Source: Vitis vinifera (taxonomy: Eukaryota; Streptophyta; Magnoliopsida; Vitales; Vitaceae). From it: DNA of 64,000 nt. The position numbers and the translations under genes were made by a program. Positions 1 to 64,000 of the stretch are shown here, piece after piece. The notes beneath the pieces are model-generated. The model worked only from the letters and a program-made list of their open reading frames with translations. It was not told the DNA's origin and searched no databases. The stretch spans positions 7,269,001 to 7,333,000 of the forward strand of contig NC_081821.1 in assembly GCF_030704535.1 (NCBI RefSeq), read 5' to 3'. Numbering within the stretch: position 1 is the first letter of the stretch; every line of letters starts with the position of its first letter.

Positions 1-230
1 AGTTGTATTACCATTTCTCATTTAAGATACTAAATTTTGTCAATTTCCATTTCTGGCACATGAACTGTGGATGACAAAAAGAGTATCATGTATAAACTAA
101 CAATATGGAATATGGACTTCATCCAGGCTCAAATGATAAAACCATATGAAATGCTTGAAAGCAAGCATTTTAATCCTCTTTTCCGAGTCTGTTGTGTTGT
201 AAATTGGAATTATAATAGGTTTATACACAA
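1..230. other. intergenic, no gene seen
   Basis: AT-rich sequence left of a small foldback element. Short open frames here have no recognisable motif or plausible splice context. Confidence 0.5.
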
Positions 231-467
231 TATTAGAAAAGGGTTAATTTCATTCAAGTCTATTGAGGTTTTGACTTAATATACCTAGCCCACATTGGTT
301 TGAAATTTCATCAAATACCTCCCTTATCCTCTTTCTTTGTTAATTTCACTCACCTCTTCTCTCACTCAAAATAAGAGAGGTATTTGATGAAATTTCAAAC
401 CTATGAGGGTTAGGTCTATTTAGCTAAATCTTGAGGAGAGGTGAATGAAATTAACTCTATTAGAAAA
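231..467. mobile_element. Mutator-type foldback MITE with 10-bp target duplication
   Basis: The segment 241-457 is nearly all inverted repeat: its first ~95 bases (GGGTTAATTTCATTCA...) match the reverse complement of its last ~95 (...TGAATGAAATTAACTC), with only a short loop. It is flanked by perfect copies of TATTAGAAAA at 231-240 and 458-467. A 9-10 bp target duplication and long terminal inverted repeats are the hallmark of Mutator-like non-autonomous elements. There is no coding capacity. One end base is ambiguous between element and duplication, so the duplication is 9 or 10 bp. Confidence 0.75.
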
Positions 468-1661
468 ATAAGGTCTTATGAAATGAAATAAGAAAAAGAA
501 GAATTGTACCAATGATTAGAGGAATAGTTTTCTTGGTGACAATGCTGGATTTTGTAATTTGCAACCAACTTGTAACCGGCATTAAGAATATAGAATAAGA
601 TGGTGTGGGGCCCATTGTTATGTTGTATTTTTAGATTTAGATCGGTCATGTATTTCAAGCTGGAAGTTGTGTTTGTGCCTGAGTACAAATCTGTCCATGA
701 CCAGATTTTGTTTTAGTTCTCTTGGTTTACTATAAAAGGTCAATATAATATTTGTAGCAGTAAGTGGTAACTAAAAGTTCAAATCTAGGTATCCCAAGTA
801 ATTAACAAAGCTATAATTTTTCATTCAAATCTAGGTACCCCATCTCTGCTTATATTGTGCTATAAATATTATATATGGAGGGTTATGCAGGTGAAAATTT
901 TGTGAAAAACCTCAATAAAGAGGAGATGTTGTCGAAATTTCAGTAGAATTTATTATTTTAAATTTCTTATAGTATTTTTAATTTTAATAATACAAAAGTT
1001 ATGTACTTATGATATCATAATGACATCACAATTCAATAGCAATTCAATCACTTGCCCCACCGTTGAGCCGTGAACTGTTAACTTTTCTAATTCAATAATC
1101 GATATAGTTCTGAAAACATTGCTTAGCAGTATAGTTGGGTAAATATTTACATGGTGGACCGAAAATGAAAGTATTTGCTGTTCTGACTATCTTGCTTCTA
1201 TTTTGCTTTTCAACCCTAACCATACCAAACATCTGCAGATTTTCCATTTGCAGAGTTGTCTTTTAGTTTGATTCACATATCTGGGTTTTTCTGGGGATAT
1301 GAAAGTTTGTTAAGTATTAATCCATTTCTTTGACTTTTTCTGGAATTGAGATTGTGTGCTTTGTCTGTTTTCTTTTGATTTATGGCTTTTGTATTCTTTT
1401 TGTTTTGATCATTCTTGGTTTCCCAATGAACAGTGATTCAAATTTATTTTTGGATAATTGGATACTTTAACCTTTTTTAATGATGTTTTGCCCTTTGATG
1501 TGTTTTTTTGTTGTAGAAAAAGATAATTCTTGGAAATCAAATCCCCAAGTTACTGAAAGTGAGAAGATAGCATTGGGGACCCATAACAGTTGAGAACAAG
1601 TGAGTTTTCGGTGCACCCAGATAGTAAGAATCACGGGGTTCTGATAGAATTGTGGTTCTCA
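468..1661 (+). other. upstream region and 5' leader of the ligase-like gene
   Basis: This is AT-rich sequence before the first coding exon. The stretch around 1170-1620 is pyrimidine-rich and contains a probable 5'-UTR intron acceptor near 1516 (TTGTTGTAG). No other gene is visible. Short open frames on both strands lack codon structure or family motifs. Confidence 0.4.
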
Positions 1662-4600
1662 ATGACTATAAGTCAGACCAGAAATGTTGGTCTTCCATTG
1701 ATGAAACTTGTGAGATGGAAAGGAGTACCCATATTGCAGCAACTGCATTTGGAAGAGCAGCTGCTTCGAACCTCATCCGAGAATTGGTGCATCATAAATG
1801 ATGGGGCAAATGATCCTACTATTGTCATGGGCATTTCAGGGTAAATTAATTCTTGTATTTCTGTATATACTAGATGTTTGTTTGCACTAATGGAAAATGA
1901 GTTCAACCCTTTTATTTTCCTCAGCATTTGAAGGTAAAATACACCTCTAGGATGGGCCATGATAACAAATGATAGTCACAAGATTGGAGGAACTTTTTCA
2001 TTAAATTCTAAATTGCTTTTCTTGATAGTAACAAGATTTGAAGGAACCTTTTTCATGAAAAACTAAATGCCTATTTTTAAATGGTGACACAAAAATATCC
2101 ACAACAGTGTCATTTGAAATGACTGACAACACAGCACAGTGATCCAATTTCTGTGGCATTTTTTAGAGGTTGTCTTAACTATTTGTCTTCAATATCAGTG
2201 GGAATTTCTTGCTTCAGGTTCATTTTTACTAGTTATGAAGTTGGATTAGTTCCAAGAAATTACATAGGTTTTGTAATTTTAATGAGATTCAATTATGCGA
2301 TGAATCCCCTTGGGCTCATTCTAAACACCCATCAAATTGTGGACAGATTCAAGAGAGTTTTTGCTTCAAGCTTTGGGACTCCTCTAGACTCTCTTTGAGG
2401 ATACCATTGTGGTGAATATCTACAGATTTTAGTGTTTGTGTTTTGTGTCTTTTCTTTTTCATAAACTGTGTTTTGTCTGTTGATTAAAGTTGGATTGGAT
2501 GGCTTGATCCACACCAACAGGAAACCTGCCCAACTTCTTAAACTGGACTCAGTGTTAAATGATCGGATTCCTGTCATCAGAAGGTATACTGGGGGAGGTA
2601 CTGTTGTCGTTGATTGTGGAACAGTTTTTGTCACTTTTATATGCAATAAGGATGCTGTTCCTGGCTTACAACCATATCCTCAACCAATCATGTCTTGGAG
2701 CAGCCTACTGTATGCTCTAGTGTTTAGAGGATTTGGTGATTTCAGTCTTCGTGAGAATGGTACATGAACTAAACCCTATGTATGATAATAATATCTCCAT
2801 TTTGAGATGATTACAGACTATCATTACCTTCTTGCAATTTTCTTCTGATATTTGTTGAGGCCTGTTATTTTGAATTGTATAATTGGTAATGCTTTTTTAT
2901 TTGAAATAAGTCTCTTTATTCCATTGAACATACTTGTTTGAGTCTATATAACTGAAAGTTCTCTACATATATTAGGTTGGGCCTTTAGTAGGTTGTTTAA
3001 ATGGTTGCTACCAGCATTCTGAATTGATTTTATGTCTTGCTAGTTTGTTCAATAGTATCATTTCCCTTTGACGATGCTTATGAATTTGATTAAGTTGAAA
3101 GCATTTTTTTTTTCACCAAAGTAATCTCTTTAATGTGTCCTTTTGTTACACATAACAATAATTCCATTTTAGCTTCTCAAAATGCATACCAAAGAAAAGA
3201 AAAGACATCATAAGGAAAAAAAAGGAAAAAAAAAGAAAAAGGAAAAAAAGAAAATAAATTAACAGAAAAGATCCTGTTAGATTTTGTTGGGCCCTTGTTC
3301 TTTGCTGCTATTGTTTTTCATACCATGCATTTAAATGGCAAAGTATTTCCTGATTTACTGTGCTTATAAATGTTTTGCACCCTAGTGTCTCTCTATCTTA
3401 CGTCTATGACTCTATGCTACTTTGAATTTCTTTTCTCTTTCTCCTTCCTATTTTTCAGTTATCATTTTTGAATTTATGCTATTTTTATTACTTGTTATGT
3501 GATTCTTGTCGGTAGGATTGCAGTATGCATGCATAACTCTTATCCCTATTCCATTTTGTCTTCAAGTTTCTAGTGTGACGGCAGGATTTTTTTATTGAGA
3601 AAGTAAGCATGCTCTAAAAGTATATTTTTCCCTCTGGTTTTAGATTATGCATTTGGTAACCATAAATTTGGTGGGAATGCACAATCCATCACAAAAAACC
3701 GGTGGATCCACCACACATCTTTTTTGTGGGACTATGAGGCCAGGAACATGGCTTACCTGAAACTTCCAGCAAGGGCTCCTGAATATCGAGTGGTATGCTA
3801 ATAATGACTCCAACTAATCGTTATTTCTCCCTTTTCTTTTCTAGCATTTTCATACTGATTTATATTGAATTAAAATAGAGATTCTTCTCCTAGCATTTTC
3901 ATACTGCTTTATATTGAATTAAAATAGAGATTCTTCAACAATAAAAGAACACCCAAGAAAAAATATAGAAATACCATGATGGTGAAGAAACATTCTAAAT
4001 GCATCCAGTATTGACATTGGCAGTTTGGCCCTTAGTATTTTTTATTTATTTATTATTATTTTTAAATTTGTATTATTATTTTAAGGATGATGTTCCTTAT
4101 TTAGTATGGAGCTTGCATTTATCTCATTTTTTGCTTGTCACCCCTGTGATTTCATGCAAACACACAATAAAGCTAACCTTGTCTTTTATTGAGATACAAT
4201 GAGATGGGATCTTTTCCTAGGGAGAGAGTCAAGGGCTACCTGATGTTTCTAATGGAATGGAGTCGTCCTTATCACAGGGCTTCCTTTTAATGCTATTTTA
4301 GAGAGGCAATGAGAAAAGGAAAAAAATAGACAGAAAATTTGCATTCATCTTTAGTACAAGTGAAGTTGTACATAACACTACCATTTGTGCAGTAAATTTG
4401 CAACTCTAAGCATTTTTGCTCTGAGTTTCACATCAAGTTCAGCGAAGGTAACTCCTTCCTTTTGCATATAGGCATCTGATGTCTGCTGCTGATGACTAAC
4501 ATTTTCCTAAGTGCTGTGGCATGGGTCAATCATTATCTTTCTAATAGGCAAAGGTCTTTTTAATCTCCCACAAGATCAAGAAATCAAACCTTCCAATAAA

Positions 4601-4936
4601 GAAAAGAAAAGCCCTTTTTTTTTTTTTTTTTATCTCTGCATCGTTTGTGCACTAAGCTACTCTGCTAATAGGTATGCCACATACTATTCTGTTTAGGCAA
4701 GGGACCACTTGGAATTCATTTGCCGCATGAAGGACTATATGCCAAGGTCGGTTTTTGTTGATAGAACCATTAAGGCGGTTGAAACCCATTTTTCAGTGAG
4801 ACCCGTAGAATTGGAGGCAATGGAGACTAACTTGAATTCAAAATTTCCTCACTCCACCAAGCTACTGACGGAGCAGGAATTGGAGGCAGCAGCATTTGAA
4901 TCTCATTTCGAGAAAGCTCTCTCCCATTCACTATAA
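1662..4936 (+). CDS. lipoate/octanoate-protein ligase family protein (BPL/LPL catalytic domain), 4 exons
   Basis: Joined exons 1662-1840, 2521-2759, 3644-3792 and 4697-4936 keep phase and give 268 aa. The product belongs to the biotin/lipoate A/B ligase fold family, in which a lipoyl or octanoyl group is attached to, or moved between, lipoyl-domain proteins. The nucleotide/lipoate loop reads RRYTGGGTVVVD (residues 80-91). The lysine region NHKFGGNAQS (145-154) aligns with the catalytic-lysine segment of bacterial LplA and is followed by a conserved HHTSFLWDYE. There is no long C-terminal accessory domain, as in the plant single-domain homologues (Arabidopsis At3g29010 type). The start at 1662 is the first in-frame ATG close to the conserved MKLVRWKG; an ATG at residue 14 is an alternative. 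No obvious transit peptide is seen. The exact reaction (ligase or transferase) is not decided by sequence. Confidence 0.85.
3841..3938. repeat. 49-bp direct duplication in intron
   Basis: CTAGCATTTTCATACTG and the following bases occur twice head to tail (3841-3889 and 3890-3938) with about one difference. This is a recent tandem duplication inside the third intron of the ligase-like gene. Confidence 0.8.
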
Positions 4937-6958
4937 CAAGTGATTTTTGATTTTTTTGGCAATCATAATTATTCAATTCCTGGCATGAGATGTTATTCAA
5001 TGCTCTGGCTTATTTCCCATTTTACATGGATGTTTATTTGAACTTTACAAACTTAGAAGATGTAAAATTGGAACACTCTTAACTCATGGGAGATTTCCTG
5101 ATAAGTTCACAATAATGAATTCTTCCGAATAAAGTCTTTGATGGTTTCCATTTTGGTTTGTTTATGTGGAGCTGCTTCAATGACCACCAGTATATTCATT
5201 TTACAGGGGACTCCAGATTTGTGAATGTGATCAATGAATCAGCATTGAGTGGCCAAGAAAAATAAAACACTGGCAAATGTTTTTTTCTTAACCAACGAAC
5301 ATGAAACTCTACTAAACTACCCTGCAATATTCCATGGCCTGTTTGCTGGCACCAGCATAACTCAGATGGTGTCAATGACTCTTAATGTGGCATTTGCTAT
5401 CCTTTTTCCCCTGTCAACGTTTAAGGTTCCCAACTATTTCTCTCAAAAATTAAATTTTATTATATACTTTTGACCTTCCAGAGTGTACATGTTATATATA
5501 TATATATATATATATTTCTGATTTTACTTTTTGTTAAATATTGATGATCATACCATCGGGAAAATTAGTGAAGGATGAAATAACTTCTAAATTTGTAAAT
5601 CTAATTTCTCGTCAGTTTGAACTTGAAAAGTAATTCATTTTTAATGTAAATATTTTTTAATATTTTGATTATAGGAAAAAATGAGTTTAGATTCACTAAT
5701 TTAAAAAAATATAAAAAAAAAAGAACCTCAATTTTTATAATTCAATTTTATCTTCATCTATTTAAAAATATTTTAAAATACATGCATTATTTCATAAGCC
5801 ACATATTTATTTTCTAAAATAACATTTTATTTGTTATGATAATAACAACAATTGATGATTTTTTTTAAATTGATTAAAATAAGAAATTGAAAAATACAAT
5901 TAAAATTAAAGTGAAAGCTAAAAATATAAAAATAAAATATTAATTTTCATTTTGTTAAATGATACTAATAGAAAAGATAGATATCAAAAAAGAATTGAAA
6001 ATACAATGAAAGTCAATATTTTATTTTTTAAAATTTTTAAGTTTTTTGTTTAATTGTATTTAATTTATAATTTATTTATTTTTTTCAAATATTTTAGTTT
6101 TAATTATATTTTTAATTTTAAAATTTTCTTATTTTGTAATTGATGTCAACTAATAAAATTAAAAAAAAAAAAGAGAAGATGAGTATATTTATATAATGCA
6201 ATATTTAAAATCATTATTAATAAAGAAATCAGAAATATTTTAGAGAGAATTTTTTCAAAATGATTTGTATGTAATATTATATAATAAAAAAATTATAATA
6301 TATTTATTTGTAAAATATTTTTATCAAATTAAAATAATAAATTAATTTTTTGATAATTTTATTTAATAGTATCAAATAAAATGGTATTTTAAAAAATAAA
6401 TATCTTACTTATGAAAAAGGTATATATTTTAAAATATTTTTAAATAAACAAATATAAAATTGATTTATAAAAATTAACGTTATTTTTTCTATATTTCCTT
6501 TTAAAATAGTGAATCAAAACCATTTGTTTTTATTGATTATTTATACGGATGTTTTAAAAAGAGAATGTTATTTTTATAAGAAAATAATGAAGATATTTTT
6601 ATTAAAAAAAGGCTCGAAAAAAATAAAAGACTAAATTTATAAATTGAGAGTAAAAAGATTTTTCTTGAATTCTTTATACCTACAATTTCACAATTAATTT
6701 AAATATAATATTTGGAACTTGTTTTTTTAACTAATAAATAATTTTAAGAAATTGGTATTTTATTGAATAGGCTGATGTATCATAAGATCATATTTTACAA
6801 TTATTACTGAAGAAATATATAAAAGAAAGAAGGCATAATAAAAAGCTAAAGTTCCAGTAGTGCCCCTGAGCCGAAGACCAAGGGACGGGGATCGGAAGAG
6901 CAGTGTGAGTGTGAATTGGGGTAGGGTGAGGAGGAATGGATCATCAGAATCATGATTC
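4937..6958. other. AT-rich intergenic region
   Basis: The stretch holds the 3' UTR of the ligase-like gene, then a (TA)n tract near 5492-5513, and from about 5520 to 6760 very AT-rich sequence with many homopolymer runs. No gene, RNA or clear transposon end was recognised. Confidence 0.5.
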
Positions 6959-7958
6959 ATGGTTGATCGCCTAGAGAGAAGGAGGTTTCTTGGTGGAGGA
7001 CCTCTCTACAATCCTCAGCCCAAGGTTCCTACCTCATTCACAAAGCCCACCGTCCATTTCCCCTTTCTCTCTCTTGGAAACTTCGTATTTTGTTTTGTAT
7101 TGTTGGTGGTTGATTTGGGAATTTTTGCGACACATCCCGATTCTCCAGCTCCTTTTAGCCTCCGAAATTACAGCTTGGCCCGTCGTCCTATGTACGCTTT
7201 CTGTTTCTCCCTCCATCTCTACCATTTCTCGCCTTTCTTTTTTTAATCTCCTTTTCTTTTTCCATTGTCTGCGAGTATGTTCTTTTTTCTATGAATTGGT
7301 CGTAATTATCCCGGTGATTTTTTATGCTTTGCATTGTGTTTTTCTAACTCTTTGATCATTTCCTTTTCTGGGTATGCTTTACATTTTCTTTTTCTCAAGA
7401 TTCTGTTCTGAATGTTCCGCTGTGTCTTGTTTCCTCGCAAAAGAATTAGGGTTTGAGTTTCAAAAAAGGGTTGATTTCTTCAAGTCGGTTTTTTTATTTA
7501 TTATTATTATTATAATTTTGCTTATTTATAAACTGGGTGCGTTCTCCTTCTGGGTTTTATCAAATTCAGTGGGGTTTTGGGAATTTCAGTTATGCTCGGC
7601 GGGATGGTTGTTTTCATGACGAATTGTATTCTGTTGTTGTGGTATTGTGACAGAATTGTATCGTCCATAAGCTGCAGCGAAGTTACCAATTTCCGATTTC
7701 CCGAGGTTTTGTCGCTCCATTCACATTTTTGTGGGCGAGATTTTTTGTCTTGCAACATGGTTTCAATGTGGAGATGCCTGGAATGAGTGCTTCAATTGCA
7801 GAACTTTATTTTTTCAAAATTGAAGTAAGTTGTGGTTGAAACTAAGACATGCCTTTTTAGGTGTTTAAAGCTAAATTCAGTTCCTGTGGCTGGATGGGAA
7901 ATTTGATGGAATAGTGGGGACATATGAAGTTAAAGGGTTTTGTTTATTGATTTTCAGG
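6959..7958 (+). other. promoter and 5' leader of the MADS gene
   Basis: The 1 kb before the MADS start codon has pyrimidine-rich leader sequence from about 7040 to 7300 and ends in a clear acceptor (TTGATTTTCAG) one base before the ATG. A 5'-UTR intron is therefore likely, as is common in plant MADS genes. The open frames within it are not conserved proteins. Confidence 0.45.
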
Positions 7959-10900
7959 ATGGGAAGGGTAAAGCTAAAGATAAAGAGATTAGAGAGCACT
8001 AGCAATCGCCAAGTGACCTATTCAAAACGTAGGAATGGGATCTTGAAGAAAGCTAGGGAATTATCGATATTATGTGACATTGAAATCATCCTTCTTATGT
8101 TTTCTCCAACTGGACGGCCTACATTGTTCCATGGTGCCCGAAGGTATTAATAATTTCCACTTATTAAACCTTTTGTAATCCACATGAAGCATCATATTGA
8201 TTAGCTTAGGTTGGGTTCTCAAATGTGAAGAACCTGATCTTTGTATAAAAATTATACAGAAAACAACTTAATTGTATCATATCTAATGCCAAATTCTTGA
8301 AAATGACCATAGTTTCGTCTAGAGATGAACTTTAGCAATGTTTCATTATCAAGAGGAAAACACGTAGCTGTACTGTCTAGAGCTTTAAATTGTAATAGCT
8401 GTAATGTCTAGAGCTGTAAATTGTAATATGTGACATGTTAGTGGATACTAGTTCTCAAATTCCCTGTGCATTGTTCTAGGTTCCAATGTCCAAATATGTG
8501 AACTTTCACCTTCAATTGCTTCTTTATTTTCAGCTTTTCAAATATAGTTGAAATTAATTTTCCTATGACAGGAAAAATAAAAACACATGACATTGAATTC
8601 CAAGCTGTATGAACTGTAGAGAGATAAGTAATTAATTTATCTAGACTGAGTAAAGAACCCTAAAATTTAAAAAATGCAAGTATAAAATGGTGCATTTTAT
8701 TGTTGTTTTTAATATATTGTATTGTTCTGCTTCTTCAGCGATATAGAAGAGGTTATTGCAAAGTTCGCTCAATTAACACCACAGGAAAGGGCAAAAAGGT
8801 ATGGTGAAACTCATATTGCTATGGGATTCTTTTCATTTGCTAGTTTTTGTTAAATTGGGACAGAATCACAGGTAATGAATTTTTATTTGATTGGAACAGG
8901 AAATTGGAGAGCCTTGAAGTATGTTCGTCTCACAATCTATCATTTCAAATAAGATTTTTGTTTATTTTGTTTTTCATGCATCAGGTAAAGATTGAACCAT
9001 CATCATTCAATAATTTTACCAATTTTTTGGCATTCTATTTGAAAATATAGGCACTGAAGAAGACCTTTAAAAAGTTGGACCATGATGTAAATCTACAAGA
9101 CTTTTTGGGTGCAAGGTATGAGATTATTTCATTTTGTTCAATTCTTTTTGAGCAAATCCTTAAAAAAGATCTGAATTGCCCTTTTTCTTTTTCTTGCAGC
9201 ACTCAGACAATTGAGGTGCGCTTCCATGCCAGCATTGCCAATGCCCCTAATAATTTAAGACAAGTTACTGTTTGAGTTAATAATACGTTATTTGGTAAAT
9301 TTCTATGAACAGGAATTGACTAATCAAGCCAGGCTATTGCAAGCTCAACTGACAGAAGTGCATAAGAGACTGAGGTGCATTCTTTGGGCTTATGATTGCT
9401 ATTGGGTTCTTTTGGTAATTTGGGTCATAACAGTAGCCTGCAATGGCTCTGCAATGAAGTTCACTGCATCATGTTATGTAATTAGGGCACATATTTTTTA
9501 TGTTGTGCTTTTTGAGCTACACATAGTAAGGTTACAGCCATGAAGTCTTTAAACAATTTTTTAGTTTGTTTCCTTCTTATTTGGGTCTTGCCTATTTGTG
9601 GCTAGACACTGCATCTAAAGGATCATGATTCATTGTCAGTTAGACTGAAGTTATCTTAAAATCCTTATTATTAGTTTTGTAAGATTAAGCTACTATAGTT
9701 TACAAAAGATAGAATCAGGAAAAAATTAGCCTTTTCTTAGGTGTTAGAATTACTCACTCTCATTCATTATTGTCTTGTTGATGTCCCCATATATTGTTAT
9801 GTCCATCTTTAGAATCTACTCAATTCTGTTTCTGTGATTGAGGAGATTTGAGTTGACATTCTTTGATTGGGTTCAGCTGAGTAAACATGAAACCTTCTGA
9901 TTAAGTGGTGAACTGTTAGGTTGGGCGTTTAGACTTTGGTAGTGTAAACCTTAAAAACAAATTCTTGGCTGCTGAATGAAGGTTTTTGAGAGAACAATGT
10001 TTGTTATGGTACTCTGTAGTGAAAAAGAAAAAGCTAGTATGTTTTTGTAGGAGATGATTGGGATGTGAAGGACCTTATGCCCTTCCTTGCATACTGCTTT
10101 GGTAGTGTACCATTACTCTTTGTTCTATTTTTAGACTTAGTGTTTTGTTTCCAAGTTCTGAAGGACCTTATGCCCTTCCTTACATAATGCTTTAATAAAA
10201 GTTCTGAAGGACCTTATGCCCTTCCTTACATAATGCTTTAATAAAAGAATATTTCTTGTTAGAAAAATGACCCTAAATTTTTGTGCTTCAATTTCTAACA
10301 TAGCTGTCTTTTGTATGGGTTTATATTCTCTTTTTACCTAGTTGTACCGTTATCTTCCTTTTTATATCTGATATGGTAAATGCATTAGTAAGAACTTCGC
10401 ATGTTGATTGCCATTGTACATTGATTTCACTCTTCTGACTTCCCTCAGCTATTGGAGCAATCCAGATAAGGTTGATAGTACAGAACATCTTAGGCAGATG
10501 GAAGACTCGCTTAGGGAATCGCTTAACCGAATCCGTGTACACAAGGTATGATATTTATTCATATAATCTGAGTGATACGACAGAAAGTTTGCCAGTTTCA
10601 TTTGTAATTGATGGCATATGCTTTTTTTCTCTGTAATTTACTTTTTTTCCAACTTGTATATATGGTTAGTATTGGAAGTTTTAAGATGAAGAAACATAGA
10701 TAATACTTGTACTTCATTACTTAATTGTGTTTTAGTAAATATTAGTGGTCATAGATTTGTATGGCCACAGCTAAACATTGCTGCACAGACACATGCTAAG
10801 TGCTGTTAAAACTTCTAATTGATCTTTGTGCCCCAAAAGATCTTTTCAAATAACAAACTAAGAAATAATATCAATATACTAACACTAGTAACTTGCCCTT

Positions 10901-10964
10901 GGCAGGAAAATTTTGGAAAGCACCAACTTATGTCTCTAGAATGCGCTAGCCAGGTAACAAATTG

Positions 10965-11010
<46 letters not shown>

Positions 11011-12928
11011 ACACATGCACACACACATACACATTGGGGTGTGTTTTAATCTACAAATTTTGCTTCACAGTTCCAGAATGGTATGCATTTACCTTTGATA
11101 ATGGATGGTGTGCAAGAAGCCCAACCCCTTTCATGGCTTCCTAATAATGAGAATCAACATTTGATATTACCTGAGGAGCCAAGTTATTTACCTCAGAGGT
11201 GAGTGGATTTATTTAGCTTTAGTCCTGTATCCTAAACTTTGTCTTGCTTTAATGCATCACTGCTTATGCAAATATCGCGGAAATGATTCACTGTTTCCTC
11301 AAATATTTATTGCTGACATGTTAATTCATAATTGTGGTTCCAAGGTCCAGGACAATAATCAACTTAGTCATGTCTATTTTGATATTTCCTCCAACTTGCA
11401 AAAAGATGACATTTGATGACTGTTCTTTTATCTACAGGGATATGGAGTGCTCAGCTGATGCCTCCATTCCTGGCTATTCTGGTTACTATAGCACTGGCAA
11501 ACAAACAGAGATTGGTAATTCAGGGCAGGTTGATGAACAGGGGCAGGAAGGTTCTGCCTTGAACCAGTTAAGTGGGAATTCAAATTTGAGACTGCAGCTC
11601 AGTGAGCAATATTTATACTCCCCATTTGGTAATCTGAATTTACCTGACGAGAAGAAATTGAAGCCTGAAATGGAGATGAACTTACAAGGAAATCCTGTGG
11701 ATTATCAAGTAAATGGCAATTTTGAAATCCCTGCACCTATATATGACAACAGACAGCATACTTGGGTTTCTGCTTCTGGGCCTTGTTCCATTGCCATGTT
11801 TGATGAGAACTCATTCTCCCAGGGGAACGTTCCTCCCATTGTGCATTCTGCTTTTCCTGACTCAGTAAGATTTCAAGATAATTGGTTGGTTTGTATTTTT
11901 TTGTGTTCTTTTACTCCATATGATGAACTGATTCAACTTTTCCATAATGCAGCATTAAGATTTCCCAATAATAGAAGAGATACTATTCTTCACTTTCCAT
12001 CTGCCTCATGCATTGGCTTCTCTTTCAATATAGTGACCTTTCTAGCAACCATGATGATATTGCATTTCTTTTTTATGATTATGGTTGTCACTTTTCTTCT
12101 TGATGATCATGGTAGCCAGTGATTAAAATTTTGAACTATTTAGTTGCTTGCCTATTTTAACCATCACAACTATGTGTCAATATTTGCATATGCTGCTATC
12201 ATACCTGATTGAGGCATAGGCAGCTTGTCCATATTTTATTCAATATTCATGTGATCATGCTCAATTCTGTAGATGGTCCTTGTTTTATCTTAAGGTCAAA
12301 GTGAGAGGTGAATTTTTGAACCACTTACTAGTCAGAATGAGCTACATGAATCAACTTGGATGACCTTTTACTCATGAAAATTCTAAGCCTCTTTTATTGT
12401 TGAAGTCTGGAGAAGGGGGGGTTTGGGGTTATGGATTAAGAAACACTGTATTCTGTTATGAATTGAGCCATACTCCAGCTGGGATTTTTCCAGTTGGTGT
12501 TGGTTGAAATTTTGGGTATGGTTCTCTTGTTTACAATGATTTGCATATTCTCCTAAACCAAAAAACATAAAGGCCTATGGTCTGTAGCTTTCATGTACAT
12601 TATGGGGAAATCAGGCTTCATGTTGTAATATGGTGGAAGAGTTTACATCTTGCTGTGTGATATATTTTCAAATATGCAAGTTATTGTCAATGGTCATGCA
12701 TGATCTGATCAAGAACAACCCAATAGCCCAATTTATTCATCTGATTTATGTATCTACTTCCTTCACTGAATTCTGATTATCAGTGCCAGTTTCCTGAGTC
12801 TGCATTTCTGTTTTTTGATCTTATTATTTTCTCGCAGCAACAAAACTCACTCTCATGAGTCACATCTCTGTTCAACTAGTGACAGAGGATGGGAGCTGAA
12901 TGAGGCGTCAATTGACAGCTTAGTATAA
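7959..12928 (+). CDS. AGL30-like: MIKC*-type MADS-box transcription factor, AGL30-like, 11 exons
   Basis: Exons 7959-8143, 8739-8798, 8900-8918, 9051-9115, 9200-9215, 9313-9374, 10449-10545, 10906-10953, 11071-11198, 11438-11884 and 12838-12928 join in phase to 405 aa. The MADS domain starts at residue 1 ([43 protein letters not shown]) and binds CArG-box DNA as dimers. [12 protein letters not shown] and [13 protein letters not shown] follow, typical of the P clade of MIKC* factors (AGL30/AGL65/AGL94), which act mainly in pollen. The many tiny keratin-like exons fit this clade. The C-terminal segments ([27 protein letters not shown]) point to AGL30 rather than AGL65. The last donor is uncertain: the junction used here is TTG|GTTGGT at 11884, while the stronger GTAAGA at 11865 would give a shorter tail. 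The 3' end converges on Lhca4. Confidence 0.88.
10058..10246. repeat. short direct repeats in MADS intron
   Basis: A 46-bp unit beginning GTTCTGAAGGACCTTATG is present at 10155-10200 and again at 10201-10246. A third, diverged copy of its core (GAAGGACCTTATGCCCTTCC) lies at about 10068-10087. All are in intron 6. Confidence 0.75.
10969..11034. repeat. (CT)n / (AC)n compound microsatellite
   Basis: A run of about 19 CT units is followed by an AC-rich run inside intron 8 of the MADS gene, just after the donor at 10954. It is likely length-polymorphic. Confidence 0.9.
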
Positions 12929-13442
12929 AACTTAAATCAGATTGCTGTTGTTGATGCTGAAATAACAGTCAGCACTTAGCTGATGAATTTTGGGATACAC
13001 ACAGAGCACTCTGGGAGAGGCGCTTCCACCCCCTTGGTGATATTGGCTACCAAATATGTTGGTCATATGGTATAATACATGTACAACTACAGGTTCATTG
13101 TGTAATTACATTTTCTTTTTCTTGAAGTCACTTGTAATATTGAGGTGTCCCCCCTTCACTAATTTTTTTAGCAACCCGAGTTGTAAATTGGTCTTTTATA
13201 GAAAATGAAAGCAAAGCCCACATCTATTAGTTTAAATGAATGCCTCAGAACACTGTTGATTTCCATTCGATGATGATAGTGGAAGTAACATAAATGATTA
13301 AAAACGGTAATGCCATTTTAGTTCCCCTGTACATTGAAGGTTTCTTTGTTCCATATTGAAGCTCGACTCTCACTGAAAAACCTTTCAAACTCATGGTTAC
13401 AAAGAGGAATAGAACAGGTTCTTCATCTCAACTGGAATGGAT
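12929..13442. other. convergent 3' intergenic region
   Basis: About 510 bp separate the stop codons of the MADS gene (+) and Lhca4 (-). This space must hold both 3' UTRs. No further gene is seen. Confidence 0.6.
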
Positions 13443-14453
13443 TTAGAAGCCCCTCAGTGTTTGGATGATGGTGTTGTGCCATGGGTCTGAGATGTGCTGC
13501 AAGAGGTTGTCAAATGGCCCTTTTCCAGTCACGTTGTGTTGAACAATAAACCCCAGGAATGCCAACATTGCTAATCTCCCTGAGAAATGGATATTCACTC
13601 AAGATTAGCACAATTCTATAAAACAAAGTAATAGTTCTGAGCAGGGTTGTTAGAGCAATTTTTCTTTTTACCGTTAGCAAGTTCCTTTTCCTTGGCCTCC
13701 TCAGTTGGTGCAAAGTTCAGGGGGTTGAAAATACCACCGGGGTAACCCACCTCATTGGGAGGTAAGCTGTAGTTCTTGAAAATGGGGTCCTGGTTCACAC
13801 TTCCTGGGTTCTTGATGTCCTGCCACCTTCTGATCTCGACGTAGTGGAACAAGATGAACTCGATCACAAAGAGGGTAGAAGATGATGCGAAGTACTCCGC
13901 TTTCCCTGCATCATACCACTGGGGGGCATTGATGATCCCTATCTTTGTAAAAACTTCCGGCAGCAGCATTCCGGCAACCCCTAACATCGCCCATCTACTG
14001 TTCACAAGCTCAGCCTGCACGTACCATTTCAAGTTCTCGGGGTCCTCCGCAAGCCCCAGAGGATCAAAACCATTGTCACCAGGAAGACTGCACCCAACCA
14101 ACAAACATTTGTTTCAGTTGAACTGGTCACAACACCAGGATTCATCAAAGTTTCACACAAATAATGCTTGGTCACTTTGTCAAAAGTTCGGAGTTGCGAC
14201 TTAAGCAGATAATAGAGATTATAGATTGAGTTGGGTGGCAAATTTACCTTCCATCGAGGTAAGATGGGGAAGACAGGCCGGGCAACCACTCCCCTTTCTT
14301 GGCCTCCACCTTGAAGGACCTGTATGACGAAGAGGTCATGGGTTTTACAGATACTTCTCGACCCAGTTTACCGGAGGACCCAGTGAGGAACCTCGATTTG
14401 GAGGCGCATGGCCGGAAGACGGCGGCGGAAGCTTGGGTGGTGACAGTGGCCAT
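13443..14453 (-). CDS. LHCA4: photosystem I chlorophyll a/b-binding protein Lhca4
   Basis: Minus-strand exons 14248-14453, 13672-14087 and 13443-13579 join to 252 aa, the usual Lhca4 length. Residues 1 to about 50 form a Ser/Thr/Lys-rich chloroplast transit peptide, and mature sequence starts near KKGEWLPGL. The three-helix LHC fold is clear: helix B motif [17 protein letters not shown] (residues 94-110), a central helix [16 protein letters not shown], and helix A with EKELANGRLAML. Asn98 sits where most LHC proteins have His as the chlorophyll-603 ligand. This substitution is known in Lhca3/Lhca4 and underlies the red-shifted chlorophylls of the PSI antenna. Lhca4 pairs with Lhca1 in the thylakoid LHCI belt. 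Light-type promoter elements lie about 200-330 bp upstream. No defect is seen, and it appears functional. Confidence 0.96.
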
Positions 14454-14655
14454 ATTTTCCGACCTGAATTCCGGGGGAGAGATGCGGGTTGTGACTTGTG
14501 AGGGATGTGGTTAGACTCTGAATAAATGTTTTGTGCATGCATTTGTATTTCATTTCAATGTAGGTTTTGTGGCTCATGTTGGTTTGGTGGATTTTTGGGA
14601 GTTGAACGGCTGAGATGTGTTTGCAGGGTTTGATCGGCCAATGGGAATAAGTAAC

Positions 14656-14783
14656 CCTTATCCCTTATCTGGATTCCATATCCACAAATCTATTTCTCTG
14701 TCCCCGTTGGTTCCAAAAGGATCCGTTGGGTCCATTTTATGCCACCTAGGAAGATTTTTTGAATCAGATGTTATCCCACGTGG
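14656..14783 (-). promoter_or_regulatory. light-responsive elements upstream of Lhca4 (I-boxes and G-box)
   Basis: On the minus strand a core CCACGTGG G-box (14776-14783) is directly followed by GGATAA, giving CCACGTGGGATAA. Nearer the gene, two GATAAG I-box cores lie back to back (AGATAAGGGATAAGGG, about 14656-14670). The combination of G-box and I-box is a well-known conserved module of light-regulated nuclear photosynthesis genes. Distance to the start codon is about 200-330 bp. Function is inferred. Confidence 0.65.
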
Positions 14784-15758
14784 AGTACTGGTTCTCCAAT
14801 TACCCCGCTACATGTGGTTGGTCCAGATTACATCTTAGCACAAGATCTTAGAGGGCGAACCATGATCTGGGCTTGGCCTCGGCCTTGGGCTGGGCAGGCT
14901 GTTCCAAACCCATTTGTTTGAGAGCTCAGCTGGCCCAAAGAAAAGATGGGAGTATTGAGTTTCAGTATGTTAGGACACAGAGCCCAACTACAAATGGGTC
15001 AAGACAAGCCTACTTTTCTGTATTACCTAAAAGCCCTCTCATTGGTAATAAAAATAACATATGTTTGAAACCTTCTCTGATAAGATTAAAAATCAAAATT
15101 TTTTTTTTCTTCAGAATTTAAAACATTTGAGGCATGCAGGGCCGGCAGAAGCACAAAAATTCTGCAGGAGTTGTGTGGTTTTCTGACTTTCTCATGCATT
15201 CAAGTTTGGTTATAATAGGATGGGTCAAATTTTGGAATTTTGAATGTGATATTCTTGAACATGTTTAAGTATATGGAGCTTTTTAAATTGCTATAATTCA
15301 TAGAAATGTTGCTTCTCTGATTCAACCATGAAAAGGGAGAAATTGGAACTCACAATAATATTGCCCAACACAAAACAGAACTGAAAGGACAAACTCATCC
15401 ATCATTCAGCAGACTTATTATTGATTAAAGCAAGGCTTCGTGTGAAGGAAAATACAAAACTTTTCTATTAGGAAACTAGAAAGAACGAAGGGGAAATATA
15501 TGCGATATCTCATTATATAAACTTACTAAGAACTATAGTGGCGGGTGGTAACTGCCCCACCACTGCCCATGTCCGGACTCTCCCTTTTAAAACAAGGGAG
15601 ACCAGAATCTACACTAAACTAACAGAGCCATTTTCTAAATTAAGCCCCTTTTCACTACTGCAATTGACCCGAACCAAACTTGACTGCTGACCCCTTCGTA
15701 TCTTTGTCTTGTACTCTTCTTCTACATTTAGGATACACCATTAAGCAAGTTTGGGGCT
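14784..15758. other. intergenic between Lhca4 and expansin
   Basis: Distal promoter of Lhca4 and 3' flank of the expansin gene, both on the minus strand. A stretch near 14870-15050 contains several GCCCA/TGGGC words. No gene or transposon end was recognised. Confidence 0.45.
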
Positions 15759-16741
15759 CTAGGTGAACTGTGACCCACTAAAGGTCTGGCCAAAGGACCA
15801 GCCAGCAGGGACAACATTGTTTGAGACAGCGGTTCGCCCATCGCTTAAGGTCACCTTGAAGGAGAGGCTCTGTCCGTTGAGGTAGGAGTTGCTTTGCCAG
15901 TTCTGACCCCAGTTCCTAGACATGGGTTGCCAACCTGTTTTTGACCCTTTGATGGAAACACTGTGGACATCACCAGCACCTCCAACGTTGGATATCAGTA
16001 CTAAGTTGAAGTAAGAATGGCCATTCATGGTGAACCTGATGCCTCCTTTCTTGATGCAGGGTACCCTACGGAAAAACAGGGGAAACAGAGAATTAATGCG
16101 GTAACAAACTGAGTAAAGACAAAACAAAGAGACCCATCTAGGCCACAGCACAAACAAACAAAAAAGGAAAAAGGAAAAAAAATTCCTACTGCATACCTTC
16201 TGTAGGAGACTGGAACAATCCCAGCTCTGTACTCTGCAATCCTTTCAAAGACAGGCTGAGAGAGGTCAAAATGTTGTTGGGGAGGGTTGCACCACCCTCC
16301 TGCATTGTTTGGGAGGGCATTGTTTGGAGGGCAGAAGTTGGTGGCTGTGACCGTAATAGAGCCAGAACGACACCACCTTGGGTCATTCGCACACCTAATC
16401 TCGAAACAAGCACCACAGCTCAACCCACTGTTGAATAAGGCTGTGCTCAAAGCTGCAGTGTTGGTCCCATATCCCTGGCTGTATAAGTTTCCATAACCAC
16501 AAGCCCCACCTGCATATAAGGGCAACAAATTAGTTATATAGAAAGGTGACTTGGGCACAGAAACATGGGATAGAACCAGACAGGACGCATATGAAGTTGT
16601 TTTAATCAACTTACCCATTGTTCCAGAGGCATCACCCCCTCCATAGAAAGTGGCATGAGCATCAGTCCAACCACCTGCATCCCCTTGAACAGATGAGAGC
16701 AGAGAGAATAACCCCACAAGCAGAAACCCAAGAAGAGACAT
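15759..16741 (-). CDS. EXPA: alpha-expansin (EXPA), 3 exons
   Basis: Minus-strand exons 16615-16741, 16197-16509 and 15759-16065 join to 248 aa, normal for an alpha-expansin. A signal peptide (residues 1-20, ending LSSVQG) directs secretion to the wall. The double-psi beta-barrel domain carries [15 protein letters not shown] (43-57), the CGACFEIRC cysteine region, TATNFCPPN and the HFD motif (122-124). The C-terminal binding domain has aromatic residues and ends [12 protein letters not shown]. Both introns sit at standard EXPA positions. Expansins loosen cell walls by a non-hydrolytic action at acid pH. The short [20 protein letters not shown] region resembles the EXPA2/EXPA8 subgroup; the exact orthologue is not assigned. 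Confidence 0.96.
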
Positions 16742-16907
16742 TTTCCTGCATAGAGAAGTGAGTTTTCAGTACAATTATTGTAACTCTCCCCAGCTTCAAC
16801 AACTTGGAGAAGAGAAAAATAGCTTCATATAGACCAACCTTGAGAGAGAGAAAGAGAGAAAGTGTGAAGAGGAGGATTTGTGGGGAAATGGGCAGGGTGT
16901 GGAGGGG

Positions 16908-16915
16908 TTTATATA
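16908..16915 (-). promoter_or_regulatory. TATA box of the expansin gene
   Basis: TATATAAA is read on the minus strand 167-174 bp before the expansin start codon. A CT-rich leader (about 16835-16865) lies between it and the start, a common plant arrangement. Confidence 0.6.
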
Positions 16916-19900
16916 GATGGTTGGAAGGGGCGCAAATAGTGTTTCCTTGGACAAAGTCACACGACCAACTGACACTTTCTTTAGGTGTAGGGACCTCAAA
17001 CCGCCATGGTGCAAGTGGGTTTTTTGTAATTCAAAACAAGCCACTTTTTCTTCAAACTACGTGGTTTTGAGTGTCTTTGTGTTGGAAATTATGAAGATTC
17101 ATTCAACTTGCGTTGTACTGTCACAGGTCCTGTAGTGGTTTCTGCAGTAAAACTGTCATGCCCACAAGAAGCCACCCACCATTTTATGCTACTATCTACC
17201 TATTTACTCCCTTTGCCACTTTCTGTTATCATTATCATTTTGGCATCTTCTTAGTTCTTACTACACTTCCTTGTAATTAAATTTTGACAATATATATTTG
17301 AAAAGCATATAACATAGGATAGGACCTGCATTCTATCAAATACAAATACCAGAGAATCAACTGCCCAAGCCAACTGTCTGGCTAAAATGCAACTTCACAT
17401 AGTACACCACTCCTTTTTGATAAAGGGTTATACCACAAGTTTTTCTTTTAAATGACTTTATGGTAATGGCAATGCCCTTTGTTATAGATCGAGTGGTAGA
17501 TCTGTAGATGCTTTGATACCCAAGATCACCGACCACATCTGCTTGGGTTCAAAAGCCTATCCCAAGTTCCAACCAACCAATTCTTGAATTTCTGTTTTGA
17601 TTTCTTGGTGATTGTAACATTGAGGTGTAGTAAATTTTGAGGTGTATACATGGCACCTTTTTCCTTTTATTGCCGACTCAGTATCATGCCAAGAGCCGAA
17701 CATTAGGACTTGGAAAGAATGTGAAAAGGCGAATGAATTAAATAGTGATTTGACTGAATTATCAAGTTGGGCAAAATCTCAGAGGCTGAAGAGCCTTTCC
17801 ATCCCCCTCATTCAATGTTATCCGTTTGGTAGAGAGAAGCACGTGGGTGATGTAGGTGATGACTGATACTGATGAGAAGTAGGCTGCCGCTACTGTTACA
17901 TTGGACCAACCCCCAAGAGCATGAGCCATCACCACCACCGCCACTTCATCCATGTTTCACTTCTCCTAATCCAAAAGGCTGCTAAAACTACTGCATCCTC
18001 TCTGCCAAATTCTCAATATTAAATTCAATGTAGGAGTATGGAATGACCGATAATCATGATTGTTCTCCACCCATACTCCGTTCCTTCTCTTTGGTGGTTT
18101 CTTAATAATACTTTTCCACTTGCTTTCTTGCTTTGTTTGTTTGTTATTTTTAATCCCCTGTCACAACATTTACGATATGTTTGATGGCATTCCTCTTTAT
18201 CATAAGGTCTGTAAAGCATTCTATTTTATTTTTTTATTTTCCTTGAATTGACATTTCTGAAGTGAATACGGGGAAGTAGCAGAAATTGGGGGGTGGAGTG
18301 GTGCCATGCATGTTCCTTGTGAAAGCAACTTGAAACAGGATCAGGGTCTCCCACGCGGGAGATGACCCTAAATTGGCTTCTTCTTCGTTCACTATTCAAA
18401 AGTCTTTTGGCTTCTCTCTTGAAATTTTCTTTTCCCTTATAATTCATTTCCTTCATGTCTGAAAGACCAAACTCTGGAAACAACCATGATAAGACACAAA
18501 ATAGACGGAATAAAATTGTTGATGACAGTTTCCTTTTTTCTCTACCTTATGAGTTATTTTCGTTCATCATCCCTTCAAATTATCATTTGCTTTGGTATAT
18601 TGATTATAGAGCCGTGTTTGTATTTCCCTAAAGATTAATTGCAAACAAAACCAGAATGAATTTTTCCTCCTTTCTAATTTCAGTTATTTTCCAAAACTTA
18701 ATGTTTGTTTGACCAGATTCCCATTTGTTATTAATTTTTTCGGCTGTTCTGTTACATGCTGATTGTCAAGATCTATCTTTGTTTACACCAAATCTTTGGT
18801 ACTTTGTCAACATTTCTCCCCTAATCACCGCCTGACAAAACCCTTCTAGTTTCTACGACAAATCAACCTGATTAGCCCTCAATCAAAGCAAGATTTCTGG
18901 AGAAAATTGTGGGTCTTAGCACCTTTTTCAATATCTAATTATATCACCACCCCATGCATGTACATTGTCGAGTGACTTTGCTCTCAAATTCAAAGTTTAC
19001 TGCTGTGGGCCAACTCCCTTTTAACTACCAGGTGCCCATACCTATCCCACCAAAAAGACAATTCTACACCCATAAATGACCCATTAATTCCACTGTTTAG
19101 CTGCTACACTAGAGGGCAGCATGGGCCAAAACCAATAACATTCAAAAAGCAGATTCAACTTTCAAGTTTCCTCTGTCCCTTACCTGCTAAATTTGAATTT
19201 AAAAGATTTGATCTACTAATGAGGGTGAGTCATCATTGAACACAGACAAAGTTCAACAGGTAGTTTGAAGGTGGAAATGATTGTGCAATGAAAGTTACTT
19301 CATCTGGGTATTAATAAATAAACTCCTTTAGGGTTGTGGAGTATGGAAGCATGCAGTAGTTTGTTAAAAAACTGAATGCATGCCCACGTTAAAGCTGCTA
19401 AAAGGGTCATTGATTCCCCACTTTTCATTGCTTAAGTTGGTGGCGTAAAGCTCTTAAGGTTCTCTGCATCATGGGTCATCATTTGCTTTAAGTTTTAAAC
19501 TGATCCTCCAAAGTTTGATAAGGTTATCGCGTAGATAAATATATCCGAGAAGGTGACATGTGTCTCAAGGATTCAAAATATGAACGGCTACTACGCTTCT
19601 AATACATGTAAGCTCAATTGGATCCATCTGCCGGTACGTGACAAGCTGCAGACATGGTAACATGGGCTCGTGATTCTGACTCTTCTCTGACCCACATTAC
19701 ATCCGCTATTTTGGACCGGCTTTTATGCATGACTTCAATAAGGGGAAAATTTTCATGGAATATGGAAATCAAGTAGTCGTAATCCATCTCAAAAATTCCA
19801 AGGCCATGCGTGGGGTTCATACTTGAAGCTCCCTGTGGAATCCAGGTTTAACTCATCTGCCGGTGTGAAAGGATTTTCATTTCTTGACGATCAGAATGGT

Positions 19901-20690
19901 CCGAGAAAACGAACAAAGATGATGACAAGGGGGTATGTACATACCCCGAGAAAAGGTGAAACAAAGCTCATGACAAGCCAAGTTCCATTTAAGTAAGCAT
20001 TTTGAAACAGAGATAGGTATAAGGTATCAAGGGAATTGACTTTTGAGAAAGCTCTTGGCTTCCGCCGAAGTAAGGCGAGTTTTGGGAAAAAATTTCGTCT
20101 TAGCCTCTGTGGATTGCTAAAGCATCTAAAGATAGAAAAAAAAAAGGGTAAGCATGAAACTTTTGAATGAGTCATTCCTTCACCGTGAAGAGAAGAACTC
20201 CTAAAAGTTCAAGACATGGTGGTGACCGGTGAAAACCACCTCTCATATCTAGACCCATGTCACTTGAAAAGGATACAAATTAGACTACTTTACTATTTTC
20301 AAATGAGCTTTTTCAAATTATACTTCCTTTATATTTTTATGTAATTTTCTTTTTAAAAAATTTCAAAAAAAAAATAATTCTTACGTAACGCAACTCTTGT
20401 TTACGAAGATCGGTTTGTCAGATTAAACGAAGCTTTATTTAAGATAACTTCTTGCTTTTTACTTTAGCCGAAATTAAAACTAAGCTTAAAGTCGTGATTT
20501 TAAAAAAATAATATTGGTATTGTAAAAGTTTTACCGGATAAAAAAGTACTTCTTCCATAAATCAAAATAAAGCTTGCAAAAGAAATAACATTTTTAAAAA
20601 TTTTATATTGAACTTTTTTTAAAATCATAAATTCTTTAAGTAAAATTAATTAAACATTTATAGATGCTTTTATTGATCTTAAACAAAGAA
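16916..20690. other. long intergenic region
   Basis: It holds the expansin promoter, then about 3.5 kb without a supportable gene on either strand. Open frames are short, overlap on both strands and show no family motif. A hairpin (TCTCCC-ACGC-GGGAGA, extended outward by AGGGT/ACCCT with a 2-nt bulge) lies near 18341-18368. From about 20280 the sequence becomes AT-rich. Confidence 0.45.
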
Positions 20691-20699
20691 TTTGGCTTT

Positions 20700-21330
20700 T
20701 CAAAAAGTTGAACCAAACAAGACTCATCCTTGTTCATTGGCTAATGGTTATTGGTCTTTGAAATGACCTTTAGACGGGCTTGTGTGGGTTTCTAACGAGG
20801 GCAAGCCTATTTTAGGCCCCATGGAGAATCAAGGTTCAGAGGACAAGCCCATGACAATATGGGCCACGCAACCGTGAGAGGCAAGATTGATAGATTGGAA
20901 AGAGAGGGCCCATGGCTTCCATCAAATTTTGTGGCCCATGAGGAGGGAATTAGCGGGCGCTCAAAGTGGTTAATAACTGGGCTTGAAACAGGCCAGGGCT
21001 TCGAGAATAGTGTGGCCCAAACCCAACTTCCCACATTCCCTTCAACTTAGTTATTTCAAATGAGATACAGTTCTAGTTTTATGATTTTATAGAAACTATA
21101 AATATTTTCCAATTGTATTTTTCATTTTAAGAATATTATACATATTTATCAATTCTAGTTTTATATTTTTACTAGTAATTATTGGTAAAAACCTAATAAT
21201 TGTATAATAATAAGTGGAAAACTTTTTTTTGATGATTTTTCAAAGAGTTTCAATTGTTTTTCAATTTTTGTAGGTGAGATAGGAAAGATATTGGTTTTCA
21301 GGAAGAAAAATAGAACCTGGGTTTCTATAT
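20700..21330 (+). repeat. copy 1 of a duplicated TGGGCC-rich segment
   Basis: This segment is homologous, in the same orientation, to 22510-23145. Shared landmarks run in the same order: TTGGCTAATG, GACCTTTAGAC, GCAAGCC, GGCCCCATGG, GGAAAGAGAG, GCTTCCATCAAA, AAGTGGTTAA, AACTGGGCTTG, GGCCCAAACCCAACT, GATGAGATACA-like words and a final AGGAAGA region. It contains many TGGGCC/AGCCCA words. The copies are clearly diverged. It may be a transposon fragment or a duplicated promoter region. Confidence 0.75.
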
Positions 21331-22509
21331 TTTTTTAAAATTAGAAATAAAAATGTAAAAAAATAAAAAAATAATTAAAAAAAAAATCAGTCAGTGATTA
21401 AATCAAGATTTAATAATGGGACCTAGTTTTTGATAACTTTCAATTTTTGACTAACTTGAAACTGAAGTTGTTAAAGTCACAATTTTTATAAAAAAAATAT
21501 TGATATGGTAAAATTTTTACTAATCATAAAAGAATTTATAATTTGAGGTAAAATAATTTTTTTTTTATCAAAAACAATATTTTTCTAATTTTCGTATTAA
21601 ATCTTTTTTAAGTCATAATTTCAAATCATATTCCAAATAACCCTTCCTTAAACTTATATAAGAGCGGGAAACTTTTAGAACCTCTAGGAAACATCCACTA
21701 GTGGGGGAGTATGGAAGGTTCTAGAGGAGTGAAGGAATGTTCACATATCTCTACACTAAGATGAAAGGTATAAAAAAAATATAAGACTTTCTTGAGAGTT
21801 TTAAAGACATCATGTAAATACTTGTACATAAACTTGTATATAACATTTGTATATGATGTTTTAGAGAATTCTTAATTTGTAAAGAACCTTTATAGTTTCA
21901 AAGAGTTTTTAAAGTGTTTATAAATAGGTAAAAATCTCATTTTATTAATACACCAAGTAAGTGGGCTTTCAAAGCAATGTCAAACATCATTTATGCAACA
22001 AAAACTTCCTTTTCTTTTCGGTGTTGCCTACGTGTGACTTCTAAACTTTTAAGTCATGTGGATACCTAACTTAATTAGCTAAGTGGGTTGATAAAGCTAA
22101 CTTAGCAATATCAAATGTCTTGAAGTTGTCTAAGTGTTAGGAGAAAGCTTAAGTAAGATTAGGGGAAGTCTAAGGTAGTGTTTGCTTTTTTTCTTAATTG
22201 TAAATAGAAATTTAATGTTTAATAGTATTAAGTATTAGATTGTTTATTTTTATTAAACATTAAAAGGTAAAGAAATTAACATATTACTTTTTCTATTTAT
22301 AAAAAGTTAAATATTTTGATTTTTTTCTATTCAGTAAAAAATTTATAATAAATCATAAAAAAATAGAAAAATAAACGATCTAAAGTCTTAAAACAAATTA
22401 TTTTAAGGTAAAAGTTAAAAAAAAAAACACGCTGGCTAATGTCATCAAACTTAACTAAACAAGTATAAAAAGTTTGATTAAATTTAAATAGAACTTTTGA
22501 CTTTTCAAA
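21331..22509. other. AT-rich spacer, possible LTR fragment
   Basis: This spacer separates the two duplicated segments. The part 21650-21970 has a TATAAATAGG-like word and a layout suggestive of an old LTR fragment, but I could not define ends. A further AT-rich foldback-like piece runs about 22172-22435. No gene is seen. Confidence 0.3.
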
Positions 22510-23145
22510 GTCAAACCACATAGGGATAAGTCATCGTTCTTCGTTGGCTAATGTGTACTGCGTTCAAGTGGACCTTTAGACAGGCCATGGTGGGTTTCCC
22601 ACAAAGGCAAGCCCGTTTTGTGGCCCCATGGGTTCTCAAGATTGGGATGACAAGCCCATAAAAATATGGGCAACGTAACTGTGAGAGCCCATGATTGGCT
22701 GGAAAGAGAGAGCCCATAGCTTCCATCAAACTTTGTGGGCTCTCAGCCCACAAGGAGTCAACTAGTGGGCACTGAAAGTGGTTAACAACTGGGCTTGCAA
22801 CAGGTCAGACTTGGAGAATGGTCTGGCCCAAACCCAACTGCCTACATTCACTGAACTGTTGTTTTCGGATGAGATACAATTCTACTTTTATTATTTTATA
22901 GAAATTATTAATATTTTCTAATTTTATTTTTAATTTTAAGAATATTCAAATATTTATTAATTCTAATTTTATTTTATTTACTTTTAATTAAAAGTTAAAA
23001 AATCAATAATTGTATAATTATAAGTAAGATAACTTTTTCTTTTTTTTTTTTAATTTGTCAATGAGTTTTAATGGCTTTCCAATGTTTGTAGGTGAGATTG
23101 GAAAGTTGTTTGCTTCAAGAAAGAAGAATAGAACGTGGATTTCTA
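22510..23145 (+). repeat. copy 2 of the duplicated TGGGCC-rich segment
   Basis: Homologous to 20700-21330, offset by about 1.81 kb. It lies directly upstream of the probable snoRNA-cluster promoter, so the copy may contribute site-II type elements to that promoter. Confidence 0.75.
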
Positions 23146-23167
23146 CTTTAAAATTTATTGGCATTGC

Positions 23168-23724
23168 ATATGGGCTTGATTTCTTTGATTAGTGGGCTTA
23201 AACAAATTGTTAAACAAAGCCCAAGCTAGACAGCCTTGAATAAGACAAGGGCATAATTGAAAAAGGCAAACAACATATGGAAATAATAATAATATTATAT
23301 AGAAAACATAAGGGCAAAGGGGCAAATTATTTCCTTCTTTTTCAGATCAACGGTTCTGATCTCACAGCGCTCGGTGTGTTATCATGCGCCGCCTCAATGT
23401 TCCTGCCCTAGTTCTCTCAACGGTATATATCTTAGCAGCTGGCACTCCGATCCCCAGATCCAGGGTAGATTATTAGGCCGACCCAATTAGGGTTCCTTCA
23501 TCGCTAGCGAAGGTTATCGATGGATTTCTTGAAAATGCTATTTGCTTTGTTCATCGAGTGCCATTGCTGATACCGGATTAGGGGTTTAGCCTTCTTGAAA
23601 CGATGTGATCTTTTGAACTTAGGGTTTTCCCTACTTTCCCCCCCTGTTTTCTGGGCTTTTGAGTCGATTCAAGATTTGTTTTTGTTTTATCAGTATGGCC
23701 TTTCTGATATCCACTTAGGGTTTT
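23168..23724 (+). promoter_or_regulatory. site-II and telo-box elements of a probable snoRNA-cluster transcript
   Basis: Three site-II cores (TGGGCT at 23171 and 23193; AGCCCA, its reverse, at 23218) are followed by a TATATAT word (23424) and telo-box words TTAGGGTT (23487), TTAGGGTTTT (23619) and TTAGGGTTTT (23715). In plants this pairing is characteristic of genes for ribosome biogenesis, including independent snoRNA clusters. The C/D-box candidates begin about 480 bp further on. The transcription start was not determined. Confidence 0.5.
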
Positions 23725-23943
23725 AGCCTGCATCGATCGTAAAAAGGTGCGATTTTCTTAAACAAATTCTTAGTTTATATGCTGGGGATATTTCTTTTGT
23801 TTTTCTTGGCTTTTGTTTTGATTAAACTCCCCACGTTTGTTTGTGGGATAGACCCATTGTCTCTATTAGCTTGCTACAAGGTTTTTTCTTTCTTTTTTTG
23901 CTTGCTTGTTTTCTGTTTCTGATGTTTTGGAGAATCAAGCATG

Positions 23944-24010
23944 TGCCTGTGATGGTTTTAAATATACTTTGAGGGTTATACCTATGAAAAGAATTTTAAT
24001 CTGAGGCGTA
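23944..24010 (+). ncRNA. weak C/D-box snoRNA candidate
   Basis: A box-C-like GTGATGG (23949-23955) and box D CTGA (24001-24004) are flanked by bases that can pair (TGCC with GGCG, with wobble extension). Internal words TTGA and TATGAAA could be D' and C'. The predicted guide has no rRNA match that I recognise. It is listed because it lies in the same cluster as three stronger candidates. Confidence 0.25.
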
Positions 24011-24205
24011 CTCTTTTTCTTGTGTTTTCAATTTTCTTGGCTACCTTAGTTTGGTTTTCTTTCCTCTTCTATTTTCTATTCTCCCAAACGGTCCTTCATG
24101 CAAGCTTTTGTTTTGTTTTAAAGATTGGATTTGTAAGGTATCATGCACTGTTGGAGATGGTATCATATTTTAGAAAAATGGCTTTGATTACATAATGGTG
24201 AGAGC

Positions 24206-24288
24206 ATGCAAGTGATGTTAAAGCAGACAGGGACATCTGCACTCTTTAGGAGATTGATGACTTGTTCTTGGGAATCTCTCTGATGCAT
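24206..24288 (+). ncRNA. C/D-box snoRNA candidate A (25S rRNA guide)
   Basis: The terminal stem is ATGCA (24206-24210) with TGCAT (24284-24288). Box C is GTGATGT (24212-24218, one off consensus), D' CTGC (24237-24240), C' TTGATGA (24254-24260) and D CTGA (24280-24283). The guide before D (TGGGAATCTC) and the guide before D' (AGACAGGGACA) are both complementary to the conserved 25S stretch GAGATTCCCACTGTCCCTG, at sites about 11 nt apart. This is a double-guide 2'-O-methylation snoRNA and a paralogue of candidate B. The 25S sequence is from memory. Confidence 0.72.
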
Positions 24289-24467
24289 TCCATATTTTTC
24301 TACAATGTCAAACAAATAATATGAGGCATTTCATATTTAGTCCTTTCTAATCTGATTATTTGAACCTATCTGATTGTAGGGTTGGGAAGGATGGTATGTT
24401 AATTTGATTCGTGTACAGTGAAATATTGGTTAGGTTGGTATTGGACTATCTGCTGGTATCAGTATGG

Positions 24468-24553
24468 TTGTGCAAGTGACGATATCAGACAGGGACATCA
24501 GCACCTCCAATGGAGAATGATGATTTGTCTTTGGGAATCTCTCTGATGCACAA
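24468..24553 (+). ncRNA. C/D-box snoRNA candidate B (paralogue of A)
   Basis: A perfect 7-bp terminal stem TTGTGCA/TGCACAA encloses box C GTGACGA (24476-24482, one off consensus), a degenerate D' CAGC (24499-24502), a perfect C' ATGATGA (24517-24523) and D CTGA (24543-24546). Both guides are the same as in candidate A, while the rest has diverged. This shows selection on guides and boxes after a local duplication about 262 bp apart. Confidence 0.75.
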
Positions 24554-24830
24554 GCATATTGCTTGATATACTTTCACTGTTAATATGAAAATTAGGTTAA
24601 TTTTCACATTATTTTTCAAATAATGTTTCTTAGCCTCTGCATTTGTGTGCAATTTAGCATATGCAACATGGTAATTATTGATTTTCAAACTCATTTTTTC
24701 ACATCAAAATGTACATTTGTGGGCTATTTTTAGTTTTGGAAGTTGTTTTTCACCCTTTTGGTGGCTTTGCTTGAGTGGGTTTTTCTTAATCTGTGAAGCA
24801 TTTGATGAGCACCTAAAACAGATACCATGG

Positions 24831-24911
24831 TGTGCCAATGATGCATTTAAATGCACGTATTATCAGAGATCAAGAATGATGATACACCATTGTCACTACC
24901 TCTGAGGCATA
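24831..24911 (+). ncRNA. C/D-box snoRNA candidate C (18S rRNA guide)
   Basis: The terminal stem TGTGCC/GGCATA (one G-U) encloses box C ATGATGC (24838-24844), C' ATGATGA (24876-24882, perfect) and box D CTGA (24902-24905). The 13 nt before D, ATTGTCACTACCT, are fully complementary to the conserved 18S segment AGGTAGTGACAAT. By the D+5 rule the target is the A in GGTAGTG. This 18S site is methylated in several eukaryotes. The 18S sequence is from memory. Confidence 0.75.
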
Positions 24912-26268
24912 ACCATCTGTACTTGCAATCAGACCAAGACTTCTTTTATAAAAAAAATTTCCTTGTCTGCCTAAAAATCCTAGGCATTTTTTCTTCTGAT
25001 TGATGATGCTTGCTGGTTTTCACTTGGGTGATTTGAGGTATGGATGATTTTGAAATTGTTAAAGGTTTCATGAGAATTATGCTGATTTTAATGTTGGATT
25101 TCAAGCAAAGTTTTGGGAAGAGGCCTGATGATTGTTAACATAAGAACGGAAATTTGAATGGTGCTCTTTGTAGTAGCCTGACCGTAAATTGGGCTCCAAA
25201 AGAATCATATGTAATAAACGGTTCTATATGGAATATGAAGGCTCAAATTTCTACTTTTCACTTGCTTGAAATCCATAGTGTTTGTGAATTGAATGCAGGA
25301 GGTTGCGCGATAGGGTGCAGGTGAGTTGGCCTAACCCAACTCAAGCCCAGCATGCTGTTTGGGCAGGTTGAGTTTAGGTTTAAGTTTTCTCAACTTGAGC
25401 TCAATATGGGTTGGGCCAAGGTTGAGACAATCTCGGTTAACTTGAATTCAATTTAATGTTTTGTATTATATTTATTATCTTATATAATAATATTTTTTTT
25501 TTTAGATTTAAAAAAAAAAATCAAATTATAATTAATATCATATGCTTTTTTTTCATTTTTATAAAGATATATAAGTTTATTTAATTTTTATATTGTTATC
25601 TTAAAGTTTTGTGGTATTTATTATTTTTAAATTTTGGTATAAAAGTCGATAGAAAAAAAAAAAAGTTATTGAAAAGCCACAATAGTTAGATTTTGAATCA
25701 ATCTGAATATAGCCTTAGCAATCCGAGTTTAACTTGATCAATCTAAGCTTTTGCTCAATCTTGAATTTGGGTTGAGTTGGTTTAGAGGTTAGGTTGAGGT
25801 TGAGTTTGGTTGAATTTTTTTTAATTTGGGTTGGACTTGGTGTAGCCATTGATCTGCCCAGGGTGCACCTTCCCTCTCGGGATTGTATTTCCAGATACAA
25901 GAGGATGCCTTTGATTATAGGTAAATGACTTCAATAATGAAATGGATGAATATACGGGCGTCTTTTTTTATTCACATTCAACCCAAACAAAGGTCATATA
26001 TTTAGTACGAATGTAAAGAAGATTGGGGAAGGCATCAACTGTGATTGAATGCATGGACTTGAAATATTCAACTGACAATGAATAAAGCTACTTGGATTAT
26101 TTTAATTTGAATACAACATGTGGGGCTGAAATTGATACTATTCAATTCATTTACACAACCAATTATGACTCGGGCACAGTCAGTCATGACTCAGCCATGG
26201 CCATCACATGCATAATTTATGAAAATTATAATGAATTTAATATAAATTATTAGCACGAGTGTGTTTCA
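24912..26268. other. intergenic; low-complexity repeat at 25.3-25.9 kb
   Basis: No gene is seen. The part 25320-25859 is rich in GGGTTGAG/TTGGGTTG words with an AT-rich core and is flanked by AGGGTGCA at 25312-25319 and 25860-25867. The 8-bp direct repeat could be a hAT-type target duplication, but matching terminal inverted repeats are not evident. Confidence 0.3.
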
Positions 26269-26269
26269 T

Positions 26270-27345
26270 GTACACTGCTAGTAATGGGTCCAACCAAAGG
26301 AAATGGATTGAGTTGATGTTTCATGTATTCTTTTAGATTTGTTGCCAAAGACAGATGTCATGAGAAGGAGGATGAGTTTGCATCTCGGCTCTCACAAGCA
26401 ACATTTTCATCTCTATGGGACTGGATTCGTGAGTCGACACCGCTATGGTACCGACGGAGAAGCCTATGGCTCACTTGCCCTCTAGTCTTTTTAGTCGGAC
26501 TCGATCTGAGGCCCACTGGTGCCTGTTGAGGCCTCGCGTCCCTGGTGATCCACGTAGTTGCCAAGTGGATGAACGCACGATCTCAACCTATATAGATTCT
26601 TGATTCAATCGTAATACCTGCAAAAGGCGTTCGGACAGGGTGTCCGGACACACCCTCCAATGATTTTGTCAGCCATGGTTAGAGAGATGGAGATAAATCA
26701 GTTGGCTTTTTACTAGGTATAGCAAGTTTATCTTCCCCTTTGTGTGAAGGTTTGTATATATAGTTTCAAAAGCTTTGTTCCCCTTTTTAATGGTGGAGAG
26801 ATATTTTGTGTTGTCATGATGACACTAGGTGGTGGCAAGGCCATTATCACCCTACAGGCGGCTGACAGAGATCGTGGTAGGTGATGCGGCTGTTAGAGAT
26901 CGTGGTAGGTGATCGTGGGAAGTGACTTGTTGTCACTTCATCTTGTCCTTTCACTCTGCAGGTGGTGGAACGTGGGCCATGGCAGGCTGTTGTGATAACG
27001 TGCAAGACTTGCTTACATGATCTAGGCAAACGTATTCGGATGGCCTATGTTAGTCGTCCGGATGCATTTGTGGAAGTCGTCCGGATGTTATGTTTTATGA
27101 GTGTCATGTGCCTCTCCTTGAGGTAGTCCGGATAGAAGAAGCGCGTCACGTGCATTCTTAGGGAAATCCGGATGAGGATGATTCGGATGATAATGTGTGC
27201 CACGTGTCGTCATGAGGTGTGTGACACGTGTTCTCAGGAGGAGGGGTCCCTACAGTGCCTAGGTTGTAGTCAACCTAAAATATGGTTTCCATTTTTAATT
27301 ATTGGAAGAAAAAGCCAAACAATCATCAATCCTTTTAAAACCCGC
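26270..27345 (+). repeat. ancient repeat X, copy 1 (carries a solo LTR)
   Basis: From about 26270 to 26523 and again 27255-27345 this sequence matches 28070-28430 in the same orientation (shared words include TAATGGGTCCAA, GACAGATGTCATGAG, GAGGCCCACTGGTGCC, AGCCAAACAATCATCA, TTTTAAAACCCGCGG). The intervening 731 bp are a solo LTR absent from the other copy. Confidence 0.85.
26524..27254 (-). mobile_element. solo LTR of a gypsy element, GTGCC target duplication
   Basis: On the plus strand it begins TGTTGAGGCC and ends GGGGTCCCTACA, the same ends as the LTRs of the element at 30216-41233, and the interior is homologous but diverged (CCGGACAGG, TTTTGTCAGCCATGG, CTAGGTGGTGGCAAGGCC). It is flanked by GTGCC at 26519-26523 and 27255-27259. 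No internal element region follows on either side, so it arose by LTR-LTR recombination. Strand is given by analogy to the full element. Confidence 0.92.
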
Positions 27346-27850
27346 GGTTGTAATTGGCATTACACGTGTATCACACGAGATATGTAAAAAGTGCTTTTAC
27401 ATAAGATAAATCAAATCTAAAAAGGACTTTAACCAGCAGTCGGATGGATGATATGACTGCTATCAACTCTATTCAAAATTTAAAGACAGCAAGCACCCAT
27501 CTTCCAAGTTCCAACTAAGAGAGATATGCCAGGCATCCCTTAAAATTACTTTTCTTCCTACCAAAGTTGGAGGCAGATCAAATCCTGATGCAATGAAGTA
27601 GCAAGTTTTGTGCGAGTTCAGCCTTGACGGAAAGAAAAGCTAGAAATAATGTTGGTCTAAGAAGGTTGGGGGAAAACCTCAGGGATTCGTTGAGAGCTTG
27701 ATGCAAGAATTCCCCGAGTCAATGATGGGCAATCTCCATGAACATGGCTCTGTCTCACCGGAGAAAATACTAGTTCCCATTTAACTAAAATAACAATATT
27801 TTAGCCATAATCTTCTAAGCTAACAGCCCAAGTGGACTTAAAAATCACCG
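27346..27850 (+). repeat. repeat Y, inverted partner of 28459-28830
   Basis: It starts TAATTGGCATTACACGTG, and the whole segment recurs as reverse complement at about 28459-28818, ending CACGTGCAATGCCAATTA. Shared interior words include GATGATATGACTGCTATCAA and GCAGATCAAATCCTGATGCA. The two arms enclose repeat X copy 2. Confidence 0.75.
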
Positions 27851-28069
27851 CGTAGTCATTCACTAATAAATCATGAAGTAGGTCAAAATGTGATAAAAGC
27901 AGGTAGAAGTTTTCAATCTTCTAACTAATAAGTTGATACGAGTATAAACATGATTGGCATGGTAATCCCTTTCGAGTTTATGTTGCTTCGGAGTTATGTT
28001 TGACTGTTTGTTGATCGGATCAAGAATTGTCGGCCCTCTGTACAAGGGGTGAGACAGAGTGCTCGAATT

Positions 28070-28430
28070 ATATGATACACTGCCAGTAATGGGTCCAATG
28101 GAAATGGGTTGAGTTGATGTTTCGTATATTCTTTTAGATTTGTTGCCAAAGACAGATGTCATGAGTGCAGGATGAGTTTGCATCTCGGCTCTCACTAGAC
28201 ATTTTCATCTCTATGGGACTGGACTCCAATACCTCTTAATTATCGAGTCAGCACCACTATGATACCGACGGAAAGCCTATGTCTCCACCGTCCTCGAGTC
28301 TTTTCAGCCGGACCCGGTCTGAGGCCCACTGGTGCCTAGGTTGCATTCAACCTAAACATGTGTTTTTGCCTTTTAATTGGAAGGAAAAGCCAAACAATCA
28401 TCACTCCTTTTAAAACCCGCGGTGGTTCTT
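28070..28430 (+). repeat. ancient repeat X, copy 2 (empty LTR site)
   Basis: Same sequence as 26270-27345 without the solo LTR. Here CCCACTGGTGCCTAGGTTG reads straight through a single GTGCC, so this copy preserves the pre-insertion site. Confidence 0.88.
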
Positions 28431-28458
28431 GGTTAAGCCTCTTTCTCTATTGGGCTAT

Positions 28459-28830
28459 TAAAAGCTAAATAGGAGCTAGTATCGCAACTATTTTCTACCG
28501 AGATTGCCCGTCATTGACCCAGGAATTCTTGCATCAAGCTCTCAGCGGATCCCTGAGGTTTCCCCCCAACCTTCATTGCATCAGGATTTGATCTGCCTCC
28601 AGGCTTGGTAGGAAGAAAAGTAAATTTAAGGGATGCTTGGCAGATCTCTCTTAGTTGGAAGTTGGGCGGCTGCTGTCTTTAAACTTTGAATAGAGTTGAT
28701 AGCAGTCATATCATCCATCCCACTGCTGGTTCAAATCCTTTGTATATTTGTTATATCTTAATGTAAAGGCGCTTTTTACATATCTCGTGTGATACACGTG
28801 CAATGCCAATTAGATTCCCGTGACATTGTA
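28459..28830 (-). repeat. repeat Y, inverted copy
   Basis: Reverse complement of 27346-27850, with small insertions and deletions. No target duplication could be found outside the pair, so whether Y...Y is a transposon with long terminal inverted repeats or a rearrangement is open. Confidence 0.7.
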
Positions 28831-30210
28831 CCATATGGCTATTGTTATTTTCTGTGGACGATAAAATTATGCCTATTGTTTCATTGAAGCCAAAATGCAG
28901 GTAACTCGGTCCTACTCTTTTTGCATTTTATCCACTGGGAGTCCAAGTTACAAAACCAGGCAAATAATTGGGCTCCGTCATGATTGGGAAGTCTGGTCTG
29001 GATCTATTGTCTACATTATTTTGTTTCAATGGGGGCCCTTGCTGAATGGGGAACCCAGCCATCCACCTCAGTGCCACGCCATTTTACTCATCTGGCCTTT
29101 CTTTATTGGTCCAATTGGGGACCCATTTGTCTGCACAAATTGACCCTCATGTGGAGTGTGGTGTTCTATGGTTGGTTATCCACTCTATACTCTTAAAATA
29201 AAGAGTTCGTCCGCTGACTGACCAATCACTTCCCGCCACTTTATCAATTACTTCCAAAATTTCAGTTTCTTGTTTCTTTCTTATGGCTTCCCTAACGCAA
29301 TGATCGTGTCTAATAATCGGCAAAACCCAAGGCTCCAAAATATGTATATTAAATAAATAAATTAACCTTATTTAGACAAATAAGGTCTAAATAAATATAC
29401 ACATGAACTGCTCTTCGGCAGATTCTTCTTCTAACCATGTGCCTTTGAAAAGGAAACTTGGACACGTCTGAGCTGTGAGCAAATCAATGGATTATTAAAG
29501 TTTTTGGATGAGGTGAGTCGACTCGTTCCAGCTGTCACTGACTCATCTTATCGTTTGAGAAGACTATTTTATTTTATCACAACAACACGATGAAAAGCAG
29601 CAAGCATTGGATTCATTAATTGATCAAAACTCCAACCACCACAATGATTCCCAGATCACTGACAAATCCCAACTCCAAAGTTCTCACGTTGTCATCTTAA
29701 AAATCCAAAATCTTTATCTATCCCAATCTCAGTGCATTTGGTAACTATTTTTAAAAATATATTTTTTTAAAATAAGAAATATATTTAATAAATCAAAAAT
29801 TATTTTTTATTCTCAAAAATAAAAATCATCGTATTTTTTAGTTGTTTTATATTAGTTTAACTTATTTTTTAAAAGATATTCTAAGAAATAATTATATAAA
29901 CATATAAAATAATAAAAATAAAAATTATTTTCAAAATATATTAAAAATATTTTTTTTTTAAAAGTTAAAAATATTTTAAGTTTTTAAACTAATGTTTATA
30001 AAACAAAAGTTATAAAATATTTTTTTTAAATTATTTTCAAAAATAATTATCTAATAAACCCTAAAACCCATGTGTCCCAAACCTCATGGAAATGAACAAA
30101 ATAACGAGAAAAAAAAAAAAAAAAGTTATCCCCTCTTACCCTCTAAAAATTCCAAACCATTATTCAAATCTAAAATCCTAAACGTTGATCTTCGGTATGG
30201 CACCCAAGTG
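28831..30210. other. intergenic, no gene seen
   Basis: This is unique-looking sequence to about 29690, then very AT-rich sequence to 30070 and a poly-A tract near 30108-30123. Short open frames lack motifs. Confidence 0.5.
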
Positions 30211-30215
30211 ACAGT

Positions 30216-30844
30216 TGTTGAGGCCTTGCGTTCCAATGGTCCACGTAGCTGCCAAGTGGACGCACGCTTTCAACCAAGATTGAGTTCTGGTTCAGTCTTT
30301 CCTGCAAAAGATGTCCGGACAGGATGTCCGGATACACCCTCCGATGATTTTGTCAGCCATGGCTCGAGAAATTAAGCTATCAGGCTTTTTCAGGGATAGT
30401 CAGCTTACCTTCCTCCTTGTGTGAAGGACCTTTTATATAATGTCAGAAGCTCTGCCTCCCTCTTTAATGGTGGGAAGACTTTTTGGCTCGTTATGATGCC
30501 TCTAGGTGGTGGCAGGGCCATCATCACTCTACGGGTGGCTGTTAGAGATCGTGGGAAGCGACTTGCCATCATTCCTGTCCTTTCACTCTACAGGCGGCGG
30601 AACGTGGGCTGTGGCAGACTGTCGGAATGACGTAGCAAGGCTTGCTCACTTTAGTCAATGATCCAGACAACATATCCAGATAGGATATGCTATCGTCCGG
30701 ATGTGATGTTCGCAAGTGCAGTGTGCTTCTCCCTGAGGGAGTCCGGATAGGGGAGCGCGCCACGTGTCCTCTTGGGGAAGTCCGGATGGAGTTGCTTCGG
30801 ATAGCGATGCGCGCCACGTGTTATCAAGGGGAGGGGTCCCTACA
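30216..30844 (-). repeat. 3' LTR (element orientation), 629 bp
   Basis: Plus-strand ends are TGTTGAGG...CCCTACA (TG...CA). It lacks the 312-bp internal duplication of the other LTR and keeps about 55 bp near 30762-30820, between repeated GCGCGCCACGTGT words, that the other has lost. Confidence 0.95.
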
Positions 30845-30858
30845 ATGCCCTCCTTTTA
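30845..30858 (-). other. polypurine tract
   Basis: On the minus strand, AAAAGGAGGGCAT directly precedes the LTR start TGTAGGGACC, the expected place for plus-strand DNA priming. Confidence 0.8.
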
Positions 30859-31071
30859 ACCTGCCGATTTTGCCCGGGCAGAATGGGAGGGTTAAAAATG
30901 ATTGTTTTTGAAACTGAGGTTACTTTTTGCGCTCATTGGGCCACGTGGTGCGCGGAGGTGAGAAAGAAGAAGAACATTTATGACGAGCCGCCGTCTCTGG
31001 GAATTCCCAGGCAGCGTGTCTTTTCAATAACGGTGCGGCTGAGCATTTGGGATATCGAAGGGCTATCTCTC

Positions 31072-31079
31072 TATAAATA
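31072..31079 (+). promoter_or_regulatory. TATA box of the antisense gene
   Basis: TATAAATA lies on the plus strand 133 bp before the ATG at 31212, inside the retrotransposon and opposite to its gag-pol strand. It implies a dedicated promoter for the antisense gene. Confidence 0.6.
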
Positions 31080-31211
31080 GCAGACCGAGCCTCCTACTCC
31101 TGCTTTTTTTCTTTCTGCATTTTCTACTGGTAGTGCTTTTTCTTCGGCCTCCTGAGTATTTTGGTCTGCAAGTGAGGTTCTAAGGCTTCTGTCAACAATA
31201 CTCGTGCTGTG

Positions 31212-34200
31212 ATGGCGACTGCATCGCGGACTTCATCTCCATTTTGCCAGTTTACGCTCGGTACGTTCTCAATTCCTGCCTTCTTCTCATTGTGTTTGTT
31301 TTGCGGTTGTTTCTGGCTTGTTTGGGCAAGTTACTTGCGACTGGGGGTCGGTATTGGTTTTTAGGGCTTTTTCAGGGGATTCTGGTTTTGTTTCTGCTGT
31401 GTTAGGGTTCCTGTTGCCCCCTGCACCTTTTGTGGGTTGCCGATTCTTCTTTGGGGTAGAGCCAAGGGTTGGGATGGGGATGCTGGTGATGTTAGGTTTT
31501 CTGGGCGTTTTTGCCGTTAGGGTTGTAGGGTCGGGTCCTTATTTTTTACTGTTGACATCCTGCCATGCAGGTTCCGTTTCAGCCCCACTCTAAAAAATGT
31601 CTGCGAAAAAGGACGCTGCTTCGTCTAGCGCGGCCGGGCAGAGCGACAAAGATGCATCCGAAGAGGTACATGCTGAAAAATCCGTGGACAAGCTGAACGT
31701 GAGGGAGTTCTATGAACGCTTCTGCATCCCGAATGGCTTGTCCGTTCAGCTTGTGGACGGAAAGGCCGTGTCCACTGAGAAATCTGCGGACAACGCTATC
31801 TACTTTACCAAGGAGCAATTCAATGCTGGGCTCCGGTTCCCCCTTCTATCGTTGTTCAAAGAATTTCTTCACTTCACCCAGATCCCCCCGACCTACATCC
31901 ATCCGAACATAGTTTGGGTGCTGATGGGGTGCACATTCTGAGTATGTTGTTCAACCTGGACCTTTCACTATTGGAGGTCCTTTTCATCTACTCCATCAAG
32001 AAGGGGAAAACTGACCTTTTCAGTCTGGCTACCCGCCTGCCTTCCCTCCAACTGGTGACTTATCTTCCGTATTCGACGAAGGGAGGAGCCAAGGGGCATG
32101 TATTAGTCCGGGGTGTCTGGGCTGGGTTACTAGAGCATCCGGAGAGACCGTTTTCCCCAAACCGTTCGCTGGTGCTTCCGGCTAAGGCAGCTTGTGGGAT
32201 TTGTCTGGCGTTCGTCTGTTGTTCTTCTTATTTTGGGGTTATCAGATGACTAACGTCTTTAGTTGCTGATAATGCAGGTACGGACAAGAGGGGTCGCGTA
32301 GTCGAGTGGGTGGAAAAAGCGTCATTCGACCGATTGAACAAGCTATTTGAGATTACTGCAGTTGAGAGGCATCATCAGACACTGCTTACTGCGCGAAACT
32401 TGCTGGCCGTTGTCCGGGAGCCCCAGGCGTACGTCACCAATATTCTCCCTAGGAAGTTGCCAAAAAAGGTAGTGCCTGGGGAGCATTTCGTTCTCAAAGA
32501 TCTTCCATTCTATAAGGAGGCACGCAAGGCAGACACCCAGGCACGCCGAGCATTTCTCAACAAATGGGAGGAAAGAAGGCAAGAGGGAACTTTGCGGAGG
32601 GCCCCTGGTGATAAACGCCCCGCGCCCTTTCCTCCCGCTGGCGCCCTAGCGGGAAAGAAGAAGAAGGTTCCCACAAAGGGAATAGTAATAAGATCTCCAG
32701 CTCCCTCCGGCTTGCCCTCTGTTTCAAGCGATTCCGTACGTATCCCTAGTCAAAACGGATCGGGGCCTTCAATGCCAGCGGCTGAACGAATGACTCTTCT
32801 GGTTGAGGAAGCAACCTCAGTGTATCAGCCCGACTCTCCCCACCCGGACGCGGATGTAACCGGGGCCTCTTGTCCTGACCCGTTACCTCCTACGGCTCCT
32901 CCGATGGAAGAAACGGGGGCTGAAAGGCAGGGTTTGCCCCATTGTGAGCCGAGTTCCCTTGCATTTGTACCAGTGAAAGGGCTGGCTGAGGGGAGGTCTC
33001 GTTCGGCCCGCAATTTAAAGTCCGGCATTATCGGGCGGCTTCAGGATCATCTTCTGGAAACCATCGAAGTCAGTTGTTCATCCGCCCAGCGGGAAAGAAG
33101 AAGAAGGTTCCCACAAAGGGAATAGTAATAAGATCTCCAGCTCCCTCCGGCTTGCCCTCTGTTTCAAGCGATTCCGTACGTATCCCTAGTCAAAACGGAT
33201 CGGGGCCTTCAATGCCAGCGGCTGAATGACTGGCTCTTCTGGCTGAGGAAGCAACCTCAGTGTATCAGCCCGACTCTCCCCACCCGGACGCGGATGTAAC
33301 CGGGGCCTCTTGTCCTGACCCGTTGCCTCCTACGACTCCTCCGATGGAAGAAACGGGGGCTGAAAGGCAGGGTTTGCCCCATTGTGAGCCGAGTTCCCTT
33401 GCATTTGTACCAGTGAAAGGGCTGGCTGAGGGGAGGTCTCGTTCGGCCCGCAATTTAAAGTCCGGCATTATCGGGCGGCTTCAGGATCATCTTCTGGAAA
33501 CCATCGAAGTCAGTTGTTCATCCGCCCAGCGGGAAAGAAGAAGAAGGTTCCCACAAAGGGAATAGTAATAAGATCTCCAGCTCCCTCCGGCTTGCCCTCT
33601 GTTTCAAGCGATTCCGTACGTATCCCTAGTCAAAACGGATCGGGGCCTTCAATGCCAGCGGCTGAATGACTGGCTCTTCTGGCTGAGGAAGCAACCTCAG
33701 TGTATCAGCCCGACTCTCCCCACCCGGACGCGGATGTAACCGGGGCCTCTTGTCCTGACCCGTTGCCTCCTACGACTCCTCCGATGGAAGAAACGGGGGC
33801 TGAAAGGCAGGGTTTGCCCCATTGTGAGCCGAGTTCCCTTGCACTTGTACCAGTGAAAGGGCTGGCTGAGGGGAGGTCTCGTCCGACCCGCGATTTAAAG
33901 TCCGGTATCAGCGGGCGGCTTCAGGATCGTCTTCTGGAAACCATCGAAGTCAGCTGCTCATCCGCCCAGGAGGATCATCCGGAGGGGTCTGAGACGAAGA
34001 TAGCAGAAGAGAGCCCAACCGACCCGATACTGGTCCCGTATGAGGGTTCGCCCGAAGAGATCCAACCGACCGTGAATGATAGGGGCCCGGATCCGGGGGA
34101 GGAGTCACACTATAACGCCTCGTCAGGGGGGAGTCCAGTTGATGATGCGGCTTGCACCTCCGCTAGCCCTTTCAACTATGCGGAGTTGTGAGAGATGTTG

Positions 34201-34930
34201 AAACAGATTCCACCCGGCTCAGATATTGCTCTGCCTTCAACGAAAATGTTTGAGGCGGCGAAAATGGTATAACTTACTCCTCTTAATTTTTCTTGCCATA
34301 CTGGTGTGTTTTTCACACGGCTGGTAATTGAACTTGTTGTGGGTTTTTCTGCAGCTGGTGAGCGGTATTCGCGGCATGGTTTAACAACGCGATCTTTTTT
34401 CAGACCTGCTGCGGATTACCGATCACATGAAGACCTTCGTCTCCCAGTGCATGAGCGGTGAAGAGGAATTGCGCTCGAGATTGGAGCAGGCCGAAGCCAG
34501 CTTATCCGCTGCCCGGAGAGCCTCTGAAGAGAGTGCTGAAGCTTTGAAGAGGTCTCAGGACGACAACGAGGCTCTCCGAATAGAGCTAGCAGAGGCAAAG
34601 AGACGGGAGGAAGCTACAGAAGCCCGCCTGCACGAGGCGGAGGACGAGACGGCCTAGCTGAGGGAGGAAGTGAGACAACTCCGGACAGAGGTGTCAATTG
34701 AGAAAAAACAGAAAGAGGACTTGCAGTTGCGTTTATCAGCACAAAAAGAAGAGTTGGAGGCTGAGTTTGTAGCGCAAAAGGAGGAACTCGAGACGGAATA
34801 CCAGAACCAGATGGACGAGATGTATTTCTTTGGCTACCGTTGCTGCATGAAGAAGCATGGTATCAAACGGGACGTCCCTTCGATTCCCCCGGGCGAGGAG
34901 GAAAAGTTGCGCCGTAAGCCCTCCCAATGA
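31212..34930 (+). pseudogene. antisense accessory gene of the Tat-type element, decayed
   Basis: The gene runs against gag-pol in the 3' part of the element. A short first exon (31212-31260, MATASRTSSPF) ends in a donor GTACGT, and an acceptor at 31570 leads to MSAKKDAASSSAAG (31597) after an in-frame TAA. Reading continues through FYERFCIPNGLS, a frameshift near 31935, SLLEVLFIYSIKKGK, an intron to about 32278, then EWVEKASFDRLNKLFE and VVPGEHFVLKDLPFY (about 32290-32520). The proline-rich middle is broken by a 440-bp triplication. The last part (34427-34930) is a coiled coil rich in Glu/Leu with one internal stop at 34655. The protein family is common in plant gypsy elements and its role is unknown. 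Several stops and frameshifts show it is dead here. Confidence 0.7.
32649..33968 (+). repeat. 440-bp triplication within the antisense gene
   Basis: Units start at 32649, 33089 and 33529 (GCGGGAAAGAAGAAGAAGG) with an exact period of 440 bp. The second and third units share TGAATGACTGGCTCTTCTGG-type differences from the first, so they arose from a later duplication. As 440 is not a multiple of three, each junction shifts the frame and ends at QRERRRRFPQRE-stop. Confidence 0.95.
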
Positions 34931-35160
34931 GAGCTTTTCTTTTTGTAACTTTTACTGCTATTTCTCTCTGTATTAGTAGTCCGGAGACCCTTTTTGTATA
35001 CAATTTCACAATTATTAATAAAACATACTCATTCACATTGTTCTTCTATCTTTCTTTCATTGGTAATATTGCTTTAGATTGGATACATTCCATGGTCGGA
35101 GCAATGGGGTTCCGTCTAGCTTCTGTAGATGATAGGCTCCATTTTCGCTTGTCTTGGACA

Positions 35161-36171
35161 CTATATAGGGGCCTTCCCAATTGGCTTGAAACTTTCCTGC
35201 TCCTGTCTCTTAGCAGTGTTTTCGAAAACCTTCCTAAGGACCAACGTTCCACTTTTGAAGCTCTTGGGCCTTACCTTGCGATTGTAGTGAGCGACTGCCC
35301 TTTGTTGATAGTCGGCCATCCGGATGGATGCGGTCTCTCTTACTTCGTCTGCCCAGTCCAAATTTCTTCCTAATTCCGCATTTGCATCATCCTGCCGTCC
35401 TGCCTCGGTCCGGATAGTGGGTAACTCTATTTCTGTAGGAATGACTGCGTCTATACCGTATGCGAGGGCGAAGGAAGTGTTTCCTATCGGACGTCCGGGT
35501 GTGGTTCGATAAGCCCATAGGATGCTGGGTAGCTCCTCCACCCACTTCCTTTTGGCTTGCTCAAGCCTCTTCTTTAAGGCAGTTATTAGGGTCTTGTTTG
35601 TGGTCTCTGCTTGCCCATTGCTTTGAGGATAATGCGGTGTGGAGTATGAATTCCGGATGTTTAGTTCCGAACAGAAATTCCGGAAAGCGATGCTATCAAA
35701 CTGTGGACCGTTGTCAGCTATAATGGTTTGGGGGATTCCAAAGCGGCAGATGATGTTCTTCCATACGAACTTGGTGACATCTTTGTCTTTGATGCTAGCG
35801 TATGCTTCAGCTTCCACCCATTTATTGAAGTAATCCGTGGCGACGAGCAGGAATTTTTTCTGGGCAGCTGTGGCTGGTAGGGGTCCTACTATGTCCATGC
35901 CCCACTACGCGAAGGGCCAGGGGCCTGAAACTGGTTTCAACATCTTTGACGGCACATGCGGTATGGGGGCATGCCTTTGACACTTGTCACATTTTTTGAC
36001 ATAAGCTGCCGCATCTTTTTTCATTGTGGGCCAGTAATACCCTTGCGAATGGGCCCTGTGCGCCAGAGATCGACCTCCGGAATGGTTCCCACATACCTCC
36101 TCATGCAACTCAGCTAATACATACAGGGCCTCTGAGTGGTTTAGGCACCTGAGATAGGGACCTGTAAAGGA
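35161..36171 (-). pseudogene. integrase of gypsy element 1
   Basis: The HHCC zinc-binding region (HEEVCGNHSGGRSLAH ... CDKCQRH, 36108-35905) is cut by a TAG just before WGMDIVGPLPA. The sense codon was probably CAG. The catalytic core then follows in frame: ATDYFNKW (first Asp), IADNGPQF (second Asp) and NGQAETTNK (Glu), and ends at 35161. It would insert element cDNA into the host genome. No chromodomain is seen. A second stop separates it from the upstream RNase H part (GHLYK-stop at 36172). Confidence 0.9.
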
Positions 36172-37191
36172 CTATTTGTACAAGTGCCCCCCGATCAGGG
36201 TGAAACGGGCAGATTGTACCGGAGTCTTGTGTGCCTGCTTGGGCTCTTCGGGCAGAGTGCTTGTCCGGAGATACCTTATTATGTCTTCCGCCCACTCTTG
36301 GTCGTCTGCTTGGTTTGCCTCAATGGTATTGCAAGTGGAGGTTTCCGCGACGGAAGGGTTGGTTTGCACATGTATAGGCAATAATATGGCTTCTTTGATG
36401 GGGAGGGAAGCAGCTATGCCTGCCAGGGCGTCGGCACGTCCATTTTCAGTCCGTTTAATTTTTTCGATTGTCCATTCGGTGAACCGTTGTAAGGTGTCCC
36501 TTACTTTAGTTAGATATCGCGTCATGCGCTCATCCTTAGCTTCGTATTCCTTCTGGACGTGCCTTACCACGAGTTGGGAATCACTATAGACCCGGAGCCT
36601 GGAGACGAATAGAGCCAAGGCGAGGTCCAACTCGGATAGGATGGCCTCATACTCCGCTTCATTGTTAGAGGCGGGGAATCCCAGTTGGATAGCTTGCTCC
36701 AAATGTTCTCCTGTTGGGGATTGCAGCAGGAGCCCTACACCGGATCCTGATGACCGGGAGGCTCCATCAACCCGCAAAGTCCACCACTCCACTCCGCTTG
36801 GTTCCTTGCGCTGGGTAGATCTTCGAGAGTATTCCAACACAAAGTCAGCTATCACTTGGCCTTTCATGGATAACCTGGGTTGGAACTCGATTCCATATTC
36901 GCTCAACTCTATGGCCCATTGAAGCATTTTTCCGGTCAGGTCTGGCTTGTGCAGGATCTTGCGAAAGGGTTGGTCGGTTAGCACGACCACCGGGTGGGCT
37001 TGGAAGTAAGGGCGGAGCTTCTGGGCGGCACTTCGAAGGGCCAAGGCCATTAGCTCCATCTTTGAATACCTTGTTTCTACGTCCGCCAACGCTTTGCTGA
37101 CGTAGTAAATAGGTTTCTGCTCCTTGGGCGAGGGGCAGCGGAATAGAACAGCGCTAATTGCCCACTCCGATACAGCCAGGTACATATACAA
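36172..37191 (-). pseudogene. RNase H and second (archaeal-like) RNase H of gypsy element 1
   Basis: The first RNase H begins at the frameshift near 37190 (LAVSEWAISAVLFR, KPIYYVSKAL, RYSKMELMALAL, IADFVLEYS). A second RNase H domain follows: WTLRVDGASRSSGSGVGLLL, ASNNEAEYEAILSEL, YSDSQLVVRHVQ and ENGRADALAGIA. Such a dual RNase H is diagnostic of the Tat group of plant gypsy elements. The frame is shifted by one base relative to the RT part. Confidence 0.92.
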
Positions 37192-38381
37192 TTTTCTCTA
37201 GGGAGGAGGCTGCTTAGAATGGGCGGATGCATGAGGCAATGTTTAATTTTTTCGAAAGTGCTCTGACAGCTGTCCGTCCATCCGCTTGCTCCAGCTTTTC
37301 GTATTGCCAAGAAGAAGGGTCGCAGTTCATCAGTGAAGCAGGCTATAAAGCGTCCTAGCGCGACGAGCTTGCCTGTGAGACGCTGTAATTCCTTTTTGCT
37401 CCTGGGGGATGGTGTTTCCATGACTGCCTTAACTTGATCCGAGCTAACCTCTATCCCCCTTTGGCTGACCATAAATCCCAGGAATTTGCCAGCACTTACG
37501 CCAAAGGCGCATTTAGAAGGATCCAACTTCATGCCATATTTCCTTAAGAGGTGGAAGACTTCTTGCAAGTGGAGGGTATGTTCCTCTCTGGTTTTGCTTT
37601 TGACCACGATATCGTCAATATATACCTCCACTGTGCTGCCGACCAGAGGTTTGAAGATCTTCGTCATTAGTCTCTGATAAGTGGCGCTAGCGTTTTTGAG
37701 TCCAAACGGCATGACTTTGTAGCAATAAAGACCATATGGCGTTATGAAAGCTGTCTTTTCTTCGTCGGCCGGGGCCATGAGGATTTGGTGGTATCCGGAG
37801 AAAGCATCCAAGAAGGAGAGCATCCCTTGCCCAGCAGTGGAGTCTATAATTTGGTCTATCCGTGGCAGAGGGAAACTGTCTTTTGGGCATGCATTATTGA
37901 GGTTGGTGTAATCAACGCACACTCGCCATTTGCCTTCCTTTTTGGGTATCACTACTACATTTGCCAACCAGTCCGGATGTTCCACTTCTCTAATGAATCC
38001 GGCTTCTAGCAACTTGTCAATCTCATCCCTGATAATTTTTTGCCTGTCCGGGTGAAAACGTCTAACCCTCTGTCGGACGGGTCTTGCTGTTAGCAAGACG
38101 TTAAGCCTATGAGAGACGATGGAGGGGTGAATTCCCTTCATATCAGAATGCGCCCATGCGAAGATGTCATGGCTTTGTCGGAGGGCGTCTTGGATGTTCC
38201 GGGTCTTTTCAGGCTTCAAGAGGGAACTGATATATGTAAGGTGAGTACCTTTTTCCGAAATTTGGATCGCCTGCAAGGGATCCACTGCCGGGGGATCTTT
38301 GTCCGCAGGACTCAGTAATTGCTATTGGTCAAGTGCATGGGTGGACTCAGGGAGGGGTTTATCCTCCTGGCTAGTCCCTAC
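37077..38381 (-). pseudogene. reverse transcriptase of gypsy element 1
   Basis: RT motifs occur in order: WLANVVVIPKKEGKWRVCVD, LPRIDQIID, LSFLDAFSGYHQI, MPFGLKNASATYQRLM and the catalytic YIDDIVVKS, then LGFMVSQRGIEV. It copies element RNA into DNA. The stretch is open from 38285 down, but an in-frame TAG (near 38320) and a TAA (38382-38384) separate it from the protease, and a one-base shift near 37190 ends it prematurely. Confidence 0.94.
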
Positions 38382-39194
38382 TTATCGTGCTATCTGATAG
38401 CATTGGCGAGCGGCTAACTGGCTGCCGTATAGGTTGATTTGCCCATCCTCGGTAAGAAAGCTTACCATTTGATGGTACGTAGAGGGGATGACTTTCATGT
38501 AGTGCAGCCATGTGCGCCCCAAGATGACATTGAAGGGTGATAAATCTTGTACCACCGAAAATTGTACGTTGAGAGTGACTGGGCCAGCTTGGACCGGCAA
38601 TACAATATCTCCTAAGGAAGTAGTTGTCGCTCCGTTGAATCTGGACAAAATTCGCCCAGGGTTTTCGAGGCCTATTAGATTGCGTCCCATGTGGCTAATT
38701 ACCGATGCTTGTACAAGATCGGCCGAGCTGCCCGGGTCAACCAGGATGCGTCTCACGTCGAAGTCTCCCATCTCCAGGGACAGGATGAGGGAGTCGCGGT
38801 GCGGCTGCAATATCCGTGTGGGGTCTACTGGTGGGAAAATGATTGTCCCATCTATGGGGCGAGGGCCCCTCCCAGTTATCCCAGGCCGTATGGAGTTGAC
38901 GCGCTCACGCATCGATGTTGCCCGCAACAACCTCTGTCTCTTCCGTTTGGAGTCATATTCATCGTCCAATGGGCCTCCGTTGATATAGTTTATAATGGCT
39001 TTGGGGACGGCTGGAACCCTGGGGGTTCCAGAGTTGTGATTTCGGGAAGCGTCTCTACCTCTGGCGTCTGAGCGGAGGTATTGCTTCAAATGTCCTGCCC
39101 TTATGAGCTTTTCAACCAAATAATGGAGGCTCCTGCAGGTCTCCGTTGTGTGACCATGCTCCTTGTGGTAGACACATTTTTTACTATGATCCAT
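38382..39194 (-). pseudogene. gag C-terminus and aspartic protease of gypsy element 1
   Basis: A zinc-binding stretch CVYHKEHGHTTETC near the start is the nucleocapsid part of gag. The protease follows, with active-site ILVDPGSSADLV (Asp-Pro-Gly in place of the usual DTG/DSG) and a later FNVILGRTWLH. Its frame differs from the upstream gag part, overlapping at 39184-39194. Confidence 0.88.
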
Positions 39195-40218
39195 CTTGGA
39201 TCACAGGGAGTAGCTTCTCATAGGATATGGAAAGAGGTGTGAGGGGCGGCGGTTCCGGGCGGCTTTGTTCTTCCTGCCTTCGACTGGACGGCCTTGGCCG
39301 GTCCGGGAGTTTTACATTTCTTTCTGCACCACTTCTGGATGCCTGTCCGGCAACAAAGATTTGTTGGGTGGCTGCTCGCACGTCATTTTCGAGCATTGAG
39401 TATTTGCTCGCGCGCCGGAACAAGTCGTCTATCGTCGTAGGAGGCTTCTTAGCTAGCGATTCAAAGAATGGGGTGCCTAGACAGATGCTTCGCTTGAAGA
39501 TCTGCAGGACAACATCCATGCTGTAAGCCTCTACTTGTAACACTTTGCATAGCAGCACGTCGTTTCCTATATCCAGAGTCATGAGTTGTCGATAATGCAT
39601 GATGTGGTCGAAGGGGTCGCTGGACCCATCATACGTGGAGAATTTAGGCACAATGAATCCCCTTGGGGGGTCATAATGAACAATATGAGAGCAAAAAGGC
39701 GTGGAGAGCATGTCGTCCAGCCTTTTGCTGATGGAGCCAATGGGTGGCTCGTTTGGGAGGTTTCTCCCAGCTTGGCGTAATGCTTGGTGCGGGAAGACGT
39801 TTTGCACCATGGGAGTGACCAGAGGGTCAGGGTGCACTCCCCAGGTATTGGCTACTGGTGGGCTTGTCTTCCTAGGTTCTTGTGGGCCTAGCCTCACGCG
39901 GATCGCGTCTGACAACTGGGGTCTCTTGTCACGCTGTCTCTTTGACAAGAGACGAGTAGAGTCCGAGCTTTCCTCCTGGGGAGCTTGGTGCATAGGCGTG
40001 TGTCGCTCTTGTGGCCTAATGTTGCATGTTTCAGGGATAGATCCTACTGTCCCAGGGTATATTGACTCTAGGTCAGGCCTTGAGTTTGCTCCCTGGCCTC
40101 TTGAGCGCTGACCGCGAGGAGGCCCCGTCGATGAAGCCTGGATGCGCAACACAACGTTTTCTTCTCTCAATCTCACTGTCTCTTGGAGGAGAGCCTGCAT
40201 TTGTTGCTCGCTTGCCAA
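39184..40218 (-). pseudogene. gag of gypsy element 1, core deleted
   Basis: The start MASEQQMQALLQETVRLREE and KFSTYDGSSDPFDHIMHYRQ are typical gag. After LLCKVLQVEAYSMDVVLQIF the text jumps to FFESLAKKPPTTIDDLFRRA, so most of the central capsid-like region found in related elements (the part that contains the WF/FG...RE block) is missing. It ends out of frame with the protease part. Confidence 0.85.
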
Positions 40219-40327
40219 CTATCTTCTCTCGATGGCTTGGCGCCATTCGGAATAATCTTCTTCTCCCCTAGCAGACGAGCAGCTTCTGGAAGGTGTGGAC
40301 ATCTTTGCCGGCGACTGAATCAGCGAT

Positions 40328-40346
40328 TTCCCACAGACGGCGCCAA
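40328..40346 (-). other. primer binding site
   Basis: On the minus strand TTGGCGCCGTCTGTGGGAA directly follows the LTR end CCTCAACA. It is the expected tRNA-primer site and fixes the element's orientation. Confidence 0.85.
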
Positions 40347-41233
40347 TGTTGAGGTCTTGCGTCCCAATGGTCCATGTAGCTGCCAAGTGGACGCACGCTT
40401 TCAACCAAGATTGAGTTCTGGTTCAGTCTTCCCTGCAAAAGATGTCCGGACAGGATGTCCAGACACACCCTCCGATGATTTTGTCAGCCATGGCTCGAGA
40501 AATTAAGCTATCAGGCTTTTTCAGGGATAGTCAGCTTACCTTCCTCCTTGTGTGAAGGGCCTTTTATATAATGTCAGAAGTTCTACCTCCCTCTTTAATG
40601 GTGGGAAGACTTTTTGGCTCGTTATGATGCCTCTAGGTGGTGGCAAGGCCATCATCACCCTACGGGCGGCTGTCAAAGATCGTCCACTTAGCTGCCAAAT
40701 GGACGCACGCTTTCAACCAAGATTGAGTTCTGGTTCAGTCTTTCCTACAAAAGATGTCCGGACAGGATGTCTGGACACACCCTCCGATGATTTTGTTAGC
40801 CATGGCTCGAGAAATTAAGCTATCAGGATTTTTCAGGGATAGTCAGCTTACCTTCCTCCTTGTGTGAAGGACCTTTTATATAATGTCAGAAGCTCTGCCT
40901 CCCTCTTTAATGGTGGGAAGACTTTTTGGCTCGTTATGATGCCTCTAGGTGGTGGCAAGGCCATCATCACCCTACGGGCGGCTGTCAGAGATCATGGGAA
41001 GCGACTTGCCATCATTCCTATCCTTTCACTCTGCAGGCGGCGGAACGTGGGCTGTGGCAGGCTGTTGGAATGACGTAGCAAGGCTTGCTCACTTTAGTCA
41101 ATGATCCGGACAACATATCCAAATAGGATATGCTATCATCCGGATGTGATGTTCGCGAGTGCCGTGTGCTTCTCCCTAAGGGAGTCCGGATAGGGAAGCG
41201 CGCCACGTGTCATCAGGGGGAGGGGTCCCTACA
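40347..41233 (-). repeat. 5' LTR (element orientation), 887 bp with internal duplication
   Basis: Same ends as the other LTR. It contains a tandem duplication of 312 bp (about 40371-40682 and 40683-40994) and lacks about 55 bp near 41210, where two GCGCGCCACGTGT words appear to have recombined. The two changes together explain the size difference from the 629-bp LTR. Confidence 0.95.
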
Positions 41234-41238
41234 ACAGT

Positions 41239-42217
41239 GAGGTGTTTGTTTAAGTAGACATGCGAATGAGTCTCAAGTCAAAGATAGTGTTTAGTTTTTA
41301 ACTAAATAAAAGAAATTAAAATATTTTATTTTTTCTATTCAATTAAAAATAATGTATTGATATCAATTAATATAATTAAATAGAATTTATTAATAACAAA
41401 TTACTTTTAACTTGATAGAAAAAATCTGCTATTTAGTTATAAAAAATAAAAAAAAAACAAACCCCACTTAAAAATATCAAAGAAGATCAGGTTCGTCTAC
41501 CTTTACCGAGGTCAAGCGAAATTCTCCCTTACTTCATGCCTCTTGAAGAGTATTGGAGTCAGGTTTCTTTATGCACAAAAGGATAGATTTGGTATGCTTC
41601 TCTGAAACTTAAGTCAGATAAGAGTAATTCTAACTAATGTGTGTGAGAGAGAGAGAGAGTGAGCGTAACACTCTAGTGCTGACTCTGTTAACCTTTTCTA
41701 TAATGATGAATATACTTAGGACGGCTGGGCAATCATCTGGCACCTTTTGTTCGGACAGTCTACACGTTATATGTCAAGTTAAAAATTCTAGAATGGATTT
41801 TAGAGGAAAATATTTATGAAATGTCAAATGTTTACTGATACCATGATTTTATTTTATACTCAAATCCTTATTTTATATTTGATCTCATTTGTTTAATATC
41901 TTCATTTAAAACCTAAATTTCATGTGCTACTTGGTATTCTCAGTTACACCAGAAAAGGAACAGAACAAAAATCAAGCGGGATGTGAATTGATATCCTCAA
42001 ATCAGGATCACAATATCCAATTCTATTACAGATTCACCATAGCTGTCGAGGCAGGGCTCGATCCAAAAACCAAGAGCCTGCTTATGGAAAACCCAAAAAT
42101 GATTATATACAACCACAATACCAAACTACCAATCCATATGAAGAAGAAAAAAATATGGAGTTGCAGCAGCTTTTCTCCGTAGCTAATTTATATCGAAAGC
42201 TCAAGTGGACGTTTCTT
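41239..42217. other. intergenic between gypsy element 1 and the thioredoxin gene
   Basis: It holds an AT-rich stretch (41280-41460) and the 3' flank of the thioredoxin gene. No further gene is recognised. Confidence 0.5.
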
Positions 42218-43362
42218 TCAGACCTTCAATATCGCACTCTCTTCTTCAAGTTCCATATTGCTACCTGCTTTGCCCCAGAAACCAGACATATGAGCGCCTT
42301 TCAGGGCCGAATCCTCCATTACTTCACCCTTGGAAGATGGTAATGGTAAATTCAGAGGTATCTCACCAACTGCTGCCAACTTCAGCAGCTCAGATTCATC
42401 TAGGCCTTTTGCAGGGCCGAGACTACATCGATTGGCGCCGTGCTTTGCCAATGCATCCTTGAATTTCTTGATCTGTGTACAAGAAACATGGCTTATAAGT
42501 TTGGTCACGAAGATCCAATTATGGTTTTTTATTTTTATTTTATAGAGAATTTAGGGTGTCATACTGATTGAGACAGATTCTTACAGTTGCATTGGTGCAG
42601 CTAAAGCTGCAAACCCTGCCCTCTGCACCTCTGTAGAACCTAAAGAATGGTAGGACATGGATGTGGAGAGCGTGACACATAGTTTTGAGTTCTTCATAAT
42701 CAACTTTGAGAAAAATTGCATTTGGGTTCAATTCAGCCAGCTGACAGATCTGATTAAATAAGACTCGAATCAGATTGAAATTTTCTTAAATAATAAATGG
42801 AGATTATACGCAGCCATAGCAGTTGGTCTTGGAAGAACAGTTTTCAGAAGCAATAATACCTTGGGATGCAGAGCTTTGCAGCCTCCACAACGAGGCGAAT
42901 AGAAGTCAACAACCACCAATCTATCCCCTGCATTCAGTAAGGAATCGACGAGCTCTTGTGCAGAATGGATCTCTACCATGTTGGTTTTAAGAGTCTTCTC
43001 CCACCATCTCAGAGCTCGGCTCACGCAGATTGATGCTTGTGCCTGAAACCGAAGATTGAAAATTAGTTTTCAAGACACAAAATAAACCAAAAATAAATAA
43101 AATAACCGAACAAACAAACAAAGAGAGGCTGACTCACATGAACAGAGAATTTGTATGGGGCTTTAAAACTCCAATCTCTTAAACATTTCTGATCCGTGAT
43201 AAACACATGCTTTCCCGTAAATCTGCTACCCAGAACAAGAGATTCTTTGAACTTTAAAGACCCAAAGGAGGCACATGACTCGTGAACCCCTTTGCTTTTG
43301 GGCCTGAAAGAAGCCTCCATCATCCCAGAAATGCACAGACCAGTCTTCAATGAACAAGCCAT
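42218..43362 (-). CDS. ACHT4-like: atypical Cys/His-rich thioredoxin (ACHT type), chloroplast, 4 exons
   Basis: Minus-strand exons 43138-43362, 42860-43042, 42585-42749 and 42218-42472 are all phase 0 and give 275 aa, the usual ACHT length. Residues 1 to about 70 look like a chloroplast transit peptide. The thioredoxin fold follows with LVVVDFYSPRCGGCKALHPK; redox cysteines are Cys127 and Cys130 in CGGC instead of the classic CGPC. FLKVDYEE and LPFFRFYRGAEG, with its cis-proline, complete the fold. The C-terminal tail (KFKDALAKHG...ILKV) is typical of ACHT1-4. CGGC and length favour the ACHT4 group, which in Arabidopsis links 2-Cys peroxiredoxin to redox control in plastids. Arg precedes the first active-site Cys where Gly is usual. 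Confidence 0.93.
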
Positions 43363-44677
43363 GGCTATTCAAGAATCTAACCCTTTTTCGAGTTTACAGC
43401 ATCAAACGAGAAAACCCCAAAAAAAAAACCCACCTCTCCTTTTGGACCAAAAACCAGTTTTTTTTTAAAGTCGGAAGGGGCAGCGCTGAGGAAGGAAAAG
43501 AGAAAAATTCAAACCCTCTTCGTCAACACAAAAGAAAAAGGCCTTGAGATACCCAGAAACAAAAAACAAAGCAAAGCCCACTCGGTTTGTCAATCAAAAA
43601 CGCCGGTTGAACAAAAAAATTTGTTCTTTGTTGACTGTATGTGGCGGTTTTTAGAGAGAGAAGCTAGGCAGAAAGAGAGATCCCAAAGAGGCAAGGAAAT
43701 CCGGAGTGGTGAAGAGAAATATAAAGAGGTTGGTGGGGACTATATCCATTTGGATTTTAACTTTATCCATTAATTTTATTTTGGATAAAAAATAAAAAAT
43801 GAAACGAAATTAAAGCAGTGTCCGACTAGCTCTCAGTTTTTGAGATTTTCCATACCATCGGGAGGTGTTCTGGCAGTTGCCTTGTTTTGATCACGAAACG
43901 GCTCACAAACGAAAGCTCACTCCCCTCCTAACCATTTCAAACTTTCGATAAACCCTATTTCTATATTCATAAAATTACAAACAAGATAAGATTGCAGTCT
44001 TTACCCCCTTTTTTCAAGATAAGTTTGTTCTTAAGAGAAAATGAAGGCAAAAAAAATATTATATTCTGATGTTTATCTATTTAAAAATTAATCAATTTTT
44101 TATTATAAAATATTATAAAAAATTAAAAAATTTTACTTTAAATAAAATATTTGCTTTAAATGCAATCACTAAAAGGGTAAAGAGTGAATTTTTTTTTTAA
44201 TTCAAGTTTGTTTGTAAAGAGAAAATAAAGGGAAAAAAAATTATGTTTTGACATTTATTTATTTAAGAATTAATATTTTTTTATATGCATAAAATAAAAT
44301 ATTTACTTTTAGATGGAGGCACTAAAAGGGTTGAGACTGATTGCATTGAGTCAGCCGAGATGAAAGGAATCTTAAATTTACTATTTTGATGTGGATAAGT
44401 TCATCACAAATATTCTATCCATTTAATTCTTATTAGTTCATGTTAATAATTTGGATAAGATTAAATAATTGTGGGATATTAATAACATAATTGATTTTAT
44501 CCACCCAAATTATTTTCTTTTAGCATAATCATTTAGGTGTCTTTTTTCTTTTAATTTTTTAAATATTAAAAGTAATATATTATTTTTTTTATTTTTTAAT
44601 ACTTAATAGAAACATAATATTAAAAAACAACTAAATTTTTAGCACTATTAAAATTTATTTAATTTTAAGTTTTGTTT
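43363..44677. other. promoter of the thioredoxin gene and AT-rich intergenic DNA
   Basis: The minus-strand leader near 43640-43740 is CT-rich. From about 44040 the sequence is AT-rich. Two related blocks (about 44030-44190 and 44210-44340), each with ACTAAAAGGGT and AAATAAAATATTTACTTT-like words, suggest an old local duplication. Confidence 0.4.
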
Positions 44678-45893
44678 AAAATTAAGTAAAAAAATAAACA
44701 CCATATTAGTCTCTAATGGGAATAAATTAAACTTATTATGAAAATATCTTCCAATGTTGCATCCAATACATTTGCATTCAATGTCTTCCAACTTATGAGT
44801 GTTTGGGGATGAGTGGGTTTTCCAATACTCTTTAAAAATGGATATTACGAGTGTTTTGGGGGACAAGGAAAGAAGAAAGGGTTGGGAAAAGCAAATAAAT
44901 TAGGAACGCTTAATGTCTTGTAGTAAGTGGCAATGCGGCATGCTTTGGACTTTGGTAATGATTACATAAACGAATCTCAGCAAAATTAAGTAAAAAAATA
45001 AACACCATATTAGTCTCTAATGGGAATAAATTAAACTTATTATGAAAATATCTTCCAATGTTGCATCCAATACATTTGCATTCAATGTCTTCCAACTTAT
45101 GAGTGTTTGGGGATGAGTGGGTTTTCCAATACTCTTTAAAAATGGATATTACGAGTGTTTTGGGGGACAAGGAAAGAAGAAAGGGTTGGGAAAAGCAAAT
45201 AAATTAGGAACGCTTAATGTCTTGTAGTAAGTGGCAATGCGGCATGCTTTGGACTTTGGTAATGATTACATAAACGAATCTCAGCAAAATTAAGTAAAAA
45301 AATAAACACCATATTAGTCTCTAATGGGAATAAATTAAACTTATTATGAAAATATCTTCCAATGTTGCATCCAATACATTTGCATTCAATGTCTTCCAAC
45401 TTATGAGTGTTTGGGGATGAGTGGGTTTTCCAATACTCTTTAAAAATGGATATTACGAGTGTTTTGGGGGACAAGAAAAGAAGAAAGGGTTGGGAAAAGC
45501 AAATAAATTAGGAACGCTTAATGCCTTGTAGTAAGTGGCAATGCGGCATGCTTTGGACTTTGGTAATGATTACACAAACGAATCTCAGCAAAATTAAGTA
45601 AAAAAATAAACACCATATTAGTCTCTAATGGGAATAAATTAAACTTATTATAAAAATATCTTTCAATGTTGCATTCAATACATTTGCATTCAATGTCTTC
45701 CAACTTATGAGTGTTTGGGGATGAGTGGGTTTTCCAATACTCTTTAAAAATGGATATTACGAGTGTTTTGGGGGACAAGGAAAGAAGAATGGGTTGGGAA
45801 AAGCAAATAAATTAGGAACGCTTAATGCCTTGTAGTAAGTGGCAATGCGGCATGCTTTGGACTTTGTAATGATTACACAAACGACTCAGCATC
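44678..45893 (+). repeat. 304-bp tandem array, four copies
   Basis: Units begin AAAATTAAGTAAAAAAATAAA at 44678, 44982, 45286 and 45590, each exactly 304 bp apart. Units 1-3 are nearly identical; unit 4 has more changes and a small deletion at its end. A short open frame on the minus strand repeats with the unit but shows no family resemblance. Confidence 0.95.
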
Positions 45894-48203
45894 CCACATC
45901 GAAGGTTTGTGTTTTCTCTCTTTTTTGGGGAAACCTTAGCACACAAGGGACTGAAATTCGAGGGAAGAAACCACCCCCACTTTCCCATGCTGTCCTTGGT
46001 GTGCTGTCCTTATCCTCCCCCTCAAACCAAATACGATATCCTTGAAATTTGATCCATGGGTCCCAAGTTCCCCCCACCCCAAAACGCAGCGTTTCAATGC
46101 AGTTCACATTCACCTGGGGGGCCTTAACAAGTATCTGCAATCCGATCACAGAAGGGCAGAACGTGTGTCCAACAGTCGGTCGTGGGTGGTTTTTTGAGAT
46201 TTGCAGTGAACCCATTTGGTCAGATACCCTCTAAAGATTTTCGAGGATGATGCAAAAGACTTCTAGATGCCTTAATCTCAACATGTGACCACGCACGTAT
46301 CTCTGCTCTTTTTATGGGATTAGGGATGAAACCTGCAGAAGCCCACAGTTTTGGTGCCTTTTTTCCTTCTTTGGGGGCTTGGGGATGACCCATTGGTTTT
46401 TGCAAACCAAGGGAAAAGGAATCTTCTAGAAATACCAATTCCCTGGTTTTGAGGTGTTGTGGGATAAGACCATCCTCTCCTAAGTCCTATCTGCCGGTTC
46501 TGCCCATCACCTCATCAACCCAACCCACCTCCTTCTAGTAAAAGGGCATGGAGGAGATATGGTTTTTGCAGAACCAATAATAGTAATGAAAATGAGGTGA
46601 TATGAAAACAGCAAAAGGATTCTATATGGTCCAACTTTGCTAGGTTAGAGTTTCTTATCATCATTTTATATAAATTCTAATGATCATATTTTGAAAAATC
46701 TAGTTCCCTCCTTGGTTGAGACCAACAAAAAGGATGGCAAAGGGGGTTTCCCTACTGATCCGGCTGTCAATTTGACAAAAGGGTCAAATGGGATTCATAC
46801 CATATATTTACCTTATTCCTATAAAATCAAAGAAAAGGATGGCTTTCTCTTGCTTGGCTACTTAAAATTCTGCAATCAAAGAACATACAAGCCCCACACC
46901 CTTTTTTAGGAAGATAATTCTCAAAGACATCCACATAAACTTTCTTGGTATCCATTTTTGGTAATAAATAAATAAATAAAATATGAATGTGAAATGATAA
47001 AAGTTGTTTCCTCTTGAACCTTTCAATTCCACCCATTAAAACCCTAACCCTTTTCTTCATCAAATTCTTGATTTTAATTTCCTTTTATTCCCTTTCCCAA
47101 AATGTAAAGTAAACATGCCATAATACTGCTAGATAAACCCAGCCCACCAAAACTGCTCTCATATATTCCCAAGCCCGGCCCTGTAATTCATGGCCCGGCC
47201 CAGTTTTAGACACCAATTAATAAGAATCAAGGTCTTAAAGCACATAACTTCTTAATGGGGGTAAAAGCCTGAGGTTCAAAAGACTCTTTTTGGTGGAACT
47301 GAAAGAACAAGCACCATGTTATAATATGATCCATACAATTTTTTTAGTAATAAATGAAATATTTCTTATTTCAATATTTTTCTTATGAAAATATAAATTA
47401 GTTCGAATAAAATTATAAAATATTAAAAAGATTGAGATGGCCTTATAAAGGTTATACCATATAGGTACAATGGTCTCATGCCTCATGAAGTTGATTTCAA
47501 ATTGAGGGTGTAAATTAGGTAGCAAACATAAGAATTTATTTCAGGTTAGGTTGAGGAGTAACGCTAGTCCAACCCTGATTAAGAATTAATAAACTTGAAT
47601 CCAATCCAATTTGATCTCCATTTCAAGGTACTTAACCAAAATCCAACACCAGGTTATTCAAACATTGACCGAGCTCAATCTAAATTAAGTTTTTTATTGA
47701 AAAAATTCAACCTAAGCATCATTCGATGATTAAAAATGATTGTTCAAACTTGTAACAACCTATACCCAATTATATAAATATTATTTACTTTGAGTTCAAA
47801 TAAACCATGTAAATATTATCTACTTTAAGTTCAAAGGGTTCTCACGACTTTAAAACGCATCTCCTCGTACAAACACAATGTTTTATATCTTGAAGAATTG
47901 AGAGATCAAATAGACAAACACTCCTTACCGACCCAAATAATTATAATTTCAAAAAAAGAGAATTAATTATACATTTGTTGGAAAGTTTACTTTTTATCTT
48001 ATATGTTATTACAAAATTGTAAAGTCCAAATTTTCCAAGGGCAACAAAAACTTTACTACTACTAAGTTAAGAAAACACCAAGCATATAATCGAATCAAGT
48101 GCATGGATTTTTTTTTATAATCATAAAAGCAGAGGATGGAAGTGATGAGATGATAATTTACTATGGTTTTTGGGTATGGTTCATTCATTCATAGGATATA
48201 TTC
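45894..48203. other. intergenic, no gene seen
   Basis: This region has mixed composition to about 47000, then AT-rich DNA. Paired open frames on both strands around 45900-46430 have no motif. The end near 48100-48203 is the 3' flank of the next gene. Confidence 0.45.
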
Positions 48204-49337
48204 TTATTTCCGCCCAGCTTCTTCCAACTCTCGCAGTCCTCCCACCTTCTGCTCAATCTCCTCGATGAGTTCCTCCCTCCACAGTTCTGCTCTCGCAGCT
48301 TCTTCTATGTCTTCTTGCTGCATCACCCACCATTATTCTCAATCACTCATTGCAATCACTCATTGCATTCACTCCTTGTTAATTTCATCAAATAGAATCT
48401 GCTACAATTTGACTATTTCAGTGATTTCTACATAAAATGGTGAGGTGGGCAAAGGCATACCTTTTCGTAGACCCAATGCCCTGTGCCATCTCCTCCATCT
48501 TTCCTATACTGCTCTGAATCATAATATGGGTCCTAAACCATGCCCTTCTCCATTAGAAAATTGAAGTAAAAGCTGGGCTAAGTATGCAAAAGAATGAGCA
48601 AATAAGCCATGCTTACTTTTGTGGAACCAAAGAAACAACATCCCCAACATGTGAACATAATGTAAAAAGTATCTGTATGCAGAAAAGAAAGTTAAACACA
48701 ATCATCTCCATTCAAATTTGAAGCATAACCATCAAATTGTCAATGATAAAGAGAAGAGAAAGGAAGAAAGAGAGAGGTATAGACTTACAGACGTTCTTAA
48801 TGGTCTCATCATTGAGATGCCATATGGATTTGTGGGTTATAAGGTCTCTCTGGCCTTCAACATGCTCAACCAGAACTGCCATCAAAGGCCAATCTGGTAG
48901 TGCATTCACCCTACATAGAGAGGCTCTTTTGCTCTTGCTGCTCTCAGTCTATTATAATTCCAAAAATTAATAGATAATTCTGTAAAGTTTAAATGAAGCC
49001 ATGGACTTAAAAATGACTCTATACTATGCTACTTCAATTTTTTGGGGAACAAACAGGAGAGAATTCACTGTGATGAAGTTCACGAGCTACTTACCTGATG
49101 CCAGCCATTGTTAAACCTAGAGCTGGAACATTGCCTGAGCTGCAAAAGCTAACATACATGATTTCCGATGCCAAATATGCAGCTGAGCATGGACTGTAAT
49201 TGAAGAATGAATTTGAAACATGGGCACTGAGATTTTACCAATCTTGAACATGGGCTGATGTCCATTTTTGTTGGTTGGGCATAAGAATTATGGAAATTTG
49301 GTTTCATTATGGTGAAACCCATGATTGCCTCAGCCAT
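48204..49337 (-). CDS. PNSB4: chloroplast NDH complex subunit, PNSB4 (NDF6)-like, 6 exons
   Basis: Minus-strand exons 49239-49337, 49095-49139, 48789-48948, 48617-48672, 48461-48532 and 48204-48317 keep phase and give 181 aa. Every open frame in the area is short because the exons are tiny, so the gene is easy to miss. The N-terminus (MAEAIMGFTIMKPNF) fits a transit peptide. The conserved core reads LPDWPLMAVLVEHVEGQRD, ITHKSIWHLNDETIKNVY and DPYYDSEQYRKDGGDGTGHW. A single hydrophobic segment (TFYIMFTCWGCCFFG) lies between these, and an acidic helix (ELWREELIEEIEQKVGGL) ends the protein. One membrane span with these blocks resembles photosynthetic NDH subcomplex B subunit 4, which takes part in cyclic electron flow around PSI. 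The exon model is sound; the family name is from memory and less certain. Confidence 0.68.
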
Positions 49338-49515
49338 TTTATCTCTGTAGAAAAATTGGGTGATGGGATCTGGATTTTTTTGGTTGATGTATTGGTTTTG
49401 TGCTTTCGGGTGGAGAGGGAAAGCGGATAAGGAGATGATTTGTATCCACCTATAAATCTATCAGAAGCATTTAGCTTTTTGTATTTATAAAAATATTTCA
49501 AAATCTAAAAACCGT

Positions 49516-49589
49516 GGCCTATTAGCTCAGTTGGTTAGAGCGTCGTGCTAATAACGCGAAGGTCGCAGGTTCGAGACCTGCATGGGCCA
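49516..49589 (+). tRNA. trnI-AAU: tRNA-Ile (AAT anticodon)
   Basis: The 74-nt sequence folds as a cloverleaf: acceptor GGCCTAT/ATGGGCC (one G-U), D-arm with TAGCTCAGTTGGTTAGAGC, anticodon loop CTAATAA with AAT, and T-arm GCAGGTTCGAGACCTGC. The internal A and B boxes are intact and there is no intron. A TTTT terminator lies 7 bases after the discriminator A. It is nuclear type, since CCA is not encoded beyond the natural CCA overlap. Confidence 0.97.
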
Positions 49590-51164
49590 AAAAAACTTTT
49601 CCTAACCATTTCCTCTTTATGCATCTTGTACTCTTTTGAGTCCATGAATTATTATTATTTAAAAAAGAGAAAAAACTATTTTTGCATCTATTATTATATG
49701 TTTGCTAACTATACCATTTTTTAGAAAGTATTTATGAGTATAATTCAAGTTTTCGATCAATTTACTAAGAAGGTTTACTATTAATTTGGATAATGCGTCA
49801 CTTATGAATACCATTTATCACTATTATGTATTGTATATGTGAAGTCTTGATATATCATCATTTATCTAACTATTTTCTCATTATTAATGGTATATTATTC
49901 CGACTTTATATAACAAAGTCTTTATATATCATCATTTTTCTATCTAATCTCGATACATCATTTTTTTTTTGTCTAACTATTTTCTCATTATGTATGGTAT
50001 ACTCTTTTTAGGTGATTGTTTTTTTTTTTAAAGAAAAAAATAACTATTTTGTATTGGATTTTACATATTTGCTAGCTATATCTTTTTTAAAAAAGTAAAT
50101 TTTAGTTTTGGACCAATTCCCTAAAAAATATTTTGATTGCTCTTCTAGAATGACTTACTTGTAGTTTGGACAATCCATCAATCTACGAAGGCACCATTTA
50201 TTATTATTAGACAAATTCCTTCTTTTGTTTTTCTACACTAACTTCCATTTTGATATATCATATCCAATCAATCAGTGGAAAAATTCAAACATCCATCATT
50301 TATTTAGAAGTGAGTGTCACATCAAGAATTCACACATTGGTGACTTTTTTTTTTGTGTGAACAAATTTGTAGTTTTATATGATGTTATGAGCCTTTTTCA
50401 ACAAGTAACATTCCCTAATGCCCTTCCCTTCGATAAGCCTTTTTTCTTATGCATATACACTTCTAGTTTTTTTTTTGGTTATTCTTAATCTTTTTCAATA
50501 AGCCTCGCCCCATTTTTTATAAAGATATGGAACAAAATTGTGAAAATGACTAATTAAATTAAGTAGAAAAAGAAAGAGAGAATAAATTAGGTGTTAATTT
50601 TTTTTTTAAATTCAATTTATATTAATAGCAATGAATAAACCAATAATAAATCAAAGAGATTAAAAGAAAGAAATCTACAAACTCATTTACGGTGGTTCAA
50701 TAGTCTACTTATGTCCACTCTCCTTAAATCCTTAACAAAGTGAAGATTTCAACTATCACTGAAACTTTTAGGTTAAAGCGTTCAACTTTCTTACATTTGA
50801 ATTATTAGACTCCAATAAACCTTGATGGTTTCTTCAAATGTACAATTAACTTGAAGTTTACCCCCTCACAATGAGTAAATAAAAAAATATTTAATATCTC
50901 CAATCTTAAAACAAATGTAGCTCATGATACAAAGGAAAGTTAGGTTGGATTTGAAATGTACACTAAAGAATTTGCAAGTAGAAAATCAATGCATATGTAA
51001 GAAGAGCTTTGAAAATGAGAAAATAGAGGCTTTCTAATTGAAGGTAATTGTTCTCATATCATAAATGTAGTAGAACAATTCGATTTATAGGTTTTTAATT
51101 CGGGAACCCAAAAAGTTGCAAAAACACCTTGATCGGTCAAAGCATTAGTTCGACCAAGCATTTA
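49590..51164. other. AT-rich intergenic region
   Basis: No gene was found. Repeated words such as TATATCATCATTT and CTAACTATTTTCTCATTA around 49850-49995 indicate a small local duplication. Confidence 0.5.
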
Positions 51165-51891
51165 GAGCCCGTTTGGTAGTGATTCTAGTGGAAGTGTTTT
51201 TATTTGAAGTGTTTTCTGCTATAGTGTTTCTGTGAAAAACACTTTTATGATAATCAGAAAAAATGATTCTAAAGTGTTTTTGATAATATATTGTATAAAT
51301 ATAAAAACACTTTTAATATTAATAAATTACCAAAAAAGACATACAATTTTAATTAAAAAAAATGGTATGATAAAAAAAAAACTTTTTATTAATGAAAAAA
51401 CATCTAAATCACTAAAAAAATAACATTGAATAAAAGATAATTTTAAAATTAAAACAATATATGATTACCTATTAATTTCTATAAAAAAAAAAAGACTTTT
51501 CTAATTAAAAATAATAATTTTTTTATCACCATACTAAAATTTTAAAAAATATTTACAAAAAACATTAAATCAATAAAAAAAAAGAACATTGAGTAAAAGA
51601 TAATTTTAAAAGTAAAACAATATATGACCACCTATTAATTTCTAAAAAAAAAAAAAGAAAATCTAATTGATTTATCACTGGGGGCCATTTTTGGAATATT
51701 TCAAAAAAATTGAAGTGTTTTTTTAAAAAAAAACACCTGTCAAGTGATTCTCTAAAAATCACTTCAAGTGTTTTTCCAGATTTTCAAAAATGTTTTTTAA
51801 AATTTGCCAAACACTTTATTTTCATCCCAAAAACACTTAAAAGTGTTTTTAAGGGTAGAAACACTTTTAAAAATCACTGCCAAACGGGCTC
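51165..51891. mobile_element. PIF/Harbinger (Tourist-like) MITE, 727 bp, TTA target duplication
   Basis: The left end GAGCCCGTTTGGTAGTGAT and the right end (reverse complement GAGCCCGTTTGGCAGTGAT) are terminal inverted repeats, flanked by TTA at 51162-51164 and 51892-51894. The TIR start and the 3-bp TTA duplication are characteristic of PIF/Harbinger. Similarity of the two ends continues about 60 bp inward (AAGTGTTTTT words). An internal block of about 65 bp (51424 and 51588) is repeated. No transposase is present. Confidence 0.85.
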
Positions 51892-51894
51892 TTA

Positions 51895-52808
51895 ATGTTT
51901 TGCAAGTGATTATCAGGGTTTCTGAATTTAACTAAATGTGTGATCAATTCTTGATTACCCCTTGATCCTATCCTTAATTAGTTACACCTCAACTACTAAA
52001 AGAGACGAAAGAAACTTGGGAACCTCAACCAAGGCTCAGGGATTGGGCCCAACCAATTTAATAGGTTAAAGGCTTCTTCAACCAGTTGCACTTAAAAGTG
52101 TCTAAAAAGACTTGATTTAAAGTCTAAAACGTCCAATAACTTATATAACCCTTCTTGAAACCCTTTAGATTAAGTTTAGAAATGGACTCAAGATATATAT
52201 ATATATATATATATTCATCCATTTTTATGATAGAAACAATGTTTTTAAGCTTAAAATATGATGAAAATTAACTTTTAAAAGCATGAGGAAAGTTTCACAC
52301 TTAAGTGCACCAACAAACACCATCTTAATTATATGTCCTATGCCACTTCAAATGTTCAAGAGGTCCAAGTTTTCCTAATAGTCACTTTCTTCCATGATTG
52401 CTTGAACTTTCTTTAAATTTTCTCATTTAAACCTGAAAACTGCATTTAATTCAAGTCATTGATAAACTTAACCTTACTTTGTAATCATGAAAATTTGATC
52501 AGAAAAATCTTTGGACTAATAGAAATATTCTCATACACATAATGTTTTCATACTTTTTTTAAAAGATTCTTTACTAAAATTCAATTAGAGGCCAAGATTA
52601 ATTTGGGACCTGATTTTATTCCCAAGTCAATCAAAATCTGATATTTCAACCAAATTTTAATTCTTGGGTGTAATTTACCCTCATTTTTAGTGGATCATTA
52701 CTTCCATAACTATCCCAATTTTTTCCTTTTCTCATTGTGTAAATATATCATTATTTTTGTAATTGTTTGTCTAGATTGGATATTATTAATATGTATACTA
52801 TATATTAT
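51895..52808. other. intergenic between MITE and gypsy element 2
   Basis: AT-rich sequence with an (AT)n run near 52194-52214. No gene is seen. Confidence 0.5.
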
Positions 52809-55095
52809 TGTGGACCCCGCATTTTAGCTCATGCGTTTCCCACTCGATGACGAGCTCGATTTTTATTTGAAAATTTGATTTTTTATTTGATTAAAAGAAC
52901 TGACTTGGAGTCGCCACTTATTTTTGTTTTATTTTTAAAGGGTAAACAAAATAAGAAAGGAAAACCCTAGGTGTGACTCCTTGTTTTGGAAAAGGTGGTC
53001 TGTGAAAAATCGGATCGGGTTCGGGGGCCAGGTTACTTATCAGGAAGGTACGGTAAAAACCATAGCACCCTTCTAAGTCCCTAAAAACAGGTCTCTACTA
53101 ATAAAATGAAGCAATCATGGCAATGGACGAGTAGATCAATGAGTACCCAGAATAAATCATGCACACGTGAGAATCAAAATATGCTTGGACAATCACCAGA
53201 GTGAAAGTAGGTGCGTACCTGGGCGACGAGCCACCATGCGCTATCAAGAGAGAGGTTAGTGCACAAGTAAGAAATAATAGCATGCATGTCGGAGAGCAGG
53301 ATAAATAAATCATGTATGATAGCCAAGTGAATCAATCAATCAGATCCATCAATCATGAGGAAAGCACGTATGGTGGGCCCCCACCAAAACCCATTCATTT
53401 TTGCAGGAATTAATATCACAAATCCCATTATTCTGGAATTATGAAAATAGCATTCATGTTCATATAAAACCAAGAGAAAACGAAGATTATTTGAAACCCG
53501 AAGAGAATTAAAACTGTTAGAGAGAAAATTGAATTTTTGAAATTTATTTGGAAATTGGAGTCTCGAAAATTATTTGAAGATTGGAGTCTTGAGAATTAAA
53601 TTTAAAAGTTGGAATTTTGGGATGTCAAACTTGAAGGAAATTAGAATCTTAGAAATCGGAAACTAAGTTCGAAAGTTGGGATTCAAAAAAAGTGTTTAAA
53701 AATGGAATTTTGAAATAAATAAATGAACTAATAATAATAAGGACGAAAATAATGATTAAACAAATGAATGGGAATGCTGGAATTTTTGAAATTGGAAATT
53801 AGATTTAGAAGTCAGAAAGTTTAAAGGATTGTTTAAAATAGAATTTTAAGATAAATAAACAAACTATTAGTGATTAAATTAATGTGAATATGAGAATTTT
53901 CAAGATTAGGAATTTAACTTGTAAATCTGAAGTTTTAAAGAATTGATTTAAAATAAAGATAAAATACTAATGATTAAATAAATTAATGAGAACATGAGAA
54001 TTTTCGGGATTAGGAGTTTAATTCAGAAATCAACAATTTTAAAGAATTTGATTTAAAACGGAGTTTTGAAATAAATAAATAAATAAAATACCAATGATCA
54101 AATAATTTAGTGGGAACATGAGAATTTTTGGGATTAGGAATTTAATTCGGAAAATCAGAAGTTTTAGAGAATTTGATTTAAAATGGAGTTTTGAAATAAA
54201 TAAATAAATAAAATACCAATGATCAAATAATTTAGTGGGAACATGAGAATTTTTGGGATTAGGAATTTAATTCGGAAAATCAGAAGTCTTAGAGAATTTG
54301 ATTTAAAATGGAGCTTTGAAATAAATAATCAAAATAACAATAATTAAATATATTAAAGTGAGTATGAGAGTTTTCGGAAATCGAAATTGAGTTTTAAAGA
54401 TCGGAATTTTGAAGTATTATTTGAAGGTTGAATTTTTATAAATTGGGCTTGGAAATTGGAAGTTAGAAAGTTTGAATTAATAATAATAAGGTTATGAAAG
54501 TTTTAATCAATGGTAATGATAATAATAATAATAATAATAAGATTGTGAAAGTTGAGGTAATAATAACAATAATAATGAGATTTTTGGAAATTCGGATTAA
54601 TGATGATAATAATAATAATAAATAGATTTTGAAAATTGAGTTAATAATAATAATAATAATGAGATTTTTGGAAGTTTGGATTAATGATGATTAATAATAA
54701 TAATAAATAGATTTTTGAAAATTGAGTTAATAATGACAATGATAATGAGATTTTTGGAAGTTTGGAATAATGATGATAATAATAATAATAAATAGATTTT
54801 TGAAAATTGAGTTAATAATGACAATAATAATGAGATTTTTGGAAGTTTGGATTAATGATGATAATAATAATAATAAATAGATTTTTGAAAATTGAGTTAA
54901 TAATGACAATAATAATGAGATTTTTGGAAGTTTGGATTAATGATGATAATAATAATAATAAATAGATTTTCTGAAAATTGAGTTAATAATAATAATAATA
55001 ATAAATAGATTTTGGAAATTCGAATGAGTAATAATAATAATAATAATAACAATGATAAGATTTGAAAAACTGAGCAAATAATAATAATGACAATG

Positions 55096-55133
<38 letters not shown>

Positions 55134-55241
55134 TAATAATAATAATAGAAATAATAATAATTAATAATGATGATATCCGTTAATGATAATAATAATAATA
55201 ATAATAATATTTTGCTAATAATAATAATAATATTCGTTAAC

Positions 55242-55282
<41 letters not shown>

Positions 55283-55392
55283 TAATAATATTTTGCTAAT
55301 AATAATAATAATATTCGTTAACAATAATAATAATAATAATAATAATTATGATAATAATGATAATTAATAATAATGATAATAACAATGATAAT

Positions 55393-55427
<35 letters not shown>

Positions 55428-56695
55428 TTATGCATCCATCAAGCCCACGTCCATTTTATTAAAAGAGCCTAGCTCCATCAAGCCCAAAACCAAATAGCAA
55501 AAAAACTTAAGCCTGAGACCTTCTTTTCCTTCTCTTCATTTTTTTTTTTATATCTTTCCACTTGGGCCTGGGCTTCATCACAAAATTGGGCCTAGTACCT
55601 CAACTCAAACCCAAGCCCAAACTTCATCTTCTCCACTCCTCCTCCCGCCTGGAAGTCACCCTCCGAAGGAGCCCCTACCGCCGGCGGCATCAAGAGGCGT
55701 TGTCGCCGTCGCCGACGACTGGCGCGGCCGCCCACCTGGTCGGAGCAATGCATGGCGAACTGCATGCCGGCGCCGGGGAGAATCAGCCCGCGACCTCAAG
55801 GCGCGGCTGCTGCTGATGCTGCTGTGGTGGCGGCGCGGGGAATCCTCTTTGCACACTCCTTCCTAGGATTGCGGGCACGCATTGCCGGGGTGGTAAAGCT
55901 TCAGAAAACCTCTTCCCGTGATGGCAAAACACGAAGCGGATAGCGGTTTGGGTGGTGACACTAATGGCGGTTTGGATGATGGTGCAGGTGGTGGGTTCGG
56001 TGTTGGAAAGAAATAATGAGAAATGAAGGTGGAGAGGGAGGTGGCCATGCACGTGAAGCTCCATGCATGCAGGTGGGAAATGAAGGTGATGGTTTAGAGA
56101 AGAAAAACTGGTGTTGGTGGTGGGTAGAAGTTGGAGATGATGATGAAGACGGAGGGGGGTTGCTGGAACGGCGCTGCCACGGAGGGTGAGGGGGGTCCGC
56201 GGGGTAATACCCCATAGACTCATTCCCCTTTACGGCTTCATATTCGGGAAAAACTAAGCAAGAAAGAAAACAGAGAGAATAACAGCAAAAACAGAGCAAG
56301 CGAAGCCAGCTTAGGCTCAACAAAGTCCAATCCTCAACAATAGACATCCAAGACCAGCAATGGCAAAGAAGGAATAATAAAAGTGAAAACAAAATGAAAA
56401 TAAAAGAAATCAGGAAGCAAAAACATCCAATATGGCCATACCTGAGTTCCTCAGAGAAGCTCCGTCTCGCCTTCTCCCTCTCTGGCACGCCCACTCAAGC
56501 TGCCGGATCCCCCTTTTTTTCTTTCTTTTCCCCTTTTTCTTCTGTTCCTCTCTTCCCCAGCAGGCTAGCCGTTGCTTCCTGCCATCCGCCGCACTCCTCT
56601 GCCCGAGCCCACCTCCCATCAGCCGCCTGAAAAAAAGGAAAAAGAAAAAAACCAAGAAACTCCCCCCTACTTCGCAGCCTCAGGGGGGGTCTACA
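52809..56695 (-). repeat. very long LTR (3.9 kb) of gypsy element 2
   Basis: Plus-strand ends are TGTGGACCCCGC and GGGGGGTCTACA (TG...CA). The right end is confirmed by the adjacent polypurine tract. Inside are a 124-125-bp tandem repeat (three copies, about 53997-54370) and almost 1 kb of AAT-rich trinucleotide repeats (54500-55440). A GC-rich part (55620-56640) shows overlapping open frames without family motifs, which I do not treat as genes. The flanking ATTAT (52804-52808) cannot be matched to the other side. Confidence 0.82.
54500..55440. repeat. AAT/ATA trinucleotide-repeat region
   Basis: Long runs of AAT/ATA units are interspersed with GAGATTTTTGGAAGTTTGGA-type units at about 80-90 bp spacing (54660-54930). 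Apparent Asn- or Leu-rich open frames are by-products of the repeat. Confidence 0.95.
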
Positions 56696-56712
56696 AATAT
56701 GCCCCTCTTCGG
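56696..56712 (-). other. polypurine tract of gypsy element 2
   Basis: On the minus strand GAAGAGGGGCATATT immediately precedes the LTR start TGTAGACCCCCC. Its GGGGCATATT part recurs in the region upstream. Confidence 0.7.
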
Positions 56713-57164
56713 TAGAGTTCACGAGTGCAAGGAATATGAATACTGGAATGAAAAGAAAGTGTGAACAGTGAGTGTAACGAAGTGAACTCTATCGAAGAAC
56801 AAAAGAGACCCCCAAAAGGACACTAGTAAAATAAGAACTCACTCAAGCCAACAGATGAACACAAGGCTCTAACTCCAAAAGAAAAGCGCGTCTCAAAACG
56901 CCTCTAAGTTTGCACCAAGGACCCACACTTTCTCTAAGATGTCTCCAAAAGTGACCCAAGAGATCAACGTCAAAGATGAGTAACGATTGAACCACCTTGG
57001 AGTAGGAGATGAATATGCGACAAACACCGGGTAACGAAGTGAGAAAAGCCGAGGACGAATGCAAGACCCTGAAGGTAAGATGTGCAATGCCAGTGGATAT
57101 GAACGCCAGGAGTTGTGACTCTGGATGACAAGGCCGACTCTAAACACTAAACTGAGAAAAATAA

Positions 57165-58610
57165 AGCTCTGGAAGCCAAACCGAAAAGCTAACTCTAATC
57201 ACTAAACCAAGAAAGTAAAAGCTCTGGAAGCCAAACCAAAAACTGACTCTAAAAGCTAAACCAGAAAATAACAGCTCTGGAAGCCAACCAAAAACTAACC
57301 CTAAAAGCTAAACTAGAAAATAACAGCTCTGGAAGCCAAACCAAAAACTAACTCTAAAAGCTAAACTAGAAAAATAACAGCTCTGGAAGCCAACTAGAAA
57401 ACTAACTCTAAAAGCTAAACTAGAAAATAACAGCTCTGGAAACCACTAACTCTAAAAGCTAAACTAGAAAATAACAGCTCTGGAAGCCAACTAGAAAACT
57501 AACCCTAAAAGCTAAACTAGAAAATAACAGCTCTGAAAACCACTCACAAACTAACTTTAAAAGCTAAACTAGAAAATAACAACTCTGAAAACCACTAACT
57601 CTAAAAGCTAAACTAGAAAATAACAACTCTGAAAACCACTAACTCTAAAAGCTAAACTAGAAAATAACAGCTCTGGAAGCCACTAACTCTAAAAGCTAAA
57701 CTAGAAAGTAACAGCTCTGGAAGCCTAACAAAAAAAAACTAACCCTAAAAGCTAAACTAGAAAATAACAACTCTGAAAACCACTAACTCTAAAAGCTAAA
57801 CTAGAAAATAACAGCTCTGGAAGCCACTAACTCTAAAGGCTAAACTAGAAAGTAACAGCTCTGGAAGCCTAAACAAGACGACAGCGATGACTCTGGAAAC
57901 TTAAACAAGACGATAGTGATGGCTCTGGAAACTTAAACAAGACGATAGTGATGGCTCTGGAAGCCTAAACGAGATGACAGTGATGGCTCTGGAAGCCTAA
58001 ACGAGATGACAATGATGGCTCTGGAAGCCTAAACGAGATGATAGAAATGAGTCTGGAAGCCTAAACGAGATGATAGTGATGGCTCTGGAAGCCTAAACAA
58101 GATGACGGTAATGGCTCTGGAAGCCTAAACCGAAAATAGTGATAGCTATGAATGCCGAAACTGAGAAGCGATGATGGCTCTGAACGCCACACTGAAAATA
58201 GTGATGATGGCTCTGAACGCCAACGAAGATGTGACGATGGCTCTGAACGTCAAAACTGAGGATGCGACTCTGAATGTCGATCTGAAAACCGATGATGGCT
58301 CTGAACGCCGAAACTAAAAAGTAATGACGATGACCATGAACGTCAAACTAAGAAGTGATAACGACTCTGAACGTCGAAACCGAGGATGCGACTCTGAATG
58401 TCGATCTGAAAACCGATGATGGCTCTGAACGCCGAAACTGAGAGGTGATGATGATGACTCTGAACGTCAAACCGAGGAGTGATAACGACTCCGAACGTCG
58501 ATCTGAAAACTAATGAAGGCTCTGAATGCCGAAACTGAGAAGTGATGATGATGACTCTGGACGTCGAAACCGTGAATGAACGGCGGCCCTGAATGCCAAA
58601 CCGTGAGGAA
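57165..58610 (-). repeat. drifting minisatellite in the 3' region of gypsy element 2
   Basis: Three zones share the word CTCTGGAAGCC or CTCTGAACGCC. Zone 1 (about 57165-57870) has units of roughly 40-55 bp with CTAAAAGCTAAACTAGAAAA. Zone 2 (57870-58130) has units of about 33 bp with CTAAACGAGATGA. Zone 3 (58140-58610) has units with GCCGAAACTGAGAAGTGATG. The gradual change indicates a common origin with repeated local amplification. Confidence 0.9.
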
Positions 58611-59910
58611 ACAATGAGGAAATATGCCCCAGTGTGGCATGTCGCTGCAAATCTCAAACCGTTAGAGATGGCTGAAAGGGACTCTACGAGTCTCGATCAA
58701 CGCTCCACTGAGAGCTTATCTCGATGAAGAGCTCAGGAATAATGGTCAATGAGGCGAACACAATATCTCTCGGCTGAGTGACGAAAGCTATAACGGGTCT
58801 GCGAGAGAACGATCGTCTCCATGGCTAAAGGAGGGAAATATGCCCTAGTATGGCATCAGACGTACCCGATCCGTACTGATAACCCGAGAATAACACCATG
58901 GGGATGCGTAAAAGATCTAATATGTACCCCACTGAGATGGTGACGTGGGGGTCCAGGCACTCGACATAACTCCGTCCAAGAACTACGACTGTATCAGAGA
59001 GTAAGATCTGGCTGAAAGACTCAAAAGAGGCTCCTCGGAGTATCAGGATAAAATGGAATCGAATCATCAACTGACGTGTATCTCATAACTGAGGGTGGTC
59101 ATGCAAATCAGTGGGGAATATGCCCCAGTGTGGCATCGAGAAAAATCAGATGAGCTCAAGTCATCCATGCCTGCAACAGAGTCAAACCCACATATCAAAT
59201 AAAAGCGCGGACCTAGCTAGATGGCTCTCGATAGGCTCCACTAAGGAATCATCATGAGGATAGCCAATATATCATCATCTCTGCATATATCTCGCCAAAT
59301 AAGGATAAGCACGCGACTCCCTCAAGATCCGTAAATCTCATCCGAACCGAAATATGCCCCTGTATGGCATCGAAATGTATGATAGGCCGGAGATCAGATA
59401 GCATGGAATCATCTATCCTCGAACATGTGACCTCTGCTAAGATCCGTAAATCTCACCCAAAACGGAAATATGCCCCAGTATGGCATCAGGTGCGTGACAG
59501 GTCCGAAGAACAAATGTCATGAAATCATCCATCATCGCACATGCGACCTCCATGAAAGTCCGTAAATCTCATCCGAAACGGAAAATATGCCCCAGTATGG
59601 GCATCGGATGCACGACAGGTCAGAAATCGAGCGACACGAAATCATCTGTCATCGAACATGTAACAATGGTCGTCCGAATCCATAGCTGAATCATGCACAC
59701 ATGCCCAAAATGTACCTCCCAGGTGGAGAGGCATGATGGAATCCAAGTGTCGAGAAGTGCGGACCCGGCTGGGTGGATCTCAGAGGCTCCGTAAGATAAA
59801 CGATCATGTCCACGTCTCAATGAGCATCCAGTAAGTGATGGTCGCGCAAGTCCGTGAGGATCCATGAACCTCTAAATGAAATGGGATATGCCCCAGTGTG
59901 GTACCAGAGG
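58611..59910 (-). repeat. recurring ATATGCCCCAGTRTGGCAT motif and 116-bp repeats
   Basis: The motif occurs at about 58622, 58838, 59118, 59352, 59467, 59585 and 59886, all in one orientation. The copies at 59352, 59467 and 59585 belong to a tandem unit of 115-117 bp that also contains CCGTAAATCTCA and GAAATCATC words. On the element strand the motif reads as GGGGCATAT, like the polypurine tract. Confidence 0.85.
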
Positions 59911-61327
59911 TATGATAGGTCAAAAATCAGGTGACACCAAATCAATCATCATCAAACTCACGATCCTGGTAATCCGAACACAACTGAATCAGACCTACAC
60001 ATCAAAGAGGCGACTCCCAGAAGAAGAAGCATGACAATATCTAAATATCAACCAGATCTCAATCACCTGTCCAAGTAGAGGCTGCCGAAGACGACATCTG
60101 ATCCCATGGCCTCAGGGTGGTCTTAAGACACGGGACGTAACGTAGGCCAAGGTGATAGGGTGATAGAAACGAAAGGAAACTAGGCTTAAATACCCAATGA
60201 TCAAAAACTCATGCCCTCATATATGAAATGCAACATGTATAGTGAACCCCATGAGCCATGGACCTGAGAATGCCTAACGTGAATATGATATCGATAAGGA
60301 GACAAATGAAGCAAAATGAACTGGTAGTGATACGTGTAACGATGATGCGAAGTATCGAACCCGAGATGGGTCGCTGTAAGGGGAGAGTAAGATGTGAGGG
60401 GAATGAGATGAATCACAAGCAACGATGAAAACGACAGCGAAACAATGGATATGTGAAGAAAGGTAGTGATCGACTCAGATCAAACATGAAGTGAAGTCAC
60501 ATCAATAATGAATGTAATGATGGGAAGGACAATGACTCGGAGTCCTAAGGAGAAGGTCACTCATCTCTCTCACAAATAGATATAACGAAGCAATACAAAT
60601 AACATGGGATCTCAGAGAGCTCACATACGAACTCCCAATAACGAACATACTCGATAAAAATGACCCCCAGACATCAATATACATACCCAATGATCGAGAA
60701 CACTATGCACATACACACATGTGCTAATAATAATAATAATGATTTGATTTTTTTTTTTTTTTTTCTTTTTTACATATGTACAAATACGCGTACCCTGAAC
60801 GTGAACAAATGAACCCCAAAGATGATATCAATAACAAATGGACACACCCCCAAGTGATAAGGTAACAAACTCTCTCTGACGAGATGACCTTCTCAAACTA
60901 AGGATCTCTAAATCAGTGTCCGCGAGATAGATGGTGGAAATGATGTGACTACCCTCCATGTGATGAACTGAGGAGGCTCACCACCCAGGGTGAAGAGAAA
61001 TATGAAACAAACGAATAGTAGATAGGATAAGGAAGAAGAGACGAATAACATAACCAACAAGATGAGATGAAAATGCAGAGGTGCAGTGATAGGAAAAGAT
61101 AATGAGAAAAACATGCCTCTAGGTCCAAAGCTCATGAAACTACCAAACAATGCATGCATACATTAAAGGGCCCCTATCCCGGTGTGAAAATGTGAGCAAG
61201 GCGATAAGAAAGAAAGGCTATAATACGCATGTGAGGCACAATGGGCTAGCAAAGGACTATAATGTCAATAAAGGTAATAAGATATGAGCTAACCGAAATG
61301 AAGGCCACCCATCCTGCGACCATGGTC
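59911..61327 (-). other. 3' region of gypsy element 2 without recognised genes
   Basis: This lies between the repeat zone and pol. It includes a short TAA run followed by poly-T near 60725-60765. Open frames are short on both strands and carry no motifs. No antisense gene like that of element 1 is seen. Confidence 0.6.
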
Positions 61328-64000
61328 TCAAACATAGTACTTCTTTAGCTGATCCACATTGGTTGGCTCTGAGAATCGGTTTCCATCTAAATCCATCAAC
61401 CATGCAGCGCCCTCTGGGGTCAACTCCCTGATGAAATAAGGTCCGCTCCAGTTGGGTCTGAACTTCCCTCTAGGATCTCTGATCAATCCCCTGATGACTT
61501 TCAGAACCAAGTCACCTATCCGTAATGGTCTAGGCCTGACCCGCTTTTTGAAAGCGCGGGTCATCTTCCTCTGATACGCACGAACATGGTCTGCAGCTCT
61601 CAATCTCCTCTCATCTAGGAGATTGAGCTGATCAAATCGAGCCTGAGCCCAATCTGCCTCGGGAATCTGCTGCTCTAGTGCTACTCTCAACGAGCCCATC
61701 TCAATCTCAACGGGTAGCATCGCCTCCATGCCATATACCAAGGAGTAGGGTGTGGCGCCTGTAGAGGTGCGAAAAGAAGTCCGATAAGCCCACAATGCAA
61801 ATGGGAGCTTCTCTGACCAATCCTGAGAAGTCTCGACCATCCTCCGTAATATCCTCTTGATATTCTTATTCGCGGCCTCTACTGCCCCATTCGTCTGCGG
61901 CCTGTAAGCAGACGATCTATGATGCCGGATGCTGTATCTCTGTACTAAGGTGTCAACCTCTGCTCTGAAATGTACTCCTCTATCTGAAATCAACTCATGA
62001 GGGACTCCATAGCGGCAGATAATGTGTGATCTGATGAAACTAGCAACTCCAGCTGATGTCAACCTCGCATATGAAGCGGCCTCCACCCACTTGGTGAAGT
62101 AATCGATGGCGACCAGGATGAACTCATGACCATTGGAAGATTTCGGTGAAATCTTCCCGATGATATCAATACCCCAGACGGAAAATGGCCATGGTGAAGT
62201 CAAAGCGTGCAGCTCGGACGGTGGCACGTGAATGAGGTCCCCATGTATCTGACACTCGGGACATCTCTGAACAAACTGGCAGCAATCCGTCTCCATGGTC
62301 AACCAGAAGTAACCGGTCCTCATGATCTTACGAGCCAACATATGTCCTCCCATATGTGGTCCGCAGACTCCCGCATGAACCTCTCTCATCACTCGATCGG
62401 CAGAGGTGCGGTCCAAACATAATAGTAGCATCCCATCAGGCGATCGTCTATACAATGTCTCGCCATAGATGACGAATCGGGTAGCCAACTGTCTCAATGC
62501 TCTCTTATCCTTGGCCGTGGCAGCCTCAGGATATACGCCAAGTCTCAAGAAGTGATATATGTCATGGTACCAGGGCAGACCATCGTCTATCTCTGCATCA
62601 TCGATCAGGCAACAATAAGCAGGAGCGGATCTCGACTCGATCAACAAAGGTCGAACAGTGGCGTCAACGGGAATGTCGATCATGGAAGCTAGAGTAGCTA
62701 AAGCATCAGCAAACTGGTTCTGCGCTCTAGGCAGATGGGTATATCTCAAGTCACCAAATCTCCTAACCAGTAACTCCAAATATGCATGATAAGGCTTAAG
62801 CTTCACATCTCTAGTCTTCCACTCGCCCTGAACCTGTCTCAATACCAGATTGGAGTCACCAAACACCTCCATCTGCCTAATCCCGAGCTCGAGGGCCGTC
62901 TCTAATCCCAAGATACAAGCCTCATACTCAACAATGTTGTTCGTGGCAGGATGTCGATCCGAGAATGCCAAACGAACAGATCTGGGAATGTGATCACCGT
63001 GAGGGGATATCAACAAGACGCCTATCCCATATCCGGAATGGTTGGCCGCGCCATCAAAGTACATGCGCCAACCTGACAGACTAGTCACAGCAGCGACATC
63101 CTCGTCTGGAAAATCATCGTCAATAGCTCTGGCATCAGAAACTGGTAATGAGGCTAGATGATCTGCTACAATGCTCCCTCTGATGGACTTCTGAGTGACA
63201 TAATGGATGTCAAACTCAGTAAGAAGTACCAGCCATCTCATAAGGCGACCAACCAGAGCGGGTCTGTCAAACAAATATCTCAGAGGATCCAAGCGAGATA
63301 TCAAAGGCACGGAATACTCGGTCATGTAATGTCTCAACCGGCGAGTGGCCCAAACCAATGCCAAACAATAACGCTCAATCATGACATACCTCGTCTCGTA
63401 GTCTAACATCCTCTTACTCAAATAGTAAATGGCTCAATCCTTGCCCGAATCATCGAGCTGAGCTAACATGCAACCCAAGGCCACGTCTGATACGGACAAG
63501 TATAAGAGTAGAGGACGGCCTGGTGTAGGAGGCGCTAGAACTGGAGGCGACAACAAGTACTCCCTGATCCTCTCAAATGCGCGCTGACACTGATCATCCC
63601 AAACAGTAGGTTGACTCTTCCTCAAGAGTCGAAATATGGGCTCGCAGATGTCTGTCAATCTGGCTATGAATCTACTGATGTACTGAAGTCTGCCCAGGAA
63701 GCCTCTGACCTCTCTCTCTGTCCTCGGCGCAGGCATGTCAAGAATGGCTCTAATCTTGTCCGGATCTACCTCTATGCCTCGCTCACTGACCATGTATCCT
63801 AAGAGCTTCCCAAAAGTCACTCCGAAAGTGCACTTCTTGGGATTCAGTCTCAATCTGAACTGTCTGGTCCTCTCAAAGAACCTCTCAAGAGCTGCCAAAT
63901 GATCTGATCTATCTCGGGATTTCACTATCATGTCGTCTACGTAAACCTCGACATCCCGATGCATCATGTCATGGAAGAGTGTGGTCGCTGCTCTCTGATA
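61328..64000 (-). pseudogene. pol of gypsy element 2 (RT C-part, RNase H, second RNase H, integrase)
   Basis: Reading is open from the window edge down to 61328 except for one TGA at 63434-63436 (GKD-stop-AIYYLSKRML), probably a decayed CGA. Domains in order are: RT with YVDDMIVKS and LGYMVSERGIEV; RNase H with AIYYLSKRML and VADHLASLPV; second RNase H with MYFDGAANHSGYGIGVLL, NNIVEYEACILGL and FADALATLAS; integrase HHCC zinc region, IAIDYFTKWVEA-type first Asp, ISDRGVHF second Asp and NGAVEAANK Glu; and a C-terminal KFRPNWSGPYFI tail ending DQLKKYYV. No chromodomain is seen. With a single stop it is far better preserved than element 1 and may be recent. Confidence 0.93.

Follow-up and report, generated by a model that had tools for sequence, protein, structure and literature searches.

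This locus, part of a 64,000-nt grapevine stretch (the window), raises the question of whether an interval lacking an obvious protein gene is a snoRNA gene or empty intergenic DNA. The original prediction favored the former and described three paired-end C/D segments in 24206..24911. We investigated the interval with Rfam covariance models, examined the surrounding sequence for a promoter and a host gene, and compared the putative guides with rRNA-derived sequences from the same genome.

Four box C/D snoRNA genes in a row

Rfam searches returned four matches over cut-off, all on the + strand and within 970 bp. All three predicted segments corresponded to known plant families, which supports a snoRNA gene rather than empty intergenic DNA. 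A fourth gene, snoZ267, was absent from the earlier description and lies just upstream of the three segments. The genes and their parts are as follows:

23940..24012 (+): snoZ267 C/D snoRNA (RF00344, 64.6 bits, cut-off 43); box C 23949-23955, D' guide 23958-23967, D' TTGA 23969-23972, box D 24001-24004
24205..24289 (+): snoR44 copy a (RF00357, 74.6 bits, cut-off 48); box C 24212-24218, D' guide 24225-24236, D' CTGC 24237-24240, C' 24254-24260, D guide 24269-24278, box D 24280-24283
24469..24552 (+): snoR44 copy b (RF00357, 79.4 bits, cut-off 48); box C 24476-24482, D' guide 24487-24498, D' CAGC 24499-24502, C' 24517-24523, D guide 24532-24541, box D 24543-24546
24833..24909 (+): snoR122-family C/D snoRNA with a SnoR17-type D guide (RF02407, 44.6 bits in cmscan, cut-off 36); box C 24838-24844, D' guide 24853-24863, D' CAGA 24864-24867, C' 24876-24882, D guide 24889-24901, box D 24902-24905

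The structure was that of box C/D snoRNAs: a terminal stem brings boxes C and D together, C' and D' boxes lie internally and the length is about 70-100 nt. Guides of about 10 nt or more beside box D or D' were complementary to rRNA. Judged from the sequence, we are confident that these are four box C/D snoRNA genes in a row, which probably share one transcript and most likely guide rRNA methylation. Four same-strand snoRNAs within 970 bp are the close arrangement expected of a polycistron.

No further Rfam match was found in 23400-23950 up to an E-value of 2, and Rfam identified no further snoRNA in 24900-25400, where the only match was a weak one to a bacterial sRNA (E 0.59). A perfect 14-nt inverted repeat (25095-25108/25262-25275), whose arms stand 153 nt apart, was weighed as a possible hint of another gene; its predicted fold had a z of −2.59, with 4 of 200 shuffles as stable, and Rfam assigned no snoRNA family to 25095-25275. 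Between snoR44 copy b and the snoR122-family gene, two adjacent AT-rich hairpins (inverted repeats I3 and I8) were observed at 24581..24626 (+). Folding of 24440-24630 predicted both of them (z −1.98); 8 of 200 shuffles folded equally well. The hairpins could possibly represent a processing site or signal in the precursor.

Promoter elements and the question of a host gene

Motif searches ahead of the four genes identified the following elements:

23171..23223 (unstranded): three Site II elements, TGGGCT at 23171 and 23193 and AGCCCA at 23218 (motif definition from PMC4660826)
23424..23429 (+): candidate TATATA box
23487..23723 (-): four telo-box motifs, starting at 23487, 23582, 23619 and 23715

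An excerpt of PMC4660826 describes the pair of Site II and telo-box elements as a mark of plant polycistronic snoRNA promoters, set upstream of the TATA region. Both elements precede the grapevine unit and, together with the four same-strand genes, support the original proposal of a probable polycistronic cluster. In 23100-23760, a stretch picked after the sites had been seen, none of 2000 dinucleotide shuffles reached the four telo boxes observed, and 9 of 2000 shuffles reached the four Site II elements (the three above and one at 23652). Nowhere else in the 64 kb do four telo boxes fall within 661 bp; looser Site II/telo-box pairs within 1 kb were common elsewhere in the window. Denser Site II groups were found at 20846-21014 (six) and 22653-22825 (seven), where Rfam identified no snoRNA, and the Site II motif alone is therefore weak evidence. 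The ORF translations over these two groups (20807-21046 and 22511-22804, - strand) resemble each other, and the groups may be a repeated element. From the motif we infer that transcription starts just 3' of the TATATA candidate, but all four telo boxes lie downstream of it, unlike the arrangement in PMC4660826, so that the true start may lie elsewhere.

The position of the telo boxes would also fit a leader or first intron, and this bears on the strongest alternative, in which an unannotated spliced host gene, most likely non-coding, carries the four snoRNAs within one intron or several, and their release follows splicing and debranching instead of cleavage of an unspliced precursor. Candidate splice-like sites are visible by eye, for example ...tgcag|GAGG near 25300. 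Among the 54 ORFs of at least 60 aa in 17.0-31.2 kb, 15 were put to Pfam and none matched, including all four + strand ORFs overlapping 23.4-25.3 kb; this set left out two - strand ORFs in 23.4-25.3 kb and exons shorter than 60 aa. Within that set, the prediction of no protein host held. Among the ORFs tested, those with Pfam matches lie elsewhere in the window, as does a tRNA gene:

13616-14113 (-): chlorophyll a/b-binding protein (Pfam), on the same side as the expansin
15759-16765 (-): expansin (Pfam), among the nearest Pfam-matched ORFs tested
35164-39200 (-): retrotransposon polyprotein pieces (integrase, RNase H, reverse transcriptase and a weak, below-cut-off protease), the nearest Pfam match on the other side
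49515-49590: tRNA-Ile gene, anticodon AAT
61331-63433 (-): retrotransposon polyprotein pieces (RNase H, integrase)

Plant snoRNA clusters share a common promoter according to the excerpt of PMC4660826, which also mentions intronic snoRNAs. Taken together, we regard an intronic origin as unlikely and favor the unspliced polycistron.

Guides, rRNA pairing and the snoR44 pair

Intact 18S and 25S rDNA was not found in the assembly with the patterns used, and an exact 41-nt pattern for a presumed plant 25S sequence had no matches there. A 115-nt 25S query found five degraded places, three of which were read as loci (L008, L009 and L010), and an 18S pattern found one place (L011), a degraded, internally shortened copy of 1,024 bases. 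These four loci are degraded, dispersed rDNA copies of the same genome. A search of genome contigs added a MAG contig that carries one 18S 5' fragment (L001); the 25S fragments had no match among viral contigs, plasmids and phages.

The D' guide of snoZ267 formed 10 Watson-Crick pairs and one GU pair with the own-genome 18S copy, GTATATTTAAG. This conserved guide is compatible with a target at an 18S U near 603-604, and Arabidopsis 18S U604 is assigned to SnoR115 in an excerpt of PMC8053127.

The two snoR44 copies share the D guide TGGGAATCTC, which paired at 10 of 10 positions with GAGATTCCCA in L009 and L010 and not with L008, where the site is altered. The predicted match of the first two segments to 25S was thus borne out on two of three degraded copies. 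The copies also share the D' guide AGACAGGGAC. All three 25S copies depart from the presumed plant 25S fragment inside the D' target, which was intact as a whole in none of them, so that no copy carries the full D' duplex: the LSU consensus has GUCCCU, the stretch that follows it, TGTCTAC, is present in L008 and L010, and L009 is gapped there. The full D' match is given only by the presumed plant fragment. On the Rfam LSU consensus, the fifth positions from D and D' face an A and a C separated by 11 nt. This spacing equals the distance between Arabidopsis 25S A2327 and C2338, both assigned to SnoR44 as a dual guide in the excerpt of PMC8053127, and was counted in favor of a dual-guide reading.

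Guides and box D are identical between the copies; in each of boxes C, C' and D' one or two bases differ. Alignment of the flanks was no better than that of shuffles (upstream 38, with shuffles averaging 32 and reaching at most 51; downstream 39, with shuffles averaging 33 and reaching at most 53; 300 shuffles each). This combination suggests selection on both copies and an old duplication with both retained.

The same differences can be read as decay, with at least one of the four genes being a pseudogene copy: each snoR44 box C (GTGATGT in a, GTGACGA in b) is one base off RTGATGA, the C' boxes differ, as do the D' boxes (CTGC, CAGC), and whole-genome scoring gave the snoR122-family gene 29.3 bits, under the cut-off that it passed in cmscan. 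Identical guides and box D between unlike flanks argue against decay, as does the lack of other copies to serve instead: in assembly-wide searches (495.6 Mb, 21 contigs), where counts can be lower bounds, RF00344 matched only at 23940..24012, RF00357 (threshold E 0.001) only at the two snoR44 copies and RF02407 only at the snoR122-family gene. We therefore consider a decayed copy very unlikely and treat all four as genes. An origin of the C/D-like motifs by chance in AT-rich intergenic sequence is refuted for practical purposes, since the four adjoining genes have Rfam E-values of 4e-14, 6.8e-13, 7.4e-11 and 8.8e-4 and three motif matches fell in the interval in only 1 of 2000 shuffles, even though a bare motif scan averages 2.3 matches per shuffled 64 kb (maximum 7).

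The snoR122-family gene and comparison with known snoRNAs

The D guide of the snoR122-family gene paired at 13 of 13 positions with 18S in L011, or 14 Watson-Crick pairs of 15 when two box D bases are counted, in agreement with the predicted 18S match of the third segment. Its 14-nt Watson-Crick run with own-genome 18S was reached by 2 of 500 shuffles. The paired A is tentatively taken as 18S A468, an assignment from counting along L011, where it is position 464, and L001, where it is 472. The D' guide would address an 18S U at about 167-171, counted as 167 in L011 and 171 if scaled to A468. This duplex is interrupted by one base in both L011 and L001 and was not among the best duplexes listed; only a presumed plant 18S sequence gives the full match. 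A genome search with the D' guide pattern found 21 places (eight for a control), of which only the copy in the window runs on into CAGA and none into CTGA in the same register.

In excerpts of the literature, Arabidopsis 18S A468 is assigned to SnoR17 and SnoR122 is counted as an orphan without target (PMC8053127), and snoR122 and human U45 are listed beside Neurospora 18S Um167 (PMC2780460), to which the U above corresponds. A two-target reading of the gene, with a snoR122-type D' guide for U ~167-171 and a SnoR17-type D guide for A468, is possible but weak. The wider scenario, in which snoR122 and SnoR17 would derive from one ancestral guide RNA and Arabidopsis SnoR122 would be an orphan through lineage-specific loss of the D guide, is tentative and rather improbable as a whole.

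Nothing about the snoRNA families, their mechanism or the type of cluster is new, and such clusters are ordinary in plants. SnoZ267 matched RF00344 over its whole length and nothing notable differs. Both snoR44 copies matched RF00357 (snoR44_J54) over their whole length, with dual guides whose targets lie 11 nt apart on 25S; the differences here are the two tandem copies and the non-canonical D' boxes. The snoR122-family gene shares its boxes and D' guide with RF02407 but deviates from the consensus in its D guide, ahead of which lies a 7-nt insertion. That D guide fits the 18S site taken as A468, assigned to SnoR17 in Arabidopsis, a likeness of guide and target. In rice cluster 53, snoR44-snoR17-snoR147a (PMC5122169), snoR44 likewise neighbors a gene whose guide is of the SnoR17 type, and the grapevine unit is best read as its counterpart.
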